Origin: Solwaraspora sp. WMMA2065
GTDB lineage: Bacteria; Actinomycetota; Actinomycetes; Mycobacteriales; Micromonosporaceae
Length of the DNA stretch: 64,000 bases
Direction of reading: 5' to 3'
NCBI RefSeq assembly: GCF_030345075.1
Contig: NZ_CP128361.1
Location: forward strand, 2,480,001-2,544,000
Position numbers and translations under genes: made by a program. Below the pieces are notes generated by a model. It worked only from the letters and a program-made list of their open reading frames with translations. It was not told the DNA's origin and did not search any database. Positions 1 to 64,000 of the stretch are shown in pieces (within the stretch, counting starts at the first letter, position 1; each line of letters begins with the position of its first letter).

Positions 1-72
1 ACCGGCCACCACACCGCCGACTACCAGCAGACCGGCGACGGACATTGCGGATCGGTGAAGAACGGTGGTCAT
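1..72 (-). CDS. N-terminus of secreted C39-like protein (cut by window edge)
   Basis: Only the first 24 codons are inside the window. They encode a short basic start followed by a hydrophobic stretch, which is a signal peptide. The ATG at 72 has GGAG about 9 bases upstream. The reading (MTTVLHRSAMSVAGLLVVGG and on) aligns well with the N-terminus of the C39-like protein at 25432-26052, which reads MNTIFRKSALSVAGLLTAGG. The two genes also share the untranslated string CGGAACGGAGAT just before the start. I therefore infer a paralogue of that protein. The catalytic part is outside the window, so the enzyme class rests on the paralogy alone. Confidence 0.6.
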   Translation of the reverse strand, partial: MTTVLHRSAMSVAGLLVVGGVVAG

Positions 73-324
73 CTGCGGATCTCCGTTCCGGGAGGGTGCG
101 GAAGATCCGGGCACTGATCGTCTGGCAACGGCCCGGACCCCGCGAACGGGACAATCGGTCAGTCGGTGCCCAGCGCGGCGGTCAGGGCTGATACCACGCC
201 CATTCCCGACCGCGCCCAACGCCCCGCGTGCGGAAATCACAACAACGCGTACGCCACGGGACGCACCGGGTAACAACCGCAGCGGGGCGGCCGACATTCC
301 GCCGTCCCGCCAATCAACCGGAGA

Positions 325-930
325 TCAACCGCCGATCGCCGGTCGCTCGGCAACATCGTTGAAGATCTGGTCCTCGAACGCGAGCAGCGTCGAGCCGACA
401 GCCTTGATGAATGCGAAGTTCAGCCCTCCGCCGACCACCGCTCCGACGATCGGCACCGCCTTGCCCAGAGTGCGCGCCGTGAGCCGTTTGAGCAGTTCCT
501 GCGCGACCCGCAGGGCGAGGAACTCGACGCCCTTGATGCCCAGTTCCACCCCGATCGAGAGTCCGACGATCTTCATGAACTCGGGGAAGCTGACCGCGTA
601 CCGCCCGGTCCGGTGGTAGATCACCGCGAGGGTGACCCGGAACTGCTGGGCGATGGTGTTGGCGAGGTCGGCGGGGATGCCCAGGGCCAGCGTCACGCCG
701 CCGCCGAGCCCGGCAGCGGCCCCGGTGCCGGCGGCCAGACCGGCGCAGTAGTTGATGTAGCCGTTGATTCCCATCGAGTCGACTTTCTCCTTGATCTTGA
801 ACCCGTCGAGATTCTTGTGAACAAACTGGAAGGACTTCGCCAACGCACCGGCAGAGTTTGTGTTCACCGTGACCACCTGACCCGCAAATCTTGTCGTCAG
901 ACCATCGGATGCCGACTGATCGATCGGCAC
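325..930 (-). CDS. EcsC-like protein
   Basis: About 201 residues. The middle has a glycine/alanine-rich zipper-like run (YCAGLAAGTGAAAGLGGGV) followed by a Pro-Ala-Asp-Leu motif and a helix that ends at an R-V-T-L-A-V-I-Y stretch. This is the usual layout of the EcsC family (PF12787), proteins of unclear biochemical function found near the membrane in many actinomycetes. A second hydrophobic glycine-rich stretch (VPIVGAVVGGGLNFAFI) lies near residues 160-180. The frame stays open well upstream, but the similarity begins only after codon 930, a GTG, so I place the start there; no strong ribosome site supports it. It stands alone, 92 bases downstream of the sigma-factor group on the same strand. 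The family call is from memory of its pattern, and the exact role is unknown. Confidence 0.5.
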   Translation of the reverse strand: MPIDQSASDGLTTRFAGQVVTVNTNSAGALAKSFQFVHKNLDGFKIKEKVDSMGINGYINYCAGLAAGTGAAAGLGGGVTLALGIPADLANTIAQQFRVTLAVIYHRTGRYAVSFPEFMKIVGLSIGVELGIKGVEFLALRVAQELLKRLTARTLGKAVPIVGAVVGGGLNFAFIKAVGSTLLAFEDQIFNDVAERPAIGG

Positions 931-1022
931 CTCGACGGTATTCGACGACGAAGCCCAGCGGCGAGAGCAGTACGTACAAGCGCGACAGTCAGCCGTACCG
1001 TCAAACCGCCGGGCCGGGCGGC

Positions 1023-1823
1023 TCACCCCGGCGAAGGACCATTGTCGACTAGCCGGAAGTATGTCGCGAGCGTCGCGTCGCCCAGCTCTTCGAGGATCAG
1101 CCCCCGGGTGGCGGAATGCTGCAGGTACGCCGAGGCGCTGCTGATCGCGTACGACGGTTCCCCACCGTCCCGTTCCACGGCGCTGATCGAGAAGTGCTGC
1201 CTTGGCTCGGATGCCACGCAGTCCGCCGCGACGACGGTCAGCGGGTCCGCCCCCGACGACCTGACCTGCCAGCACGCGTCGGAGCCGTCCGGGTTCGGTT
1301 CGGCGGCGCGGATCCGGAAGGTGTCCGCCCCGGCCGGTTCAATGACGAACAGCCGCCGGCCCTCGGTCCCGTCGACCTCGCCCAGCGGGCCGTCGTCGAG
1401 CAGCGACACCGCCGACTCGAACGCGTCGGTACGCACGATCGCGACCTGGCGGTCCCCGGACAGCAGCGGATCGTCCCCGACGGAGGCCGGCGCCCCGGTC
1501 GGCGCCCCGGTCGGCGATCCAGTCGACGCACCGGACGGCGCACCGGACGGCGCACCGGACGGCGATCCGGACGGCACGCTCATTGTCGGGCCGGCGGGCC
1601 CGACCGGCAGCTGCGGTGCGGCGGTCACCAACTGGATCGCAGCGACGCCCGCGCCGACGGCTCCGACCAGCGTCACCGCCAGCGCGGCGGTGGTGGCACG
1701 TCGGCGTCGGCGCAGCGTCTCGCCGCGCCGCCGGATGTCCGCCGCCGGGGCGAGCCGGCCGGTCTGCCCGGCCCGCCGGGCCACGTCGCGCAGCGTCTCG
1801 TCGAATCGGTCGTCAGACGGCAC
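1023..1823 (-). CDS. Membrane-anchored protein with AbfB-like C-terminal domain, partner of a SigE-family sigma factor
   Basis: 266 residues. The N-terminal 40 residues are cytoplasmic and charged (DDRFDETLRDVARRAG), ending in a run of arginines. One membrane segment follows at about 43-65, then a low-complexity Pro/Ser/Gly/Ala linker with repeated SGAPSGAP units, then an outside domain at about 115-266. That domain has conserved pieces (Q-V-A-I-V-R-T-D-A-F-E-S, R-R-L-F-V-I-E-P-A, C-W-Q-V-R, and a terminal FRLVDNGPSPG). Alternating short strands of this kind suggest an AbfB-type beta-trefoil sugar-binding domain. The gene overlaps the sigma-factor gene by 11 bases, so it is probably its membrane regulator or sensor. 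The linker repeats are visible in the DNA at 1495-1575. Confidence 0.6.
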   Translation of the reverse strand: MPSDDRFDETLRDVARRAGQTGRLAPAADIRRRGETLRRRRRATTAALAVTLVGAVGAGVAAIQLVTAAPQLPVGPAGPTMSVPSGSPSGAPSGAPSGASTGSPTGAPTGAPASVGDDPLLSGDRQVAIVRTDAFESAVSLLDDGPLGEVDGTEGRRLFVIEPAGADTFRIRAAEPNPDGSDACWQVRSSGADPLTVVAADCVASEPRQHFSISAVERDGGEPSYAISSASAYLQHSATRGLILEELGDATLATYFRLVDNGPSPG

Positions 1824-2316
1824 GGCTCCGCCCTTCGTCGCCGCTGGTGGTCAGGTGTACGGCCAGCGCCTTGCGGCCCCGGGCCAGCCAGGTCTTGATC
1901 GTGTTCGGGCTGGTGCCGGTCTCCGCGGCGATCTCGGCGACGCTCAGGCCGACCAGGTGGTGCAGCACGACGGCCCGGCGCTGGTCGACACCGAGCCGGC
2001 GCAACGCGGCGACGATCGCGACGTGGTCGGCCGACACCTCGTCGGCCTGGTGGCCGTTGGCGTCGCGGCGGTGGGCGCGCAGTCGGTTCACCGCCTTACG
2101 CCAGGAGCTCACCGCGATCCGGTACGCGACCGTGCGTACCCAGGCTTCGGGGCTGTCACAGTCGCGCACGGACCGCCACCGGTCCCACGCGCGGGCGTAC
2201 GCCTCCGCGACCGCGTCCTCGGCGTCGGCCCGGTTGCCGAGCACCACGGACAGGTGTCCGAGCACCCGTTGGGCCGACGCGGCGTAGAAGGCGTCGAACT
2301 CGTCGGCGTCACGCAT
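1813..2316 (-). CDS. SigE-family ECF RNA polymerase sigma factor
   Basis: About 167 residues from the ATG at 2316, with GGTGGAG upstream. A GTG at 2337 would add seven residues. Region 2 is at about 3-70, with the ADAEDAVAEAYARAWDRW core typical of sigma-70 region 2 helices. Region 4 is at about 100-150 and includes the helix-turn-helix (GLSVAEIAAETGTSPNTIKT). Length and lack of region 3 fit an extracytoplasmic-function factor of the SigE actinobacterial family. The downstream gene at 1023 overlaps by 11 bases and encodes a single-pass membrane protein. The upstream gene at 2357 encodes a lipoprotein with the same extracellular domain. Together they look like an envelope-sensing transcription unit. 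Confidence 0.88.
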   Translation of the reverse strand: MRDADEFDAFYAASAQRVLGHLSVVLGNRADAEDAVAEAYARAWDRWRSVRDCDSPEAWVRTVAYRIAVSSWRKAVNRLRAHRRDANGHQADEVSADHVAIVAALRRLGVDQRRAVVLHHLVGLSVAEIAAETGTSPNTIKTWLARGRKALAVHLTTSGDEGRSRAV

Positions 2317-2356
2317 CCGTCGTGCTCCACCCGTCACCTGGTCGTTCCTGCACCGG

Positions 2357-3028
2357 TCACCGGGTCGGCGCCGGCCCGTTGTCGGTGAACCGGAACCCGT
2401 CCGGGGTCGGCGAACCGTCGCCCTGCTCCTCCAGGATCAGCCCGGAGCGGGCCGAGGTGCGCAGGTACGCCGACCTGCTGCTGATCATGAAGGTGTCGTC
2501 GGCGCCGGTGTCGGCCGCGACGATCGCGAACCGCTGCCGGGGGTCCCCGGCGTCGCAGGCCGCACCCTCGACCGACAGCGATCCCCCGTCTCCCGGGTTG
2601 CGCACCCGCCAGCAGACCGGGTCACCGGCACCGGGACCGCCGCCGGTCGCCTGGTACGACTCGATCAGGAACAGCCGCCCCTGCAACGGGACCACGACGA
2701 ACAACTGGCGGCCCTCGTCGCCGTCGACCTCGGCCAACCGTCCGTCGTCGGTGATCGACAGCCCGGACTCGAACGCCTCGGCCCGCACGATGCTGACCTG
2801 CCGGGTGCCGGACAGCACCTGCGGCAGGCCGCCCGTGGGTGCCGTCGGCTCCGGCGGCGGTGCCAGGCTGGCGGTCGGGGTCCCGGTCACCGTCGTCGGG
2901 TCCGGGTCGGACGTCGGCGTCGCGTCACCGGCCGGTGCGTTCGTGCCGCACGCCGCCACCGCGCCGGCCAGCACGGCGATTCCCAGACCTGTGATCCATC
3001 GGCTCGTCACCACGGTTCTCACCCTCAT
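2357..3028 (-). CDS. Lipoprotein with AbfB-like domain, paralogue of the sigma-factor partner
   Basis: 223 residues. A basic N-terminus and hydrophobic stretch end in a lipobox (LAGAVAAC, Cys27), so the mature protein is lipid-anchored outside the membrane. A Thr/Pro-rich linker follows at about 35-70, then a domain clearly related to that of the protein at 1023-1823. Both share a Q-V-(A/S)-I-V-R-(T/A)-(D/E)-A-F-E-S start, an L-(G/A)-E-V-D-G-(T/D)-E-G-R segment, a C-W-(Q/R)-V-R core and an F-(R)-(L/F)-(V/T)-D-N-G-P end. It sits just upstream of the sigma-factor gene on the same strand, with 40 bases between, so co-transcription is likely. The ligand is unknown; the beta-trefoil/arabinan-binding idea is inference. 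Confidence 0.6.
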   Translation of the reverse strand: MRVRTVVTSRWITGLGIAVLAGAVAACGTNAPAGDATPTSDPDPTTVTGTPTASLAPPPEPTAPTGGLPQVLSGTRQVSIVRAEAFESGLSITDDGRLAEVDGDEGRQLFVVVPLQGRLFLIESYQATGGGPGAGDPVCWRVRNPGDGGSLSVEGAACDAGDPRQRFAIVAADTGADDTFMISSRSAYLRTSARSGLILEEQGDGSPTPDGFRFTDNGPAPTR

Positions 3029-3203
3029 CCGCCTGTCGGTGACCCGGCAGCGACGGCTACCCGCCCACCGCCGCCGGGTCCGGTCGATGTTCTCGATTCG
3101 ACCGACATACCCCCAGACGTGTGGCGGCGGCGCCCGGTTTCAGCCATGCACATGGACTTGCGGCGACCTGGCGCACGTGCGCAGCCTTCCCCGCACCGGT
3201 CCG

Positions 3204-4544
3204 TCAGCCGCGCGGAGCTGGCACCTGGCCACCGTCTCCGTCACCTGCCGCGGTGCCGTTCGTCGCAGCCGAATAGGCATTACGACCGCCCTGGTAGGGG
3301 CTTTGTGGCAGTACGGACGACCGTACGCCCGCCGGACCTCCTGCGGCCGCCGGCCTGACCGGGGCAGGGCGAGCGGGCCGGGGCAGGCGGGCGACGTCGA
3401 GGGCCCGCAATCTCATCGCGGGCTTCTCGACAAGATGCCACGACGGTACAGCGAACAGCATCGTGCCGATTACCGACAACAGGATGTACGATGACATGCC
3501 GTACTCGGCCACGCCGACCAGTGCCAGAACTTGCTGCACCGGGAAAGCATAGATGTAAATTCCGTACGAGTAGTCCCGCCCACGACCGACCCGTCCGAGC
3601 CGTCGCGGAAGCGCAACACCCAGATATGTGAGCAGGTACGCGTAGGCTGGCAGTCCGACAACGACGAATCCGCCCCACAGTAGGCTGATCGCGAGCAGGA
3701 CGGCTGCCAACACAGCCAGCCGGCCGTCCATCGGTATGCGATGCATATAGCAGCGGACGGCGGCGCCCAGCACAAAGAGGAAAGTCAGATACAGTAGCCA
3801 GTCAGAGGCGAACGAGCCGATCAGCGGAAACGGGCCGACCGCCCCGACGGGAGCTGGCCGGAATGCCCATGTCGAAGCAATTGAAATGTCACGAATAATC
3901 AGTGCATAGCCGAATATCAGGATTGCCAGCAATGCCCGCGGGGCCAGGCGCAGGACCGAAGTCACACTGAGGACAGCGACCAGGCCATAGCACAAAAGTT
4001 CGTACCGCAAGCTCCACAGTGATCCATCGAACGCGCTCGGCCCACCCATCATCTGACCGAACGGAGTAGACGACAACAGTCCCGATATCGGGTACTGCTC
4101 CATAGCGGTGAACCAGTTGACCGCCAGGTAGGAAAATGGACCTTGCGGATGACTCCAGAACCCTCGCATCGTACCGTTCTCGTACAGAGCGACCAGCGGC
4201 GCCACCACAAATGCGGTGACCAGTAGACACACCCAGAAGCCGGGAAAAATCCGAAGCACCCGATGCCAAGAATACCGCAAGACCGAGTGCTTGAGCGCAC
4301 TTCCCGTGATCAAGAATCCGGAAACCACGAAGAATCCCTGGACCGACAGCGAACCGAGCTCGCTCTGCCCAGCCGATATCCCGTAGCCAAGGCTCGCCGC
4401 GCCGTAGCCCAGCGGCCAGGCATGCGCCACGAGGACACCAAGGGCCAGGGCCAGGCGGATCAGCCCGAACGAATTGCTGTCCGGCACGTACCGGTCGGCA
4501 AGGCTCGGCAGACCGCGACACATCGCCGCATGCGCACTCAACAC
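3204..4544 (-). CDS. Acyltransferase 3 family membrane protein (OafA/YrhL-like)
   Basis: About 446 residues from a GTG at 4544 that follows GAGGAG with four bases between. Codons upstream stay open to 4661 but do not resemble the family. The first membrane helix carries the family His (LGVLVAHAWPLGYG), followed by the Q-G-F-F-V-V-S-G-F-L-I-T-G segment and the basic W-H-R-V-L-R-I-F-P motif. About ten membrane helices follow, as in acyltransferase 3 (PF01757) proteins that acetylate cell-surface sugars or lipids. The DNA is visibly richer in A and T than its neighbours, especially at 3400-4300, which hints at transfer. No other polysaccharide gene lies beside it, so the acceptor is unknown. Confidence 0.85.
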   Translation of the reverse strand: MLSAHAAMCRGLPSLADRYVPDSNSFGLIRLALALGVLVAHAWPLGYGAASLGYGISAGQSELGSLSVQGFFVVSGFLITGSALKHSVLRYSWHRVLRIFPGFWVCLLVTAFVVAPLVALYENGTMRGFWSHPQGPFSYLAVNWFTAMEQYPISGLLSSTPFGQMMGGPSAFDGSLWSLRYELLCYGLVAVLSVTSVLRLAPRALLAILIFGYALIIRDISIASTWAFRPAPVGAVGPFPLIGSFASDWLLYLTFLFVLGAAVRCYMHRIPMDGRLAVLAAVLLAISLLWGGFVVVGLPAYAYLLTYLGVALPRRLGRVGRGRDYSYGIYIYAFPVQQVLALVGVAEYGMSSYILLSVIGTMLFAVPSWHLVEKPAMRLRALDVARLPRPARPAPVRPAAAGGPAGVRSSVLPQSPYQGGRNAYSAATNGTAAGDGDGGQVPAPRG

Positions 4545-4744
4545 GGATCTCCTCAGGCCGGACCGCCTCATTGATGAAGGCCGAGGTCTCCCGCTGGTCA
4601 CGACGACCCCGACACGGGGACAATCAGGTCGTCCCCGCACCGAAAGAACCTTAATGCCCACAGACTGACGAGTGGACTCGATTCCAAGAACGACATGCCT
4701 TTCTTCGACGAAGCAGGTTGACTAACATGAAAGGCCGTCCGATA

Positions 4745-5422
4745 TCAGCCGTGCCGGGAAACTTCCCGGCAGGCGCGGTCGGCCAGGCGGGTCGTCTCCG
4801 GCAGCCGGTAGTGCGGCGTCAGGCGCAGGGTGATCTCGGTCGCCTGGGCGATGTCGATGAGATGCCCGGCCGACACGTACACCGGTCTGACGCCGGTGCG
4901 GGTGCGCAGCACCCGGCCGACCACCTCACCGTTGTCGACCAGGTCGGCCCAGCCGCCGCGCTCGGGTGGCACCTCGCCGTGGGTGCTGACGAACGCCGTC
5001 TTGGCCACGCCGAACGCCGGGATGCCGGTGACCACGCTCAGGTGGCTGGCCAGGCCGCAGCGGCGCGGATGCGCTACGCCGTACCCGTCGCAGACCAGCA
5101 GGTCCGGGCGGACGGTGAGCCGCTCGAGGACGGTGAGCAGGACCGGAACTTCGCGGAACGCGAGCAGGCCGGGAACGTACGGGAAGTCGCAGACGCCGGT
5201 CGCGGTCGCGCTGGCCACGACGGGCAGGTTGTCCGCCAGGTCGAGCACGACGACGGCACCGGCGAGTCGGCCCGCCGACGACGAGTCCGATTCGTACGCG
5301 ACGTCGACACCGGCGACGAACCTCGGCGGTACGGGCATCGGCTGGTCGACCCGGACCCGGCGGGCCAGCTCGCGCTGGATCTCGACGGCCTCCCGCTCGG
5401 TACGCGGCATCGCCGCCGTCAC
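4745..5422 (-). CDS. nfi: Endonuclease V (deoxyinosine 3' endonuclease)
   Basis: 225 residues from a GTG at 5422. It cuts DNA one base 3' of deoxyinosine as part of repair of deaminated adenine. The conserved pieces are all present: the first acidic residue in G-V-D-V-A-Y (D40), the P-Y-V-P-G-L-L-A-F-R-E motif (E91) and the catalytic D112 in V-C-D-G-Y-G, followed by HPRRCGLASHL. The start overlaps the stop of the upstream acetyltransferase gene in a GTGA, so the two are translationally coupled. An ATG five codons later is possible but lacks a well-placed ribosome site. The gene's last codons form a small hairpin at 4752-4771. Confidence 0.93.
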   Translation of the reverse strand: MTAAMPRTEREAVEIQRELARRVRVDQPMPVPPRFVAGVDVAYESDSSSAGRLAGAVVVLDLADNLPVVASATATGVCDFPYVPGLLAFREVPVLLTVLERLTVRPDLLVCDGYGVAHPRRCGLASHLSVVTGIPAFGVAKTAFVSTHGEVPPERGGWADLVDNGEVVGRVLRTRTGVRPVYVSAGHLIDIAQATEITLRLTPHYRLPETTRLADRACREVSRHG

Positions 5423-6012
5423 CGCTTCCCCGTCCCGTGCGTGGCCGGCGGAACCGGCAACGGATACGTCGGCGGGTGCGGCTGTCCACCCAGGTCGATC
5501 CAGTAGCGGCGGGTACGGCCGAGCTCGGTGTCCCGTACGTCCTCCAGCACCCCGCCGTGGCGTTCGATGACCCGCGCCGACGCGGCGTTGCCGTCGCCGC
5601 AGGTAATCAGGACCCGGTCCAGGCCACGGGCGGCGGCCAACGGCAGCATCGCGCCGAGGGCCCAGGTCGCGATGCCACGGCCACGCGCCGACGGCCGTAC
5701 GCCGTAGCCGATGTGTCCGCCGGCGCGGCGCAGGAAGTCGTTGAGCCGGTGCCGCAGCGAGATCGCCCCGAGGTAGGCGTCCTGCTCGACGATCCACCGG
5801 TGGGTGGTGTGCACCCACCCTTCGTCGGCGGGCAGCGACTCGTCGCCCTGTCGGCACAGCCGGTCGACCCAGGCGGCGAACCCGGCGGCGGTGTCGACGT
5901 CGTCGGACGGCCGCAGCCCACTGCCGTCCTGATGGGTGCCGCGCCCCCACTCGTCGCGGGCGTCGAGCCATGACGCGTACAGCTCGATGGTGGGTGCGAT
6001 CAGCTCAGGCAT
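5419..6012 (-). CDS. GNAT family N-acetyltransferase
   Basis: 197 residues from the ATG at 6012. The acetyl-CoA binding loop is VRPSARGRGIATWALG (about 105-120). It is followed by a C-G-D-G-N-A-A-S-A-R-V-I-E-R-H-G-G segment, which is motif B of the RimI/RimJ-like branch. Substrate is unknown. It is the first gene of a two-gene operon with endonuclease V, sharing a GTGA overlap. The N-terminal part contains an acidic/Trp-rich patch (WGRGTHQDG) that is not part of the core fold. Confidence 0.85.
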   Translation of the reverse strand: MPELIAPTIELYASWLDARDEWGRGTHQDGSGLRPSDDVDTAAGFAAWVDRLCRQGDESLPADEGWVHTTHRWIVEQDAYLGAISLRHRLNDFLRRAGGHIGYGVRPSARGRGIATWALGAMLPLAAARGLDRVLITCGDGNAASARVIERHGGVLEDVRDTELGRTRRYWIDLGGQPHPPTYPLPVPPATHGTGKR

Positions 6013-6092
6013 GGCAATCCGTATCCGTCGGCTCGCCCACCGCCTCTCCCCTGCCCTGTGGTTTTGCCACCCGACCAGCTTGACCGCAGGGC

Positions 6093-6224
6093 TCAGACGC
6101 TCGGCGGTGGCGGGGTGGTGGTGAGTTCGCCGCACTTGGGGCACCAGCGGCTCTTGACCCGGAACGAGAACAGCCCGGCCAGGTAGCCGAGCACCGCAGC
6201 GCTGGTCAACGCGCAGACATCCAT
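6093..6224 (-). CDS. Small membrane-associated CxxC protein
   Basis: 43 residues. The ATG at 6224 has AGAAGGA seven bases upstream, a strong ribosome site, which is the main reason to accept so short a gene. The first half is a hydrophobic helix (LTSAAVLGYLAGLFSF), then a basic turn, then W-C-P-K-C-G, half of a zinc-knuckle or redox CxxC motif, and a Thr/Pro tail. I do not recognise a named family. It looks like a small membrane-anchored protein exposing a CxxC pair to the cytoplasm. The IS110 element begins about 170 bases upstream. Confidence 0.6.
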   Translation of the reverse strand: MDVCALTSAAVLGYLAGLFSFRVKSRWCPKCGELTTTPPPPSV

Positions 6225-6285
6225 GACATGTTCCTTCTCTCCAGGGCGGGCAAGACATGACTCCGGTCGGCGGCGACGGCTCAGG

Positions 6286-6384
6286 TCACCGGGCCGGGGG
6301 CGGCGTCGGGCCGGCAGCCCGTCGCCGACGGTCGATCCAGGAGGCACGCAGCGACAGCCAGCTCGACGGGCCTCGGGCGTACAC
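6286..6384 (-). CDS. Possible 32-residue ORF between IS110 and the CxxC gene
   Basis: A GTG at 6384 is preceded by TAGGAG with eight bases between, and opens a 32-codon frame (VYARGPSSWLSLRASWIDRR and on) ending at 6286. It lies just inside the flank of the IS110 element, in the same direction as the CxxC gene. It could be a genuine leader peptide or the tail of a gene interrupted by the element. The open frame alone is weak evidence in DNA this rich in G and C. Confidence 0.25.
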   Translation of the reverse strand: MYARGPSSWLSLRASWIDRRRRAAGPTPPPAR

Positions 6385-6391
6385 CTCGGAT

Positions 6392-7569
6392 GCTCCTATA
6401 GATGTCAAGCTGCTAGTTCAAGATCTTTTGAGGTGATGAGCTGGTAAAGCTCGCGCGCGACGTAGCGCTTGAGGCAGCGGATGATCTCTTTCTTGGACAG
6501 GCCTTCCTTGGTGCGCTGCTCGGCGTAGGCGCGGGTGCGCGGATCCCAGCGCAGCCGCACGAGTACGACGCGGTAGAGGGCGGCGTTGGCCTGTCGGTCG
6601 CCGCCGCGGTTGAGTCGGTGGCGGTTGGTCCTGCCGGACGAGGCGGGGATCGGGGCGACACCGCAGAGCATGGCGAACCCGGCCTCGGAGGTGAGCCGGT
6701 CGTGGTTCTCGCCGGCGGTGACGAGCAGCTGACCGGCGACGTCGGGGCCGACGCCGTGGGCGGCGAGCAGGCCAGGGTTGATGGCGGCGACGAGCGGTTC
6801 GAGTAGTTCGTCGAGTTCGGTGATCTCGGCGGACAGTTGCTGGTGGCGGCGGGCGAGCGAGCGCAGGGCGATCGTGGCTGCGGTGGCCGGAGCTGCGGCG
6901 TCGGCCGGGTCGAGCTGCAGGCTGGCGCAGGTGGCGATCAGCTGCTTGACGGCCAGGCCGCGCAGTTGGGCGCGTAGCTGGTCGGGGGCGGTAACGATCA
7001 GTGCCTTGATCTGGCGTTGGGTGTCGGCGCGCTGGTCGACGGCGCTGCGGCGGGCCACCCGCAGGTTGCGCAGGGCTACGACGCGGCCGTCGCGCTGCTC
7101 GGGGGTGCCGGTACGTTCGCCGGCCAGGGCGGCCTTGGCCGCTTGGATGGCGTCGATCGGGTCGGACTTGCCCTGGAAGCGGCGGGTTTTACGGTCAGGG
7201 CGGTCGACCTCGACCAGCTCAACCTGCTCGTCGCGGAGTCTGCGAGCGAGTCCGGCCCCGTAGGCGCCGGTGCCTTCGACCCCGACCCGCGGCAGACGGC
7301 CGAACCCGCGCATCCAGGTCAGCAGGGCGGTGTAGCCGGCCGTCGTGGCCGGGAACTGCTGGGTGCCAAGAACCCGTCCGACCAGGTCGATCACAGCGGC
7401 CGTGTGAGTGTCCTGGTGGGTATCGACTCCACCGACGACCTCGACCGCGGCGTTATCAGGTGTAATAGAGGGCATCGTCGTCCTGTCGTTCGTGACTGGG
7501 GGCAGGGCGGCACGCACCAGCCGGGCAACGCGGACAAGACAGAGATGGGGCCTCTGGCCAGGCTCCTAT
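6392..7569 (-). mobile_element. IS110-family insertion sequence
   Basis: The octamer GCTCCTAT occurs at 6392-6399 and again at 7562-7569, flanking the transposase gene with 5 bases on one side and 86 on the other. IS110 elements lack long terminal inverted repeats and join at short core sequences, so a short direct repeat of this kind is the expected boundary. The right boundary is less certain. If the element extends to the palindrome ending at 7687, the non-coding leader before the transposase would be about 210 bases, closer to the usual size of the region that encodes the guide (bridge) RNA. Confidence 0.6.
6405..7475 (-). CDS. IS110 family transposase (DEDD recombinase)
   Basis: About 356 residues from the ATG at 7475, where the family similarity starts. 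The N-terminal RuvC-like DEDD domain shows G-G-V-D-T-H-Q-D-T-H (first Asp), V-G-V-E-G-T-G-A-Y-G (Glu) and S-D-P-I-D-A-I-Q-A (two Asp). A coiled stretch links it to the C-terminal transposase_20 domain, which carries the A-S-S-G-R-T serine motif and an N-R-G-G-D-R-Q-A-N-A-A-L-Y helix. Length is normal and the frame unbroken, so the enzyme may be active. It sits beside a zinc-ribbon/GPP34 cassette, whose last gene reads into the element's flank. Confidence 0.93.
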   Translation of the reverse strand: MPSITPDNAAVEVVGGVDTHQDTHTAAVIDLVGRVLGTQQFPATTAGYTALLTWMRGFGRLPRVGVEGTGAYGAGLARRLRDEQVELVEVDRPDRKTRRFQGKSDPIDAIQAAKAALAGERTGTPEQRDGRVVALRNLRVARRSAVDQRADTQRQIKALIVTAPDQLRAQLRGLAVKQLIATCASLQLDPADAAAPATAATIALRSLARRHQQLSAEITELDELLEPLVAAINPGLLAAHGVGPDVAGQLLVTAGENHDRLTSEAGFAMLCGVAPIPASSGRTNRHRLNRGGDRQANAALYRVVLVRLRWDPRTRAYAEQRTKEGLSKKEIIRCLKRYVARELYQLITSKDLELAA

Positions 7570-7573
7570 TAGG

Positions 7574-7957
7574 TCACAACGCCACGTCCGGTGAGTGCAT
7601 GAGCACCTCCCGACCGAGGCCGACAAATCCCGTTAAGGACCCGAAGTCAGTCAGTAGGCGGGTCAGACCTCGACGGGAGGTGCTCATGAACATCATCTCT
7701 GTCAGTAGGGATGCGAACACCTCGCGCCGCCGGTCGGCCGGCAGGCGCGGCCGGGCCAGCTGTGGTTGCCGGGCGGCGGCCCGGTCCCACATCAGGGTTT
7801 CGGCGTGCAGGGCGTCGATCTCGTTGCGGCACGCACCGGTGCACCGGTAGACGCGGGTGGCGGCACGGACGGCCGGGGTCATCGGGGTCCGGCAGTCCGC
7901 GCAGTGGATCAGTGCGGCCAGTGGGTATCCGGCCGGGTCGGGGTAGTCGACCATCAT
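7574..7957 (-). CDS. Zinc-ribbon protein, C-terminus apparently replaced next to IS110
   Basis: 127 residues from the ATG at 7957 (a second ATG follows at once). It starts 13 bases after the GPP34 gene on the same strand. Residues 15-40 hold two Cys pairs (H-C-A-D-C and C-T-G-A-C-R) like the zinc beta-ribbon of large serine recombinases, without any recombinase domain. From about residue 85 the reading runs through the long palindrome at 7599-7687 and up to the edge of the IS110 element, and this tail has no protein-like character. I infer the original C-terminus was lost by insertion or rearrangement. It may still be expressed as a zinc-ribbon protein with a foreign tail. Confidence 0.55.
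   Translation of the reverse strand: MMVDYPDPAGYPLAALIHCADCRTPMTPAVRAATRVYRCTGACRNEIDALHAETLMWDRAAARQPQLARPRLPADRRREVFASLLTEMMFMSTSRRGLTRLLTDFGSLTGFVGLGREVLMHSPDVAL
7599..7687. repeat. 89-base imperfect palindrome beside IS110
   Basis: The 14-base arms (ATGAGCACCTCCCG at 7599-7612 and its exact reverse complement at 7674-7687) continue inward with a one-base bulge into a CGAGG/CCTCG pair. The loop holds a further GACCCG...CGGGTC pairing at about 7639-7663. On the minus strand this would fold as a long stem with an internal hairpin. It could be a structured RNA, an attachment or target site, or a decayed inverted-repeat element. It overlaps the 3' part of the zinc-ribbon reading frame. Confidence 0.75.
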
Positions 7958-7970
7958 CAGCCGCCGCCGG

Positions 7971-8609
7971 TCAGCCACGGTGTGCGGCGACGGTGCGGCC
8001 GAGTGCCGCACGGGTCTGCCGGGCCAGGTCGACGATCGGCGGCCAGCCGTGGTCGACGAGGGTGCGCAGGTCGTCGTAGGCGTGCGGCGGCGCACCGTTG
8101 AGGATGTGCCGGTCGAGGCCGCAGGCCCAGGTCAACGCCGCCAGACCCTGATCGGTGACGTGGAGGCGGCGGCGGGCGCGCAGCGCGGTGGCCAGCCGGA
8201 CGGCGGGCCAGCCGGCGGTGTTCATGTCGGTGGGCACCCACCGTTCGCCGCGACCGACGAGGCGGCGGCGGGTCACTTCCCGGCGTACGTGGCCGGCGCG
8301 GGCCAGTCGGGTGGCGACCTGCCGGACCGCGGTCTCGCTGAGCAGACCGACCCAGGTCTTCACCGGTTGCGGGGTCGGCGCGGCGCTGATCTGGGCGAGG
8401 ACGCCGTGCACCAGGTCGTCGGGCGGGGCGACGGTCGCGCCGACGACGACCAGGCCGCGGCGCACGGCGATCCGCTGCGGGTAGAGCAGTTCGGCCAGCA
8501 GCGCGGCGGCCAGTCCGTGGCTGAGCGCGCGGGGGTGCAGCAACGGTCGGCCGTGCAGCCGGTGGTGGGCCATCCGGAACAGGTCGTCGGCCAGCGGGTA
8601 CGTGGACAT
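7971..8609 (-). CDS. GPP34 (GOLPH3/Vps74-like) domain protein
   Basis: 212 residues from the ATG at 8609, with GAGGAG eight bases upstream. The N-terminal L-A-D-D-L-F-R-M-A-H-H motif, the L-A-A-A-L-L-A-E-L segment and the following basic strand match the GPP34 family (PF05719). Eukaryotic members bind phosphatidylinositol-4-phosphate on Golgi membranes; actinomycete members occur in many copies with unknown roles. Later features include a K-T-W-V-G-L-L-S-E helix and a basic winged segment (H-V-R-R-E-V-T-R-R-R-L-V-G-R-G-E-R-W-V-P-T-D). It lies between two genes for small zinc-ribbon proteins on the same strand, with 13 and 89 bases between, so the three form one transcription unit. Confidence 0.8.
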   Translation of the reverse strand: MSTYPLADDLFRMAHHRLHGRPLLHPRALSHGLAAALLAELLYPQRIAVRRGLVVVGATVAPPDDLVHGVLAQISAAPTPQPVKTWVGLLSETAVRQVATRLARAGHVRREVTRRRLVGRGERWVPTDMNTAGWPAVRLATALRARRRLHVTDQGLAALTWACGLDRHILNGAPPHAYDDLRTLVDHGWPPIVDLARQTRAALGRTVAAHRG

Positions 8610-8698
8610 TCGACAGACTCCTCGGCATCGTGCGCAGACAAGGGCGTGGAACGCCGCCCGCCGCCACGCCCACCTCGGCAGCGACGACGGGCGGCGGC

Positions 8699-9061
8699 TC
8701 AGGTGCGCCAGACGATCAGCAGGTCGTCGGCGTCGGCACCGACGTACACCTGATCGATGGCCTCGCCGATCACTTCGGCGTCGGTGCGCGGCGGCGACAC
8801 AGCGGCCAGGTCGGGGCGGCGGCGGGCGATGGACAGGCCGACGAGCCGCTCGATCCGACCCGCGTCTACCGGGCCCAGCCGGCAACCACACGGCCCCCGG
8901 TACGCCCGACCGCCGTCAGCGGTCCGCAACGGCTGCATCCGCCGCCCACACGCCGCGCACATCAGGACCCCACGTAACGGCCACCGGTCGGACGTATCGC
9001 CGCGCTCGGGTTCCCCGACCGGTGGGCCGTCTTCTGGCAGGTCAGAGCGCAGCGAAGGCAT
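8699..9061 (-). CDS. Zinc-ribbon protein (recombinase-type zinc beta-ribbon)
   Basis: About 120 residues from the ATG at 9061, with GGAG seven bases upstream. Two Cys pairs (M-C-A-A-C-G and G-P-C-G-C-R) form a zinc ribbon, in the manner of the small zinc domains of large serine recombinases. A helical C-terminal part follows (R-I-E-R-L-V-G-L-S-I-A-R-R). It is the first gene of the zinc-ribbon/GPP34/zinc-ribbon cassette. No recombinase catalytic domain is present, so this is either a stand-alone nucleic-acid-binding protein or a domesticated remnant. Confidence 0.65.
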   Translation of the reverse strand: MPSLRSDLPEDGPPVGEPERGDTSDRWPLRGVLMCAACGRRMQPLRTADGGRAYRGPCGCRLGPVDAGRIERLVGLSIARRRPDLAAVSPPRTDAEVIGEAIDQVYVGADADDLLIVWRT

Positions 9062-9336
9062 CGAAGGACTCCTACGGGTGCACGAGGTTGGCCGGCGACG
9101 GAACGGGTGCCACCGGCACAGAGGACTGAAGATCACAGATCGTCGCGATCCAGTAACTCGCTTGGATCGACAGTGGCACGCCGAATCTGGTCCGTCAATT
9201 CTTCCATGGAAAAATCTTGCGACCATCTCGATCGGTCGGCCCTAATGATCAAGATGGATCGCGCTAGCCTGGTTGCGCCGACAGGCATGGATGGTCCAAG
9301 ATGGCGGAATCCACCTCACCCACTGTGGAGGCAGAC

Positions 9337-10194
9337 GTGCCCAAGGTCGTCGGTCCAACCATCCCGCGCTGGCAGCTCGGCGAGGAGCTCACCCGCCTAC
9401 GCCGCGCCGCCAACCTCACCGAGGCAGACGTCGCCGACAAACTCGGCTGCTCCGAGTCGAAGATCAAGAAGGTCGAGGCCGGCTACGTCGGCACCAACCG
9501 CGCCGAGCTCATGGTCATGCTCGACATGTACGGCGTCACCGACGAGGCCGCCCGCAACGACCTGATCGAGCTGCAGAAGCGCGGCAAGGAACGCGGCTGG
9601 TGGTCCAAGTTCGGCATGGTGCCCCAGCAGTTCGCGACCTTCCTCAGCCTGGAGTCCTCGGCGACCAGCATCCGCGTCTTCGAGCCGCTGATGGTCCACG
9701 GACTCCTGCAGACCGAGGACTACACCCGCGCGATCGTCTCGACGCACCTGCCGAACGCGCCCGCCGAGGAAGTCGAACGGCAGGTGCAGATCCGCCGCGC
9801 CCGCCAGGAGCGGCTCTTCGCCGACCCGCCGCAGACCTGGATCATCCTCGACGAGGCGGTCCTGCACCGCCGAGTCGGCGGCACCGACGTGATGCGCGCC
9901 CAGCTGACCCAGATCCTCGACACCGTCAAGGCTGCTCCATGGCTCACCCTCCAGGTCGTCCCGTACAGCCACGGCAGCTACCCCGGCGAGCTCGGCGCGT
10001 TCACGATTTTCGACTTCGAGGAGGACATCCACTCACCCGTCGTCTACGTGGAAGGTCAGGCCGGCGGCCTCTATCTTGAACGTGACGCGGACCTGCGTCG
10101 GTGTAACCTGGCGTACAACCACATCACGGCCGCCGCGCTCAGCCCACCCGAGAGCGCCAAGCTGATCACCGCCCTGACCCGCGCCACGGGTTGA
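9337..10194 (+). CDS. Helix-turn-helix regulator with DUF5753 domain
   Basis: About 285 residues. I chose the GTG at 9337 because GGAGG lies five bases upstream and the product then begins P-K-V-V-G-P-T-I-P-R-W-Q-L-G, the usual family start. An ATG at 9301 lacks a ribosome site. Residues 15-70 form an XRE-type helix-turn-helix (TEADVADKLGCSESKIKKVE). The rest is the DUF5753 domain with its E-P-L-M-V-H-G-L-L-Q-T-E-D-Y core. Such regulators in actinomycetes act with a small DUF397 partner, which is encoded 17 bases downstream. Confidence 0.88.
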   Translation: MPKVVGPTIPRWQLGEELTRLRRAANLTEADVADKLGCSESKIKKVEAGYVGTNRAELMVMLDMYGVTDEAARNDLIELQKRGKERGWWSKFGMVPQQFATFLSLESSATSIRVFEPLMVHGLLQTEDYTRAIVSTHLPNAPAEEVERQVQIRRARQERLFADPPQTWIILDEAVLHRRVGGTDVMRAQLTQILDTVKAAPWLTLQVVPYSHGSYPGELGAFTIFDFEEDIHSPVVYVEGQAGGLYLERDADLRRCNLAYNHITAAALSPPESAKLITALTRATG

Positions 10195-10211
10195 CCGACG
10201 AGGAGCAGCAC

Positions 10212-10421
10212 GTGACCCCCGACCTCGACCTCAGCACTGCCGTCTGGCACAAGAGCAGGAAGTCATCCGCGAACGGTGGCTGCGTCGAGGTCGCCAACCT
10301 GGGTCAGGCGTACGCGCTCCGCGACTCCAAGAACCCGGACGGTCCGGTCCTGATCTTCACCCCCGAGGAGTGGGACTGTTTCCTCGACGGCGCAGAAAAG
10401 GGCGAGTTCCGCCAGCTCTGA
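10212..10421 (+). CDS. DUF397 protein, partner of the DUF5753 regulator
   Basis: 69 residues. The GTG at 10212 has GAGGAG seven bases upstream, which decides the start. A TTG at 10191, overlapping the previous stop, would be an alternative. The product shows the DUF397 signature: W-H-K-S-R-K-S-S-A-N-G-G-C-V-E-V-A, then R-D-S-K-N-P-D-G-P and F-T-P-E-E-W. DUF397 proteins are small acidic partners of DUF5753 regulators. The pair is likely one transcription unit. Confidence 0.9.
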   Translation: MTPDLDLSTAVWHKSRKSSANGGCVEVANLGQAYALRDSKNPDGPVLIFTPEEWDCFLDGAEKGEFRQL

Positions 10422-10671
10422 CCGCAACCTGCGACCGCCTACCCCGCAGACACCTCCGCCAGGTACGGCGAACAGCCACGCCATCGGCTGGCCAGTACGC
10501 GGCGGCATCTCTTCCCCTTTGCCGCTGCCGGCAATCGGCTGTCCTTGCTTAACTCAGCGATGTCGACGTCATCACCTGGGCCCAAGCCAGCGAGATCCAG
10601 CGCGAATTGCGGCCCGAGAAGACGATCGGTTTGTCGGTCGAACCCCAGCCCGTAGCGGCCGCAACCAGATT
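10422..10671. other. Intergenic region 3' of the DUF397 gene
   Basis: No complete gene can be supported. The plus frame from 10553 to 10675 reads about 40 codons of protein-like sequence (LSDVDVITWAQASEIQRELR and on) directly after an in-frame stop and has no start, so at most it is a fragment. Base composition falls from GC-rich to mixed along the stretch, marking the approach to the toxin/immunity region. Confidence 0.4.
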
Positions 10672-10836
10672 CTAGTCAATCACCCAATCGGCAATCTTCG
10701 TGGGGCGAGACCCGTCAAACATAGCCCTCAGAAATCCTTGAACCGATTCAGCATAGCGATATACCGACGCGTCGCGACCAGCAAGCAATGATCCATCGTT
10801 GGTCATGAATATTGTGAATATGAAATCCGTCCACAC
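10672..10836 (-). pseudogene. SUKH (SMI1/KNR4)-like immunity fragment
   Basis: The minus frame reads V-W-T-D-F-I-F-T-I-F, then MTNDGSLLAGRD, then ASVYRYAESVQGFLRAMFDG to a stop at 10672. The order of a buried strand, a short polar turn with A-G-R-D and a final Y-R-Y-A-E-S-V-x-x-F-L helix is what I expect at the C-terminus of SUKH/SMI1-type immunity proteins. An in-frame TAG lies just upstream at 10837-10839 and nothing recognisable precedes it, so the N-terminal two thirds are missing. It sits downstream of the toxin and its immediate immunity candidate on the same strand, in AT-richer DNA. It could be a leftover of an earlier toxin/immunity pair. Confidence 0.45.
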
Positions 10837-10890
10837 CTACCGGGCACAAACTTTTCCTAACGGCAGAGGACAGATCATCATTTTAGCGAA

Positions 10891-11253
10891 CTACAGCAAC
10901 AGAATCTTCTCAAAGAACGAAGGATCTCGATACGTTCCCTCATCCTCATGCCACACGAGAGGACCAGAGAGCACATAGTTGGCGAGTTCACCTCCAACAA
11001 TGAACAACTCAGTCCCTCCAGGAAATTCGCGGCCAGCTTGCGATTCAATTTCTGACCGCTCGCCTCCATTAGCCCTGCCAATCGTCAGGCTCTCGAAAAC
11101 TGTATCGAGCTGCATGCGAGCCACCTGCTGAAAAAGGACGTCGATCCTGGTTGAATTATCCTCGTCGCGCGAACTACGCAGAAGCAGAACCTTATGACTC
11201 ACGGAGTAGCGCCACAGCTTGAATTGGCGAGAAGACTCGAACAAAACTTCCAT
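10891..11253 (-). CDS. Candidate immunity protein for the Rhs toxin
   Basis: 120 residues from the ATG at 11253, with TAGGGA upstream, only eight bases after the Rhs stop. The sequence is mixed alpha/beta with a Y-S-V-S-H-K-V-L-L-L-R-S-S strand, an I-D-V-L-F-Q-Q-V helix and an E-L-F-I-V-G-G-E strand. I do not recognise a named family. Polymorphic toxin genes are normally followed at once by a gene protecting the producer, and this is the only gene in that position. The DNA is clearly AT-richer than the Rhs body, as is the toxin end, consistent with the two having been exchanged together. A TTG at 11280 could extend it by nine residues. Confidence 0.7.
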   Translation of the reverse strand: MEVLFESSRQFKLWRYSVSHKVLLLRSSRDEDNSTRIDVLFQQVARMQLDTVFESLTIGRANGGERSEIESQAGREFPGGTELFIVGGELANYVLSGPLVWHEDEGTYRDPSFFEKILLL

Positions 11254-11260
11254 TAGATCC

Positions 11261-11650
11261 CTACCAATTGGGTTTCGCAAGGTCCACTCGCGCGCCGGCG
11301 TGATAAAACTTGATGCTACTCCAAGTCCTGACTTCTCGTCGAACAGCTAGACCAAGCTGAGCCATTTCCCAGTCAGTAGCGCCAAAATTGCCACCTCTGC
11401 CGGCATTATAGGCATTCATGAATCTTTCTGAATGCGTAGCGCCATCCATACCGTCAAGTGCGACATGGATCGTCGTATCCTCATCCCTGATAGCATCCTT
11501 CACAGCCATCTGCCAGCCAGCCATGCCACTTTCGGGATCAACCGGCTTCAAGCCCGGATCATTGAAGGTTCTTACGTTACTCAGACCTTCGCCCCTCAGC
11601 TGGCTCGCCAACTTCTCACCATGTTCGTTAATGCCGAGAACTGCGTTGTT
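11261..11650 (-). other. C-terminal toxin module of the Rhs protein
   Basis: The last 129 codons, directly after the Hint His-Asn-Cys end. The module begins N-A-V-L-G-I-N-E-H-G-E-K-L-A and ends near K-F-Y-H-A-G-A-R-V-D-L. Its middle carries D-G-M-D-G and a T-D-W-E-M-A-Q-L-G helix. The pattern recalls a numbered polymorphic-toxin family (possibly type 27) whose activity I cannot state. A+T content rises sharply compared with the rest of the gene, as expected for a tip exchanged by recombination. Confidence 0.65.
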
Positions 11651-14600
11651 GCAGTTGTGTACAAGAACCGGCGTGTCGCCGGCAAGTACATGATACGTGT
11701 GGGTGTGGGCGACTGTCAGGTCGCGCATCTCCCGCTCGTCGCGGCGTGTCTGGACCGACACCACCGTGACCTCGCCGCGACCCGCCACCCGCAGCTTGGC
11801 ACCCGGCTTGAGGTCGCCGGCGTTGACCCATGCCTGCCGGTTGTCGTCCCAGAAGGGGTGGTTCGGTGTCGTCTCCACCACGGTGGAGGTGCCGTCGCTG
11901 GTGCGGACCCGTACGTCGGTGAGTTCGCGGTCGGTGTTGCGGTGCAGTTGGGTGACGGGTTTCGGCAGCGATGTGCCGGACACCGGGTCGGTCGCTATGA
12001 CCTGGTCGCCGACGTTGATGTCGGCGATGGGGCGGGTGGTGCCGTCGGCCATCAGCACCCGGGTGTCGGGGGCGAAGCTGTGCGTACGACAACCCGGACC
12101 CGACCCGCCACGACCACTTGAGGCGGACGGACCGGCGGTGCTGCCGCCGCGTCCCGGTGGAGCCCGCGCGGGGCCTGCACCGCCGCCCTTGCGGCCGATC
12201 AGGTTGAGTCCCGGCACCGACCCGAGGGCGGCGGCTCTGAGGTCGACCCGTCCGGTGGTGGCGGCCTGGGAGATGACATCGGAGATGCCGTTCTCCACCG
12301 CGTCACTGGCCAACCGGGCGGTAACCCCCGAGCCGGCCTTCGCGGCGATCGCCGTACCGACCTTCGCCGCGATCGCCCCACCGGCACCACCGGCCAGGCC
12401 CATGATCGCCCCCGTACCGAGCGAACCGAGCGCGTCACCGACGGAGTGGATGTCGCCCTGCGCCACATCCTTCGCCAGGTTGATCAACGCACCCGCACCC
12501 ACCATGCACGCCACCGCGCCCGCACCGGCGGTCACCGCCGTACACGCCAACCCGGCCACGACCGCGCCGGCGATCGCGGCGACCTCCAGGATGGTGTCCT
12601 TGTGCTCCACCACCCACTTCTTGGTGGCGTTCGCCGCATCCTTCACCACGCTGACGGTCTTCTTCACCACCCGGGTCGCCTTCGCCGCGACCTTCTTCGC
12701 CGCCTGCTTCACCTGGGCGACCTTCTGTTTCACCTTCTGTTTCGCCTTGGCGACCTTCTTCGCCACGTACTTCTTCGCCTGGTTGACCTTCTTCTTGACT
12801 GCCTTCTTCGCCTTGGCGTACGTCTTCTTGACCTTGTTCTTGACCTTGGCGGCCTTGGCCTTGACCTGGTTGACCTTCTTCTTCGCGGCGGTGGTCACCT
12901 TCTTCGCCGCGGTCTTCGTGACCTTCTTCGCCTTCTGGTAGGCGGCACTGCCGTAGCTCGACACGCTGGACACCGCACGACGGGTCGCACTCGACACCTT
13001 CGACGTCGCCTTCGACGCCAGCTTCGCCGCCGCCTTCAACGGGTTGCCCCAGTGCCCGGTCGGGTCGATCGTCGTCAACGGCGTGCCGTCGCCGTACTGG
13101 TAACGGTTCGCCGCGATCGAGTCCGGCACCGGGCTGTTCGCGGCCGAGTCGCGGGTGTCGAACTGGCCGGTGTCGGTGTTGTACCAGCGGGCGTGCATGT
13201 TCACCCGCGACGTGGCCGCGTCGGTCCATTCCGACTGGTAGCCCAGACTCCCGACCATCCCGGTACTGGCGACCACCTTGCCCAACGGGTCGTACGTCGT
13301 CGCCCCGGCCAGGGTGGTGCCGGTCGTCGTGAACTGACCCACCACGTCGGTGTGCAGATCCGTCCACACCAGCCGCTGCGTCCCACCCGCCGTCCCGGCC
13401 ACCACCTCACCCGACGGCCCCCGCACATACGTCGCCGTGTCGTCCGCCGCCAGGTCGTTACCGACCCCGGTGTACGCGAACCCCGGCCGCACCGCCCGAC
13501 CCAACCCGTCATAGTCGTAGGTACGCGCTGGCCCACCACCGCTGACCTGCTGGCTGTGCACCTGGCCGAACGCGTCGGCGGTCGTGGCGACCGTGCCGGC
13601 GGCGGCGAGGGTGCCACGGGCGGTGTACGTGTACGCCGTCCCGTCGGCGGTCAGCAGCCGGTTCCGCTGGTCGTAGCTGAACAGCTTGGCGCCGTTCTGC
13701 ACCCGGTTACCGGCCTTGTCGTACGCGTACACCACGGTCGCCGAACCGTTGTTCCACGACGTCAACCGGTCGGCCAGGTCGTAGCTGTAGGTGTTGGTGA
13801 CGGCGGCACCACCGAACCCGGTGGTCGTCTTCGAGGTCAGGTTGTCGTTTTCGTCCCAGCCGTAGCCGATCGCCGCGATCTGCGTACCACCGGAGGTTTT
13901 CAACGTGTCGCCGGTGAGCCGGTGCAGGTCGTCGAAGGTGAACTCCCGACGGTTGCCGGTGCCGCCGTAGGTGATCTGCGAGACCTGGGACAGGTTGTTG
14001 TACGCGTACCCCATCGTGACGCCGGCGGTCGGGTTGGTCAGGCTGGCCAGCCGCCCGGCGGTGTCGTAGCCGTAGCTGGTGGTGCCGGCCGCGTCCTGCC
14101 GGCTGGCCAGCTGCCCGCTGCCGTTGTACGTGAACGTCGAGTTGCCGACCGGGCCGCTGATCGACAGCGGCAGGTCCCGGTCGTCGTAGCTGATCGTGTT
14201 GGTGCCACCGCCGCCGGAGAACTCGGTCATCCGGCCGCCGAGGTCGTAGTCGAAGACCCGGTCGACGGTCGTCGCCTCCGCGCCGGAGCCTTCCTGACGC
14301 AGCAGCTGGCCCATCTCGTCGTACTCGCTGCTGATCGTCACCCCGCCGGGCAGGAACTGGGTCACCGGTCGGCCGGCGGCGTCGTAGGCGACGCTGAACG
14401 TCCGGTCGGCCGCCGCCGGGTGCGCGGAGGTCGACGGCTCGATCTGCTCCTCCGGCAGATGCCACGGGTTGTACCCGGTCCAGAAGGCGTTGCCCCGCCC
14501 GTCGGTGAACCGGGTCCGGTTGCCGGACAGGTCGTAGCCGAACGTGGTGACGATGTCGTCGGAGCCGGAGATCGGCTGGGTGTGCTTCGTGAGCGCACCG

Positions 14601-17600
14601 GTGGCGTCGTACTCGAAGGTGGCGGTGGTGCCGCGCCCGTCGGTCGCGGCGGTCACGTTGCCGGCCCGGTCGTAGCTGGTGGTCTCCCGCACCAGCTGCA
14701 CACCGGACGCGTCGTACGAGGCGGTGGCCAGGACCCGGCCGGTCAGGTCGTAGTGGGTGTTGCTGTAGCTGTCGTCGGGCAGCGTGGTCCGGACCGCCCG
14801 GCCTGCACCGTCGTAGGTGTACCCGGTGGTGTTGCCGGCCCCGTCGGTGACGGTCAGCGGCTGCCCGACGGCGTTGTACGTCACGGCGGTGGTCACCCCG
14901 GTCGGGTCGGTCACCTGGGCGAGCCGGCCCCCCGGGCCGTAGCTGTACGTGGTGGTGTGGTTGGTGCCGGTCTGCCGGACCACGTCGGTGCTGGTGACCT
15001 GCCGGCCCAGGTAGTCGTAGGTGGAGCTGGCCACCGCGCCGGTCGGGTCGGTGGTGGTCAGCAGGTCCCCGGCGAGGTTGTACGTGTAGCGGGTGGTGCC
15101 GTCGTTCGGGGTGACCACCTTGGTCAGCCGGCCCAGCTGGTCGTAGGTGTACTCGGTGGTCTCGTCGAACGGGTCGGTGACCGAGGCCACCTGCCCCGAC
15201 GCGTCGTAGCTGTAGGTGATCTCCGGGGTGATCGGGGTGGCCGACCCCGGCGGGGTGTACGCCGGCAACTGCTCACCGGCCACCCGGCCGTCGGCGTCGT
15301 AGCTGGTCACCGACCAGTTGCCGGACGGGTCGAGGGTGTCGGTGACCTCGTCGAACGTGTTGTAGCCGACCCAGGAGGCGGCGTTGGCCAGCACCGGCGA
15401 CGGGCTGTCGACCGACTGGGCGTACGCCGCCGGGGCGGTGGTCTTGACCGCGTTGCCGCCCTCGTCGTAGGTGATGTAGGTGGTGTCGCCGTTGGCGTCG
15501 GTGGCCGCGACGACCTCGCCATTGTCGTCGACCTGGTAGCTCTCCCGCACCACGTGGGCGTCGGCTGCCGGTGCGGTGCCGCCGTGCACGGCGGCGACCT
15601 CGGTCGGGCTGAGCGCCTTCTGGTACGCCTGCACGTCGCTGATCTCACCGGGCCAGAAGTTGCCCCGGGATCCGTTCCACATGCCGGCACCGACGACGAA
15701 CGTGCCGCGGGCGGTGAACGGCTTCGCGCCGCTCTGGCTGCCTTCCAGGGCACCGTCGACGTAGATGCTGATGGTGCCGGTGGCCGCGTCGTACGTCCCG
15801 GCCAGGTGGGTCCAGGTGTTCAGCGCCGGGGTGCTGGTGGACACGACGGTGACCGGTTGCGTCACGTCCGGCGCGTCGAGGGTGCTGGTCCGCAGCCGCC
15901 AGCGGTCGGCGTCCTTGTCGTAGGCCAGGTCGAACGGGGTCTGCTGCTCGCCGTTGGCGGCGACCGCCTTACGCAGGTCACCCTTGTCGGTCAGGTACAC
16001 CCAGGCGGCCACGGTGAAGCTGCGTCCGGTGTCGATGACCGGGCCGTCGCTTTCGATGACCGAGCTGATGCCGTTGAAGCCGGCCGCTCCGCCGTTGCCG
16101 GTGGTCCACCACATGCCGGGGACGGCCGTGCCGGGGCTGTTGCCGGCGGAGTCGGCGGCGGCGACCCCGGCGGTCTCGTCGAGCCGCCAGCGCAGCACCG
16201 GGGTGGGGTCGGCGATCGACGGGTACTCGGTCTCGGCGAGCACCTCGCCGGCCGGGTCGTACAGGGTTTCGCTGAAGCCGACCGTTGCGCCGCCGGCGTC
16301 GGCGTGCCGTTCGGTGACCACGTTGTCGTCGGCGTCGTAGCCGTAGTGGGTGGTGCGCTTCAGCCCGTCCGGGTCGACCGTGGTCGACGTCTCCCGGCCG
16401 GCGGCGTCATAGGTGTACGTGACGACGGTCGCGCCGTCGTCGGTGACCTCCCGGACCAGGTTGCCGGCCGCGTCGTACTCGTTCGACTCGACGACGAACG
16501 ACGAACTGCCGTCGGTGCGGGTGACGTCGGCGATCAGCCCGTTGTCGGTGTACGTGTACTCGGTGGTCCAGCCCATCGGGTCGGTCTCGGCGGCCAGCCG
16601 CCTGGCCGGGTCGTACGACTTCGCCGAGATCAGCACGTCGGTGGCGGGCTGCGGGTCGTCCGGGTCGCCGGTGAAGCCGACCACCGTCGTGGTCAGCAGG
16701 TTGCCTTCGGCGTCGTACGTGTTGGTGGTGACGCCGCCGTCGTGGTCGGTCTCGGTGACCACCCGGCCGTACGCGTCGTAGCCGAGGGTGGTGACCGTGC
16801 CGCCCGGGGTGGTCGAGGTCGCCTGCTGGCCGTACTGGTTGTAGGTGTGCTGCTCGGTGCGCGACGCGTCGCCGCCGGTCAGGTCGGCGACGGTCTCGGC
16901 GAGCACGTTGCCGTCGTCGTCGTAGGTGTAGGTGGTGCGGGCGGTGTGCACCGCGCCGGTGACCCGGTTGGTGACCGCCGGCCCGGTCTCGGTCGCCACC
17001 CGCCCGGCCGCGTCGTACGTGTAGGTGGTGGTCAGCCCGGCCGGGAAGGTGTCGCTGAGCTCCGTCTCGGTCAGGGTGCGACCCAACCCGTCGTACGTGA
17101 ACCGGTCGATCTTGCCGCTCGGGTCGGTGACCTGGGCGACGTCGCCGTTGGCGTAGTACTCGACGGTCTGCACCGCGCCGCCCGGGGTGGTGACCCGGGT
17201 CGGCAGGCCGGCCGGGGCGATCCCACCGCCGTACGCGGCGGTGCTGGTGCCGTCGGTGTAGCCGGTGGTGGTGACCCGGCCGAGCGGGTCGGTGATGGTG
17301 GTCTGGTTGCCGCTGGTGTCGTAGCCGTACGACGTACGGTAGGTGTCGTCGGTCTCCGACGCCGACCGCCCGTCGCGGACGGTGAGCAGCAGGTCGTTGC
17401 GGGCGTCCGGGGTCAGCGTCGTGGTCGTCGCGTCCGGGTAGTAGGTGTAGTAGACCGACGAGCACTTGTCGGCTGACTGGTCCTGGCAGCTGACGCTCTG
17501 CTTGGTGTTGCCGCGCACGTCCTGGAAGGTCTGCGTCCACACCCCGCGCGGGTCGTAGACCAGGCTGTTGTAGCCGCCGACGTCGTAGCCGAACTTGGTG

Positions 17601-20600
17601 ACGTTGCCGAGCGCGTCGGTCTGCGCCACCGGCCGGCCGCCGTTGACCAGGTCGTAGCTGTAGGAGACGGTCTCGCCGGTGGGGCCGGTGACGGCGACCT
17701 GGGACACCGGCATCGGGATCGCGGTGGCCACCCCGGAGATCATCGTGACGGCGACCGGGGCGGTCTGCTGCGACGCCGCGTAGTGGGCGGTGACCTGCGT
17801 CTGGCTGAGCTCGCTGGTGAAGAACGCCGCTTCGGCGATCTGCCCCGGAAAGTAGCTGATGTCCCCGGAGGTCGACGGCCAGGTGCTCGGGGTGAAGCCG
17901 GTACCGAGGTACGCGTAGGCGGCCGGGGTGGTCTGGCCGCCGTAGTTGAGCGTGCCGACGAGGGTCCCGTCGAGGTAGAGCCGCTGGGTGCTGGCGGACA
18001 GGGTCATCGCGACGTGGTGCCAGTTGCCGTCACGGACACTGCCGGTGGTGGTGATCGGCGGATGGGTGTTGCCGCACCAGCACCACTTGCCGCGCAGTTT
18101 GCCGTCGGCGCCGACGTACAGCGCGGGAATCCGCTCGTTGGCGACGAGACCGCTGGTGATCGAGTTGGTCTGGAAGCTGTAGAGAACACCGCTGGAGGTG
18201 CCGCCGGTGGGCATCCTGAACCACATCGACACCGACGCCGGATCGGTGCCGCCGATGCGTTCCGGTGGCAACTCGACGTACGAGCTGGTGCCGTTGAAGG
18301 AGGCGGCGGTGGCACCGGCGAACGGGCCGTCCGCGCCGAGGGTCACCTGGTTGTAGGTGGCGACGCCACCGTCGACCTGGTTGACCGCCTCGGTCACCGC
18401 CACCTCGCCGAGACGCCAGTAGTCGGCCGGTTTGGCGCCGAGCACCGACGCGGCGTACACGTCGGCGCTGCCGGCGACGGTCGGGGTGCCCATCGTCCAG
18501 ACGCCGCCGTTCTCGTCGGTGACGGTGGCGACCCGGCCGGTGGTGCCCTGGTAGGTGACCTGCGCGGTGACGCCGCCGGTCGGCCGGGTCACCGTCGACA
18601 GCACCGGATGGGTACGGGTGCCGGCGGCGTGCAGGGCGGCGACGGTGGCCGCCGGCAACGCCTGGTTGTGGAACGCCACGTCGGAGATCGAGCCGGAGAA
18701 GTAGCTGGCCGCAGCCGGGCTGACCCCGCTGTTCTGGTGGCCGGGCCAGTTGCCGCCGATGAAGCCGGCGCCGACGTGGATGTTGTCGGCGTTGTCGGGC
18801 AGCTGCATGATGATGCCGCCGAGGCTGCCCTGGGCGACGCCGTCGAGGTAGAGGGTCTGCGTGCTGCCGGCCCCGGCGAGCGCCACGTGGTGCCAGTCGC
18901 CGTCGTTGACCGGCGCGGCGGTGGTGATCGCGGCGGCGGCGTTGCCCTGCCAGAACTGGCCGCGCAGCTTGCCGTCGCTGCCGACGTACAGCGCCGGCAC
19001 GTAGGTGGTGGGTGTGGTGCCGGCGGTGACCGGCGCGGCGCTGTAGCCGAACAGCACGCCGTTGACGGCGGTGGTGCGGAACCACATGCTGACCGTCTGG
19101 TACTGGCCGTCGGCGACCAGGTCGCCCGGCAGCTGCAGGTACGACGAGGTGCCGTCGAAGGCGGCGACGGTGGCGGTCGAGCCGGGGCGGGCAGCCGGCT
19201 GGCCGAGGGTCACTGCGGCGTACCGGGCGTTGTCGATGCCGGCGTTGGTGAGCACCGCGCTGCGGGCCACCGTTGCCGCAGACGGCTCCGACAGCGGCCA
19301 GTACGAGTACGGCCCGGTGTCCAGCACCGTGTTGGCGTACGGGGAGATGGTGGTGTGGCTGTAACCGTGGCAGGCGCTCGGGCCGGTCGGCGGGCAGACC
19401 CGCGTCAGGGTGTCGTCCGGGCCGTACCCGTACTGCCAGGTTTCGGCGCTGGCCGGGATGCCCGGATCGGCCGGGTCGGTGGCGACGGTGGTGACGTGCG
19501 GGTGGGCCGACCCGGTCGGGGTGTCCCAGGTCAGCCACAGCGAGCGGCCGGCGGCGCTGGTGATCCGGCTGGCCAGCCCGCCCGTGTAGTCGACGGTCAG
19601 GGTGCGGCCGTTGGCGTCGGTGACCGCGGTCAGCCGGAACACGCCGCCGCCGGCGGACTGCCCGAACGTGTAGACGGAGGCGTCCTTGTCGGTCAGCGTA
19701 TAGCCGGTCAGGGTGGTGCCGCTGCGGGTCTCGGCGAAGGTGGCGAACCGGCCGGACGGTGCGGTGAACGTGCCGTCGGCGTTGCGGCCGAACGCGATGT
19801 CCTGCCCGGTCGGATAGGTGACCAGCACCGACTGGACGCTGCCGGTGGCGTCCGGCACAGCGGTGGCCCGCACGTCGAGCAGGCTCGACCAGCCGGTGCC
19901 GAACGCCGACGTACGCCGGGTGTCCAGGCTGTTGTAGCTGCGGGTGATGCTCAGTGACGGGCCGACGGTGGCGACCGTCGCGTCGGTCGCCGAGGTGGTG
20001 TAGTTGCCGATGCCCGGGTCGTATCCTTTGCCGGCGTTCTGGCTGAGGTTGCCGGCCAGGGTGGGTTGCGGCACGCCGGTGGTGAACGCGTACGCCGGGT
20101 ATACGGCGCTGTAGCTCACCTGGTCGTGCACCCGGACCGTGTAGAGGTAGGTCTTGTTCCAGGCCAGGGTGCCGCTCGGTACCCGCCACGACGGGCTCGT
20201 CACCCAGCCGGAGTTGGCCACCACGGTGGTGCCGGTGCTGTCGTAGACGACGTATTGGTGGCGCAGCCCCTGGTTGGGCCAGGCGTCCGGGTCCTTGGAC
20301 CGGACCAGCAGTTCCGGGGTCAGCGTCGGAGTCACCGCGTTGTTCGCCGGGTAGCGGACGTTGACCTGCGGCGCGACGTTGTCGGTGTAGGTCAGCTCGA
20401 CGTACGGCTTGTAGGCGCCGCCGCCGTAGTTGGCCGAGGTGAACCGCTTCCAGCCGTTGGAATCGGTCTCCGAGGCGGTCAGCGCCAGTCCGTGGTTGGT
20501 CCCGCCGGTGGACCAGTCGTTGAAGGTGGCGACGTTCAGCGGCACGGTCACCCACTTGCCGACACTGCGGTCGCCGGAGGTGTTCTGGCAGGACGGATAG

Positions 20601-22003
20601 TTGTCGGTGACGGTCAGCGAGCCGATCGAGCTGGAGATCGCCGGGCCGGGGTGGCTGGCGGTGGACAGGTTCGCCACCGTCCACGCCTGGTTGACCCGGT
20701 GCACGGAGAAGGCCCGATGCTCGGAGCAGCTGTAGGCCCAGGTCAGGTAAAGCTTCAGTTTGGCGGCGGTGATCCGCTTGCCGATGAACCCGTCGTCGTC
20801 GAACTCGTCGAAGTGGATGAACGAGCGGGCCTTGACGCCGCCGCCGTCGTAGGTGCCGACCGGCAGGTTGTCGCCGTTGTGGTTGGTGGTCGTGGTGTCG
20901 CTGTCGACGTACACGTCGCCGGTGGTGCCGGTGGTGGCGGTCGGGTCCACCCGGACGGGGTAGACCCGGGCCGGGTCGTCCAGCCAGGCCCGGTCGGCGG
21001 TGACCTTCAGCGCCTGGCCGCCGCCGGGCTGGTCGACCAACTCGAACTCGACGTCGGGTGACTGGGCGGGTGCGCCGGACTGCGGGTGGACGTTGCTGTC
21101 CTCCATGAACCCGCGCGGGAACCAGACCCGGGCGGTGCCGTCGGCGTCGACCAGCTCCACCCAGCCTTCGGCGGTGAGCCGGGGCGTCAGCCCGGTCAGG
21201 TCGAGCGGGAACGTCCAGGTCGACGGGGCCTGCGGTGAATGCAGGATCAACGTCTCCTTGAGCCCGGCGTCGAAGGTGATCAACTCCAGGTCGGTGTGCG
21301 GCAGGATTTCCCGGTAGGTGGCGGTGTTGCCGTCGGTCTCGGCGGCGACGTCGGCGGCACCGTCGAGTTCGTAGGCGACCCGCTTTCCGTCGGGCAGTGC
21401 CAGCACCCCGAGGTCGGTGTCGCCGGTGCTGCCGGCGACGCTCACCTGCAGGCTGTTGGCCCGCATGTGCAGCCGCCCGTCGCGGCGCTCGACCAGGTCG
21501 GTGTCGATCGGGCGCCAGCTACCGTCGGCGGCCCGGTAGTTGACCGGTCGGCTGTAGGTGCGCACCGTCGTGGAACCGTCGGCGTTGTCGTAGACGTCGG
21601 TGCGGGCGGTGGCCTCGTCGGCGTCCCGGCGGCTGGTCGCCGCGTCGAATCCGGGCTCGGCGACACCGGTCGGGGTGGTCGGTGCCGTCGGGTCGTGCGG
21701 CTGGTACGGCGGCAGTGTGTCGGCTGCCTGGCTGACCCGGCGGCCCGCGCCGCCGGCCGCGGTGGTCTCCCCGGCCGGCACGTGGTGCTCGCCGGTGAAC
21801 GGTGCCGGGCCGGCCATCACCGGCGCGCCGAGGGCGGCTGCCGCTGCCGACCACAACGGACGGTTGACCGCCCACGACCACAGCCACGACGTCGGCCAGG
21901 AGTCGGGCGGTACTGCACCGGCCGGCACCACCACGGTCAGTCCGAAGAGCAGCAGCGTCAGGGTCGCGATCCGGCGGGACGCACGACTGATGGCACGGCG
22001 CAT
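11261..22003 (-). CDS. Giant secreted Rhs/YD-repeat polymorphic toxin with LamG and Hint domains
   Basis: 3580 residues from the ATG at 22003. A signal peptide covers 1-31 (RIATLTLLLFGLTVVVPAGA). Then in order: a DNRLRE-like region at about 355-540; a DUF6531-like N-P-x-x-G segment at about 660-712; three LamG/concanavalin-like domains at about 918-1128, 1215-1405 and 1942-2142. YD repeats lie between and after them up to about 2920, followed by the Rhs core end (A-R-W-Y-N-T-D-T-G-Q-F-D-T-R-D and Y-G-D-G-T-P) at about 2940-2990. A Lys/Ala-rich segment occupies about 3015-3135 and a glycine-rich hydrophobic segment about 3135-3225. A Hint domain spans 3305-3451 and ends L-V-H-N-C, and a 129-residue toxin domain closes the protein. 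The YD shell should encapsulate the toxin, and Hint should release it. An immunity candidate follows at once. Confidence 0.93.
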   Translation of the reverse strand: MRRAISRASRRIATLTLLLFGLTVVVPAGAVPPDSWPTSWLWSWAVNRPLWSAAAAALGAPVMAGPAPFTGEHHVPAGETTAAGGAGRRVSQAADTLPPYQPHDPTAPTTPTGVAEPGFDAATSRRDADEATARTDVYDNADGSTTVRTYSRPVNYRAADGSWRPIDTDLVERRDGRLHMRANSLQVSVAGSTGDTDLGVLALPDGKRVAYELDGAADVAAETDGNTATYREILPHTDLELITFDAGLKETLILHSPQAPSTWTFPLDLTGLTPRLTAEGWVELVDADGTARVWFPRGFMEDSNVHPQSGAPAQSPDVEFELVDQPGGGQALKVTADRAWLDDPARVYPVRVDPTATTGTTGDVYVDSDTTTTNHNGDNLPVGTYDGGGVKARSFIHFDEFDDDGFIGKRITAAKLKLYLTWAYSCSEHRAFSVHRVNQAWTVANLSTASHPGPAISSSIGSLTVTDNYPSCQNTSGDRSVGKWVTVPLNVATFNDWSTGGTNHGLALTASETDSNGWKRFTSANYGGGAYKPYVELTYTDNVAPQVNVRYPANNAVTPTLTPELLVRSKDPDAWPNQGLRHQYVVYDSTGTTVVANSGWVTSPSWRVPSGTLAWNKTYLYTVRVHDQVSYSAVYPAYAFTTGVPQPTLAGNLSQNAGKGYDPGIGNYTTSATDATVATVGPSLSITRSYNSLDTRRTSAFGTGWSSLLDVRATAVPDATGSVQSVLVTYPTGQDIAFGRNADGTFTAPSGRFATFAETRSGTTLTGYTLTDKDASVYTFGQSAGGGVFRLTAVTDANGRTLTVDYTGGLASRITSAAGRSLWLTWDTPTGSAHPHVTTVATDPADPGIPASAETWQYGYGPDDTLTRVCPPTGPSACHGYSHTTISPYANTVLDTGPYSYWPLSEPSAATVARSAVLTNAGIDNARYAAVTLGQPAARPGSTATVAAFDGTSSYLQLPGDLVADGQYQTVSMWFRTTAVNGVLFGYSAAPVTAGTTPTTYVPALYVGSDGKLRGQFWQGNAAAAITTAAPVNDGDWHHVALAGAGSTQTLYLDGVAQGSLGGIIMQLPDNADNIHVGAGFIGGNWPGHQNSGVSPAAASYFSGSISDVAFHNQALPAATVAALHAAGTRTHPVLSTVTRPTGGVTAQVTYQGTTGRVATVTDENGGVWTMGTPTVAGSADVYAASVLGAKPADYWRLGEVAVTEAVNQVDGGVATYNQVTLGADGPFAGATAASFNGTSSYVELPPERIGGTDPASVSMWFRMPTGGTSSGVLYSFQTNSITSGLVANERIPALYVGADGKLRGKWCWCGNTHPPITTTGSVRDGNWHHVAMTLSASTQRLYLDGTLVGTLNYGGQTTPAAYAYLGTGFTPSTWPSTSGDISYFPGQIAEAAFFTSELSQTQVTAHYAASQQTAPVAVTMISGVATAIPMPVSQVAVTGPTGETVSYSYDLVNGGRPVAQTDALGNVTKFGYDVGGYNSLVYDPRGVWTQTFQDVRGNTKQSVSCQDQSADKCSSVYYTYYPDATTTTLTPDARNDLLLTVRDGRSASETDDTYRTSYGYDTSGNQTTITDPLGRVTTTGYTDGTSTAAYGGGIAPAGLPTRVTTPGGAVQTVEYYANGDVAQVTDPSGKIDRFTYDGLGRTLTETELSDTFPAGLTTTYTYDAAGRVATETGPAVTNRVTGAVHTARTTYTYDDDGNVLAETVADLTGGDASRTEQHTYNQYGQQATSTTPGGTVTTLGYDAYGRVVTETDHDGGVTTNTYDAEGNLLTTTVVGFTGDPDDPQPATDVLISAKSYDPARRLAAETDPMGWTTEYTYTDNGLIADVTRTDGSSSFVVESNEYDAAGNLVREVTDDGATVVTYTYDAAGRETSTTVDPDGLKRTTHYGYDADDNVVTERHADAGGATVGFSETLYDPAGEVLAETEYPSIADPTPVLRWRLDETAGVAAADSAGNSPGTAVPGMWWTTGNGGAAGFNGISSVIESDGPVIDTGRSFTVAAWVYLTDKGDLRKAVAANGEQQTPFDLAYDKDADRWRLRTSTLDAPDVTQPVTVVSTSTPALNTWTHLAGTYDAATGTISIYVDGALEGSQSGAKPFTARGTFVVGAGMWNGSRGNFWPGEISDVQAYQKALSPTEVAAVHGGTAPAADAHVVRESYQVDDNGEVVAATDANGDTTYITYDEGGNAVKTTAPAAYAQSVDSPSPVLANAASWVGYNTFDEVTDTLDPSGNWSVTSYDADGRVAGEQLPAYTPPGSATPITPEITYSYDASGQVASVTDPFDETTEYTYDQLGRLTKVVTPNDGTTRYTYNLAGDLLTTTDPTGAVASSTYDYLGRQVTSTDVVRQTGTNHTTTYSYGPGGRLAQVTDPTGVTTAVTYNAVGQPLTVTDGAGNTTGYTYDGAGRAVRTTLPDDSYSNTHYDLTGRVLATASYDASGVQLVRETTSYDRAGNVTAATDGRGTTATFEYDATGALTKHTQPISGSDDIVTTFGYDLSGNRTRFTDGRGNAFWTGYNPWHLPEEQIEPSTSAHPAAADRTFSVAYDAAGRPVTQFLPGGVTISSEYDEMGQLLRQEGSGAEATTVDRVFDYDLGGRMTEFSGGGGTNTISYDDRDLPLSISGPVGNSTFTYNGSGQLASRQDAAGTTSYGYDTAGRLASLTNPTAGVTMGYAYNNLSQVSQITYGGTGNRREFTFDDLHRLTGDTLKTSGGTQIAAIGYGWDENDNLTSKTTTGFGGAAVTNTYSYDLADRLTSWNNGSATVVYAYDKAGNRVQNGAKLFSYDQRNRLLTADGTAYTYTARGTLAAAGTVATTADAFGQVHSQQVSGGGPARTYDYDGLGRAVRPGFAYTGVGNDLAADDTATYVRGPSGEVVAGTAGGTQRLVWTDLHTDVVGQFTTTGTTLAGATTYDPLGKVVASTGMVGSLGYQSEWTDAATSRVNMHARWYNTDTGQFDTRDSAANSPVPDSIAANRYQYGDGTPLTTIDPTGHWGNPLKAAAKLASKATSKVSSATRRAVSSVSSYGSAAYQKAKKVTKTAAKKVTTAAKKKVNQVKAKAAKVKNKVKKTYAKAKKAVKKKVNQAKKYVAKKVAKAKQKVKQKVAQVKQAAKKVAAKATRVVKKTVSVVKDAANATKKWVVEHKDTILEVAAIAGAVVAGLACTAVTAGAGAVACMVGAGALINLAKDVAQGDIHSVGDALGSLGTGAIMGLAGGAGGAIAAKVGTAIAAKAGSGVTARLASDAVENGISDVISQAATTGRVDLRAAALGSVPGLNLIGRKGGGAGPARAPPGRGGSTAGPSASSGRGGSGPGCRTHSFAPDTRVLMADGTTRPIADINVGDQVIATDPVSGTSLPKPVTQLHRNTDRELTDVRVRTSDGTSTVVETTPNHPFWDDNRQAWVNAGDLKPGAKLRVAGRGEVTVVSVQTRRDEREMRDLTVAHTHTYHVLAGDTPVLVHNCNNAVLGINEHGEKLASQLRGEGLSNVRTFNDPGLKPVDPESGMAGWQMAVKDAIRDEDTTIHVALDGMDGATHSERFMNAYNAGRGGNFGATDWEMAQLGLAVRREVRTWSSIKFYHAGARVDLAKPNW

Positions 22004-22100
22004 GGCCGCCCTCCCCCGTGTACAAAGACTGTCCGACGTCGATCACGCCGACATCGGACAGTCTCCGACGGCGCTAGCGGATCGCACAAGCATCCGTACG

Positions 22101-22124
22101 GAGGGTTGACTTAGATCAACCCTC
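22101..22124. terminator. Hairpin between the Rhs gene and its upstream neighbour
   Basis: GAGGGTTGA and TCAACCCTC form a perfect nine-base stem around a six-base loop. It lies 19 bases after the stop of the gene at 22143 and about 100 bases before the Rhs start. There is no T run, so it could be a factor-assisted terminator or an operator for the Rhs promoter. Confidence 0.45.
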
Positions 22125-22142
22125 GGCGATTTAATCCCGGGC

Positions 22143-22721
22143 TCAGTCGTCGGCCGGGTCACCGACCGCAGCCACGACCAGGTCGCGTACCCGCTGCTGG
22201 ATCGCGGCCGGCTCGGCGTCGGACACCACGGTCACGTTGCTGGCGTCGCCCGCCGACTGGCCCTCGGCGACGAGTACGAAGTCGACCTGCGGGTAGCGGG
22301 TGGCGTCCCCGACCGTCGCGGCGGTCGGCGCCTCGCCGACTGCCAGGACCAGCTGACACTGGCTGCCAGCGAGGCTGGCGAGGTATCCGGCGGCGTTGTC
22401 GGCGGTCTGCGGCCCGTTCACTTCGAGGAACTGCACCCTGGCCCGGGTCTGCAACGAGGCGTCCTGCATGCCGGCCCAGACCGGTGCGGCGGCCGAGTCG
22501 GTCACCCCGGCGGCCCCGGTCAGCAGGCACGCGGTGACGTCACGGTACTCGCGGGCGCGGGGCTCCTCGGGATCGTCCGGCCACAGCACCACCGTCAGCA
22601 GCACCGCCGCGACGACGACCAGCCCGGCACCGCCGGCCAGCAGGGCGATCCGCTTGCGCCGCTGTCCATCCTGGTGGTCCTGCGTTCGCTGCCCGTCCCG
22701 ACCGCCCTTGCGCTTCGTCAC
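22143..22721 (-). CDS. Membrane-anchored protein with periplasmic-binding-like fold fragment
   Basis: 192 residues. A charged Lys/Arg/Gln-rich N-terminus of about 23 residues precedes one membrane helix (IALLAGGAGLVVVAAVLLTVVLW), so the rest lies outside. The outer part has A-C-L-L-T-G-A-A-G-V, A-G-M-Q-D-A-S and A-G-S-Q-C-Q-L-V-L-A-V-G, which resemble the start of type I substrate-binding (BMP-like) folds, but it is far too short for a full one. No partner transporter lies nearby. Function unknown. Confidence 0.6.
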   Translation of the reverse strand: MTKRKGGRDGQRTQDHQDGQRRKRIALLAGGAGLVVVAAVLLTVVLWPDDPEEPRAREYRDVTACLLTGAAGVTDSAAAPVWAGMQDASLQTRARVQFLEVNGPQTADNAAGYLASLAGSQCQLVLAVGEAPTAATVGDATRYPQVDFVLVAEGQSAGDASNVTVVSDAEPAAIQQRVRDLVVAAVGDPADD

Positions 22722-22784
22722 GGTCGCACCCTACCCGCACCGGAACACAACGGGCGTACCGTCCACACTGATCCGCACCATCGG

Positions 22785-23987
22785 TCAGCTGTCGGCACCG
22801 GGTCCGCCGATGGTCGGGCCGGTCGGCCAGAGTGCCGTCAGGTCGGCCGGGGTCAGCGGGCCCTGGTACGCGGCCCGCAGCACCGCCGTACGGGTCTGCG
22901 AGTCGCCCCGGTCGGCGAGCGCCACGAACCAGTCGACGCCGGCCGGGTACGCCCACAGGTACGACCGCAGCTGCGGGTCGACGCCGCGGTCGGTCAGCGC
23001 GTCGCCGATCTCCTCGTCGGACCAGAACGGCACCCGCTGCCGGGCCCACGCCACGCAGTCGGCGACCGGCACGCCGTCGTCGACCGCCCGGTGCAGCCCG
23101 GCCCGGACCAGTTGGGTGTAGTGCGTCACCCGCACCCGTGCCACCGCCGCCGCGTCGTCGCCGGTGACGAACAGCGGCAGCGCCTGCGCCAAGCCTTCCA
23201 GCAGCACCTGGGTGTCCGTGTGCACCGACAGCAGGCGGACCGCACCGTCGTCCACGGTCGACCATTGGGCGTACCAGCTGGCCGACTGCAGAGCGTGGCC
23301 GAGCACCTCGTGCAGCGCGAACACCCGGGCCTGCGTCTCGGTGAACTCGGCGCGCTGCCGGTTCAGCCGCAGCCGGGCGGCGGAGCCGGCCCCGTCCAGC
23401 CAGTACGACCAGTAGGCGTCGACGTCGACCCGTTCGATTGTCAACTGGTACGGCGCGGCGGTGCCGGTCGCCGCGCGTACGAGGGGTTCCAGCTCGGCCG
23501 CCGCCTGCTCGATGGCGTCCGGGACGTCCTGGCGACGCAGGATTCCTTCGGCACGGGCCAGTTGGCCGGGGAGCCCGTCGTTCCAGTCGACGCCGAGGTC
23601 GGCCAGGCTCGCGCGGGCCCGGTCGCCGACCGCCGCGAGGTGGTCGTCCGGCCAGCCCGCCGCACCGCAGCCCTGGGTCCGCCGGATGTAGTCGGTCAGC
23701 GGCAGCCGCTCGCCGAGCATGGCCCGCAGGTAGGTGATGTCCGCGTCGACCCGGGCCCGCAGCCGGTCGTCGGCCCGGCAGTCCGGCTCGTCGGCGACGG
23801 CAGTCAGTTCGTCGGCGACGGCGGTCAGTCCGGCCAGTACGGCGAACCGGCTGGTCGCGGGGGTGGGCGGTGGGGCGGCCGGGTCGAGCGGCGCGCAGTC
23901 GTAGTCGATCACCGGGGTGGCACCACGTTGGCGCTCGTAGCCGTCCCACGCCCGCAGCGTCGCCTCGACCCTGTCCCGTACCGGCAT
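22785..23987 (-). CDS. Zincin-like protein with HEVLGH motif
   Basis: About 400 residues from the ATG at 23987, which has GGGGA about 11 bases upstream. An ATG at 24005 would add six residues. The mostly helical sequence contains F-A-L-H-E-V-L-G-H-A-L-Q near residue 230, an HExxGH metallopeptidase motif in a helix, followed about 45 residues later by L-L-E-G-L-A-Q that could supply the third ligand. The organisation recalls thermostable carboxypeptidase (M32) or DUF885-like enzymes, but length and context do not settle it. No signal peptide is present. It is divergent from the intradiol dioxygenase gene. Confidence 0.65.
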   Translation of the reverse strand: MPVRDRVEATLRAWDGYERQRGATPVIDYDCAPLDPAAPPPTPATSRFAVLAGLTAVADELTAVADEPDCRADDRLRARVDADITYLRAMLGERLPLTDYIRRTQGCGAAGWPDDHLAAVGDRARASLADLGVDWNDGLPGQLARAEGILRRQDVPDAIEQAAAELEPLVRAATGTAAPYQLTIERVDVDAYWSYWLDGAGSAARLRLNRQRAEFTETQARVFALHEVLGHALQSASWYAQWSTVDDGAVRLLSVHTDTQVLLEGLAQALPLFVTGDDAAAVARVRVTHYTQLVRAGLHRAVDDGVPVADCVAWARQRVPFWSDEEIGDALTDRGVDPQLRSYLWAYPAGVDWFVALADRGDSQTRTAVLRAAYQGPLTPADLTALWPTGPTIGGPGADS

Positions 23988-24133
23988 CGTCGTCACGTTC
24001 CCCATCCTGGCGTACCGACTGGCACAGCCAACTTCCAGCTGGGATCCAGCGGGCTGCGGGCAACGGCGGTGAGGGTTGGTCGCAGATCCGCACGACACCC
24101 GACAGTGAGCCCTCTTCACGAACGGAGAAACGG

Positions 24134-25093
24134 ATGCGACGCGACTCCCGCCGGGACACCACCCCGCGCTACCAGGGACGTCCGCTGGCCCGTCCCGACG
24201 AGGAAATCGTCGACCAGGGCCTCGGCTTCGACCTCGGCACCCTGCTGGGTCGCCGGCAGGTGCTGCGGGCGTTCGGCCTGGGGGCCGCGACCCTCGGCCT
24301 CGCCGCCTGCAGCGCGAACACGGGCGCCAGCGGCGGCACCTCGGCGGCGGCCGCGGCCGCTGCGGCGACCGGCGAGATCCCGGACGAGACCGCCGGGCCG
24401 TACCCCGGTGACGGCTCCAACGGGCCCGACGTCCTCGAACAGAGCGGCGTCGTCCGCAGCGACATCCGCTCCAGCTTCGGCGAATCCAGCGGAACCGCCG
24501 ACGGCGTACCACTGACCCTCGAACTCACCGTCACCGACCTCGCCAACAACGGCACCCCGTTCACCGGCGTCGCCGTCTACGTCTGGCACTGCGACCGCGA
24601 AGGCCGCTACTCCATGTACTCCGAAGGCGTCACCGACCAGAACTACCTGCGCGGCGTCCAGATCACCGACACCGACGGCAAGGTCACCTTCACCACCATC
24701 TTCCCCGCCTGCTACACCGGCCGCTGGCCGCACATCCACTTCGAGGTCTACCCCGACGAGGCCAGCATCACCGACGCCGGCAACGCCATCGCCACCTCCC
24801 AGGTCGCCCTCCCCCAGGACGTCTGCGACACCGTGTACGCCGAACCCGCCTACGACTCATCGGTCACCAACCTCGCCCAGCTCAGCCTCGACACCGACAA
24901 CGTCTTCGGCGACGACGGCGGGGCGAGCCAGCTGGCCACGGTGACGGGTGACGTCTCGGCCGGCTACGCGGCGACGCTGGCCGTGCCGGTCGACACCACG
25001 ACGGCACCGACCGGTGGTGGCGCCGCTCCCGGCGGTGGTGGACCGGCCGGCGGTGGGCCCGGCGGGGCACCGCCCAGCGGCATGCCGTCCTGA
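24134..25093 (+). CDS. Tat-exported lipoprotein of the intradiol ring-cleavage dioxygenase family
   Basis: 319 residues from the ATG at 24134, with GGAG upstream. The N-terminus carries a twin-arginine signal (R40-R41) followed by a hydrophobic stretch and a lipobox (LAAC, Cys59), so the enzyme should be folded before export and then lipid-anchored. The dioxygenase core shows the four likely iron ligands: Tyr159 in D-R-E-G-R-Y-S, Tyr194 in A-C-Y-T-G-R-W, and His200 and His202 in P-H-I-H-F. A Gly/Pro-rich tail follows after about 285. Extracytoplasmic members of this family are common in actinomycetes; the natural aromatic substrate is unknown. Confidence 0.87.
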   Translation: MRRDSRRDTTPRYQGRPLARPDEEIVDQGLGFDLGTLLGRRQVLRAFGLGAATLGLAACSANTGASGGTSAAAAAAAATGEIPDETAGPYPGDGSNGPDVLEQSGVVRSDIRSSFGESSGTADGVPLTLELTVTDLANNGTPFTGVAVYVWHCDREGRYSMYSEGVTDQNYLRGVQITDTDGKVTFTTIFPACYTGRWPHIHFEVYPDEASITDAGNAIATSQVALPQDVCDTVYAEPAYDSSVTNLAQLSLDTDNVFGDDGGASQLATVTGDVSAGYAATLAVPVDTTTAPTGGGAAPGGGGPAGGGPGGAPPSGMPS

Positions 25094-25201
25094 CCTGCCA
25101 CGTACTGCCGCCGGGTCAGCCGCCCCCACCGTCGTCCGCTTCGCCACCCCGTAGCCGATGCCACCGTCGTACGGCAGGTCGCTGCATTTCCAGTCCCAGA
25201 C

Positions 25202-25363
25202 CACCAGTTTTGCGTGGCATTCAACCGCGGCCACCGGCGGATCTACGAACGCATCGCCGCGCACGACCCGGAAGGCGCCGCGGCGGCGATGTTCACGCAC
25301 ATCACCGAAGCCTGGCTCGTCCGCCGCAGCGGGTTCGGCGAACCGGTCCGGCTGCAACGGTAG
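25202..25363 (+). pseudogene. Remnant of a GntR-family regulator (FCD domain C-terminus)
   Basis: The frame ending at the TAG of 25361-25363 reads A-F-N-R-G-H-R-R-I-Y-E-R-I, then AAHDPEGAAAAMFTHITEAW, then V-R-R-S-G-F-G-E-P. The H-x-x-I-Y-x-x-I...D-x-x-x-A-A-x-A-M-x-x-H pattern is the last helix pair of FCD ligand-binding domains. No start codon, DNA-binding domain or earlier FCD helices are found upstream, so this is a deletion remnant. Confidence 0.55.
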
Positions 25364-25382
25364 GGCCGGTCCCCCGACATGC

Positions 25383-25418
25383 CGCTGGCCGGGTTCCCGT
25401 ACGGGAACCCGGCCAGCG
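25383..25418. terminator. Perfect 36-base palindrome, bidirectional terminator
   Basis: The sequence is its own exact reverse complement, centred between bases 25400 and 25401, giving a GC-rich stem of about 16 pairs. It sits 13 bases beyond the stop of the C39-like gene on the minus strand and 20 bases beyond the GntR remnant on the plus strand. This is the position of a terminator between convergent genes. Confidence 0.75.
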
Positions 25419-25431
25419 CAACTGTCATCGG

Positions 25432-26052
25432 TCAGGCGGAGTAGCCGCGCTTGGCGGTCCAGTCAGCCAGCACATCGAGGCCCATCCAGTACTCCTGGCC
25501 CTCGAAGTACGGGTCAGCGATCTTCACCGTGTCACCACCATCGCGGTAACCCGTCACCGTCAGGTAGTGCCCACCCTCGTACGAATGCGCCACCCCGTCG
25601 ACGTCCGACGCCGTACCCATGATGTTCGCCACCACGGCCCGGTCGTCGTCCACCGCCTCACGCACATCCGCCTTCAGCTTCGCCACATGCTCCGGCTTCG
25701 CCGCGACCGCACCGATCGACACCGTCTCGTACTCGTCACCACCGGTCACCTCGTTGAGTACCCGGGTCGTCTCCTCAGCCGAATCGGTACCGGCCTCGGT
25801 CGTCCCCAACTTCTCCGCCACCTCGTCCTGCGACGGGGCCTTACCCTGCGCCGTCAACGCGATCCGCGTCGCCGCCGGCCCGCAGTAGTAGAAGTTCGGC
25901 TGCGCCTCGTACTGCACCGCCACCTCACGCGCACCGCCGTCGGCGGCACCCGGACCAGCGGCCTGCGCCACCACCGCAGGAGCGGCCACCACACCACCAG
26001 CGGTCAGCAGACCAGCAACCGACAGAGCAGACTTACGGAAGATCGTGTTCAT
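25432..26052 (-). CDS. Secreted C39-like cysteine peptidase
   Basis: 206 residues from the ATG at 26052, with GGAG about eight bases upstream. A signal peptide spans about 1-32. The mature part has a peptidase_C39_2-type layout: Cys57 in N-F-Y-Y-C-G-P-A, His162 in E-G-G-H-Y-L-T-V and Asp180 in K-I-A-D-P-Y, in the order Cys-His-Asp. The double-glycine cleaving members are fused to transporters; this one is free and exported, so its target is likely outside the cell. A paralogue begins at the left window edge with the same leader motif. Confidence 0.8.
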   Translation of the reverse strand: MNTIFRKSALSVAGLLTAGGVVAAPAVVAQAAGPGAADGGAREVAVQYEAQPNFYYCGPAATRIALTAQGKAPSQDEVAEKLGTTEAGTDSAEETTRVLNEVTGGDEYETVSIGAVAAKPEHVAKLKADVREAVDDDRAVVANIMGTASDVDGVAHSYEGGHYLTVTGYRDGGDTVKIADPYFEGQEYWMGLDVLADWTAKRGYSA

Positions 26053-26539
26053 AGCAGAATCTCCGTTCCGAGGGGAATGAACCGGACACCAGACCACACC
26101 GGGTCGATGACCGGTCACGAACGGGACAGAACAGAACACGCACAAGAAAATCGAACTCAAATGATGCGCTCCAACCTGCGCACACCCGCCGGTCCAGGCG
26201 GGGGGCGGTCTCACCGGCGCACCGGATACAACCATCCGAGGATGCCCGGCATTCCGCACCCGGCGGGGCCGCAGACCCGGCCGCACCCGCACCGGGCGAC
26301 AGACCAGGCGGACCAGGCGGATCAGGCCCGGCAGATCAGCCCGGCCACTCGCCCACTCGGTCCAACGCCAGGATCCAACGCCGCCCGGCCGGCCGATGTT
26401 CCCCCGCGCCCGGCACCTCAGCCACCCGCCCGCCGCGCCGCACCGAACCTCGCAAACGGCGCCTGACGCCCATCGGTGTCCTGCGTCCACCCGAAAACTG
26501 ATAGCGACCTTGGCGGCGGGTTGCGTACCGTCCGGCGGC
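26053..26539. other. Intergenic region between the C39-like and DUF2087 genes
   Basis: The 487 bases are the shared upstream region of two divergent genes. The end near 26053 holds the CGGAACGGAGAT leader motif also found before the paralogue at the left edge. A short tandem repeat of GACCAGGCG-type units lies at 26302-26328. Open frames here lack starts and protein-like sequence, and I see no gene. Confidence 0.5.
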
Positions 26540-26857
26540 ATGAGCGCCGAGTTGAGCCCGTTCATCCGCGAGGGACGTATCGTCTCGTTGCCGGCCCGGC
26601 AGGCGCGCCGCCGCCCGGTGCTGGCGCACATCGCGCAGGCGTGTTTCGAACGCGACGTGGTCTACGACGAGTCGACGGTCGACGAACGGTTACGCCGCTG
26701 GTGTGATGGCGGTGCGGTGGACCACGTGACGGTCCGCCGATACCTGATCGAAGCCGAGCTGATGGCCCGGGCCGACGGCCGGTACTGCCGCAACGCGCTG
26801 GCGTTGCCCTACCCGAACACCGCAGAGCGGTACGTGGAGTCGATGGGCCTGAGCTGA
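26540..26857 (+). CDS. DUF2087 domain protein
   Basis: 105 residues from the ATG at 26540. Upstream codons remain open but the similarity starts here. It matches DUF2087: R-E-G-R-I-V-S-L-P-A-R-Q-A-R-R near the start, then V-L-A-H-I-A-Q-A-C-F, a Y-D-E-S-T-V-D-E-R-L segment, and D-H-V-T-V-R-R-Y-L-I-E-A-E-L-M-A-R. Such domains often occur at the end of ArsR-type regulators and probably bind DNA; here the domain stands alone. It is convergent with the ABC exporter operon, 12 bases away. Confidence 0.8.
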   Translation: MSAELSPFIREGRIVSLPARQARRRPVLAHIAQACFERDVVYDESTVDERLRRWCDGGAVDHVTVRRYLIEAELMARADGRYCRNALALPYPNTAERYVESMGLS

Positions 26858-26869
26858 GCCGACCGGCCA

Positions 26870-27706
26870 TCAGTTGCCGGCGGACTCGTAACGGCGCAGA
26901 CCGGATCGGAAGATCAGCGCCGCCACTCCGACGCAGTAGGCGGCGATCAGCGGGGTGAGCCAGCCCAGCCAGGTCGGACCGACCCCGGCGCGGGCGGCAT
27001 CGCCACCACCGGCACTGAGCACCGCGCTGGCCGGGAAGAATCCGACGAAGGCGAACGGCAGCCCGACCACCAGCACCAGCCGCACCCCGAACGTGTAGAC
27101 CGACACCGGGTAGCGGGCCAGGTCACCGATCTGGTGCACCGCGTACGCGAAGATCGAATGCGGACTCTGCAGCCAGAACGCCGACGAGTTGGTGGCCAGG
27201 CTGATCGACAGCTTGACCGCCATGCCGCTGGCGAACAGCCCCAGCCCGCCGACGACCAGCGCCGGGGTCCAGGCGACGTCGACCCGCCACACCGCCCAAC
27301 CGAACATCGCCCCACCGGTGACCAGGTTGCCCAGCCCGTTGATACCGACGTCGTCGCTGAGCACCTGCAGCACCACCGGGTAGGGCCGGACCATTTTGTA
27401 GTCCAGCTCCCCCTTGTTGACCAGCCACGGCAGCCGCCACACGCCCTCGAACAGCAGCGGCCCGACCGCGTCGGAGAGCACCACGATCGAGTAGATCAGG
27501 ACCACCTCGGCGAACGTCCAACCATTGACCTGCGGCACCCGGGAGAAGACCGCGCCGAGAAATGCCAGGCCGACGAGCTGGGTCAGCGCCGACCCGGCGA
27601 CCAGGATCCAGAAGTCCGCCTCGTACTCCAGGGTGGACCGTAGGTGGGCACCGAGGCTGCGCCAGTAGAGCCGCAACCCCCGGCGCAGGCCGGTCCGTGA
27701 TCGCAT
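26870..27706 (-). CDS. ABC-2 type exporter membrane subunit (PF06182-like)
   Basis: 278 residues from the ATG at 27706, two bases after the stop of the upstream permease gene. Six membrane segments are visible, beginning near residue 30. The V-N-K-G-E-L-D-Y-K-M-V-R-P-Y-P segment after the second helix pair is typical of this ABC-2 branch. It is the second of two permeases in a three-gene operon with an ATPase, so the exporter is probably a heterodimer. The cargo is not evident; related systems are linked to drug or lipid export. Confidence 0.85.
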   Translation of the reverse strand: MRSRTGLRRGLRLYWRSLGAHLRSTLEYEADFWILVAGSALTQLVGLAFLGAVFSRVPQVNGWTFAEVVLIYSIVVLSDAVGPLLFEGVWRLPWLVNKGELDYKMVRPYPVVLQVLSDDVGINGLGNLVTGGAMFGWAVWRVDVAWTPALVVGGLGLFASGMAVKLSISLATNSSAFWLQSPHSIFAYAVHQIGDLARYPVSVYTFGVRLVLVVGLPFAFVGFFPASAVLSAGGGDAARAGVGPTWLGWLTPLIAAYCVGVAALIFRSGLRRYESAGN

Positions 27707-27708
27707 GA

Positions 27709-28539
27709 TCAACCCCCGTGTACGGTCAGTTGGCGCACCGCCGACCGCCAGGCCAGCCGGGCACCCCACCACAACGCCACCGTCCACACCGCCTGAATGC
27801 CGATCAGCAGCCAGGCGTCGGATCCGGTCGCCTGGCCGAGGTAGATCGTCGCCGGAGTGAACGTCATGCCGGCGAACGGCAGCACCGCGGCGATCGCCTG
27901 CAGCCAGCCGGGCAGCAGGGTCAACGGCACCAGCGCCCCGGAGAACAGGTTGGTGATCGCTCCCCGGGCCAACGAAACGCCAAAAATGTTCTGCGTCCAG
28001 AAGCACAGCAGAGCTGTCAGGTAGACGGTGGTGAACCGCAACGGCAGCACCAGCAGCGCGCTGACCGCGAACAGCGCCGCCTGGCCGGGCGGCGGCACCG
28101 GGACCGGCCCGGTGACCGCCAGCACCACGGCGCAGACCGCCAGCGAGAAGGCAACCTCGACGGCGGCGATGCCGAGCGTCTCGGCGAACCGGGCCCGCTG
28201 GTAGTCGACCGGGCGGGTCAGGTCGACCGCGACCATGCCATCGCGGATCCGGGCGGCCATCTCCCAGTCACCGAACGACATCAACGACCCGGTGACATAG
28301 GCGATCAGCAGGTACGCCTTCATCTGCGGCCAGCTGAACCCGCCGACGCTGGTCCCGGAGCCGAGCAGCACCGCCCAGATGGACAGCATGGCGAGCAGCT
28401 GCAGCAGCACCCCGGCCATGCCGAGGACGAAACTCAACGGGTACGCGACCGCGCTGCGGGCCGCCACCCGGGCCAGCGCCCGGTACGGCCGGACACCGCT
28501 GGACCGGGCCGGGGCGTCGGTGGCGGCGACCGTGGTCAC
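27709..28539 (-). CDS. ABC-2 type exporter membrane subunit (PF06182-like)
   Basis: 276 residues from a GTG at 28539 that overlaps the ATPase stop in a GTGA. It has six membrane segments and the family's R-I-R-D-G-M-V-A-V-D-L-T-R-P-V motif at about 95-110, equivalent to the corresponding motif of the partner permease. Tight coupling on both sides shows the three genes are made together. It lies between the ATPase (28536-29546) and the second permease (26870-27706). Confidence 0.85.
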   Translation of the reverse strand: MTTVAATDAPARSSGVRPYRALARVAARSAVAYPLSFVLGMAGVLLQLLAMLSIWAVLLGSGTSVGGFSWPQMKAYLLIAYVTGSLMSFGDWEMAARIRDGMVAVDLTRPVDYQRARFAETLGIAAVEVAFSLAVCAVVLAVTGPVPVPPPGQAALFAVSALLVLPLRFTTVYLTALLCFWTQNIFGVSLARGAITNLFSGALVPLTLLPGWLQAIAAVLPFAGMTFTPATIYLGQATGSDAWLLIGIQAVWTVALWWGARLAWRSAVRQLTVHGG

Positions 28540-29546
28540 GGTGCCGGCACCAGCCGCAGCTCACCGGCGTACACCTTGCGGACCACGTCCTCGATGGCCG
28601 GCTCGTCGATGCGCAGGTCGCGTACCTCGGACACCGCCGACACGGCCGCGATCACCTGGCCGGCGGTGACCGCGAACCGGTCGAACCGGACGGTGAACTC
28701 ACCCGGCGTCGCGCCGGCGGCTACCTGTGCGCTGCCGACGGCGGCGGCGACCGTGTCCAGCTCCACCGGGTCGGCCAGGTGCAGGTGCATCGAGCGGTGC
28801 CGGGCGAACTGGTCCTTCACCCCGGCCAGCGGGCCGTCGTAGATGATTCGCCCCTGGTCGATGATCACGATCCGCTGGCAGAGGTCCTCGATGTCGCCGA
28901 GATCGTGGGTGGTCAGGATCAGGGTGGTGCCGTCGGCGCGCAGCTCCCGCAGGAACGCCCGGACCCGGTCCTTGACCGCGATGTCCAGCCCGATGGTCGG
29001 CTCGTCGAGGTAGACCACCCGGGGACGGTGCAGCAGCGCGGCAGCCAGGTCGGCCCGCATCCGCTGACCGAGGGAGAGCTTGCGGGCCACCACCGGCAGC
29101 AGCTCACCGAGCCCGAGTACGTCGTCGAAGCGCTCCAGCTGCTCCCGGTAGGTGGCCTTGTCGACGTCGTACAGGTCACGCAGCAGGGCCAGGGACTCGC
29201 GGACCGGCAAATCCCACCACAGCTGGGTACGTTGGCCGAACAGCACACCGATCTGTCGGGCGTTGGCGACCCGCTGCCGGTGCGGCACCACCCCGCCGAC
29301 CCGGACCTGCCCGGCGGTCGGCACCAGGATGCCGGCCAGCAGTTTCACCGTGGTCGACTTGCCGGCGCCGTTCGGCCCGACGTACGCCACCGCCTCGCCC
29401 GCCTCGACCCGCAGATCGACGCCGTCGACCGCGACATGGTCGGCGAACCGGCGTACCACCAGGTGTTTCAGCGCGCCGCGCAGACCCGGGTCCTTCACCG
29501 GCCGGCGGAACCGTTTGGTCAAGCCATCAGCTTCGATGAAGGCCAT
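28536..29546 (-). CDS. ABC exporter ATP-binding subunit
   Basis: 336 residues from the ATG at 29546. Walker A is G-P-N-G-A-G-K-S-T (about 60-68), the signature is L-S-L-G-Q-R-M-R-A-D (about 160), and Walker B is R-V-V-Y-L-D-E-P, followed by the H-loop T-T-H-D. The long C-terminal part after about 235 is the regulatory domain common in drug/lipid exporters. The ribosome site is odd: GGAG abuts the ATG directly, and no better start is seen. Two 21-base direct repeats lie in the leader at 29589-29633. It is the first gene of the exporter operon. Confidence 0.9.
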   Translation of the reverse strand: MAFIEADGLTKRFRRPVKDPGLRGALKHLVVRRFADHVAVDGVDLRVEAGEAVAYVGPNGAGKSTTVKLLAGILVPTAGQVRVGGVVPHRQRVANARQIGVLFGQRTQLWWDLPVRESLALLRDLYDVDKATYREQLERFDDVLGLGELLPVVARKLSLGQRMRADLAAALLHRPRVVYLDEPTIGLDIAVKDRVRAFLRELRADGTTLILTTHDLGDIEDLCQRIVIIDQGRIIYDGPLAGVKDQFARHRSMHLHLADPVELDTVAAAVGSAQVAAGATPGEFTVRFDRFAVTAGQVIAAVSAVSEVRDLRIDEPAIEDVVRKVYAGELRLVPAP

Positions 29547-29588
29547 CTCCGAATGGTGCCGTACCCGTGCGTCGCCGCCCACCGAATT

Positions 29589-29633
29589 TCCGGCCGGCGG
29601 ACCACCATGATCTCCGGCCGGCGGACCACCATG
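29589..29633. repeat. Two 21-base direct repeats in a divergent promoter region
   Basis: The unit TCCGGCCGGCGGACCACCAT plus G occurs at 29589-29609 and 29613-29633, three bases apart. It lies between the ABC ATPase start and the divergent EamA gene, so it may be a doubled operator or a slippage product. Confidence 0.7.
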
Positions 29634-29677
29634 CGGTAAGGGCCGGCATCGCGGTACGGCACTGACAGCGGCGAGGG

Positions 29678-29683
29678 TAGCCT
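29678..29683 (+). promoter_or_regulatory. -10 element of a leaderless promoter (EamA gene)
   Basis: TAGCCT lies seven bases before the GTG at 29691, and there is no well-placed ribosome site. In actinomycetes a TAnnnT element at this distance usually means that transcription starts at the first base of the start codon. Confidence 0.55.
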
Positions 29684-29690
29684 CACCGCC

Positions 29691-30761
29691 GTGACGACTG
29701 CGTTCGCCCGTCGACAGGCGCTCGGCCTGGCCATGGTGGTCGGGGCCAGCGCCCTGTTCGCGATCAACGGCACCGTTTCCAAGCTGGTGCTGCGAGCCGG
29801 GCTGGACGCCCCGCAACTGACCGTGCTGCGGGCGGTCGGCGCCTTCACCGGGCTGCTGGTACTCAGCGTCGTGCTGCGGCCCGGTGCCCGCCGGGTGCGG
29901 CTGCGCCGCCGCGAGGTTCCGCTGCTCGTCGCGTACGGGCTGACCGGTTTCTTCCTGGTCCCGATGCTCTACTTCGTGGCCATCTCCCGGCTACCGGTCG
30001 GCATCGCGCTGCTGTTCGAGTACACCGCGCCGCTGATGGTGGCGGTCTGGGCCTGGGCCGTGCAACGCCAGCAGGTGCTGCCCCGGCTGTGGGCCGGGCT
30101 GGCGTTGAGCCTGCTCGGGCTGGCCTGCGTGGCGCAGGTGTGGGGCGGGCTGACCCTCGACCCGCTGGGGGTGGCCGCCGGGCTGGGCGCGGCCGTGATG
30201 CTCGCCGCGTACTTCCTGATCGGCGCCCGGGGTGTCCAGGACCGGGACACCCTGTCCCTGACCACCTGGGCGTTCGGCGCATCGGCGATCGCCGGGCTGA
30301 TCGTCCGCGCCGCCACCGCCGGCCTGGACGGCTGGCAGCCGCTGCTCACCCGTACCGAGGGCGGGATGCCGGTCGCGTTGCTCTGCTGCTACGTGGTGGT
30401 CCTCGGCTCGATCGTGCCGTACCTGATGATCACCGGCGCGTTGCGGCACCTGCCGGCGACCAGCGTCGGCATCGTCGGCATGGTCGAGCCGGTGTTCGCC
30501 GCTACGGTGGCCTGGGTGGTGCTGGGCTCGGGTGAGACGTTGACCCCGGTGCAGCTGGCCGGCGGCGCGTTGGTGCTGACCGGGGTGGCGTTGGCCGAGA
30601 CCGCCCGGACCGGCACCGGCGTGCCGCCCGCCGTACCGCCGGCACCCGACGGTCCGCTGCCCCCCGGACCGCCGCTGCCGGACGGCCCGACGTCACCGGG
30701 ACCGTCACAGCCGGACAGCCGGCCGCCGTCGGCCGGCGTAGTGGCCGGTGCCGGCGGGTAA
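29691..30761 (+). CDS. EamA/DMT-family transporter
   Basis: 356 residues from a GTG at 29691. Ten membrane helices fall into two EamA repeats of five (about 10-140 and 150-290). The first helix reads A-S-A-L-F-A-I-N-G-T-V-S-K, and the V-E-P-V-F-A-A-T-V-A-W segment of the second half is the hallmark of RhaT/YdcZ-like exporters. A Pro-rich, gene-specific tail of about 50 residues follows (for example G-P-L-P-P-G-P-P-L-P). The start appears leaderless. The substrate, often an amino acid or metabolite, cannot be told. Confidence 0.87.
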   Translation: MTTAFARRQALGLAMVVGASALFAINGTVSKLVLRAGLDAPQLTVLRAVGAFTGLLVLSVVLRPGARRVRLRRREVPLLVAYGLTGFFLVPMLYFVAISRLPVGIALLFEYTAPLMVAVWAWAVQRQQVLPRLWAGLALSLLGLACVAQVWGGLTLDPLGVAAGLGAAVMLAAYFLIGARGVQDRDTLSLTTWAFGASAIAGLIVRAATAGLDGWQPLLTRTEGGMPVALLCCYVVVLGSIVPYLMITGALRHLPATSVGIVGMVEPVFAATVAWVVLGSGETLTPVQLAGGALVLTGVALAETARTGTGVPPAVPPAPDGPLPPGPPLPDGPTSPGPSQPDSRPPSAGVVAGAGG

Positions 30762-30771
30762 GACCGGCGGT

Positions 30772-31656
30772 ATGAGTGCACCGAAGCGGGTCGCCGTCGT
30801 CGCCCACCGCAAGAAGACCCTCGGCGGCGGCCTCGACGAGTTGCGCGCGGCGATCGCCGGGCACGGCGCCGAGGACATCGACTGGTACGAGGTGCCGAAG
30901 AGCCGCAAGGCACCGAAGAAGGCCCGGCGGGCCGTCGAGCGGGGTGCCGAGCTGGTCTTCGTATGGGGCGGCGACGGGATGGTGCAGCGGTGCCTGGACG
31001 CGCTGGCCGGTCGCGACGCCACCGTGGCGATCGTCCCCGCCGGCACGGCAAACCTGCTGGCGGGCAACCTCGGCGTGCCGGAGGACCTCGGCGAGGCGGT
31101 ACGGATCGGCTTCGAGGGCGAACGTCGCCGGCTCGACCTGGGCAGGGTCAACGGCGAGCATTTCGCGGTGATGGCCGGGGCCGGTTTCGACGGGCGGCTG
31201 ATCCGCGACGCCGACCGGGACCTGAAGGACCGGGCCGGCAAACTCGCGTACGTCTGGACCGGTCTGCGCCACGTCGGCGGCGTCACGCCGAGGACCCGGA
31301 TCAAGGTCGACGGCACGATCTGGTTCGACGAGCCGGCCAGCTGCGTCCTGGTCGGCAACGTCGGCCGGATCACCGGCGGCATCCACGCCTTCGACGATGC
31401 CCGGCCCGACGACGGCTGGCTGGAGGTCGGGGTGACCACCGCGCAGGGGGCCGCCGAGTGGGCGCGCACGCTGGGTCGGATGGCGGTCGGGCGCTCGGAG
31501 CGCTCCCCGTTCGTCCGGATGACCCGCGCCCGGCGGGTCGACATCCGGCTGGCCGAGCCGATGACGTACGAACTCGACGGCGGCGCCCGGGGTCAGGCCA
31601 AGAAGATGAAGGTACGGGTGGTTCCCGCCGCGATCACCGTCTGCGTCCCGGCCTGA
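30772..31656 (+). CDS. Diacylglycerol-kinase-type lipid kinase
   Basis: 294 residues from the ATG at 30772. The catalytic domain has F-V-W-G-G-D-G-M-V-Q-R-C-L, the GGDG nucleotide-binding loop, and P-A-G-T-A-N-L-L-A-G-N-L-G, the usual second motif, both within residues 60-105. The C-terminal part carries the beta-sandwich ending in a Y-E-L-D-G-G-A-R-G segment, matching YegS/DgkB-like kinases that phosphorylate diacylglycerol or related lipids. It begins ten bases after the EamA stop and is probably co-transcribed. Confidence 0.88.
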   Translation: MSAPKRVAVVAHRKKTLGGGLDELRAAIAGHGAEDIDWYEVPKSRKAPKKARRAVERGAELVFVWGGDGMVQRCLDALAGRDATVAIVPAGTANLLAGNLGVPEDLGEAVRIGFEGERRRLDLGRVNGEHFAVMAGAGFDGRLIRDADRDLKDRAGKLAYVWTGLRHVGGVTPRTRIKVDGTIWFDEPASCVLVGNVGRITGGIHAFDDARPDDGWLEVGVTTAQGAAEWARTLGRMAVGRSERSPFVRMTRARRVDIRLAEPMTYELDGGARGQAKKMKVRVVPAAITVCVPA

Positions 31657-31682
31657 CTCCGCCCGCCGGGTCGACTGGCTGC

Positions 31683-31709
31683 CGGGCTCAGCGGGCTCAG
31701 CGGGCTCAG
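31683..31709. repeat. Three tandem CGGGCTCAG units over a stop codon
   Basis: Three perfect nine-base units run through the stop codon of the DUF397 gene at 31706, so slippage here could alter its last codons. Confidence 0.75.
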
Positions 31710-31903
31710 CGGGTGACGGTCAGCCCGGTCACGAAGGCCGACCAGGCGGCCGGGCCGAAGGCGAGCAACGGGCCGGTGACGTCCTTGCTGTCGCGGACCA
31801 GTACCCGGCCAGGGAGATTGTCGGCGACCTCGACACAGGTGTTGCCGCCGTTGCCGGACCGGGTCGAGGTACGCCATCGTGGTGTCACACTCGTACCGCT
31901 CAT
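31706..31903 (-). CDS. DUF397 protein, partner of the second DUF5753 regulator
   Basis: 65 residues from the ATG at 31903, which overlaps the stop of the regulator gene (ATGA). The family signature is clear: W-R-T-S-T-R-S-G-N-G-G-N-T-C-V-E-V-A, then L-V-R-D-S-K-D and F-G-P-A-A-W. The tight overlap argues for co-translation with the regulator. Confidence 0.9.
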   Translation of the reverse strand: MSGTSVTPRWRTSTRSGNGGNTCVEVADNLPGRVLVRDSKDVTGPLLAFGPAAWSAFVTGLTVTR

Positions 31904-32670
31904 AGTTCCTTCACCAGACCTTCGATCAGCTCACGTGATGCTCGCTCGGGAAGCGCCTCGGTCAGCAGACTGTCCCAGATCCGCACCACCTGCTCCACAC
32001 CGCTCGGATGGTCCACGGGATGCCCGAAGACCCCGTCCACATGCACCACGTCGTCGCCCTCGGGCAGCGTACCGATGACGAATCCACCGGACATGCCAGC
32101 GTACGCCCCAGCGCTGAGCGGCACCACGTACAGCTTGATCCGCCGCTCGTTCATCAGCGTAAGCAGATAGTTGAGCTGCTCGCGCTGTACAACCGTGTCG
32201 CCGACGATCCGGCGCAGCGCCCCTTCGTCGACCACGGCGACAAACACCGGTGGCTTCTCCCTGGCGAGCAGCCGTTGGCGATCCAACCGCATGGCCACCT
32301 GATCCTCGACCCCGTCTGCGGTGTACAGGCCGGTGCCGGTGAAAACCGCACGCGCGTATTCCTCCGTCTGCAGCAGTCCCGGCACCAGCAACGGCTCGTA
32401 CATCCGCAGCTTGACCGCGCGGTCCTCGACCGCGCGCCATGACGCAAACCAGCTCGGCGCTTGCTTCTTGTTGATCAGATCCAGCATCTCGGCGAGAAGA
32501 CCGCCGGTATCCAAGGCTTCGTCAGCACCCGCAGCCAAAGTCATCGTCGGCCGGCGCCGCCCCGTCTCCACCGCCGCAATGGTGGAGGCGCTGTAGTTGA
32601 TTTTCGGGGCAAGCTGATCCTGCGAGACATCCGCCGCTGCCCTGGCCGCTTTGAAGGCCTTGATCCACAT
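31900..32670 (-). CDS. Helix-turn-helix regulator with DUF5753 domain
   Basis: 256 residues from the ATG at 32670, with GGTGGA seven bases upstream. A GTG at 32682 is the alternative. The N-terminal helix-turn-helix is at about 5-55 (Y-S-A-S-T-I-A-A-V-E-T-G-R-R-R-P is the recognition region). The DUF5753 domain carries Y-E-P-L-L-V-P-G-L-L-Q-T-E-E-Y and ends with a D-S-L-L-T-E-A-L segment. It is a second, divergent copy of the system at 9337-10421. Confidence 0.88.
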   Translation of the reverse strand: MWIKAFKAARAAADVSQDQLAPKINYSASTIAAVETGRRRPTMTLAAGADEALDTGGLLAEMLDLINKKQAPSWFASWRAVEDRAVKLRMYEPLLVPGLLQTEEYARAVFTGTGLYTADGVEDQVAMRLDRQRLLAREKPPVFVAVVDEGALRRIVGDTVVQREQLNYLLTLMNERRIKLYVVPLSAGAYAGMSGGFVIGTLPEGDDVVHVDGVFGHPVDHPSGVEQVVRIWDSLLTEALPERASRELIEGLVKEL

Positions 32671-32777
32671 ATCGACATCCACCAGCCGATCCGATCAGCA
32701 AAGAATGATCGAATCAATACGCTGTTGAGCTCTCGGATGGGCATCCTGTCGAACTGACCGAGGTGCGCCCGTCGTGG

Positions 32778-33320
32778 TCAGTGCGCGCGCGGCGGAACCT
32801 GAATTCGGAAGAGCGCGTGGCGGCGTACCGGGCCGTCGGGCACGTTCGGGTGGTCGAAGTCGCCGTCCGGGTCGCGGGTCATCCCGATCCGCCGCATCAC
32901 CGCCTGCGAGCGCAGGTTGCCGACGGCGGTCAACGCGACGATCTCCGGCAGGCTGAGGGTATCGAAGCCGTACGCCAGGCAGGCGCGGGCCGCTTCGGTC
33001 GCGTACCCGTTGCCCCAGGCGTCGCGGCGCAGCCGCCAGCCGACCTCGACCCCGCCGAACGGCATGTTGGCCTCCACCGGGCTCAGGCCGGTCATGCCGA
33101 TGAGCTCGCCGGTCGCCGCCACCTCGACCGCCCACCAACCCCAGCCACGCTGGTCCAGGCCGGCCTGGCAGCGGGCCATGGTGGCGGCGCTCTGCTCGCG
33201 GGTCGCCAGGCCCGGGAAGAACTCGCGCACCTGAGGGTCGGCGTTCATCGCCACCCACGGCTCCAGGTCGGACCCGCGCCAGTGCCGCAGCACCAGCCGC
33301 GGCGTGGTCAACTCCGCCAT
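32778..33320 (-). CDS. GNAT acetyltransferase (RimJ/RimL-like)
   Basis: 180 residues from the ATG at 33320. It starts T-T-P-R-L-V-L-R-H-W-R-G-S-D, the usual RimJ/L opening. It carries V-E-V-G-W-R-L-R-R-D-A-W-G-N-G-Y-A-T-E-A at about 100-118, the acetyl-CoA pyrophosphate loop, and N-L-R-S-Q-A-V-M-R-R-I-G-M. These enzymes often acetylate ribosomal or other protein N-termini. Frames upstream of the chosen ATG belong to the neighbouring membrane protein gene on the same strand, 47 bases away. Confidence 0.88.
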   Translation of the reverse strand: MAELTTPRLVLRHWRGSDLEPWVAMNADPQVREFFPGLATREQSAATMARCQAGLDQRGWGWWAVEVAATGELIGMTGLSPVEANMPFGGVEVGWRLRRDAWGNGYATEAARACLAYGFDTLSLPEIVALTAVGNLRSQAVMRRIGMTRDPDGDFDHPNVPDGPVRRHALFRIQVPPRAH

Positions 33321-33367
33321 GCCGGCACTGTAGCGCCGGTGCCGCACGCCGAGACCGTCGAGCCCGA

Positions 33368-33973
33368 TCACCGGCCGGGCAGGAGGATCACCGTACGGCC
33401 GCCGCCGACCGGCCCCTCCTGGCAGGACAAGCCGGTGCCCTGCAGCCATCGGCCGGTGACCGCCACCGGATAGGTGACCTCCACGGTCCGGCCGGCGTCG
33501 GTGGTCGCCGAGAACCGCATCGGCAGTGGCGCCGCCAACCGGTGCATGATCGTGTCGCAGTCGAAGGTGACCCGTACGTCGACGGATCCCACTCCTCCAG
33601 GCCGTACGCGGGTCTGCCCGCCCGTGTCGGCCACTGCCAGGCCGGGGGACTCCGTGTCGAGGACCCGTACGGTGACCTGCTGCGTTCCGGTGTTGACCAC
33701 GGTCACCTTGGCGTTCAGCTGCCCGTCGCCCATGCTCCACACCTCGCCGGCGAACGCCACCATCGAACCGGCGGTGGCCGCCGCAGCTCGTTGCTGCTGG
33801 TAGTCGTTGAGCAGCCAGCCGCCGAGGCCGCCCATGGCCACGCCGGCCAGCAGCACACCGACGAGCCGGCCCGGTCCGCGAAAGCGTCGCCGCGCCGCGC
33901 CGCCAACCGGTGCCCCGGGCGCCGTCGCGCTGGTCGGCCGGTCGAGATCGATGAGCCGCCCCTCCGCCGTCAC
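33368..33973 (-). CDS. Single-pass membrane protein, unknown function
   Basis: 201 residues from a GTG at 33973. A short cytoplasmic part rich in Ala/Pro/Arg precedes one membrane helix at about 35-57 (LVGVLLAGVAMGGLGGWLL). The outer part is a beta-sandwich-like domain (A-K-V-T-V-V-N-T-G-T-Q-Q-V-T-V) with two Cys residues (C-D in the middle and S-C-Q near the end) that could form a disulphide. I do not recognise a family. It lies upstream of the GNAT gene on the same strand. Confidence 0.65.
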   Translation of the reverse strand: MTAEGRLIDLDRPTSATAPGAPVGGAARRRFRGPGRLVGVLLAGVAMGGLGGWLLNDYQQQRAAAATAGSMVAFAGEVWSMGDGQLNAKVTVVNTGTQQVTVRVLDTESPGLAVADTGGQTRVRPGGVGSVDVRVTFDCDTIMHRLAAPLPMRFSATTDAGRTVEVTYPVAVTGRWLQGTGLSCQEGPVGGGRTVILLPGR

Positions 33974-34294
33974 CGGACCAGGTTAGTCGCAACGCCGATC
34001 AGTCAAAGACGACGGTGGCTGCGTGCAGCGGACGCATCGTCACCTTCATCGGCCCTGGGGTGCCGGTCGGGCTTGATGCCACACGTGCATCTTGATGCAC
34101 CTGTGGCATCAAGCCTGCGGAGGCACCTTGGGTCCCCGGGAGCCGGCACGGGGCACTCCGCTCGCGCGGCCGGCCGGCCGCGCGCAGTTCCGGCGTCGAT
34201 GAGGTACCTGACGTTCGGCTCGTGCCGCAGCGGGCAGGCGTGCAGACGAAGCAGGGCGAGCGGGCAGGGCGGGTGGAGCGGCGAGCGGCTGAGT
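33974..34294. other. Intergenic region containing a long hairpin
   Basis: This 321-base region separates the Nudix gene from the membrane protein gene on the same strand. Its main structure is the palindrome at 34070-34115. A minus frame near 34200-34260 reads L-H-A-C-P-L-R-H-E-P-N-V-R-Y-L-I-D-A-G, which looks protein-like but has no start and no recognisable family. I do not call it a gene. Confidence 0.45.
34070..34115. repeat. 46-base hairpin
   Basis: An outer 14-base stem (GGCTTGATGCCACA paired with TGTGGCATCAAGCC) and an inner seven-base stem (GTGCATC/GATGCAC) are separated by a single C/C mismatch around a two-base turn. It lacks a T run. It could be a terminator for the Nudix gene, although 180 bases from its stop, or a member of a dispersed palindromic family. 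Confidence 0.75.
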
Positions 34295-34777
34295 TCAGTG
34301 GCGGAGCAGGCCGCGTACCGGGACCGGGGTGACGTGGCCGCTCGGCGGGCGGGTGCGGTCGAGCTCCAGACCGACGTCGACGATCACCGCCCGGGTCAGC
34401 TGCGGCACCTGCGACAGCGGCACCCACTGTGCCAGGTCCGTGGAGCCGCCGACCTCGGGCCGCAACGCGCCGCCGACGACCCGTACCCGGTAGAAGACCC
34501 CCAGGTTGTGCCGTTCGCCGCGGCCGGGCAGCCGGCGCTGCGCGGGCACCGTACGGGAGTCGACGCCGAGCAGCGACTCCACCTCGACCTGGTAGCCGGT
34601 CTCCTCGGCCGCCTCGCGGACCACCGCGTCGACCGGGTCCTCGGCGTGTTCGACCTTGCCGCCGGGCAGCGTCCAGTGCCGCCGGGAGCCGCCCGGCGAG
34701 ACGTAGCGGGCCAGCAGCAGCTGCCCCTGGTCGACACAGACCGCATAGGCGGCCACCCGAAGCCGGTGGGCAGTCAT
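34295..34777 (-). CDS. Nudix hydrolase
   Basis: 160 residues from the ATG at 34777, with GAGGAG seven bases upstream. The Nudix box G-G-K-V-E-H-A-E-D-P-V-D-A-V-V-R-E-A-A-E-E-T-G-Y (about 38-61) has all invariant positions. It hydrolyses a nucleoside diphosphate linked to some group; the substrate is not evident. Codons further upstream remain open but lie in a different context. Confidence 0.92.
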   Translation of the reverse strand: MTAHRLRVAAYAVCVDQGQLLLARYVSPGGSRRHWTLPGGKVEHAEDPVDAVVREAAEETGYQVEVESLLGVDSRTVPAQRRLPGRGERHNLGVFYRVRVVGGALRPEVGGSTDLAQWVPLSQVPQLTRAVIVDVGLELDRTRPPSGHVTPVPVRGLLRH

Positions 34778-34885
34778 GCTCGCACTCCTCCGCGCTAGAT
34801 CCGCCACAAGGAGCATAACCACCCCAAATAGGGTGTAATTGATCCGGACGGCGGCACGATCCGGGCCACGAGCAAGATAGAGGCC

Positions 34886-35374
34886 ATGCAGACACATCCG
34901 AACGTGCAGGCGGTGCAGGACGCGTTGAACACCGCCGACGCCCGGGACGGCTCCGGCGCCAGCTGCCGGGTGCGGCTGCTGCCCGACGCGGTGCACACCG
35001 CCGCCGCGGCAGCCGCCGCCCTTGAGATCGAGGTGGGGCAGATCGCCAACTCGTTGATCTTCGACGCGGACGGTGAGCCGCTGCTGGTGCTCACCTCGGG
35101 CGCACACCGGGTGGACACCGCGAAGGTCGCCGCCGACCTCGGCATCGACGCGCTCCGCCGGGCCACCCCCGAGTTCGTCCGGGAACACACCGGGCAGCCG
35201 ATCGGCGGGGTCGCGCCGCTGGGCCATCCCAAGCCGGTCCGTACCCTGGTCGACGTGGCGCTGCAGCAGTACCCGGAGATCTGGGCGGCCGGCGGCGTAC
35301 CCCGGGCGGTCTTCCCGACCACCTACGCCGAACTGCTACGCATCACCGCCGGCACCGCCGCCGAGGTGGCGTGA
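34886..35374 (+). CDS. YbaK/EbsC family aminoacyl-tRNA deacylase
   Basis: 162 residues from the ATG at 34886. It carries the family order: N-V-Q-A-V-Q-D-A-L at the start, then G-Q-I-A-N-S-L-I-F near residue 50 and the glycine-rich C-terminal G-G-V-A-P-L-G-H segment near residue 112. Such proteins clear mischarged Cys- or Ala-tRNA(Pro). It overlaps the next gene in a GTGA, though a functional link with the carotenoid genes downstream is unlikely. Confidence 0.88.
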   Translation: MQTHPNVQAVQDALNTADARDGSGASCRVRLLPDAVHTAAAAAAALEIEVGQIANSLIFDADGEPLLVLTSGAHRVDTAKVAADLGIDALRRATPEFVREHTGQPIGGVAPLGHPKPVRTLVDVALQQYPEIWAAGGVPRAVFPTTYAELLRITAGTAAEVA

Positions 35375-36135
35375 ACGACCCGGTCGGCCGTACGGCCCCG
35401 GTGCCCGAGCTGGTCACGCTGCACGTCTGGCGGGTCCCCCGGCGACGGCTGCCGCGAGTGCTGGCCCGGATGGCCGTCGACGCCCGCCGGCTGCGGCGCG
35501 TCGACGGCGTACGGTTCGCCAAACTGCTCGGCACCGGGACCGGCACCGGGTTCGGGCCCACCGACGTCGACCCGACCCGGTGGGCGGCGCTGGTGGTGTG
35601 GGACGACCCGGCGACGGCGACCGGGTTCGACACCTCGCCGGTCGGGCAGGCGTGGCTACGGATCGCCGACGCGCGGGTCCGCGTCGACCTGCGGCCGCTG
35701 CACAGCCGGGGCCGCTGGTCCGGCGTCACCCCGTTCGGTGGGCCGGGCGGTGGGCAACCTGGCGCCGGGCGACCGGTGCTGGCGTTGACCCGGGCGCGGC
35801 TGCGGCCCACGAAGGCGGTCACCTTCTGGCGGGCGGTGCCGCCGGTCGCCGCCGCACTGGCCGACGCCGACGGGCTGCGCTGCCGGTTCGGCGTCGGCGA
35901 GGCACCGCTCGGCTGGCAGGGCACCGTCAGCGTGTGGCGGGACACGGCGGATCTGACCCGGTTCGCGTACCGTCACCCGCAGCACCGGGCGGCCATCACC
36001 CGGACCCCGGTGACACAGTGGTACGCCGAGGAGCTCTTCGCCCGGTTCGAGGTGCTCGGTGTCGCCGGCGACCGGGCCGTGCTGGGCTGGGCCGGAGAGG
36101 ACGAGGATGGGACATGCGGTGCTGGCGGCGGATGA
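35371..36135 (+). CDS. CrtA-like (spheroidene monooxygenase family) protein
   Basis: 254 residues from a GTG at 35371, coupled to the YbaK gene by a GTGA. The sequence has the family's L-H-V-W-R-V start, R-F-A-K-L-L-G-T-G-T-G in the first third and W-A-A-L-V-V-W-D-D after it. Later it has a W-R-A-V-P-P-V-A-A and a Y-R-H-P-Q-H-R-A-A-I segment with candidate metal or haem His residues. In phototrophic bacteria CrtA introduces a keto group at C-2 of acyclic carotenoids. The four genes downstream, three of them carotenoid genes, support a carotenoid-modifying role, but the exact reaction is inference. Confidence 0.7.
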   Translation: MNDPVGRTAPVPELVTLHVWRVPRRRLPRVLARMAVDARRLRRVDGVRFAKLLGTGTGTGFGPTDVDPTRWAALVVWDDPATATGFDTSPVGQAWLRIADARVRVDLRPLHSRGRWSGVTPFGGPGGGQPGAGRPVLALTRARLRPTKAVTFWRAVPPVAAALADADGLRCRFGVGEAPLGWQGTVSVWRDTADLTRFAYRHPQHRAAITRTPVTQWYAEELFARFEVLGVAGDRAVLGWAGEDEDGTCGAGGG

Positions 36136-36148
36136 GAGGCGGACCCCG

Positions 36149-36751
36149 ATGAGGCTGGTGCCGTGGCTGCCGGACGACCTGCTGCGGCGGCTCGACGACG
36201 TGGTCACCGTGTACGGCGAGGCGATGAACTACCGGGCCGAGCTGTTGGAGGTACGCCGGGGCTACATCGCCACCCACGTACGGCGCCCCGGATTCCGGGC
36301 GGTCGCCACGCTCACCGCCGAAGGCGCGCTCGCCGGGTTCGGCTACGGCTACCGGTCGGCCGCCGGGCAGTGGTGGCACGACCAGGTACGCGGCGCGCTG
36401 CCGAAAACCGCCCGCGGCACCTGGCTCACCGACTGCTTCGAAGTGGTGGAGCTGCACGTGCACCCGCAGGCGCAGGGGCACGGAATCGGCGCGCACCAGC
36501 TGCGTACCCTGCTCGGGATGGCCGCCGGAGCGACCACCCTGTTGTCCACCCCGGAGGCCGACGAGCAGCGGTCCCGGGCCTGGCGGCTGTACCGGCGGTT
36601 CGGCTACGTCGACGTGTTGCGCAACTTCCACTTCCCCGGGGACGAGCGGGCCTTCGCGGTGCTCGGCCGCACCCTCCCGCTGCCCCACCCGCAGGCAGCA
36701 CCGGCTGCGGGGGCCGGACCGACGACGGACCCGCAGCCGCGCCGGTCATGA
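36149..36751 (+). CDS. GNAT acetyltransferase in the carotenoid cluster
   Basis: About 200 residues from the ATG at 36149, just after the CrtA-like stop. An ATG at 36107 with a strong GGAGAGGACGAGG site would overlap that gene by 29 bases. The acetyl-CoA loop is V-H-P-Q-A-Q-G-H-G-I-G-A-H-Q (about 108-121), followed by W-R-L-Y-R-R-F-G-Y. It ends in an ATGA overlap with the CruF-like gene, so it belongs to the same transcription unit. It could acylate the sugar of a carotenoid glycoside, or merely be a passenger. Confidence 0.82.
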   Translation: MRLVPWLPDDLLRRLDDVVTVYGEAMNYRAELLEVRRGYIATHVRRPGFRAVATLTAEGALAGFGYGYRSAAGQWWHDQVRGALPKTARGTWLTDCFEVVELHVHPQAQGHGIGAHQLRTLLGMAAGATTLLSTPEADEQRSRAWRLYRRFGYVDVLRNFHFPGDERAFAVLGRTLPLPHPQAAPAAGAGPTTDPQPRRS

Positions 36752-37551
36752 GCGCACGACGGGTGCTGCCCTGGGCGATGTTGGCGCTGCTGGTGCTGGC
36801 CCAGATCGGCTACCCGCTGACCGGCGGCGGCAACCGGGCCGGGTTGACCGTCGCCACCGTGGTGATCGGCTTCGTCCTGTCGGTCGGCCACGCCTGGCTG
36901 ACCCGGGGGCCGCGCAGCGCCGCCGCGCTGCTGCTGGTCACCACCGGCGGCGGGCTGGCGGTTGAGGCCTGCGGGGTGGCGACCGGGTTCCCGTTCGGCG
37001 GCTACGACTACGCCGGCACGCTCGGGCCGAAGCTGCTCGGCGTACCGGTGGTCATCCCGCTGGCCTGGACCTGGATGGCCTGGCCGGCATGGCTGGTCGC
37101 GGTGCGGCTGGTCCGCCCGGTGGTGGCCCGGATCGCCGTCGGCGCGGTCGCGCTGGCCGCCTGGGACCTCTTCCTCGACCCGCAGATGGTCACCGAAGGC
37201 CACTGGACCTGGCTGGACACCGACCCGGCGCTGCCCGGGGTGCCGGACGTCCCGGTCGGCAACTACCTGGGCTGGCTGGCCGTTGCGGCAGTGATGATGA
37301 CGCTGCTGCAGCGTACCGCCGGGGTCGCCGCCCACTGTGCCGACGGGCCGGTGGACGCCCCGATGTACGCGCTGTACCTGTGGACGTACGCGTCGAGTCT
37401 GCTCGCCCACGCGGTGTTCCTCGGACTGCCCGCCTCGGCCGGCTGGGGCGGGCTCGGCATGGGGCTGGTGGCGGTGCCGTTCGCGGTGACACTGATCCGC
37501 TCGCGACGGGCGACTGGACCTGCTGGACGCCCGCCACGGCAGGCGACATGA
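36748..37551 (+). CDS. CruF/DUF422-type carotenoid biosynthesis membrane protein
   Basis: 267 residues from the ATG at 36748. Eight membrane helices are visible. The motifs G-F-P-F-G-G-Y-D-Y-A (about 85), A-W-D-L-F-L-D-P-Q-M near residue 140 and G-H-W-T-W are those of the DUF422 family that includes the 1',2'-hydratases CruF of acyclic and gamma-carotene biosynthesis. The reaction adds water to the end of a carotenoid chain, giving a tertiary alcohol ready for glycosylation. Both ends of the gene overlap neighbours in ATGA, tying it to the GNAT gene and the glycosyltransferase. Confidence 0.85.
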   Translation: MSARRVLPWAMLALLVLAQIGYPLTGGGNRAGLTVATVVIGFVLSVGHAWLTRGPRSAAALLLVTTGGGLAVEACGVATGFPFGGYDYAGTLGPKLLGVPVVIPLAWTWMAWPAWLVAVRLVRPVVARIAVGAVALAAWDLFLDPQMVTEGHWTWLDTDPALPGVPDVPVGNYLGWLAVAAVMMTLLQRTAGVAAHCADGPVDAPMYALYLWTYASSLLAHAVFLGLPASAGWGGLGMGLVAVPFAVTLIRSRRATGPAGRPPRQAT

Positions 37552-38723
37552 CCTGGTGGACGGCGGCTACGGCGGGTGCGCTCGGCATCGTCGCGGTGCT
37601 GCTGGCGCTGACCGCGGCGACGCTGGTCAACACGCTGCGCTGGCTGCGCCGGCCCGGCCCGGCAGCCCGGGTGACCGAGCCGGTGTCGATTCTGCTGCCA
37701 CTGCGTGACGAGGCCGAGCGGGTGGCTCCGTGCCTGCGGGCGCTGCTCGCCCAACGGCAGCTGACCGACTGGCGGATCGTGGTGCTCGACGACGGGTCGA
37801 CCGACGGTACCGCCGAGGTGGTCGCCGAGGTGGCCGGCGACGACCCCCGGGTACGGCTGATCACCGGCGCGCCGCTGCCGGCCGGCTGGCTCGGCAAGCC
37901 GCACGCCTGCCAGCAGCTTGCCGACGCGGTCCCCGCCGCACCGGCCGGGGTGCTGGTCTTCGTGGACGCCGACGTGGTCCTCGCCCCTGGGGCGGTGGCC
38001 GCCGCCGTCGGCACCCTGCGGTCTGTGCCGGCGCAGCTGCTCAGCCCGTACCCGAGGATCGTCGCCGGGTCGGTCGGCGAGCGGCTGGTGCAGCCGCTGC
38101 TGCAGTGGAGCTGGTTGACGTTCCTGCCGCTGCGCGCGATGGAACGTTCGCCGCGTACCTCACTGGCCGCCGCCGGCGGGCAGTTCCTGCTGGTCGACCG
38201 GGACGTGTACCGGCGGGCCGGCGGGCACGCCGCCGTGCGGGACCAGGTGCTGGAGGACGTCGGGCTGGCCCGGGCGGTGAAGCGGGCCGGTGGGCGGATC
38301 GCCCTGGCCGACGGTTCGGCGTTGGCGACCTGCCGGATGTACGGGTCCTGGCGGGAGTTGTCCGCCGGCTACACCAAGTCGCTGTGGGCGTCGCTGCCGT
38401 CGCCGGCCAGCGCGGCCGCCGTCGTGGCCGGACTGTTGGCGTTGTACGCGGCCCCGCCGGTGCTCTGCGTCGTCGGGCTGGCCGGGCTGGCCACCGGGGC
38501 CGGTCCGGCGGCGACGGTGCTGGTCGCGGCCGGTGCCGTCGGGTACGGGCTGGGGGTGACCGGACGGGCGCTCACCGCCCGGGCCACCGGCGGCCGGGCG
38601 ATGCCGGACGGATTGGCACATCCGATCTCGGTCGCGCTGCTCGGCTGGCTCGTGATCCGGTCCTACTATCTGCGCAAGCGACGGCGCCTCGCCTGGCGCG
38701 GTCGCCCGGTGGCCCTGCCCTGA
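37548..38723 (+). CDS. Family 2 glycosyltransferase, CruC-like
   Basis: 391 residues from the ATG at 37548, overlapping the CruF stop. A membrane helix at about 6-28 is followed by the GT2 domain: V-S-I-L-L-P-L-R-D-E, V-V-L-D-D-G-S-T-D-G-T-A-E, V-F-V-D-A-D-V-V near residue 140, and D-Q-V-L-E-D-V-G-L-A and R-M-Y-G-S-W further on. Membrane helices close the protein. Its position directly after a CruF-like gene fits transfer of a sugar to a hydroxylated carotenoid, as CruC does. Confidence 0.85.
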   Translation: MTWWTAATAGALGIVAVLLALTAATLVNTLRWLRRPGPAARVTEPVSILLPLRDEAERVAPCLRALLAQRQLTDWRIVVLDDGSTDGTAEVVAEVAGDDPRVRLITGAPLPAGWLGKPHACQQLADAVPAAPAGVLVFVDADVVLAPGAVAAAVGTLRSVPAQLLSPYPRIVAGSVGERLVQPLLQWSWLTFLPLRAMERSPRTSLAAAGGQFLLVDRDVYRRAGGHAAVRDQVLEDVGLARAVKRAGGRIALADGSALATCRMYGSWRELSAGYTKSLWASLPSPASAAAVVAGLLALYAAPPVLCVVGLAGLATGAGPAATVLVAAGAVGYGLGVTGRALTARATGGRAMPDGLAHPISVALLGWLVIRSYYLRKRRRLAWRGRPVALP

Positions 38724-38750
38724 CCGAAACTGCTGTGAGGAGGAGCGCCG

Positions 38751-40361
38751 ATGAGCCGGGTGGTGGTGATCGGCGCCGGGGTCGGCGGGTTGGCCGCCGC
38801 GATCCGGCTGGCCCACGGCGGGCACGACGTCACCGTCATCGAACAGGCCGACACCGTCGGCGGGAAACTGGCCCGCTGGACCCGACAGACCCCCGCCGGT
38901 GCGTTCACCTTCGACACCGGGCCGAGCCTGCTGACCCTGCCGCAGGTCTTCGCCGACCTGTTCGACAGCACCGGCGAACCACTGGAGAAGGTGCTCGACC
39001 TGGTCGAGCTGGATCCGATCGTGCGGCACCGGTTCCCGGCCGGGCCCGGCGAACCGACCGGGCCCGGCGAACTGAGCGGGCCCGGCGAACTGAGCGGGCC
39101 CGGCGAACTGAGCGGGCCCGGCGAACTGAGCGGGCCCGGCGAACTGGGCGGGCGGCCCGACCCGCGCTGGCTCGACTCGTGCGCCGACCCGGCGGCGTTC
39201 ACCGAACGGATCGCGGTGGCCTTCGGTGACGAGGCCGCCGACGACTGGCAGCGGGTGTGGCGGCGGGCCCGACGGATCTGGGACGCCTCCTGGCGGGACG
39301 TACTGCGCCGGGAGGTCGGCTCGCCGCTGGCGATGGCGCGGATGGCGTACCGGCTCGGCGACCTGGCGGCGGTCGCGCCCGGCCGCAGCCTGCGCGGGAT
39401 GCTGCGTCGCGAGGTCCGCGACCCGCGGCTGCGGACCCTGCTGGAGCGCTACGCCACCTACACCGGCGCGGACCCACGGCGGGCGCCGGCGGCGCTGCTC
39501 GCGGTGCCGTACGCCGAGTTGACCTTCGGCGGCTGGTACGTGCGGGGCGGGCTGGGGGCGCTCGCCGACGCGCTGCTGTCCCGCTGCCTGGACCTGGGCG
39601 TGGTGGTGCGTACCGGGTCGACGGTCACCGCGATCGACGCGGCCGGCGGCCGGGTGCACGGCGTCCGGGTGGCCGGCGAGACCCGTCCGGTGCCGGCCGA
39701 CGTGGTGGTGGCCAACGTGGACGCGTCGCGGGTCTACCGGGAGCTGCTGCCGCACGCCCGGCGGCTGACCCGACTGGCCGACCGCAGCCTCGGCGGTTTC
39801 GTGCTGCTGCTCGGGGTGCGCGGCCGTACCCCGGAGCTGGCCCACCACACGGTGTTCTTCCCGCGCGACTACGACGCCGAGTTCGACGCGGTGTTCGGCG
39901 ATCCGGGACGGGGTCGGCCGGCCCGGCCGGCCACCGACCCGACGATCTTCGTGACGGTCGCCGACGATCCGGCGGCCCGGCCGGACGGCCACGAGGCGTG
40001 GTTCGTGCTGGTCAACGCGGCCCGCCAGGACCTGTCGCTGGCCGGGGTGGACTGGCACCGGCCGGGTCTGGCCGACGCGTACGCCGATCAGGTGCTGCGG
40101 GTGCTGGCCGACCGGGGGGTGGACGTGCGGGACCGGCTGCTGTTCCGCGAGGTACGCACGCCGGCGGACCTGGCCGCGGCGACCGGCACCCCGGGCGGGT
40201 CGATCTACGGTACGGCCGGCGGGCTACTGCGGCCGGCGAACCGGGCACCGGCGGCCGGAATGTTCCTGGTCGGCGGGTCGGTGCACCCCGGTGGCGGGCT
40301 GCCGATGGTGACCCTGTCAGCGCAGATCGTCGCCGACCGGATCGGCCCGGCCGGCCGCTGA
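38751..40361 (+). CDS. CrtI-type carotenoid desaturase (or CrtD-like)
   Basis: 536 residues from the ATG at 38751, with AGGAGGA upstream. The Rossmann fold is at the start (V-V-V-I-G-A-G-V-G-G-L-A-A-A). Further family motifs are D-T-G-P-S-L-L-T-L-P, and V-G-G-S-V-H-P-G-G-G-L-P near the end. It oxidises carotenoid chains using FAD. Near residues 98-133 it has six copies of a six-residue unit (G-P-G-E-L-S type) that are not part of the family; they come from the 18-base tandem repeat at 39041-39148 and would lie in a surface loop. Next to CruF and a glycosyltransferase it may be a CrtD-type 3',4'-desaturase rather than phytoene desaturase. Confidence 0.88.
   Translation: MSRVVVIGAGVGGLAAAIRLAHGGHDVTVIEQADTVGGKLARWTRQTPAGAFTFDTGPSLLTLPQVFADLFDSTGEPLEKVLDLVELDPIVRHRFPAGPGEPTGPGELSGPGELSGPGELSGPGELSGPGELGGRPDPRWLDSCADPAAFTERIAVAFGDEAADDWQRVWRRARRIWDASWRDVLRREVGSPLAMARMAYRLGDLAAVAPGRSLRGMLRREVRDPRLRTLLERYATYTGADPRRAPAALLAVPYAELTFGGWYVRGGLGALADALLSRCLDLGVVVRTGSTVTAIDAAGGRVHGVRVAGETRPVPADVVVANVDASRVYRELLPHARRLTRLADRSLGGFVLLLGVRGRTPELAHHTVFFPRDYDAEFDAVFGDPGRGRPARPATDPTIFVTVADDPAARPDGHEAWFVLVNAARQDLSLAGVDWHRPGLADAYADQVLRVLADRGVDVRDRLLFREVRTPADLAAATGTPGGSIYGTAGGLLRPANRAPAAGMFLVGGSVHPGGGLPMVTLSAQIVADRIGPAGR
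39041..39148 (+). repeat. Six tandem 18-base units inside the crtI-like gene
   Basis: The unit CGGGCCCGGCGAACTGAG is repeated six times in frame; the first copy has GAACCGAC and the last GAACTGGG at the end. The encoded hexapeptide is about P-G-E-L-S-G. An 18-base period keeps the reading frame, so copy number could vary without breaking the enzyme. Confidence 0.95.
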
Positions 40362-40378
40362 ACCAACGCCCAGGACCG

Positions 40379-41056
40379 TCAGGCCAAGGCGCGGCGGACG
40401 GCGGTGAACAGTTGGCTGAGCCCGAACAGGCCGAGCAGCACCCAGACCGAGGTTGCCAGGGTGAGCACCCCGGCGGCGAGGTCCGGTGCGATCAGCGCGG
40501 CGGCACCGGCCAGCAGCAGGCCGACCAGGGCGATGCTGACCCGGGTCGGTCGTTCCCCGACCGTCACCGCGCCGATCTCCCGCATGCCGGCCGCCGCCGC
40601 CCGGGCCCGCAGGTACTCGTGCAGCCAGGACAGCGTGCCGGCGGCGACGACCAGCGGACCGGGGGCGCCGGCCAGCCAGAAGCCGAGCAGCCAGAACGCC
40701 TCACCCGCCCGGTCGGCGAGCGAGTCGTAGACGTAGCCGAGCCGGGTGGTCCGGCCGGTGACCACGGCCAGCGCGCCGTCGACGGTGTCGGCGACCGCGG
40801 CCAGCAGCACCAGGCCGGCGGCGGCGAGCAGGCCGGGACCGCCGCGCGGGGCAAGCACCGGCACCCCGAGGCAGAGCAGCACTCCGGCGGCGGTGACCGC
40901 GGTCGGGCCGACCTTGGCCCGGCCGAGCAGGTCTGCGACGGCGTGCGCGGCGCGCAGCCAGTAGCGCACCACCGGGGTGGCGGTGCGGGGGTCGAAACCG
41001 CCGTGCAGCCGTGCCCAGGTGACGGCGTAGTCCTGCCAGTTGAGCCGGGTCTCCAC
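40379..41056 (-). CDS. CDP-alcohol phosphatidyltransferase-like membrane protein
   Basis: 225 residues. About six membrane segments surround an A-D-T-V-D-G-A-L-A-V-V-T-G-R-T-T-R-L-G-Y segment followed by Y-D-S-L-A-D-R. This is close to the CDP-alcohol motif D-G-x2-A-R-x8-G-x3-D-x3-D, though the Ala-Arg position reads L-A-V and is shifted. A W-Q-D-Y-A-V-T-W-A-R start fits. The gene lies between the carotenoid desaturase and metF, convergent with the former. The unusual motif may mean a changed substrate or simply a divergent member. Confidence 0.7.
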   Translation of the reverse strand: METRLNWQDYAVTWARLHGGFDPRTATPVVRYWLRAAHAVADLLGRAKVGPTAVTAAGVLLCLGVPVLAPRGGPGLLAAAGLVLLAAVADTVDGALAVVTGRTTRLGYVYDSLADRAGEAFWLLGFWLAGAPGPLVVAAGTLSWLHEYLRARAAAAGMREIGAVTVGERPTRVSIALVGLLLAGAAALIAPDLAAGVLTLATSVWVLLGLFGLSQLFTAVRRALA

Positions 41057-41097
41057 GACAGCTCAACCGCTGCGGGACGGCTCGGGTGGCGGGCCGG

Positions 41098-42015
41098 TCA
41101 CGCCCGGGTGCCGGCGGCGACGTTGAGCCACACCTCGCGGGTGGCCGTCGACCGGTTCATGGTGATGAAGTGCAGACCGGGCACGCCTTCGTCGATCAGC
41201 CGCTGGCAGAGCTGGTTGGCCTGGTCGATGCCGAGGCGGCGGACCGCGTCGGCGTCGTCGGCGACCCGGGCGAACTGGGCGGCCAGCGCCGGCGGGAACG
41301 GGGCACCGGACAGCTGTTCGGAGCGCTCGATGGTGGCCAGTTTGGTGACCGGCATCACACCGGGCAGGATCGGGGTGTCGCAGCCGGCCGCCGCGACCCG
41401 GTCCCGCAGCCGCAGGTAGTCGTCGGCGTCGAAGACCATCTGGGTGATCGCGAAGTCCGCACCGGCCCGGCATTTGCGGACGAAGTACCGGGTGTCGGTG
41501 GCGATATCCGGCGAGCGCGGGTGTTTGTACGGGAAGGCGGCCACGCCGACGCTGAAGTCACCCGACTCGCGGACCAGCCGGACCAGGTCCTCGGCGTAGT
41601 GCACGCCCTGCGGGTGGGCCACCCACTCCCCGGTCGGGTCACCGGGCGGGTCGCCCCGCACGGCGAGCACGTTGCGCACGCCGGCACCGGCCAGCCGGCC
41701 GATGACGTTGCGCAGCTCGGCGACCGAATGGTCGACGGCGGTCAGGTGCGCCATCGGCAGCAGGGTCGTCTCGGTGGCGATCCGTTCGGTGACGTCGACC
41801 GTGGTGTCCCGGGTGGTGCCACCGGCGCCGTAGGTGATCGACACGAACGACGGCCGCAGCGGCTCCAGCTCGCGGACCGCCTGCCAGAGCAACTGCTCGC
41901 CGGCGGGGGTCTTCGGCGGGAAGAACTCGAACGAGAAGGTCGGCTGGCCGGCGCGGATCAGCTCCCCGATCGACGGCTGCGAGCCGGGGAGTACGGACGG
42001 TAGACCGAGAGCCAC
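41098..42015 (-). CDS. metF: 5,10-methylenetetrahydrofolate reductase
   Basis: 305 residues from a GTG at 42015. The start of the TIM barrel reads T-F-S-F-E-F-F-P-P-K-T (Glu in the active site). It is followed by S-I-T-Y-G-A-G-G-T-T-R-D-T-T, a V-R-G-D-P-P-G segment and D-F-A-I-T-Q-M-V-F-D-A-D. These are the FAD and folate-binding motifs of the family. It makes 5-methyl-THF for methionine. The -10 element TACAGT seven bases upstream of the GTG indicates a leaderless transcript, divergent from the prenyl synthase gene. Confidence 0.93.
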   Translation of the reverse strand: MALGLPSVLPGSQPSIGELIRAGQPTFSFEFFPPKTPAGEQLLWQAVRELEPLRPSFVSITYGAGGTTRDTTVDVTERIATETTLLPMAHLTAVDHSVAELRNVIGRLAGAGVRNVLAVRGDPPGDPTGEWVAHPQGVHYAEDLVRLVRESGDFSVGVAAFPYKHPRSPDIATDTRYFVRKCRAGADFAITQMVFDADDYLRLRDRVAAAGCDTPILPGVMPVTKLATIERSEQLSGAPFPPALAAQFARVADDADAVRRLGIDQANQLCQRLIDEGVPGLHFITMNRSTATREVWLNVAAGTRA

Positions 42016-42022
42016 GCAGCCG

Positions 42023-42028
42023 ACTGTA
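42023..42028 (-). promoter_or_regulatory. -10 element of a leaderless promoter (metF)
   Basis: On the minus strand TACAGT is followed by seven bases and the GTG of metF, with no ribosome site between. Confidence 0.55.
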
Positions 42029-42063
42029 CCGGGTGGCCTGCGGGCGGCGCATCGACCAGCCGA

Positions 42064-42069
42064 TAGCGT
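42064..42069 (+). promoter_or_regulatory. -10 element of a leaderless promoter (prenyl synthase)
   Basis: TAGCGT is followed by six bases and the GTG at 42076. The AGGGA next to the GTG is too close to act as a ribosome site. The two -10 elements of this divergent pair are 35 bases apart. Confidence 0.5.
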
Positions 42070-42075
42070 CAGGGA

Positions 42076-43158
42076 GTGGCAGACAGCATCACGGTCGCGC
42101 CGACCGACCGGGCCGACCTGCGTCGACGTGTCGACCGGGCGTTGGCCGACTTCCTCCAGGGCCGGCGACGCTGGCTGGGCGACGTCGACGAGGCGCTGCT
42201 GCCGGTGGCCGCGGCGATCGAGGACTTCGTGCTCGGCGGCGGCAAACGGCTGCGGCCGGCGTTCGGCTACTGGGGTTACCGGGGAGCCGGCGGCGGCGAC
42301 TCACCCGAGGTGGTCGCGGCCCTGGCGGCGCTGGAGTTCGTGCAGGCCAGCGCCCTGATCCACGACGATCTGGTGGACGGTTCGGACACCCGGCGCGGCG
42401 AGCCGTCGATCCACCGGCGGTTCGCCGCGCACCACCGGCGCAGCGGGTGGCGCGGGCCGGCGGACGGCTTCGGTGCCTCGGCGGCGGTGCTGCTGGGCGA
42501 TCTGTGCCTGGTCTGGTCCGACGAGCTGCTGCACGGTGCCGGGCTGACCGACGGGATGCTGCGGCGGGCCCGGCCGGTCTTCGACGAGATGCGCACCGAG
42601 GTCACCGTCGGGCAGTACCTGGACGTGCTCACCCAGTTCACCGGCGACACCTCGGTGCACCGGGCCACCCAGGTGGCCCGGCTCAAGTCGGCGAAGTACA
42701 CCGTGGAGCGGCCGCTGCTGCTGGGCGCGGCGTTGGCCGACGCGCCGGCCGCCGTCGCCGCCGGCTACTCCGGGTACGGGTTGCCGCTCGGTGAGGCGTT
42801 CCAGCTGCGTGACGACGTACTCGGGGTGTTCGGCGATCCGGCGCTCACCGGCAAGCCGGCCGGCGACGACCTGCGGGAGGGCAAACGTACCTTCCTGGTG
42901 GCGTCCGCGTACCGGACGACGTCGCCGGCCGGCCGGGGGTTGCTGGACGACCGGCTCGGTGATCCGGCGCTCGACGCCGACGGGATCGAACGGCTGCGCG
43001 AGGTGATCGTCGCCAGTGGCGCGTTGGCCGTCACCGAGGCACGGATCACCGAGCTGACCGAGCGGGCGTTGACCGCGTTGGCGCCGGTGCCGGTCGAGCC
43101 CGAGGCCGGGCAGGTGCTCCGGGATCTGGCGGTGGCGGCGACCACCCGTACCGGCTGA
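42076..43158 (+). CDS. Geranylgeranyl-type polyprenyl diphosphate synthase
   Basis: 360 residues from a GTG at 42076. G-G-G-K-R-L-R-P at 54-61, the first Asp-rich motif H-D-D-L-V-D (D97, D98, D101) and the second motif L-R-D-D-V-L-G (D246, D247) are all present. A short-chain synthase making GGPP would feed the carotenoid enzymes nearby, so it may act as crtE; its place next to metF also matches mycobacterial idsA2 (Rv2173). The residues just before the first motif are A-S-A-L-I-H, without bulky aromatics, consistent with C20 or longer product. Confidence 0.92.
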   Translation: MADSITVAPTDRADLRRRVDRALADFLQGRRRWLGDVDEALLPVAAAIEDFVLGGGKRLRPAFGYWGYRGAGGGDSPEVVAALAALEFVQASALIHDDLVDGSDTRRGEPSIHRRFAAHHRRSGWRGPADGFGASAAVLLGDLCLVWSDELLHGAGLTDGMLRRARPVFDEMRTEVTVGQYLDVLTQFTGDTSVHRATQVARLKSAKYTVERPLLLGAALADAPAAVAAGYSGYGLPLGEAFQLRDDVLGVFGDPALTGKPAGDDLREGKRTFLVASAYRTTSPAGRGLLDDRLGDPALDADGIERLREVIVASGALAVTEARITELTERALTALAPVPVEPEAGQVLRDLAVAATTRTG

Positions 43159-43180
43159 CCGCCGCCCACGCCAGACCGGC

Positions 43181-43327
43181 TCAGCTCAGCCGGTAACTGT
43201 TGGCGAAGTTGTTCGGGCTGCACGTGTTGAGCCGGTTGGTCACCAGGTCGTAGGTGTACCCGGACGGGACGGTGCAGGTGGAGATGTTGTCCCTGGGCAA
43301 CCGCAGCCGGTAGCTGTTGGCGAACAT
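43181..43327 (-). pseudogene. C-terminal remnant of a secreted-type protein, cut by the TnpB element
   Basis: The minus frame reads M-F-A-N-S-Y-R-L, R-L-P-R-D-N-I-S-T-C-T, then TVPSGYTYDLVTNRLNTCSP and N-N-F-A-N-S-Y-R-L-S to a stop at 43181. The heptapeptide F-A-N-S-Y-R-L occurs at both ends, and the DNA copies (CTGTTGGCGAA) are 119 bases apart. It begins at the end of the TnpB element, whose guide-bearing side faces it. I interpret it as the tail of a gene interrupted by that element; the 5' part is not found on the other side. Confidence 0.5.
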
Positions 43328-43341
43328 GTCGAACCTTTCCC

Positions 43342-43480
43342 TTGACAATCCTCCCCGCACTAAGGGACGGGGATTCCCTGGGTCGCCCCAGGGGGTTCCT
43401 GCTTCGCCGACGACCGCCCCGTCCGAGAGGAGGACTCCCGGTGAGGTCTTACACCGCCTCCACAGGCAGTCACGGAGAGC
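43342..43480 (-). ncRNA. Candidate omega RNA (reRNA) of TnpB
   Basis: By analogy with known IS605-type systems, the RNA overlaps the 3' end of tnpB and ends at the element boundary. The last part reads GGGAATCCCCGTCCCTTAGT then GCGGGGAGGATTGTCAA, a hairpin and tail as expected. The guide would be the flanking 20 bases (minus strand of 43322-43341, GGGAAAGGTTCGACATGTTC). The 5' limit given here is a guess. Confidence 0.5.
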
Positions 43481-44571
43481 CCCTCCGCGAGAATGTTGCG
43501 GGCCGCGTTGACGTCCCGGTCATGGGCCTGCCCGCACCGGCAGGTCCACGACCGGACCGCCAACGGCATCCGGCCAGCCAGTTCGCCGCAGTCCGAGCAC
43601 AGTCGGGTCGACGGGAACCAGCGGTCCACGACCACCAGATCGCGGCCGTACCAGTCCGTTTTGTACTCCAGCATGCTGCGGAACTGCCGCCAGGCCGCGT
43701 CGGAGATGGCGCGGGCCAGACGGTGGTTGGCCATCATGTTGCGGACGGTCAGGTCCTCGATCACGATCGTTTGGGTTTCACGAACGAGCCGGGTGGTCAA
43801 CTTGTGCAGGTGGTCGCGGCGGCGGTCGGCGATCCGGGCATGAACCCGGGCCACCGCCAGCCGGGCCTTGGCCCGGTTCGCCGAACCTTTGGCCTTGCGT
43901 GCGAGGTTCCGCTGGGCGCGGGCCAGCCGATCGCGGTCACGGCGTTCATGTCTCGGGTTGGGGATCTTCTCCCCGGTGGACAGGGTGAACAGGCTGTCGA
44001 GGCCGGCGTCGACCCCCACCACGGCGGTGGTGGCCGGGGCCGGGTCGATCCGGTCGTCGCAGAGCAGGGAGACGAACCAGCGGCCCGCCGGGTCCTGCGA
44101 CACGGTCACCGTCGACGGCGCCGCGCCCTGCGGGAGCGGTCGGGACCACACGATGTCCAACGGATCGGACATCTTCGCCAGGGTCAGCCGACCGTCGCGC
44201 CACCGGAACGCGCTGGCGGTGTACTCCGCCGACCGCCGCGACCGCTTCCTCGACTTGAACGTCGGGTACCGGGCCCGTTTCGCCCAGAAGTTGGCGAACG
44301 CGGTCTGCAGGTGCCGCAGCGCCTGCTGCAGAGGGACGCAGGAGACGTCGTTGAGGAACGCCAGTTCGTCGGTCTTCTTCCACCCGGTGAGCATCGCCGA
44401 CGTGGCGTTGTAGGTGACCCGTTCCCGACGCAGGGTCCACGCCTCGCTGCGGGCGGCCAGCGCCATGTTGTACACCAGCCGGACACAACCGAACGTCCGG
44501 GCGAGCTCGGCGGCCTGCCCGGGGGTGGGGTGGAAGCGGTACCTGAACGCCCGCTTCACGGTCCTGGACAC
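43360..44571 (-). CDS. tnpB: TnpB RNA-guided nuclease
   Basis: 403 residues from the start at 44571. The RuvC-like active site is complete: Asp188 in V-V-G-V-D-A-G-L, Glu272 in V-I-E-D-L-T-V-R-N-M and Asp353 in D-R-D-V-N-A-A-R-N. The zinc finger between the last two has C-S-D-C-G and C-R-C-G. The N-terminal helix-rich part (R-Y-R-F-H-P-T-P-G-Q) is typical. The C-terminal 40 residues are Ser/Arg/Pro-rich and are encoded by the DNA that also makes the omega RNA. It is inserted between the prenyl synthase and lycopene cyclase genes. Confidence 0.93.
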   Translation of the reverse strand: MSRTVKRAFRYRFHPTPGQAAELARTFGCVRLVYNMALAARSEAWTLRRERVTYNATSAMLTGWKKTDELAFLNDVSCVPLQQALRHLQTAFANFWAKRARYPTFKSRKRSRRSAEYTASAFRWRDGRLTLAKMSDPLDIVWSRPLPQGAAPSTVTVSQDPAGRWFVSLLCDDRIDPAPATTAVVGVDAGLDSLFTLSTGEKIPNPRHERRDRDRLARAQRNLARKAKGSANRAKARLAVARVHARIADRRRDHLHKLTTRLVRETQTIVIEDLTVRNMMANHRLARAISDAAWRQFRSMLEYKTDWYGRDLVVVDRWFPSTRLCSDCGELAGRMPLAVRSWTCRCGQAHDRDVNAARNILAEGLSVTACGGGVRPHRESSSRTGRSSAKQEPPGATQGIPVP

Positions 44572-44625
44572 AGTCCACAGTCTAGCGATTCGGTCGTGAG
44601 CCGTGGGGTCGCGTGTGGGGTGGAC

Positions 44626-44652
44626 GCCGATCCGCCTTGGCGGCGGATCGGC
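44626..44652. repeat. Hairpin upstream of tnpB
   Basis: GCCGATCCGCC and GGCGGATCGGC form an 11-base stem around a five-base loop, followed on the plus strand by TTT. It may be the left-end hairpin of the TnpB element or a terminator that protects it from upstream transcription. Confidence 0.6.
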
Positions 44653-44886
44653 TTTCCCTGTCCTGCTCCGCAGGGGTTCCGTTTCCTCCCCGGCCGCAAC
44701 GCCGGAGTATCCACGGAAGGCATCCGATGATAGATTTCTCCCCTTCGGGCAGAACAGAACGGGGGTATAGGCAGGTTCGCGCGACCGCAGTACGGACGAT
44801 AGACGATCAGATGACGTAAATCAATGCGTCACATCGTGACGGACTTTGCCGTAAACAAATCGGTTGAATTGCATAGCAGTTTCCGG
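44653..44886. other. AT-richer intergenic region left of the lycopene cyclase genes
   Basis: No gene is seen. The stretch 44720-44880 is clearly AT-richer than its surroundings. On the minus strand it contains TTGATTTACGTCATC, which includes TTGAT, the target motif of some TnpB families, so the true left end of the element could lie near 44825 rather than at the hairpin. This is speculative. Confidence 0.35.
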
Positions 44887-45279
44887 TCAGTGCTCGTCTC
44901 TGCCGGTGTCCCCGGGCCGGCGCCCCGGACGCCGCCGCAGCCGGGCGAGCAGCCAGTCGCCCTCGCCGGCCGCCGGGGTGCGCTGCACGCCACGCCGCCC
45001 CAGCCAGACCCACACCGAGAGGGTGAACAGCACCATCGTGAATCCGAACAGCAGATCCTCGACCGGCGCGTACGCGATCCGCAGCCCGACGATGGCGGCC
45101 GGGTCGTAGCGCACGATGGCACGGCCGGTCAGGATCCCGTTGGAGAGCAACTGGAAGCCGACGATGATCGGGTAGGTCGCCCAGAAGACCGCCCGCAGCA
45201 CCAGTCGGGTGCGCAGCACCACGAGGTCGACCAGCACGGCGGCCACCACCCCGAGCAGCGCGGCGACGGTGTAGCTCAC
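44887..45279 (-). CDS. crtYd: Lycopene cyclase domain subunit (CrtYd-like)
   Basis: 130 residues from a GTG at 45279 overlapping the CrtYc stop in a GTGA. Three membrane segments flank the P-V-E-D-L-L-F-G-F motif (about 75-83), the signature of the small heterodimeric cyclases of actinomycetes. The W-A-T-Y-P-I-I-V-G-F segment also fits. With CrtYc it closes one or both ends of lycopene into rings. It has a hydrophilic Arg-rich C-terminal tail. Confidence 0.85.
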   Translation of the reverse strand: MSYTVAALLGVVAAVLVDLVVLRTRLVLRAVFWATYPIIVGFQLLSNGILTGRAIVRYDPAAIVGLRIAYAPVEDLLFGFTMVLFTLSVWVWLGRRGVQRTPAAGEGDWLLARLRRRPGRRPGDTGRDEH

Positions 45280-45716
45280 CGGACTCGCCGCCGGCCGGCA
45301 TCGGCCCCGTCGCCGCCCCGACTGCGGTCGGCCTCGTCGCCCGCCGGCCGGTGGTCGGCCTCGTCGCCGGCCGACCAGCGGTCGTCGGGGCGGCGTGGGC
45401 GGCCGGGCGGGGTACGCACCGCGCGGACCGCCTCGAACCCCAGCACCGTGCAGATCGGCACGACCACGAAGAACAGCAGCTCGTCCAGTGGCAGCCGGCC
45501 GGGCAGCAGCACACCGGTGGTCTGGGCGGGGTCGAAACTCCAGTGCCCGGCGGCGATCGCGGCCAGGTCCCAGGCTGCGAAGACCACCACCACCGCCAGC
45601 AGGGTCAAAGACAGCCGACGCCACCGGCGGAGCACGTTGACCCGCAGCACCGGCTCCAGCCAGATCGCGGCGAACAGGCAGCCGGCCAGCACCGCCAGGT
45701 AGCTGAGCTGACCCAT
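45276..45716 (-). CDS. crtYc: Lycopene cyclase domain subunit (CrtYc-like)
   Basis: 146 residues from the ATG at 45716, five bases after the Rv2175c-like gene. It opens with a membrane helix (S-Y-L-A-V-L-A-G-C-L-F-A-A-I-W-L-E-P). The P-L-D-E-L-L-F-F-V-V motif (about 78-87) is the counterpart of the CrtYd motif. The C-terminal 45 residues are Asp/Arg/Ala-rich and unlike the family. Co-translation with CrtYd is expected from the overlap. Confidence 0.85.
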   Translation of the reverse strand: MGQLSYLAVLAGCLFAAIWLEPVLRVNVLRRWRRLSLTLLAVVVVFAAWDLAAIAAGHWSFDPAQTTGVLLPGRLPLDELLFFVVVPICTVLGFEAVRAVRTPPGRPRRPDDRWSAGDEADHRPAGDEADRSRGGDGADAGRRRVR

Positions 45717-45721
45717 GCCGG

Positions 45722-46117
45722 TTAGAAACCCTCGGCCTGTGCCCGACGTTTCACCTCGCGGGCGCGGTCGCCGCCGAGCGCCGTCGCGGGCGTGCCGGGC
45801 AGCGAGTCGTCCGGCCGGTACAGCCAGCCCAGCATCTCCTCGTCGGAGAAGCCGGCGTCGTGCAGCAGGGTCAGGATGCCGGGCAGGTGCTTGCGTACGG
45901 TGTGGTTGGCCACCAACTCGGCCGGCACCCGGCGGACCCCGTCGCGGCGGACGGCGAGCAGCTCCCGGTCCCGGATCATCTGGTGGACCTTGCTGATCGT
46001 CACGTCGAGGCGTTCGGCGACATCGGGCAGGGTCAGCCAACCGGCCGGCTCGCCGACGGTCACCGGCCCGGTCCCACCGGGGGCCGGCGGCGCTGGGGTC
46101 GAGGCGGGATCTGTCAC
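45722..46117 (-). CDS. Rv2175c-like winged-helix DNA-binding protein
   Basis: 131 residues from a GTG at 46117, with AGGG upstream. The helix-turn-helix reads T-L-P-D-V-A-E-R-L-D-V-T-I-S-K-V-H-Q-M, and the wing R-D-R-E-L-L-A-V-R-R-D-G-V-R-R-V-P. The C-terminal part has the L-H-D-A-G-F-S-D-E-E-M-L-G-W-L-Y motif of the family. Mycobacterial Rv2175c is phosphorylated by the neighbouring kinase PknL on an N-terminal Thr; here the disordered N-terminus has Thr2, Thr7 and Thr16 and the kinase gene is divergent next door. It heads an operon with the lycopene cyclase genes. Confidence 0.9.
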   Translation of the reverse strand: MTDPASTPAPPAPGGTGPVTVGEPAGWLTLPDVAERLDVTISKVHQMIRDRELLAVRRDGVRRVPAELVANHTVRKHLPGILTLLHDAGFSDEEMLGWLYRPDDSLPGTPATALGGDRAREVKRRAQAEGF

Positions 46118-46326
46118 GTCACCACCCTGCCACGCACCAGCCCCGCCGGCACCACTGACCCCGTCCTGGCGCGCCAGGGGCCCGTCCGGTTGCGCCGCGC
46201 CGGGTCGCCGTTCGGTGGGCCTGGGCGGGTTGCCAGTTGGTTGCCGTGCGCTGCCGGCAGGTAACGGTTTGGCCCGGTTCGGCGGACCCGGCCTGATCGG
46301 AGTTCTGCCCTCCCCCTGCGGCCGCA

Positions 46327-46332
46327 TAGACT
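46327..46332 (+). promoter_or_regulatory. -10 element of a leaderless promoter (PASTA kinase)
   Basis: TAGACT lies eight bases before the ATG at 46341, with no ribosome site between. Confidence 0.55.
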
Positions 46333-46340
46333 GCCTGCCG

Positions 46341-48422
46341 ATGGACACACAGGTCGCCGACTCGCTGCTGGGCTCGTTGATCGACGGGCGGTACCGGATC
46401 CGTGCCCGGGTGGCGCGGGGTGGCATGGCGACCGTGTACACGGCGACCGACGAACGGCTCGAGCGCACCGTCGCGCTGAAGATCATCCATCCGACCCAGC
46501 TCAACGACGTGCAGGGTCGCGATGCCGGGTTCCTCGACCGGTTCACCGACGAGGCCAAGACCATCGCCCGGCTGACCCACCCCAACGTGGTCGCCGTCTA
46601 CGACCAGGGCACCCACCTCGGGCTGCCGTACCTGGTGATGGAGTACGTCCGGGGCCGGACGCTGCGCGACGTGCTGGCCGAGCGACGGCGGCTCAACCCG
46701 GGCGAGGCGCTGGCGATCCTGGAGCAGATGCTGGCAGCGATCGGTGCCGCCCACCGGGCCGGCCTGGTGCACCGCGACGTCAAACCCGAAAACGTGCTGG
46801 TCGCCGAGGCGCCGACCGGCGGCGCCGGGAACCTGATCGACAGCGTCGTGAAGGTCGCCGATTTCGGCCTGGCCCAGGCGGTGCAGGCCAGCGCCGAGGC
46901 CGGCGGCGGTCAACTGATGGCCACCGTGGCGTACGTGGCGCCGGAGCTCGTCACCCAGGGCCGGGCCGATCCGCGTACCGACGTCTACTCGGCGGGCATC
47001 GTGCTGTTCGAGATGCTCACCGGTCGGGTGCCCTACGACGGTGACCGCCCGGCGGAGGTCGCCTGGCAGCACGTCGACCAGGACGTGCCACCGCCGTCGC
47101 AGTCGGTGCCGGGTGTCCCGGCGATGGTCGACGACCTGGTCGTGCGGGCAACCCGCCGGGATCCGGGTGAACGCCCCACCGACGCCGGAGCGCTGCTGTC
47201 CGACGTCCAGGTGGTCCGCGACGATCTCGGCAACGCGAGCGCCAATACGGCGGTGCTGCGCCAACTGGCGCAGCCCACGATGGCGGTCTCGCCGGTGCCG
47301 GAGGCCGAGCGCCCGTCCTGGGCCCGACTGCCGGAGCCGAAGGACCGACGGGACCGGTCGGCACCGCGCCGACGGGCCGCCTCCAGCACCGTGGTCCGCT
47401 CGGCCGCCGCCGGTGGGCCACCGGTGATGGCCAGCGGCGGAGCCGACCCGGCTCCCGGCCGGCGGCGCAGCACCGAGCGGAGCCGGGCGAAGAGCACCGA
47501 GCAGCCCGGCGGCGCAGGCCTGGGCGGGCTGCGGGACCGGCTGGTGGAGAACCCGCGGGCCCGGCTGGCGGCGATCGCCGGGGCGCTGGTGTTCCTGCTG
47601 CTACTCGGGGTCGGCGGCTGGTGGCTCGGGGCCGGCCGGTACACCGTCGCGCCCAGCATGGTCGGCCTCGACCAGGCGCAGGCACAGGCACTGGCCGCGC
47701 AGCGCGGCCTCACGATCAGCGTCGCCGACCCCCGGCACGACGAGAACGTCGCCCGGGATCTGGTGCTGGCCCAGGATCCGCCCAGCAACGGCCGGATCGT
47801 CCGCGGCGGCGAGATCACCCTGACCTTCTCCCTCGGTCCCGAGCGCTACGCGGTGCCCGACGTGGTCGGCAAGACGCTCGACCTGGCCCGGGTCGACCTG
47901 GAGAAGGCGCAGCTGGTGTTGGAGCAGGCGGCCGACCGGTACGACGACAACCTGCCCGCCGGCGTGGTGGCCGCCGTCGACCCGCCGGTCGGCACCGAGG
48001 TGCAGGCCGGCGAGGTGGTGAAGGTGACGGTCAGCAAGGGCCGGGCCCCGATCACCGTGCCCAACGTAGTGGGGCTCGACGTCGACGAGGCCCGGCGGAT
48101 GCTGGAGGAGCTCAAGCTCGAGCCGCTGGTCGCCTCCGAGGAGTCGGACAAGCCGAAGGACCAGGTCATCGGTCAGGAGCCGGCGGACGGCGCCGGGGTG
48201 GAAGAGGGTACGGAGATCAAGCTCAGGGTGAGCGAGGGCCCGCCGGCGGTCGTCGTGCCGAGGATGATCGACCGGCCATGTCAGGAGGCGCTGGCCGAAC
48301 TGCAGGGCCTGGGCTTCCCGGTCCGGGTCGACTTCAACCCCAACGGCACGGTCCGCTACCAGAGCCCCAACGACGGGTCCGAGGTGCCGCCCGGCACCGA
48401 GATCGTGATCGGCTGTCTCTGA
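46341..48422 (+). CDS. Serine/threonine kinase with four PASTA repeats (PknL/PknB type)
   Basis: 693 residues from the ATG at 46341. The kinase domain covers about 15-275, with the glycine loop R-G-G-M-A-T-V-Y, Lys47, H-R-D-V-K-P-E-N (catalytic Asp146) and D-F-G at 174-176. A basic, Pro/Ala-rich juxtamembrane segment leads to one membrane helix at about 409-430. Four PASTA domains follow (about 433-504, 504-569, 570-634 and 634-693), which bind muropeptides or lipid II in related kinases. The neighbour Rv2175c-like gene suggests it is the PknL orthologue, though mycobacterial PknL lacks PASTA domains. It should phosphorylate that protein. Confidence 0.93.
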   Translation: MDTQVADSLLGSLIDGRYRIRARVARGGMATVYTATDERLERTVALKIIHPTQLNDVQGRDAGFLDRFTDEAKTIARLTHPNVVAVYDQGTHLGLPYLVMEYVRGRTLRDVLAERRRLNPGEALAILEQMLAAIGAAHRAGLVHRDVKPENVLVAEAPTGGAGNLIDSVVKVADFGLAQAVQASAEAGGGQLMATVAYVAPELVTQGRADPRTDVYSAGIVLFEMLTGRVPYDGDRPAEVAWQHVDQDVPPPSQSVPGVPAMVDDLVVRATRRDPGERPTDAGALLSDVQVVRDDLGNASANTAVLRQLAQPTMAVSPVPEAERPSWARLPEPKDRRDRSAPRRRAASSTVVRSAAAGGPPVMASGGADPAPGRRRSTERSRAKSTEQPGGAGLGGLRDRLVENPRARLAAIAGALVFLLLLGVGGWWLGAGRYTVAPSMVGLDQAQAQALAAQRGLTISVADPRHDENVARDLVLAQDPPSNGRIVRGGEITLTFSLGPERYAVPDVVGKTLDLARVDLEKAQLVLEQAADRYDDNLPAGVVAAVDPPVGTEVQAGEVVKVTVSKGRAPITVPNVVGLDVDEARRMLEELKLEPLVASEESDKPKDQVIGQEPADGAGVEEGTEIKLRVSEGPPAVVVPRMIDRPCQEALAELQGLGFPVRVDFNPNGTVRYQSPNDGSEVPPGTEIVIGCL

Positions 48423-48423
48423 G

Positions 48424-49310
48424 ATGTCGGTCGACGGTTCCGCCGGGCACCGGCCGGTCGGCTCGCACACGCCCACCTCGGGCGGGCTGGCCCGAGCCGC
48501 GCTGCCGTACGCCGACGCGGCCGCCTCCGAGGTGGTGCAGGTGTACATCGGCAACTCGCGCGGCTGGGCGATGCCCGACGGCGACCCGGCCCAGGACGTG
48601 GCGTTCCGCGACGGCTGCGCCGAGCGTGGGCTGCGCGCGTACATCCACGCCTCGCTGCTGGTGAACCTCGGATCGCCGACCGCCGCCACGGTGGAACGCT
48701 CTGCCGCGACCCTGGCGCACGCGCTGCGCCGGGGCCGGGCGATCGGCGCCGAGGCGGTCATCTTCCACGCCGGCAGCGCCGTCGACGACGGGTACGCCGA
48801 CACCGCTATGCGGCAGGTCCGCGAGGCGCTGCTGCCGTTGCTGGACGCCGCCGAGGCCGCCGACGGACCGATGCTGCTGGTCGAGCCGAGCGCCGGCGGC
48901 GGCCGGTCGCTGGCGTCCCGGGTGGAGCATCTGCGGCCGTACCTCGCCGCGGTGGACTGGCATCCCCGGATGGGCGTCTGCTTCGACACCTGCCACGCGT
49001 GGGCCGCCGGGCACGACGTGGCCGGCCCGGGTGGCATGACCGCGACGATCGACGCGCTGGTCGACGCCGTCGGGGCGGACCGGCTGCGGCTGGTGCACGC
49101 CAACGACTCCCGCGACGGTTGCGGGTCCACCCGGGACCGGCACGAGACGATCGGCGCGGGCATGATCGGCGAGGCGGCGTTCGCCGAGCTGATGCGGCAT
49201 CCGGCCACTGCCGGCGTGCCGGTGCTGGTCGAGACGCCGAGCGAGAAGCACGTCGGGCACGCCGCCGACGTCGCGACGCTGCGTCGCCTGGTCGAGGCGG
49301 CGACTGTGCG

Positions 49311-49314
<4 letters not shown>
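48424..49314 (+). CDS. nfo: Endonuclease IV (AP endonuclease)
   Basis: 296 residues from the ATG at 48424, one base after the kinase stop, so the two are coupled. It has the nine metal-binding positions expected of the TIM-barrel family: H-A-S-L-L-V-N near residue 77, A-V-I-F-H-A-G-S, L-L-V-E-P-S-A-G, V-C-F-D-T-C-H-A-W-A-A-G-H and V-H-A-N-D-S, then a closing V-E-T-P. It opens abasic sites during base excision repair. Its stop codon shares a CTAG with that of the convergent threonine aldolase gene. Confidence 0.92.
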
Positions 49315-51783
<2,469 letters not shown>

Positions 51784-51829
51784 GACCGGCGGCGCGGCGA
51801 CGGACCCGCCGGCCGGGCCGGCACCGGGC

Positions 51830-52420
51830 TCACCCCGCCGGGGCGGTGCCGGGCTCGCCCGCCGGGGCGGGAGGTGGTCCGCTAGCCGGGGCGGTGCCGG
51901 CACCGCTGGGCTGGTCCGTCGGCGCCGTTGTCTCGTCGTGGATGCACCAGTCGCCGTCACCGGCGCCGACCGGCGTCACGGTGAACACGAGACGGACCTG
52001 GATCGTCTCAGGCCCGGCCCGGAGCGTGGTGGATCCGACGGCAGCGGTGACGGTGGCGGTGACCTCGTGGCCGACCGGGACCGGCCGGGAAGCCACGATC
52101 TCCCCCTGCTCCACCATCACCGACTCGGCGAAGTCGCCGTTGGGGCCGGTGGCGCTCGCGTCGAAGATCTCCTGAGTCGCGGCGCAGAGTTGGGCGCGCC
52201 CTTTGTCGAGGTCCTTGGCGACCATCGCGTCGAGGTAGTCCTGCACGAGCCGCCGGGACTCTTCGGCACCAATAGGCACGTCCGTCCCGGTCGGTTCCGG
52301 CTGTGGTTGCGGGCTGACGGTGCAGCCGGTGGCCGTCGATATCAGCAGGGCCAGGGTGCCGACGGCCATGCCGCAGGCTGGTAGCGACCTGGTCCGCATC
52401 CGCAGCGCGCTGGTCCGCAT
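51830..52420 (-). CDS. Lipoprotein of unknown function
   Basis: 196 residues from the ATG at 52420, with GGGAGGG five bases upstream. A hydrophobic N-terminus ends in a lipobox (ISTATGC, Cys33 of the predicted start), so it is anchored outside the membrane. The body contains A-Q-L-C-A-A-T-Q-E and W-C-I-H-D-E segments. These, and a V-T-V-T-A-A-V beta region, recall the NTF2-like domains of secreted actinomycete lipoproteins. A Pro/Ala/Gly-rich tail closes it. It lies 58 bases upstream of aroG on the same strand. Confidence 0.7.
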
Positions 52421-52548
52421 TCGATCCCTCCCGTGCCGCTGGCCGATGTCGCGGCAGGCCGCCGTCACCAGCCGCCGAGTCTACGACCGGACCGGCGGAA
52501 ACTGATCCGTCATGGGATTGACATGCCGTCAACACAGTCGTAGCTTCC

Positions 52549-52581
52549 TTGTCGAATCGCTTCGTCGAAGCGTTTCGACAA
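52549..52581. promoter_or_regulatory. Two adjacent LacI-type operators
   Basis: The 33-base sequence is a near-perfect palindrome with one mismatch. It contains two CGAAnCGnTTCG sites, at 52553-52564 (CGAATCGCTTCG) and 52566-52577 (CGAAGCGTTTCG), centred 13 bases apart. The central CG and CGAA/TTCG halves are typical of LacI-family sugar regulators. It lies about 150 bases before the first gene of the importer/alpha-xylosidase operon, and no LacI-type gene is in the window. Confidence 0.75.
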
Positions 52582-52731
52582 CCAAGTCGCCCCCTTCACC
52601 GATCAGCCGCGTTCGAGCCCCCGCCGCCAGCGGGCGGCCTCACCGCGGTCCGTGACCTTCACCCGACCCCTGTCCCCGTGGCGGCGCCCGCACCGCGCCG
52701 CCCCTGCGGCACACCCGCGAGGAGGCTGGAA

Positions 52732-54042
52732 ATGTTCCGTCGACAGATAACAAGCACCCGCACCCTGATAGCCGCCGCACTCACCGCTACCGCCCTGACC
52801 CTGTCGGCCTGCGGCGCCGATGCCGACGACAGCGGCGACGGCAGCACCCTGCGCCTGTGGCACTACGAAGGCGTCAACAGCGCCATGGGCATCGCCTGGG
52901 CCGAAGCCATCAAGCAGTTCGAGGCCAGCCATCCCGGCGTCACCGTGGTCTACGAGGAGAAGGGCTTTGAGCAGATCCGGCAGAACGCCGGCATGATCCT
53001 CAACTCCGACGAGGGCCCGGACATCCTGGAGTACAACAAGGGCAACGCGAGCGCCGGTCTGCTGTCCAAGCAAGGCCTGCTCACCGACCTCAGCGACGTG
53101 GTGGCCGAACGCGGCTGGGACGAGATGATCTCGCCGAGCGTCGCCACCACCTGCAGGTACGACGGCAACGGGGTGATGGGTGGCGACACCTGGTACGGCA
53201 TCCCCAACTACGGCGAATTCGTGATGGTCTACTACAACAAGGACATGTTCGCCGAGTACGACCTGTCGGTGCCGACCACCTTCGCCGAGTTCGAAGGCGT
53301 CCTGGACACCTTCGTCGACAACGGCGTCACTCCGATCTCGGTCGGCGGCGCCGAGTACCCGGCCCAGCAGATCCTCTACGAGTTGGCGTTGACCCGGGCC
53401 GACCGGTCCTTTGTCGACGACTTTCAGCTGTACGCCAACCCGGTCGACTTCCACGGTCCGGAGTTCAGCTACGCGGCCACCACGTTCGCCGAGTGGGTCG
53501 ACAAGGGCTACATCGGCGCCGACTCCGCCGGCATCAAGGCCGAGGACATGGGCGTCGCCTTCACCCAGGGCAGCTTCCCGATCATGATCTCCGGCAGCTG
53601 GTGGTACGGCCGGATGAGCGACGAGATCACCGACTTCGAGTGGGGCACCTTCCTCTTCCCCGGCAGCGACCTGCACCCCGGCTCCGGCGGAAACATCTGG
53701 GTGGTGCCGAGCAACGCCAAGAACAAGGACCTCGCCTACGACTTCATCGACATCACCATGCAGCCGGACATCCAGAACCTGCTCGGCGAGTCCGGCGGGG
53801 TGCCGCTGGCCGCGGACCCGGCCGCGATCACCAACCCGAAGGCCAAGGAGCTGATCGAGAACTTCAACACGCTCAACGACTCCGACGGGCTGGCCTTCTA
53901 CCCGGACTGGCCGGCACCGGGCTACTACGACGTCCTGGTCGCCGGGGTCCAGCAGCTGATCAACGGCAGCAAGTCGCCGGACGAGGTGCTCGACGAGATC
54001 GCCAAGCCGTACAACGACAACCTGGCCAGCATCGGCGAGTGA
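52732..54042 (+). CDS. Sugar ABC transporter substrate-binding lipoprotein
   Basis: 436 residues from the ATG at 52732, with GGAGG six bases upstream. The signal peptide ends in a lipobox (LTLSAC, Cys27). The mature part is a family 1 solute-binding protein: L-R-L-W-H-Y-E-G near the start, G-I-P-N-Y-G-E-F-V-M-V-Y-Y-N-K-D in the middle and S-G-G-N-I-W-V-V-P-S later. The binding pocket is Trp/Tyr-rich, as in proteins for oligosaccharides. Followed by two permeases and an alpha-xylosidase, it probably binds xyloglucan- or isoprimeverose-type sugars. No ATPase gene is linked, so a shared MsiK-type ATPase is likely. Confidence 0.9.
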   Translation: MFRRQITSTRTLIAAALTATALTLSACGADADDSGDGSTLRLWHYEGVNSAMGIAWAEAIKQFEASHPGVTVVYEEKGFEQIRQNAGMILNSDEGPDILEYNKGNASAGLLSKQGLLTDLSDVVAERGWDEMISPSVATTCRYDGNGVMGGDTWYGIPNYGEFVMVYYNKDMFAEYDLSVPTTFAEFEGVLDTFVDNGVTPISVGGAEYPAQQILYELALTRADRSFVDDFQLYANPVDFHGPEFSYAATTFAEWVDKGYIGADSAGIKAEDMGVAFTQGSFPIMISGSWWYGRMSDEITDFEWGTFLFPGSDLHPGSGGNIWVVPSNAKNKDLAYDFIDITMQPDIQNLLGESGGVPLAADPAAITNPKAKELIENFNTLNDSDGLAFYPDWPAPGYYDVLVAGVQQLINGSKSPDEVLDEIAKPYNDNLASIGE

Positions 54043-54101
54043 GCGACGACCGTGCGCCGGGGACGCCGGTCCCCGGCGCACGGTCCGCTCCGGGAGGTTC
54101 C

Positions 54102-55037
54102 ATGGCTAAGCCGCTCACCCGCCCCCACCCCCGTTCCCGTCACCGGAAAGCGGACTACGGATACGTAGCCTTCCTGCTCCCCGGGATCGTGCTGTTCCTC
54201 GCCGTGATCGTCGTGCCACTGCTGATGAACATCGGGATCAGCTTCACCCGCTGGTCCGGTGTCGGGACGCCGGAGTGGATCGGGTTCGACAACTACGATC
54301 GGCTGCTGCGCGACACCAACTTCTGGGTCTCGTTCCGCAACATCGGGTTCATCATCCTCGCGATGGCGGTGCTGCCGACGCTGCTCGGCCTGTTCCTCGC
54401 CGCGGTCCTGTTCGACTACGTGGCCAAACGCATCGGCCCACGTACGGCCAGCGTCTTCCGGTCCGGCCTCTACCTGCCGCAGGTGCTGCCGGTCGCGGTG
54501 ACCGGCATTGTCTGGGGCTGGATCCTGCACCCCAGCTACGGCGCGCTGAACTCGATCCTGGACCGCGTCGGCCTTGGCGCCCTCGCCCAGAACTGGCTCG
54601 GCGACCCGGCCTACGCCCTGTTCAGCGTCATGGCGGTGATGGTCTGGTTCCAGCTCGGCTACCCGGTCGTGATGTTCATGGCCGGCCTGCAGCGGGTCGA
54701 TCCGGAACTCTACGAGGCGGCCGATCTCGACGGTGCCGGCTGGTTCCAGCGCTTCACCCGGATCGCGGTGCATCAGATCAAGCCGGAGATCTACGTCGTA
54801 CTGGTCACCACCACCATCGCCGCGCTGAAGATCTTCGGGCAGATCTTCGTGCTGACCCGGGGTGGTCCAGGCAACGCCACCCTGGTGCCGTCGTACTTCG
54901 CCTACCAGAACTTCTTTGAGAAGGCCAACGCCGGATACGGCGCGGCGATCGCCACCGTACTGACCGTCATCATCATGATACTGACCTATGTGTTCCTGCG
55001 GATCCAGACCCGCGATGAGCGCCTGGAAGGGAGCTGA
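54102..55037 (+). CDS. Sugar ABC transporter permease (MalF-like)
   Basis: 311 residues from the ATG at 54102, with GGGAGG upstream. Six membrane helices, and the EAA loop E-A-A-D-L-D-G-A-G-W-F-Q-R-F near residue 205 that contacts the ATPase. It also has L-Y-L-P-Q-V-L-P-V-A-V-T-G, typical of the MalF-like half. It lies between the binding protein and the second permease. Confidence 0.92.
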   Translation: MAKPLTRPHPRSRHRKADYGYVAFLLPGIVLFLAVIVVPLLMNIGISFTRWSGVGTPEWIGFDNYDRLLRDTNFWVSFRNIGFIILAMAVLPTLLGLFLAAVLFDYVAKRIGPRTASVFRSGLYLPQVLPVAVTGIVWGWILHPSYGALNSILDRVGLGALAQNWLGDPAYALFSVMAVMVWFQLGYPVVMFMAGLQRVDPELYEAADLDGAGWFQRFTRIAVHQIKPEIYVVLVTTTIAALKIFGQIFVLTRGGPGNATLVPSYFAYQNFFEKANAGYGAAIATVLTVIIMILTYVFLRIQTRDERLEGS

Positions 55038-55038
55038 G

Positions 55039-55896
55039 ATGGTCGCCGCCACCCCACCTGCCCGGCGCGGCCGGCCCGGCCGGCTGACCGCGTCGACCGT
55101 CCTGACCGCATTGACCGTGCTCACCCTGCTGGTGCTGGCGCCGTTCCTGGTTGTGGCCCTCAACGCGGTCAAGGCGCCGGCCGAGTACGCCGCGGATGGT
55201 CCACTCTCGCTACCCGGTGAGCTCTACCTGCGCGGCATCGTCGACTTCTGGTTCCGGGTCGACTTCGGCGAGAAGCTGTGGAACAGCTTCCTGATCAGCG
55301 CCACGGTCGCCGTACTAGCGGTGCTGATCTCGGTGCTCAACGCGTACGCTATCGGGATCGGTCGCCTGCGGGGTCGGATCGCGTTCCTGATGTTCTTCCT
55401 GCTGGCCAACCTGCTGCCGCAGGAGGCGCTGGTCTACCCGCTCTACTATTTGTCCAAACAGGTTGGTCTGTACAACAGCCGGATCGCCGTCATCATCATC
55501 TTCACCGCGATCCAGGCGGCGTTCGGCACCTATCTGCTCTCCTCGGTGTTCCGGGACTTCCCGCGACAGTTGCTGGAGGCCGCCGCGATGGACGGGGCGG
55601 GCAAGTGGCGGGTGCTGTGGAAGGTGGTGGTGCCGACCAGCTGGCCGACCCTGTCGGTGCTGTTCACCTTCTTTTTCATCTGGACCTGGAACGAGTTCTT
55701 CCTGCCGCTGATCTTCCTGATCTCCAACGACAAGCAGACGGTTCCGGTCGCGCTCGGCGTCCTGCAGGGAGACCGGATGATGGACGCCACCACCACCAGC
55801 GCGTCAGCGCTGCTCGGCATCGTGCCGGCGGTGCTGTTCTTCCTGATCTTCCAGCGCACCCTGACCCGGGGTGTGATGGCCGGCGCGGTCAAGTAG
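55039..55896 (+). CDS. Sugar ABC transporter permease (MalG-like)
   Basis: 285 residues from the ATG at 55039, one base after the stop of the first permease, with GAAGGGAG upstream. Six membrane helices are present. The EAA loop is E-A-A-A-M-D-G-A-G-K-W-R-V-L near residue 185, and the C-terminal part carries W-N-E-F-F-L-P-L. It forms the channel with the MalF-like subunit. Confidence 0.92.
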   Translation: MVAATPPARRGRPGRLTASTVLTALTVLTLLVLAPFLVVALNAVKAPAEYAADGPLSLPGELYLRGIVDFWFRVDFGEKLWNSFLISATVAVLAVLISVLNAYAIGIGRLRGRIAFLMFFLLANLLPQEALVYPLYYLSKQVGLYNSRIAVIIIFTAIQAAFGTYLLSSVFRDFPRQLLEAAAMDGAGKWRVLWKVVVPTSWPTLSVLFTFFFIWTWNEFFLPLIFLISNDKQTVPVALGVLQGDRMMDATTTSASALLGIVPAVLFFLIFQRTLTRGVMAGAVK

Positions 55897-55919
55897 GACC
55901 TGACCCGAGAGAGAGTGCG

Positions 55920-58202
55920 ATGAAATTCAGCAACGGCTACTGGCGGATGCGCGACGGCGTACGGCCGCTCTATCCGGCTCAGGTGCACGACGTCGAGGTC
56001 GAGCCGTCGGCACTGACGGTGTACGCCCCGACCAGACGGATCACCGGTCGCGGCGACACCCTCAACCAGCCGCTGCTCACCGTACGCTGCACCTCCCCCG
56101 CTCCCGACGTGATTTCCGTCCAGGTGGGACACTTCCTCGGCCGGCGGCGCCGGCATCCGGACTTCGCCCTGGCCATCGAGCCGGACACCGACGTCCAGGT
56201 GACCGATGAGGCCGAGTACGCCAGCATCACCTCGGGTGAGTTGACCGCCCGGTTCGCCCGGGGCGACAGCTGGCGGCTCGAGTTCGTGGCCGCCGGCCGG
56301 GTGCTCACCGGCAGCGGCTACAAGAGCATGGCCGCGTTGGACACCGACGACGGGTCGTACGTGCGGGAACAGCTCAGCCTCGGCGTCGGCGAGACGGTGT
56401 ACGGACTCGGCGAACGGTTCGGTCCGCTGGTCCGCAACGGTCAGGTGGTCGACATCTGGCAGGAGGACGGCGGCACCAGCAGCGAGCAGGCGTACAAGAA
56501 CGTCCCGTTCTACCTCACCACCGGCGGGTACGGGGTGTTCGTCAACCACCCCGGACTGGTCTCGTTCGAAGTCGGCTCCGAGGTGGTCTCCCGAGTGTCG
56601 TTCAGCGTCGCCGGGCAGAGCCTGGAGTACCTGGTCATCTACGGCCCGACGCCGCGCGAGATCCTGCGCAAGTACACCGCCCTGACCGGCCGCCCGGCCC
56701 TGCCGCCGGCCTGGTCGTTCGGGCTGTGGCTGAGCACCTCGTTCACCACTTCCTACGACGAGCAGACGGTCAGCTCGTTCATCGACACCATGGCGGAGCT
56801 GGAGTTGCCGCTGTCGGTGTTCCACTTCGACTGTTTCTGGATGCGCGAGTTCCACTGGTCGAACTTCGAATGGGATCCGCGGGTCTTTCCCGAGCCTGAG
56901 CTGATGCTCGAACGGCTCCGCAAGCGGGACCTGAAGATCTGCGTGTGGATCAACCCGTACATCGCGCAGCGGTCGGCGCTGTTCGCCGAGGGGGCGGCGC
57001 GGGGCTACCTGGTCCGGACCGCAGACGGCGACGTCTGGCAGTGCGACCTCTGGCAGGCCGGGATGGGTCTGGTCGACTTCACCAACCCGGACGCCCGACG
57101 CTGGTACGCCGACAAGTTGCGGGCGTTGCTGGACATGGGCGTCGACGCGTTCAAGACCGACTTCGGTGAGCGGATCCCGACCGACGTGGTCTGGCACGAC
57201 GGCGGCGACCCGGAACGGATGCACAACTACTACACGCACCTGTACAACCGGACGGTGTTCGACCTGCTCCGGGAGCACCGCGGCGAGGGCGAGGCGGTGC
57301 TGTTCGCCCGGTCGGCGACCGCCGGCGGGCAGCAGTTCCCGGTGCACTGGGGCGGTGACTGCGAATCCACCTTCGAGTCGATGGCGGAGAGCCTGCGTGG
57401 CGGGCTGTCGCTGGCGATGTCCGGATTCGGCTTCTGGAGTCACGACATCGGCGGTTTCGAGGGCCGGCCGGCGCCGGAGGTGTTCAAGCGCTGGATCCCG
57501 TTCGGGCTGCTCTCCTCGCACAGTCGGTTGCACGGCAGCCAGACCTACCGGGTGCCGTGGACGTTCGACGAAGAGGCGGTCGACGTGCTGCGGGTCTTCA
57601 CCCGGCTCAAGGCCCGGCTGATGCCGTACCTGTTCGGTCAGGCGGTACTGGCCCATCGGGACGGGATCCCGGTGATGCGCCCACTGGTCGCCGACTTCCC
57701 GGACGACCCTGCGGTGACCCATCTGGAGCGGCAGTATCTGCTCGGGGACAGTCTGCTGGTGGCGCCGGCGTTCCGGGCCGACGGGCAGGTGGACTTCTAC
57801 CTGCCGGCCGGCACCTGGACCCACCTGCAGACCGGTGAGGAGGTCACCGGCCCGGGCTGGGTGCGCCGGACGGTCGGGTTCGACCAGGTGCCGGTGCTGG
57901 TGCGCCCCGGCACGGTGCTGCCGCTCGGGGCGAACGCGGACCGACCGGACTACCCGTACGTCGACGGGGTGACCCTGGCGGTGTACCAGCTCGCCGACGG
58001 GCAACAGGTGCAGGTGTCGGTGCCGGCGTTGGACGGGTCCGAGGCCGCCCGGTTCGTGGTCGCCCGGCACGGCACGGCGGTCACCGCGGACCGGGTCGCC
58101 GGGCCGGCCCTGCCGTGGCGGGTGCAGCTGGTCGGCCACGGCGAGGTCCGGGAGGTGGCCGCCGACATCAGCCGGTGGCAGGGGGAACTGACGGACCGGT
58201 AG
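55920..58202 (+). CDS. yicI: GH31 alpha-xylosidase (YicI type)
   Basis: 760 residues from the ATG at 55920. The catalytic nucleophile Asp414 is in K-T-D-F-G-E-R-I-P, and the acid/base Asp480 in W-G-G-D. These positions are two residues from the E. coli YicI residues 416 and 482, and long stretches match that enzyme, including S-M-A-E-S-L-R-G-G-L-S and S-H-S-R-L-H-G-S. It removes alpha-linked xylose from the end of xyloglucan oligosaccharides such as isoprimeverose. No signal peptide, so it acts on imported sugars. Its end overlaps the TetR gene by 35 bases. Confidence 0.93.
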   Translation: MKFSNGYWRMRDGVRPLYPAQVHDVEVEPSALTVYAPTRRITGRGDTLNQPLLTVRCTSPAPDVISVQVGHFLGRRRRHPDFALAIEPDTDVQVTDEAEYASITSGELTARFARGDSWRLEFVAAGRVLTGSGYKSMAALDTDDGSYVREQLSLGVGETVYGLGERFGPLVRNGQVVDIWQEDGGTSSEQAYKNVPFYLTTGGYGVFVNHPGLVSFEVGSEVVSRVSFSVAGQSLEYLVIYGPTPREILRKYTALTGRPALPPAWSFGLWLSTSFTTSYDEQTVSSFIDTMAELELPLSVFHFDCFWMREFHWSNFEWDPRVFPEPELMLERLRKRDLKICVWINPYIAQRSALFAEGAARGYLVRTADGDVWQCDLWQAGMGLVDFTNPDARRWYADKLRALLDMGVDAFKTDFGERIPTDVVWHDGGDPERMHNYYTHLYNRTVFDLLREHRGEGEAVLFARSATAGGQQFPVHWGGDCESTFESMAESLRGGLSLAMSGFGFWSHDIGGFEGRPAPEVFKRWIPFGLLSSHSRLHGSQTYRVPWTFDEEAVDVLRVFTRLKARLMPYLFGQAVLAHRDGIPVMRPLVADFPDDPAVTHLERQYLLGDSLLVAPAFRADGQVDFYLPAGTWTHLQTGEEVTGPGWVRRTVGFDQVPVLVRPGTVLPLGANADRPDYPYVDGVTLAVYQLADGQQVQVSVPALDGSEAARFVVARHGTAVTADRVAGPALPWRVQLVGHGEVREVAADISRWQGELTDR

Positions 58203-58827
58203 CCGGGTTGGCCGCCGGGTCCGTTGCCGCCCCGGCGGTGAGGGCACCGGCGACCGAGGCGGCCAGCCGGGCGACGTAGCCGCGCGGCAGCGGGGTACGG
58301 GCCACCGCGAGCCGCCAGTAGAGCGGGCCGACCATCAGGTCGACGACGAAGTCGGGATCGGTGTCGGCGGGCAGTTCGCCCCGCCGCACCGCCCGGTTCG
58401 TCACCAGGGTGCCGATCCCCCGCTGGTTGTCCCGCAGGGCTGCCTGCAGGGTCTGCGCGATCGCCGGGTTGCGGGCCGCCTCGGCGAGCAGGTCCGGCAC
58501 GATCTGCCCGGCCAACGGATGCCGCAACGCCCGGGCCGCGATGGTCAGCACCAGCTCAAGGTCACCGCGCAGCGAGCCGCTGTCCGGCACGGCGGTCACC
58601 CCGACCGCGACCTCGGAGACGATCCCGATGACCATCTCCAGTTTTGAACCCCACCGCCGGTAGACGGCGGTCTTGCCGACCCCGGCCCGGCGGGCCACCG
58701 CTTCGATCGACATCCTGCCGTAGCCGACTGCGGCCAGTTCCTGCAACGCGGCAGCCCGGATCGCCTGCGTCACATCCTCCCGCAGTACCGCCGCGCCCGC
58801 CGGCGGTCGCTTTCCGTCGCCCTGCAT
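58168..58827 (-). CDS. TetR-family transcriptional regulator
   Basis: 219 residues from the ATG at 58827. The helix-turn-helix is at about 30-65 (S-I-E-A-V-A-R-R-A-G-V-G-K-T-A-V-Y-R-R-W). The C-terminal ligand domain resembles the TetR_C_11/16 type. It is convergent with the alpha-xylosidase gene and divergent from the exporter genes at 59093, whose promoter region holds inverted repeats, so it probably controls itself and perhaps the exporter. Confidence 0.9.
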   Translation of the reverse strand: MQGDGKRPPAGAAVLREDVTQAIRAAALQELAAVGYGRMSIEAVARRAGVGKTAVYRRWGSKLEMVIGIVSEVAVGVTAVPDSGSLRGDLELVLTIAARALRHPLAGQIVPDLLAEAARNPAIAQTLQAALRDNQRGIGTLVTNRAVRRGELPADTDPDFVVDLMVGPLYWRLAVARTPLPRGYVARLAASVAGALTAGAATDPAANPATGPSVPPATG

Positions 58828-58834
58828 TCGAGCC

Positions 58835-58871
58835 AGTGTAACCGCACGACGGTACGGTTGCGTATCGTCGT
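58835..58871 (-). promoter_or_regulatory. Leaderless -10 element and operator-like inverted repeat of the TetR gene
   Basis: On the minus strand TACACT (58835-58840) is followed by seven bases and the ATG, a leaderless arrangement. Just upstream, ACGACGGTACG and CGTATCGTCGT at 58846-58871 form an inverted repeat with one mismatch and a four-base spacer. A third copy of the half-site (CGACGGTATCGT) occurs near 58900, so self-regulation by TetR is plausible. Confidence 0.5.
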
Positions 58872-59092
58872 CGCCTCCCCTACCGTTTCCGTCAGGACGC
58901 GACGGTATCGTTCCGTGCCATCGGACATGAAAGATGAGCAGCCGGGCATGAACCGGCCTCACCGGTCCGGCCCCACCCGTGCCATCGGGTCGCGCGGCAC
59001 CGTCGTCGCGGCGTCCGGGACGAGAGGTACCCGTCGGAGAGGGGCACGGGTGTGCACGAGCGGCAGCGTTGGCTGATGGAAGGACAGATCGG

Positions 59093-59998
59093 ATGCGGCA
59101 GCCAACCAGTGGTACGACCGTGACGCTGGAACCGGACAGCGGGCCCACCCTCGCCGAGCTGGCCCGACAACACGGCCTGGCGGTGAGCGGTGCCCGCCCG
59201 TCGCTGGGTGCCTACGTCAAGCAGTTGTGGTCGCGGCGGCACTTCATCTGGGCGTACTCCAACGCCCGGCTGATCGCCATGTACACCAACGCCCGGCTGG
59301 GTCAGATCTGGCAGGTGATCACCCCGCTGGCCAACGCCGGGGTCTACTTCCTGGTCTTCGGGCTGCTGCTGGGCACCGACCGCGGCATCGACAACTACAT
59401 CGCGTACCTCTGCACCGGGATCTTCATCTTCACCTTCACCCAGCAGGCGGTGACCACCTCGGCCCGGTCGATCGGCGACAACATGAACCTGATCCGGGCG
59501 GTGCACTTCCCCCGGGCCAGCCTGCCGTTGACCTCGGTGCTGGTGCAGTTGCAGCAACTCGCCCCGTCGATGGCCGTGCTGGCGGTGATCATGCTGGCCA
59601 CCGGTGAGTGGATCGACCTCAGCTGGCTGCTGCTGATCCCGGCGTTGCTGCTGCAGACGCTGTTCAGCGGCGGGCTGGCCATGATGGTGGCCCGCTGGGC
59701 GGCCCGCACCAGTGACCTCTCCCAACTGCTGCCGTTCGTGATGCGGACCTGGCTGTACTCGTCCGGCGTGTTCTACAGCATCGACCGGTTCACCGGCGAC
59801 CTGCCCGGCTGGGTGGTCACCGTGCTGCAGTTCAACCCGATGGCGGTATACATCGACCTGGTCCGCTACGCGTTGATGGATTCGATGGGCAGCCCGCCCG
59901 GGTACCTGTGGCCGGCGGCCGGCGGCTGGGCCGTGCTGATGGGTGTGGTGGGCTTCATCTACTTCTGGCGCGCGGAGGAGGAGTACGGCCGTGGCTGA
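59093..59998 (+). CDS. Wzm-type polysaccharide ABC exporter permease
   Basis: 301 residues from the ATG at 59093, with AAGGA upstream. Six membrane segments follow a cytoplasmic N-terminus of about 50 residues. The A-R-L-G-Q-I-W-Q-V-I-T-P-L segment and the G-D-N-M-N-L-I-R-A-V-H-F-P-R loop are characteristic of the permeases that export O-antigen, teichoic acid or, in mycobacteria, galactan. The ATPase gene follows with an eight-base overlap. No glycosyltransferase lies nearby to identify the polymer. Confidence 0.88.
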   Translation: MRQPTSGTTVTLEPDSGPTLAELARQHGLAVSGARPSLGAYVKQLWSRRHFIWAYSNARLIAMYTNARLGQIWQVITPLANAGVYFLVFGLLLGTDRGIDNYIAYLCTGIFIFTFTQQAVTTSARSIGDNMNLIRAVHFPRASLPLTSVLVQLQQLAPSMAVLAVIMLATGEWIDLSWLLLIPALLLQTLFSGGLAMMVARWAARTSDLSQLLPFVMRTWLYSSGVFYSIDRFTGDLPGWVVTVLQFNPMAVYIDLVRYALMDSMGSPPGYLWPAAGGWAVLMGVVGFIYFWRAEEEYGRG

Positions 59999-60791
59999 CC
60001 TGCTGGACGCACCGGCTTCCGGGGCCGACACCCGGGTGCCCACCGTGATCGTCGACAACCTGCACGTCGTCTACCGGATCAACACCGGCGGCGGCGGGCG
60101 CAACAGCCCCGTCGCGGCGCTGCGGCGGATCGCGACCCGCAAGCAGGCCCCGACGGTACGCGAGGTGCACGCCATCCGCGGCGTCAGCTTCGTGGCGCAC
60201 CGCGGCGAGGCGATCGGGCTGATCGGCAGCAACGGCTCCGGCAAATCGACCCTGCTGCGCGCGGTGGCCGGCCTGCTGCCGCCGCGCCGGGGCAAGGTAT
60301 ACACCCAGGGCCAGCCGTCCCTGCTCGGGGTGAACGCCGCTCTGATGAACGACCTGACCGGCGAACGCAACGTGGTGCTCGGCTGCCTGGCGATGGGGAT
60401 GAGCCCGGCGGAGGTGCGGGCGAAGTACGACGGGATCGTGCAGTTCTCCGGCATCAACGAGCGGGACGACTTCGCGTCGCTGCCGATGCGGACCTACTCG
60501 TCGGGTATGGCGGCCCGACTGCGGTTCTCGATCGCCGCCGCGAAGAGCCACGATGTGCTGATGATCGACGAGGCGCTGGCCACCGGCGACGCCGCGTTCC
60601 AGCGGCGCAGCGAGGAACGGGTCCGTGAGCTGCGGGCCGAGGCCGGGACCGTCTTCCTGGTCAGCCACAGCAACAAGTCGATTCTGGACACCTGTGAGCG
60701 CAGTATCTGGCTGGAGTCCGGCGTGATCCGCATGGACGGGCCGAGCACCGAGGTGGTCAAGGCCTACCAGGAGTACGCCAACCGCAGGTGA
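59991..60791 (+). CDS. Wzt-type polysaccharide ABC exporter ATPase
   Basis: 266 residues from a GTG at 59991, with GGAGGAGGAG upstream. Walker A is G-S-N-G-S-G-K-S-T-L (about 80-89), the signature is Y-S-S-G-M-A-A-R-L (about 165), and Walker B is V-L-M-I-D-E-A-L. The D-E-A-L-A-T-G-D-A-A-F-Q motif is specific to this exporter type. No C-terminal carbohydrate-binding domain is present, so export does not depend on a modified end. It forms a pair with the permease at 59093-59998. Confidence 0.9.
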   Translation: MADLLDAPASGADTRVPTVIVDNLHVVYRINTGGGGRNSPVAALRRIATRKQAPTVREVHAIRGVSFVAHRGEAIGLIGSNGSGKSTLLRAVAGLLPPRRGKVYTQGQPSLLGVNAALMNDLTGERNVVLGCLAMGMSPAEVRAKYDGIVQFSGINERDDFASLPMRTYSSGMAARLRFSIAAAKSHDVLMIDEALATGDAAFQRRSEERVRELRAEAGTVFLVSHSNKSILDTCERSIWLESGVIRMDGPSTEVVKAYQEYANRR

Positions 60792-60798
60792 CCCGAGC

Positions 60799-60840
60799 CG
60801 GGTGTCCGGGGGCGGCGTACCCGCCGCCCCCGGACACCCG
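60799..60840. terminator. Long GC-rich hairpin, bidirectional terminator
   Basis: A perfect 19-base stem with a four-base loop (TACC) at 60818-60821. It lies between the convergent ends of the Wzt gene and the chitinase gene, eight and 21 bases from their stops. Confidence 0.85.
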
Positions 60841-60860
60841 TGCGGGTGGTGGTTTCAGCC

Positions 60861-62474
<1,614 letters not shown>

Positions 62475-62496
62475 CAGGCGTCTCCCCATTTAGTTA

Positions 62497-62507
62497 GGAA
62501 ACTTTCC
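62497..62507. promoter_or_regulatory. Palindrome upstream of the chitinase gene
   Basis: GGAAACTTTCC is a perfect palindrome around one central base, 22 bases before the chitinase start and close to its ribosome site. Similar GAAA-TTTC palindromes precede secreted chitosan/chitin-degrading enzymes in some actinomycetes, which makes it a candidate repressor site. Confidence 0.45.
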
Positions 62508-62631
62508 ATAAAGTGCCTGAGACGCTACTCACACATCGACCAGTTCGTCAAGATGTCGATATCTCGATGGCTGCGACTCGACCAGGTGTCATCCCGACAG
62601 CAGCGGGGACCGCGCGGGACGAACCCGGGGC

Positions 62632-62982
62632 TCAGATCCGGCGGCGGCCGGAGAACCCGCACTCCAGGCGGTGGTACCAGCGGATCTCGCCGTCGCCCTC
62701 CAGCCAGCACCACAGGACCGGACGGTCGTCCAGCTCGCCCGGGAAGTCGAGCAGCACCGGGGCGACGCTCTTGACCTGGATCTCCTGCTCGTTCAGCTCG
62801 TCGAGAATCCCGTAGATCCGCGCTTCCAGCCCTTTCACCTCGGCCAGACCGCCGTGCGGGCTGTCCGATCCGGCCGCCAGATCCGCCCGCAACTCAGCCA
62901 GGTCAGCGCGGAGCAGGACCAACTCGTCGATCCGTGGACGGAGGGTTGCCATCAGGTGGCGTGCCTGGGCGAGGGTGAACAC
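62632..62982 (-). CDS. DUF2203 family protein
   Basis: 116 residues from a GTG at 62982, with GGAG four bases upstream. It starts F-T-L-A-Q-A-R-H-L-M-A-T-L-R-P-R-I, has a middle coiled-coil-like helix, and ends with W-C-W-L-E-G-D-G-E-I-R-W-Y-H-R. This is the DUF2203 pattern. The function is unknown. It stands alone between the chitinase and proC. Confidence 0.85.
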   Translation of the reverse strand: MFTLAQARHLMATLRPRIDELVLLRADLAELRADLAAGSDSPHGGLAEVKGLEARIYGILDELNEQEIQVKSVAPVLLDFPGELDDRPVLWCWLEGDGEIRWYHRLECGFSGRRRI

Positions 62983-63368
62983 GTTCTCCAGTATGGTCCA
63001 TCACCACTCTTCGTGGGTCGACCGGTCACCGGAGGACTGCGGCCGACCGTTACACAAGGCCGCCGGACTGCGGCCTGACCGCCCGGCACGGCCACTGACC
63101 CGGACGGCTGCCCCGGGCCGCCGCCGGTCGCCGTGCGCCGGCGGCGGCACTGGGCGCGTCGGCGGAACGCGCCCGGCAGCCGGCCGCAGGGGGGCAGCCA
63201 GGGCCGGCTGTCGACGTCGCCGCAGGGGAAGTCACGACACGACGCCGGTGCGGCGGTCGCTCAGCTCCGGCGGGCTTCATTCCCGTCGAGCCACCTACGA
63301 CCACCTATGTCGCAAACGGTAGCCACACCGACACGTTCAGCGGAAGAGGGTGAGCGTGAATGAATACC
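62983..63368. other. Intergenic region upstream of the DUF2203 gene
   Basis: The 386 bases hold no gene that I can support. A direct repeat of GGACTGCGGCC is seen at about 63034 and 63066. proC ends at 63369 on the same strand. Some of the stretch near 63300 is AT-richer and could hold the promoter of the DUF2203 gene. Confidence 0.4.
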
Positions 63369-64000
63369 TCAGCCGTGCTGCGCGGCCAACTCCCGAGCAC
63401 GGTCGCGGGCCGCTTCCAGGGCGGCGAGCAGCGCCGCCCGGACCCCGTGGTTCTCCAGCTCGCGGATGGCCGAGATGGTGGTGCCGGCCGGCGAGGTGAC
63501 GGCCTCGCGCAGCTTGACCGGATGCTCGCCGGAGTCCCGCAGCATCACCGCCGAACCGATCGCCGTCTGCACGATCAGGTCGTGCGCCACCTGGCGGGGC
63601 AGCCCGAGCAGAATTCCGGCGTCGATCATCGCCTCGACCAGCAGGTAGAAATAGGCCGGGCCGGAACCGGACAACGCGGTGACCGCGTCCTGCTGGGTCT
63701 CCGGCACCCGGATCGTGACACCGAGCGGCTGGAACATCTCCTCGGCGAGGGCCAGATGCGCGGCGGTGGCGTGCCGGCCAGCGGAAATGGCGGTCATCGC
63801 CTGGTCCACCAGCGCCGGGGTGTTGGTCATCACCCGTACCACCGGGGTGCCGTCCGGTAGCCGGCGGGCGAAGAACTCGGTCGGCAGGCCCGCGCAGAGC
63901 GAAACGACCAGCTTGTCCGCCGGCACCTTGGGGCCGATCTGGTCCAGCAGGGTGGCGGCGTCCTGCGGCTTGACCGCCACGGCCAGCACCTCCGCCTCGG
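63369..64000 (-). CDS. proC: Pyrroline-5-carboxylate reductase, C-terminal part (cut by window edge)
   Basis: The visible 209 codons cover the end of the NADPH-binding domain (V-L-A-V-A-V-K-P-Q-D, then S-L-C-A-G) and the whole dimerisation domain. The family motifs V-M-T-N-T-P-A-L-V, T-A-L-S-G-S-G-P-A-Y-F-Y and V-T-S-P-A-G-T-T-I-S-A-I are clear. It converts pyrroline-5-carboxylate to proline. The start lies beyond the right edge; the frame is open up to 64000. Confidence 0.93.
   Translation of the reverse strand, partial: EAEVLAVAVKPQDAATLLDQIGPKVPADKLVVSLCAGLPTEFFARRLPDGTPVVRVMTNTPALVDQAMTAISAGRHATAAHLALAEEMFQPLGVTIRVPETQQDAVTALSGSGPAYFYLLVEAMIDAGILLGLPRQVAHDLIVQTAIGSAVMLRDSGEHPVKLREAVTSPAGTTISAIRELENHGVRAALLAALEAARDRARELAAQHG

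What the first reader, a model, noticed from the sequence alone, without database searches (positions are those of the whole stretch)
7574..9061. Zinc-ribbon / GPP34 / zinc-ribbon cassette beside an IS110 element
Two small zinc-ribbon proteins of the recombinase type, without any recombinase, flank a GPP34 lipid-binding-type protein in one transcription unit. The downstream copy seems truncated where the mobile element begins. The trio has no assigned function, and a DUF5753/DUF397 regulator pair starts divergently next to it. This is a candidate uncharacterised accessory system.
Basis: partly seen in the sequence, partly recalled or inferred. Interest (0 to 1): 0.6.

Follow-up and report, generated by a model that had tools for sequence, protein, structure and literature searches.

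The report
Zinc-ribbon plus bacterial GOLPH3 gene module
A small zinc-ribbon protein built like the DNA-binding end of a phage integrase, a bacterial relative of the Golgi protein GOLPH3 and a switch-like regulator pair keep turning up side by side in one family of actinobacteria, so the arrangement is a real, undescribed gene module rather than an accident, although its second zinc-ribbon gene is a broken extra.

Summary
The trio is real at the stated coordinates. Of 40 loci picked only because they encode this zinc ribbon (ZnR; 20 genomes, 10 genera of the window's family), 27 have a GPP34 gene within 4 kb on the same strand, 23 have an XRE-DUF5753 regulator divergent within 1.3 kb (DUF397 follows in nearly all), and 38 have at least one. 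ZnR linkage needs at least 6 gains or losses on a GPP34 tree and at least 3 on an XRE tree, so it recurs rather than being inherited once. ZnR folds like the C-terminal DNA-binding domain of large serine recombinases, but the genome has no such recombinase. GPP34 folds like GOLPH3 but lacks its PI4P-pocket residues. In other genera GPP34 heads an operon with an APC permease and an acetyltransferase, which this locus lacks. The downstream ZnR is dispensable: intact, frameshifted or absent in relatives, and here its last third is replaced by read-through into an IS110 element. There is no sign of defence, plasmid or phage linkage. Most likely: an XRE/DUF397-controlled ZnR-GPP34 membrane-adaptor module. 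The linkage is shown; the mechanism is inferred.

The parts
8699..9061 (-). ZnR-A: stand-alone recombinase-type zinc ribbon protein, 120 aa (CxxC...CGC)
   Evidence: AlphaFold2 model pLDDT 80.5 matches large serine recombinase C-terminal domains (Bxb1 Z 11.0, Listeria integrase Z 10.7, PhiC31 Z 8.8); dN/dS 0.2-0.5
7971..8609 (-). GPP34/GOLPH3-like protein, 212 aa
   Evidence: PF05719 105 bits; model pLDDT 90.9; GOLPH3 Z 20.3, Vps74 Z 18.6; dN/dS 0.06-0.24
7574..7957 (-). ZnR-C: second zinc ribbon gene; native to about residue 81-87 (down to about 7694-7709), then read-through into the IS110 left end
   Evidence: intact in L088, L090, L091, frameshifted in L087, absent in L089 and L092
9301..10194 (+). 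XRE regulator with DUF5753, 297 aa, divergent from ZnR-A
   Evidence: DUF5753 188.6 bits, HTH_31 47.1 bits; divergent to ZnR or GPP34 in many loci
10191..10421 (+). DUF397 small protein, 76 aa, overlapping the XRE stop
   Evidence: 81.1 bits
9062..9300 (.). Shared divergent promoter region, strongly conserved in congeners, with inverted repeat GATCG-TCG-CGATC and TTCCATGGAA
   Evidence: Alignment
6388..7709 (-). IS110 insertion (transposase 6405-7517) in the 3' part of ZnR-C; not part of the module
   Evidence: second copy at G000:C1:3334289-3335605

Best explanation
The locus is one variant of a recurring chromosomal module of this actinobacterial family. An XRE-DUF5753 regulator with its DUF397 partner is transcribed divergently from, and probably controls through the shared promoter, a stand-alone zinc-ribbon protein (ZnR) and a GOLPH3-like GPP34 protein. 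ZnR is most likely a DNA-binding domain descended from or shared with large serine recombinases, acting as a small accessory regulator; it cannot catalyse recombination. GPP34 most likely sits on the inner face of the membrane as an adaptor that holds or tunes a membrane client, in the wider operon the linked APC permease. At this locus the permease and acetyltransferase genes are missing, so GPP34 must act on a client encoded elsewhere. The second zinc ribbon is a dispensable extra copy, here broken by IS110. Shown: gene content, recurrence, predicted folds, purifying selection, absence of a recombinase. Inferred: regulation of the divergent operon, DNA binding by ZnR, membrane and client binding by GPP34.
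For: Recurrence: 38 of 40 ZnR loci have GPP34 and/or divergent XRE-DUF5753; 3 of 4 ZnR loci in the own genome lie within 2.5 kb of one of only 8 GPP34 genes. Repeated association: at least 6 changes on the GPP34 tree and at least 3 on the XRE tree. GPP34 is followed by APC permease and GNAT in 15 of 15 further loci fetched by GPP34 similarity (L145-L159), 7 of them with divergent XRE/DUF397. GPP34 followed by XRE on the same strand in 8 of 8 genomes of another order, matching the published gene order SCO4440-4441-4442 (PMC12402492, PMC6262351). ZnR fold equals the LSR C-terminal DNA-binding domain, and no LSR exists in this genome. GPP34 fold equals GOLPH3/Vps74. The divergent promoter region is conserved.
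Against: ZnR also occurs next to XRE/DUF397 without GPP34 (L101, L105-L113), and GPP34-APC-GNAT occurs without ZnR (L145-L159), so they are two exchangeable modules rather than one obligate system. The permease client is missing from the window locus. PI4P-pocket positions are not conserved. No expression, binding or localisation data exist. ZnR-A is frameshifted in one congener (L089), so it is not essential there. Genomes carry about 50 XRE/DUF397 pairs, so some adjacency is expected by chance (about 1-2% per locus, far below what is seen).
Confidence: 0.5

Rival explanations
1. ZnR with XRE/DUF397 is a conflict or toxin-antitoxin type unit (DUF397 or ZnR as effector) that happens to be parked next to housekeeping GPP34 operons.
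For: XRE-DUF397 pairs were proposed as type II toxin-antitoxin systems (cited in PMC10364602). ZnR-XRE-DUF397 occurs without GPP34.
Against: Overexpressed DUF397 proteins of S. coelicolor were not toxic (PMC10364602). No PADLOC match for the trio. No plasmid or phage homologue of ZnR-A, no plasmid homologue of GPP34. Synteny is stable within the genus. The GPP34 association needs at least 6 changes on the tree.
Confidence: 0.15
2. ZnR proteins are decaying remnants of serine recombinases from old mobile elements, without function.
For: Recombinase-type zinc ribbon fold. The ZnR-C copy is decaying. One ZnR-A is frameshifted in L089.
Against: Uniform compact length with a conserved C-terminal strand across 10 genera. 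dN/dS below 1. Non-random partners. No LSR in two of the genomes. Sequence similarity to resident LSRs of related genomes is weak, 12.8 bits at best.
Confidence: 0.12
3. ZnR is not a DNA-binding regulator but a protein-binding partner of GPP34 or of the permease (zinc ribbon used as an interaction module).
For: Zinc ribbons often bind proteins (general knowledge). ZnR sits directly upstream of GPP34 or of the permease.
Against: The fold match is to the DNA-contacting domain of LSRs. ZnR also occurs with XRE alone, without GPP34 or permease (L101, L105-L113).
Confidence: 0.2

Closest known systems
S. coelicolor SCO4440 (GOLPH3-like) - SCO4441/SCO4442 (Scr1/Scr2, XRE-DUF397)
   Same: GPP34 gene next to an XRE-DUF5753 gene; seen in 8 of 8 genomes of another order. 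Published effects: antibiotic activation by the pair (PMC6262351) and peptidoglycan/wall-deficient cells for SCO4439/4440 (PMC12402492).
   Different: All on one strand there, divergent here. No zinc ribbon found there. The window XRE is only the eighth best match to the Scr1-like protein in its genome, so it is not its ortholog.
Eukaryotic GOLPH3 / Vps74
   Same: Same fold (Z 20.3 and 18.6) including a long beta-hairpin.
   Different: About 17% identity, shorter, PI4P-pocket residues replaced, no Golgi or PI4P expected in bacteria.
Large serine recombinases (Bxb1, PhiC31, Listeria integrase), C-terminal zinc-ribbon domain
   Same: Zinc ribbon plus following helices and last strands superpose (Z 8-11).
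   Different: No catalytic or PF07508 domain, no coiled-coil arm in the model, free-standing about 95-120 aa protein.
XRE-DUF397 (WhiJ/BldB-like) regulator pairs
   Same: HTH plus DUF5753 followed directly by DUF397.
   Different: Specific divergent pairing with ZnR and/or GPP34, which I did not find described in the papers searched.

Membership tests
GPP34 (Pfam PF05719) | Profile match above curated cut-off | tested here: met
   105 bits against 29.1
GPP34 (Pfam PF05719) | GOLPH3/Vps74 fold | tested here: met
   Z 20.3, 200 residues, 2.6 A to GOLPH3
Eukaryotic-type GOLPH3 (PI4P effector) | PI4P pocket residues W81, R90, R171, R174 (numbers from memory) | tested here: not met
   Profile alignment to human GOLPH3 puts His at W81, Ala at R90, Val at R174, and R171 in an unaligned insert
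Eukaryotic-type GOLPH3 (PI4P effector) | Membrane and cargo-tail binding | not testable with these tools
   Needs biochemistry
Large serine recombinase | Recombinase (PF07508) domain in the protein or elsewhere in the genome | tested here: not met
   ZnR-A is 120 aa; no PF07508 match in G000
Large serine recombinase | Zinc-ribbon C-terminal domain fold | tested here: met
   PF13408 matched by 17 of 31 members at E below 0.01, below cut-off for the window protein
XRE-DUF397 regulator pair | HTH + DUF5753 followed by DUF397 | tested here: met
Scr1/Scr2 (SCO4441/4442) orthologs | Reciprocal best match | tested here: not met
   Forward match yes, reverse match ranks eighth
Known anti-phage defence system | PADLOC model match of the trio | tested here: not met
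   No match for ZnR-A, GPP34, ZnR-C
IS110 element | DEDD (PF01548) plus Transposase_20 and defined ends | tested here: met
   a bridge RNA was not tested

The most novel reading that the evidence does not exclude
A serine-recombinase DNA-binding domain has been domesticated as a small site-specific regulator that, with XRE/DUF397, controls bacterial GOLPH3-like adaptors and their permease clients: a bacterial membrane-adaptor system with its own dedicated regulatory cassette.
Probability: 0.3. Interest if true: 0.65.

Novelty: new variant of a known kind. Interest (0 to 1): 0.5.

Why it matters
Bacterial GOLPH3 homologues and DUF397 proteins are widespread in actinomycetes with little known function. 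A recurring cassette that ties a free-standing recombinase DNA-binding domain, an XRE/DUF397 pair, GPP34 and, in other genera, a permease plus acetyltransferase gives concrete partners to test: what GPP34 holds in bacteria, and what DUF5753/DUF397 regulators act on.

Tried and rejected
Close-relative scan of genome contigs with ZnR-A found nothing. The P0004 scan gave only Actinopolymorpha alba, with no GPP34 or ZnR nearby. A phylum-wide ZnR search found almost nothing outside the family (only 12 candidates scored per genome, so sensitivity is limited). ZnR had no sequence match in the PDB. Orthology with Scr1 was rejected by the reciprocal search. The best relatives of the window XRE in other families of the class lie beside neither ZnR nor GPP34 in the loci fetched. 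A GOLPH3-like cargo motif in the permease N-terminus (conserved LAxxRLG before TM1) was considered, but similar sequence is common in APC permeases (own knowledge), so it was not used. A shared operator: ACGGACWGTCCGT recurs in GPP34-XRE divergent regions of other genera but is absent in the window's group. No Rfam match and no sigma-70-like promoter.

Full report
OBSERVATION. The three minus-strand genes exist as described: ZnR-A 8699-9061, GPP34 7971-8609 and ZnR-C 7574-7957, with gaps of 89 and 13 bp. The XRE-DUF5753 and DUF397 genes start divergently 239 bp away. The genome is one 6.74 Mb contig.

IS110 AND THE THIRD GENE. Comparison with congeneric loci gives the empty site: left homology ends at about 6389 and right homology resumes at about 7694. 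A second copy of the element in the same genome is 99.6% identical over 6388-7709; the 8-bp stretch TCAGYAGG occurs both in the element end and in the native gene, so the right border is ambiguous there. ZnR-C is therefore native to residue 81-87 and carries about 40 residues read from the element. Intact versions exist in L088, L090 and L091; L087 has a frameshift; L089 and L092 lack the gene. The third gene is thus a dispensable, decaying extra, and the trio is not the functional unit.

RECURRENCE. ZnR searches over 201 genomes of the family and GPP34 searches gave loci that I fetched and annotated with profile HMMs and a simple gene caller. In 40 loci picked by ZnR (all strong hits but one, plus one weaker own-genome locus), 23 have a divergent XRE-DUF5753 within 1.3 kb, 27 a GPP34 within 4 kb on the same strand (19 directly next), and 38 one or both. 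The remaining strong hit (G114 C2) also has a GPP34 close by. In the own genome 3 of 4 ZnR loci lie near one of only 8 GPP34 genes; chance is about 1% per locus. These loci are related by descent, so raw counts overstate independence. The trees address this: ZnR linkage needs at least 6 changes on the GPP34 tree and at least 3 on the XRE tree by well-supported branches.

WIDER MODULE. In further GPP34 loci chosen by similarity alone from other genomes (L145-L159), GPP34 is followed by an APC permease (PF13520) and a GNAT in 15 of 15, with divergent XRE/DUF397 in 7. In other loci (L118, L120, L122, L124) the order is ZnR - a different APC permease - acetamidase/formamidase-like protein - GPP34. 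The window GPP34 groups with L102 and L103, which have permease and GNAT but no ZnR. The window locus has therefore most simply lost the permease and GNAT and gained ZnR. In eight genomes of another order GPP34 is followed by an XRE gene on the same strand (in five of them this is that genome's only XRE passing E 1e-60 to P0004), as in the published SCO4440-4442 order (PMC12402492, PMC6262351, PMC10364602). The reciprocal test shows this is not orthology.

PROTEINS. ZnR: AlphaFold2 model pLDDT 80.5, matching only large serine recombinase C-terminal domains above background (Foldseek best E 8.7e-4; VIA Z 11.0 to 8.3, next unrelated 2.4). 17 of 31 members match PF13408. No PF07508 recombinase exists in this genome or in G060, so ZnR is not a helper of a resident recombinase here. 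It has no phage or plasmid homologues and is almost confined to this family (limited sensitivity). GPP34: pLDDT 90.9, GOLPH3 Z 20.3. By profile alignment the PI4P-pocket positions are not conserved. GOLPH3 clients are recognised by short basic membrane-proximal tails (PMC8421267), which makes a linked membrane protein a natural client hypothesis, untested.

SELECTION AND PROMOTER. dN/dS is below 1 for ZnR-A, GPP34 and XRE, and the divergent region is strongly conserved with two palindromes. The candidate operator found in other genera is absent here.

VERDICT. The linkage is well supported; the mechanism (regulator plus membrane adaptor) is inference from folds and neighbours.

Noticed in passing
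L110, L118, L122, L124, L145, L146, L150, L152, L155-L157 divergent regions: A palindrome close to ACGGACWGTCCGT lies in XRE-ZnR/GPP34 divergent regions, in several loci about 200 bp upstream of the XRE domain; candidate XRE operator, absent in the window.
   Followed up: partly
window 11261-22003 and 10891-11280: Large RHS-type protein ending in PT-HINT and Ntox27 domains, with a 129-aa ORF just downstream that could be its immunity protein; related RHS genes sit beside the same locus in several congeners.
   Followed up: partly
window 6096-6224: Minus-strand small ORF (MDVCALTSAAVLGYLAGLFSFRVKSRWCPKCGELTTTPPPPSV) with a CxxC, also present at the same place in L089 and L092; no Pfam match.
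   Followed up: partly
window 9062-9300: Intergenic region unusually well conserved in congeners, with GATCGTCGCGATC and TTCCATGGAA palindromes.
   Followed up: partly
L115, L116: ZnR - GPP34 fragment - ZnR fragment arrangements, looking like deletions or recombination between neighbouring ZnR cassettes.
   Followed up: no
L118, L120, L122, L124: Variant order XRE/DUF397 | ZnR - APC permease - acetamidase/formamidase-like - GPP34.
   Followed up: partly
window 325-876: EcsC-like protein with PADLOC candidate-defence matches PDC-S29/S30.
   Followed up: no
window 7518-7709 (minus strand): The IS110 upstream end folds into a very stable stem (-82 kcal/mol over 183 nt) and would be the place of a bridge RNA; not tested further.
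   Followed up: no

What the first reader, a model, noticed from the sequence alone, without database searches (positions are those of the whole stretch)
11261..11650. Exchangeable toxin tip on a giant Rhs protein
The reading frame stays open for 10.7 kb, yet base composition shifts to AT-richer DNA exactly after the Hint end (His-Asn-Cys). The last 129 codons and the following gene share this shift. The tip and its candidate immunity gene appear to have been swapped in as a pair onto an older delivery body. The activity of the toxin is not evident from its motifs, so it may be new.
Basis: partly seen in the sequence, partly recalled or inferred. Interest (0 to 1): 0.7.

Follow-up and report, generated by a model that had tools for sequence, protein, structure and literature searches.

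The report
Swappable toxin tip with its antidote
A giant secreted bacterial weapon protein ends in a small poison domain that was swapped in together with a matching antidote gene; close relatives carry the same protein with other tips, so this is a clear example of a known arrangement, with a poison whose activity I found no test of.

Summary
In detail: one 3,580-codon frame, GC falling from 0.70 (body) to 0.53 (tip) and 0.51 (next gene), the only such stretch in the window. Three same-genus genomes carry the orthologous body (89-97% DNA identity) with three other tips. Homology breaks at 11643-11649, at the end of the Hint coding stretch, and returns at 10436-10449. The swapped cassette is about 10437-11648. 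It also holds a frameshifted tail of an older SUKH-3 immunity gene, a fossil of the previous module. The pairwise swap is supported.

"May be new" is only partly right: the tip belongs to Ntox27 (PF15531), catalogued in 2012. New here is its partner: 10891-11253 belongs to a family with no Pfam or NCBIfam model, present downstream of 15 of 19 other Ntox27 places, and a search with it found four further Ntox27-like tips. In 25 relatives T92 and E95 are invariant and D66 nearly so. A confident AlphaFold model is a Rossmann-like domain, weakly closest to TIR and deoxyribosyltransferase folds. I propose an N-glycosidase (NAD(P) or nucleotide cleaving), about 40%; fold scores are not significant and profile comparisons do not support that homology.

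The parts
11261..22003 (-). Giant Rhs polymorphic toxin gene, 3,580 aa: apparent export signal at the N-terminus (read by eye, no tool), three LamG-type stretches, DUF6531, 16 RHS-repeat stretches, RHS-associated core, Lys-rich linker, Hint, toxin tip
13052..13294 (-). RHS repeat-associated core domain, residues 2904-2984
   Evidence: TIGR03696, 44.2 bits, cut-off 32.5
11654..12052 (-). Pretoxin Hint domain, residues 3318-3450
   Evidence: PF07591, 63.3 bits, cut-off 27.7
11261..11650 (-). Toxin tip, residues 3452-3580: Ntox27
   Evidence: PF15531, 38.2 bits, cut-off 24; AlphaFold2 model pLDDT 91.5, pTM 0.86
11453..11455 (-). Codon of tip Asp66 (LDG), candidate active site
   Evidence: 24 of 25 relatives
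11366..11377 (-). Codons of tip Thr92-Asp-Trp-Glu95, candidate active site (Glu95)
   Evidence: Thr92 and Glu95 in 25 of 25 relatives
10891..11253 (-). Cognate immunity gene, 120 aa, family without a Pfam or NCBIfam model
   Evidence: model pLDDT 89.8, pTM 0.84
10675..10888 (-). Frameshifted 3'-end relic of an older SUKH-3 immunity gene
   Evidence: tblastn 53% over 68 aa, E 5e-19, plus 24 aa in another frame; blastn 72.7% over 187 nt, E 8e-24, to the G006 gene, which is SUKH-3 by Pfam. The relic itself (54-aa frame) has no Pfam match
10437..11648 (-). Variable cassette: between the points where DNA homology to three same-genus genomes ends and resumes (one short extra match, 10600-10672, to G004 inside it)
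9301..10421 (+). Flank beyond the cassette, convergent to the Rhs gene: HTH/DUF5753 regulator (9301-10194) and a short next frame (10191-10421, not scanned)

Best explanation
An Rhs-Hint polymorphic toxin whose C-terminal tip (Ntox27) and immunity gene form one exchangeable cassette. Shown by comparison: body and far flank are conserved in same-genus genomes while tip and next genes differ; one border lies at the end of the Hint coding stretch, the other behind the convergent regulator genes; a broken tail of an older SUKH-3 immunity gene remains behind the new pair; the immunity family is linked to Ntox27 in many places. Inferred from what is known of Rhs systems: the protein is exported, RHS shell and Hint present and release the tip, the tip enters a competing cell and poisons it, and the 120-aa partner binds the tip to protect the producer. 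Inferred with less support (about 40%): the tip is a Rossmann-like N-glycosidase in which Glu95 (start of a helix, TxWE) acts at the glycosidic carbon and Asp66 (just past a strand, LDG) assists, cleaving NAD(P) or nucleotides.
For: Ntox27; 11 of 11 aligned relatives hit the same family. Same body, other tips. Cassette borders. Relic. Immunity linkage, forward: 12 of 14 distinct places and 3 of 5 more. Reverse: 12 of the 30 loci that one search gave have an Ntox27-like tip directly upstream; 8 of these 12 were already known (own window included), 4 had not been reported by the Pfam search of the same 350 genomes. A second, diverged Ntox27-like tip with a matching immunity homologue sits on another Rhs-Hint protein of the same genome (tip E 3.6e-10, partner E 4.8e-11, in a small set of frames), and one in G005 (tip E 4.2e-13 alone; partner E 2.1e-9). 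Residues: D66 24/25, T92 25/25, E95 25/25. Fold; by their titles and by recall, 27 of the 30 best rows of the aligner are TIR or SEFIR domains (many are repeat entries of SARM1 and SPARTA), DNPH1 is row 21 (Z 5.2), a putative nucleoside deoxyribosyltransferase row 35 (Z 4.5).
Against: For the N-glycosidase step: best Foldseek E is 0.078, none at or below 0.001; every Z is below 8, a level that the tool says may mean only a common arrangement; the viral fold library gives nothing significant; profile-profile comparison with TIR and deoxyribosyltransferase sets gives 0.06-0.39% probability, like the response-regulator control (0.05-0.31%) and within column-shuffled nulls (20 of 60 and 16 of 60 shuffles score as high). 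For the pairing: 4 of 19 Ntox27 places have no detected homologue downstream, and 18 of the 30 loci showed no Ntox27-like upstream frame by my rough pick. Toxicity and neutralisation are untested.
Confidence: 0.85

Rival explanations
1. Same cassette, but the tip is a nuclease, as the 2012 survey suggested in general for its novel toxin domains; Asp66, Glu95 and Arg108/Trp110 would form the active site.
For: PMC3482391 says that most of its 50 novel domains are likely nucleases (passage seen) and lists D, E, RxW for Ntox27. The tip has RTW at 108-110.
Against: RxW is not constant: R108 in 18 of 25, W110 in 21 of 25. None of the 30 best fold rows is a nuclease fold by title, though all rows are weak.
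Confidence: 0.3
2. Same cassette, but the tip has another activity (for example nucleotidyl transfer, ADP-ribosyl transfer or a non-enzymatic poison); the TIR-like resemblance is a common alpha/beta arrangement.
For: No significant structural or profile match.
Against: Near-invariant D66, T92 and E95 fit an enzyme active site, so a non-enzymatic tip is less likely.
Confidence: 0.3
3. No swap: the AT-rich tip is old and drifts with the body; siblings changed theirs.
For: The comparison cannot say which of the four tips is oldest on this body.
Against: The tip is AT-rich against a 0.94 third-position GC body, and a broken SUKH-3 tail related to a sibling's immunity gene lies behind the present pair, which points to an earlier occupant in this lineage.
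Confidence: 0.06

Closest known systems
Ntox27 (Pfam PF15531), Zhang et al. 2012, PMC3482391 (passages seen)
   Same: Over the curated cut-off; alpha+beta; D, E and RxW present; C-terminal behind Hint in an RHS protein
   Different: The 2012 table lists no immunity partner; here one is found and the constant set narrows to D66, T92, E95
Polymorphic toxin cassette exchange (PMC3482391 passages; Kirchberger 2017 PMC5361080, abstract seen)
   Same: 3' tip replaced together with its immunity gene; remains of older immunity genes behind it
   Different: Here the older immunity gene is a broken, frameshifted tail rather than an intact orphan
Rhs NADase tips of Serratia (PMC10539506, passages seen) and Tac1 ADP-ribosyl cyclase toxins (PMC12356396, abstract and passages seen)
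   Same: Antibacterial tips that deplete NAD(P), the activity proposed here; the Serratia tips are exchangeable too
   Different: Those are TNT-type and CD38-type enzymes; no link to Ntox27 is claimed in the passages seen
TIR domain NADases and nucleoside deoxyribosyltransferases
   Same: Rossmann-like arrangement; weak fold similarity; a catalytic Glu near a helix start (recalled)
   Different: No significant fold score and no profile support

Membership tests
Ntox27 (PF15531) | Profile score over the curated cut-off | tested here: met
   38.2 bits for the tip alone, 28.4 within the whole protein; cut-off 24
Ntox27 (PF15531) | Conserved D, E, RxW (2012 table) | tested here: met
   Asp66, Glu95, Arg108-Thr-Trp110 in the tip
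Ntox27 (PF15531) | Toxic activity | not testable with these tools
   Needs expression
Rhs polymorphic toxin | RHS repeats, RHS-associated core and Hint before a C-terminal toxin tip | tested here: met
Rhs polymorphic toxin | Same body with different tips and immunity genes in relatives | tested here: met
   3 of 3 sibling genomes with the body
Ntox27 immunity family (named here) | Homologue downstream of Ntox27 tips | tested here: met
   15 of 19 distinct places besides the window
Ntox27 immunity family (named here) | Neutralises the tip | not testable with these tools
   Needs co-expression
TIR domain | TIR fold | tested here: inconclusive
   Best Z 7.2 (106 aligned, 3.2 A), Foldseek E 0.078
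TIR domain | Profile similarity | tested here: not met
   0.06-0.39% probability, within nulls; no TIR family among Pfam hits of the 11 relatives
Nucleoside deoxyribosyltransferase | Profile similarity | tested here: not met
   0.14-0.17% probability, within nulls
Nucleoside deoxyribosyltransferase | Fold | tested here: inconclusive
   DNPH1 Z 5.2, 4mcj Z 4.5

The most novel reading that the evidence does not exclude
Ntox27 is a further fold class of antibacterial N-glycosidase tip: a minimal secreted TIR/deoxyribosyltransferase-like enzyme (Asp66, Thr92, Glu95) that strips competitors of NAD(P) or nucleotides, held in check by a previously unnamed immunity family.
Probability: 0.35. Interest if true: 0.55.

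Novelty: new member of a known kind. Interest (0 to 1): 0.38.

Why it matters
The swap itself follows the published model of polymorphic toxins, but this locus shows it cleanly: four tips on one body within one genus, borders within tens of bases, and a fossil of the previous module. The useful new items are an unnamed immunity family linked to Ntox27 (so that the toxin can be cloned and tested with its antidote), a narrower set of candidate active-site residues, and a confident model that suggests a testable activity for a domain for which I found no functional study.

Tried and rejected
Viral contigs: two scans (tip alone, 13 pattern stretches; alignment A1, 17 stretches) gave no confirmed relative. 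Plasmids by tblastn: no match. PDB by sequence: nothing credible for the tip (best E 0.33, shikimate dehydrogenase) and no match up to E 10 for the immunity protein. Viral fold library: nothing at or below E 0.001. Immunity fold: no significant Foldseek match; the second row of the aligner is PIM7, immunity protein of a polymorphic toxin (8owu, Z 5.8, 83 aligned, 3.2 A), too weak to use, and no paper was found for it. One of 11 immunity members had a stray weak Pfam hit (SNURF, E 0.032).

TIR and deoxyribosyltransferase homology by profile comparison was tried with a response-regulator set and shuffled columns as controls and is unsupported. The N-glycosidase idea rests on weak fold similarity, motif and conserved residues only.

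Rows dropped. Of the 25 places I kept 12 (own included) as true Ntox27. Seven were read by eye and dropped as unrelated (L009, L010, L012, L014, L021, L022, L025; the first, second and third of these were over the cut-off); six were not read (L015-L018, L023, L024) and were dropped because score, profile range and an internal stop resemble the dropped ones. In the profile comparison I used 9 of 13 deoxyribosyltransferase loci (L055, L063 too short; L068, L069 not entered), 18 of 25 TIR loci (L082 too short; L088-L093 not entered) and 17 of 25 response-regulator loci. L006/L050 and L007/L051 are the same places and count once. L005, a truncated tip, is left out of the 25-row residue count but is in the 14 places. 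PHROGs and PADLOC libraries and the metagenome collection were not searched.

Full report
What is there. The minus-strand frame 11261-22003 encodes 3,580 residues. Pfam and NCBIfam show 16 RHS-repeat stretches, three LamG-type stretches, DUF6531, an RHS-associated core and a pretoxin Hint domain at residues 3318-3450. The protein begins with what looks by eye like an export signal. After ...TPVLVHNC come 129 residues; the next gene's ATG begins 7 bases past the stop codon. Two same-family contigs found by the genome search have the lengths of named contigs of Salinispora and Paractinoplanes, so the window probably comes from a relative in Micromonosporaceae (inference).

Composition. GC is 0.705 over the body, 0.526 in the tip and 0.512 in the next gene; third-position GC drops from 0.94 to 0.53. 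No other part of the window has 390-base windows this low (profile of the 9000-14500 stretch). The best change point is 11701, about 50 bases before the end of Hint.

The tip is a known family. It scores 38.2 bits for Ntox27 (PF15531), cut-off 24. The 2012 survey (PMC3482391; passages seen, not the whole text) lists Ntox27 as alpha+beta with conserved D, E and RxW, in Actinobacteria, Bacteroidetes and Fusobacteria, with no immunity protein, and says of its novel domains in general that most are likely nucleases. Searches for 'Ntox27', 'Bacterial toxin 27' and 'PF15531' gave 3, 0 and 0 papers; of the 3 I opened only the survey. The library lacks most subscription papers, so a functional study elsewhere is not excluded.

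How common. Ntox27 matched in 1 of 7 genomes of the genus, 21 of 350 of the family (13 over the cut-off), 1 of 396 drawn from the phylum and 6 of 394 drawn from the class; each set includes this genome. Of the 25 places I kept 12 after reading. A scan of named genomes gave 5 loci out of 99 pattern stretches, two of them places already held.

The swap. Of 7 genomes of the genus, 4 including this one have a full-length match to the last 547 body residues (G004 95%, G005 91%, G006 92%; the other three match in part). Over about 10.8 kb the DNA is 96.5, 89.2 and 89.2% identical. The tips differ: G006 has a YwqJ-deaminase-like tip (22.9 bits, below the cut-off of 25.9) followed by a SUKH-3 immunity gene (57 bits, cut-off 23); the G004 and G005 tips and the next genes tested have no Pfam match over a cut-off. 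All four tips are AT-richer than their bodies (0.53-0.59 against 0.70). DNA homology ends at 11643-11649 and resumes at 10436-10449, apart from one short match to G004 at 10600-10672. Identity is 0.70-0.73 in the last 30 bases before the end of the Asn codon and 0.27-0.57 in the next 30. So the exchanged unit is about 1.2 kb here. The 2012 paper describes this in words (3' cassette replacement bringing its immunity gene), and Kirchberger 2017 reports successive displacement in Vibrio (abstract seen).

A fossil of the former module. Two bases behind the new immunity gene, 10675-10888 matches the C-terminal part of the G006 SUKH-3 gene in two frames (53% over 68 residues, E 5e-19, and 24 residues in another frame; DNA 72.7% over 187 bases, E 8e-24). 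The short open piece alone has no Pfam match. The former tip in this lineage was therefore probably guarded by a SUKH-3 protein (inference).

The immunity family. Homologues of the 120-residue product lie downstream of 12 of 14 distinct Ntox27 places (L003 and L004 lack one) and 3 of 5 further ones (L059 and L061 lack one). In reverse, a profile of the family matched in 92 of 350 genomes of the family. Of the 30 loci that this call gave, 12 have an Ntox27-like tip upstream: 8 already known, 4 (L138, L140, L141, L149) not reported by the Pfam search; 18 do not, by my rough pick of the upstream frame. So the family is wider than Ntox27. Pfam and NCBIfam have no model for it at useful scores (11 members scanned). 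The same genome has a second, diverged pair on another Rhs-Hint protein (L156), and G005 has one (L159).

Mechanism. Twenty-five relatives agree on T92 and E95 (25 of 25) and D66 (24 of 25); R108 (18 of 25) and W110 (21 of 25) are less constant. AlphaFold2 on six sequences gives pLDDT 91.5 and pTM 0.86 (one of the five models only 68.3): strand, helix, helix, strand, helix, helix, strand, strand. Asp66 lies just past a strand and Thr92/Glu95 at the start of a helix. Of the best 30 rows of the structural aligner 27 are TIR or SEFIR domains (some named so by recall; many repeat entries), best Z 7.2 with 106 aligned at 3.2 A; DNPH1 has Z 5.2 and a putative deoxyribosyltransferase Z 4.5. These values lie where a common arrangement suffices; Foldseek finds nothing significant; profile comparison is negative against controls. 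By eye, 5 of 25 relatives read LDG ... GTAWE(L/M) where one deoxyribosyltransferase (L062) reads LNG ... GTAWEL; that Glu is catalytic in that family by recall. I commit to an N-glycosidase acting on NAD(P) or nucleotides at about 40%, nuclease 30%, other 30%.

Verdict. Added here: the partner family, the relic, a narrower active-site set and a testable activity.

Noticed in passing
L156 (G000:C1, about 4196350-4196930, outside the window): A second, diverged Ntox27-like tip (GC 0.53) with a homologous immunity gene on another Rhs-Hint protein of the same genome.
   Followed up: partly
L047/L158 (G005:C1, about 3409097-3409762): A truncated fragment of the same Rhs body (89-90% identical) lies on the opposite strand just upstream of the Rhs gene of G005 and stops before the Hint domain.
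   Followed up: no
L046 (G004 tip): Tip without a Pfam match; by eye an FDG...IDRK stretch that recalls restriction-endonuclease-like toxin tips (recalled, untested).
   Followed up: no
L047 (G005 tip): Tip without a Pfam match; by eye HAE ... PCG....C, a deaminase-like motif (recalled, untested).
   Followed up: no
L054:2802-3566: Two tandem members of the new immunity family behind one Ntox27 tip in a Streptomyces contig.
   Followed up: no
window 12600-12960: A very Lys/Ala-rich linker between the RHS core and the Hint domain (about residues 3015-3135).
   Followed up: no
L129, L132-L137, L139, L142-L148, L150-L152: Eighteen loci with a member of the immunity family but no Ntox27-like tip in the upstream frame I picked: orphans, partners of other toxins, or another function.
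   Followed up: no
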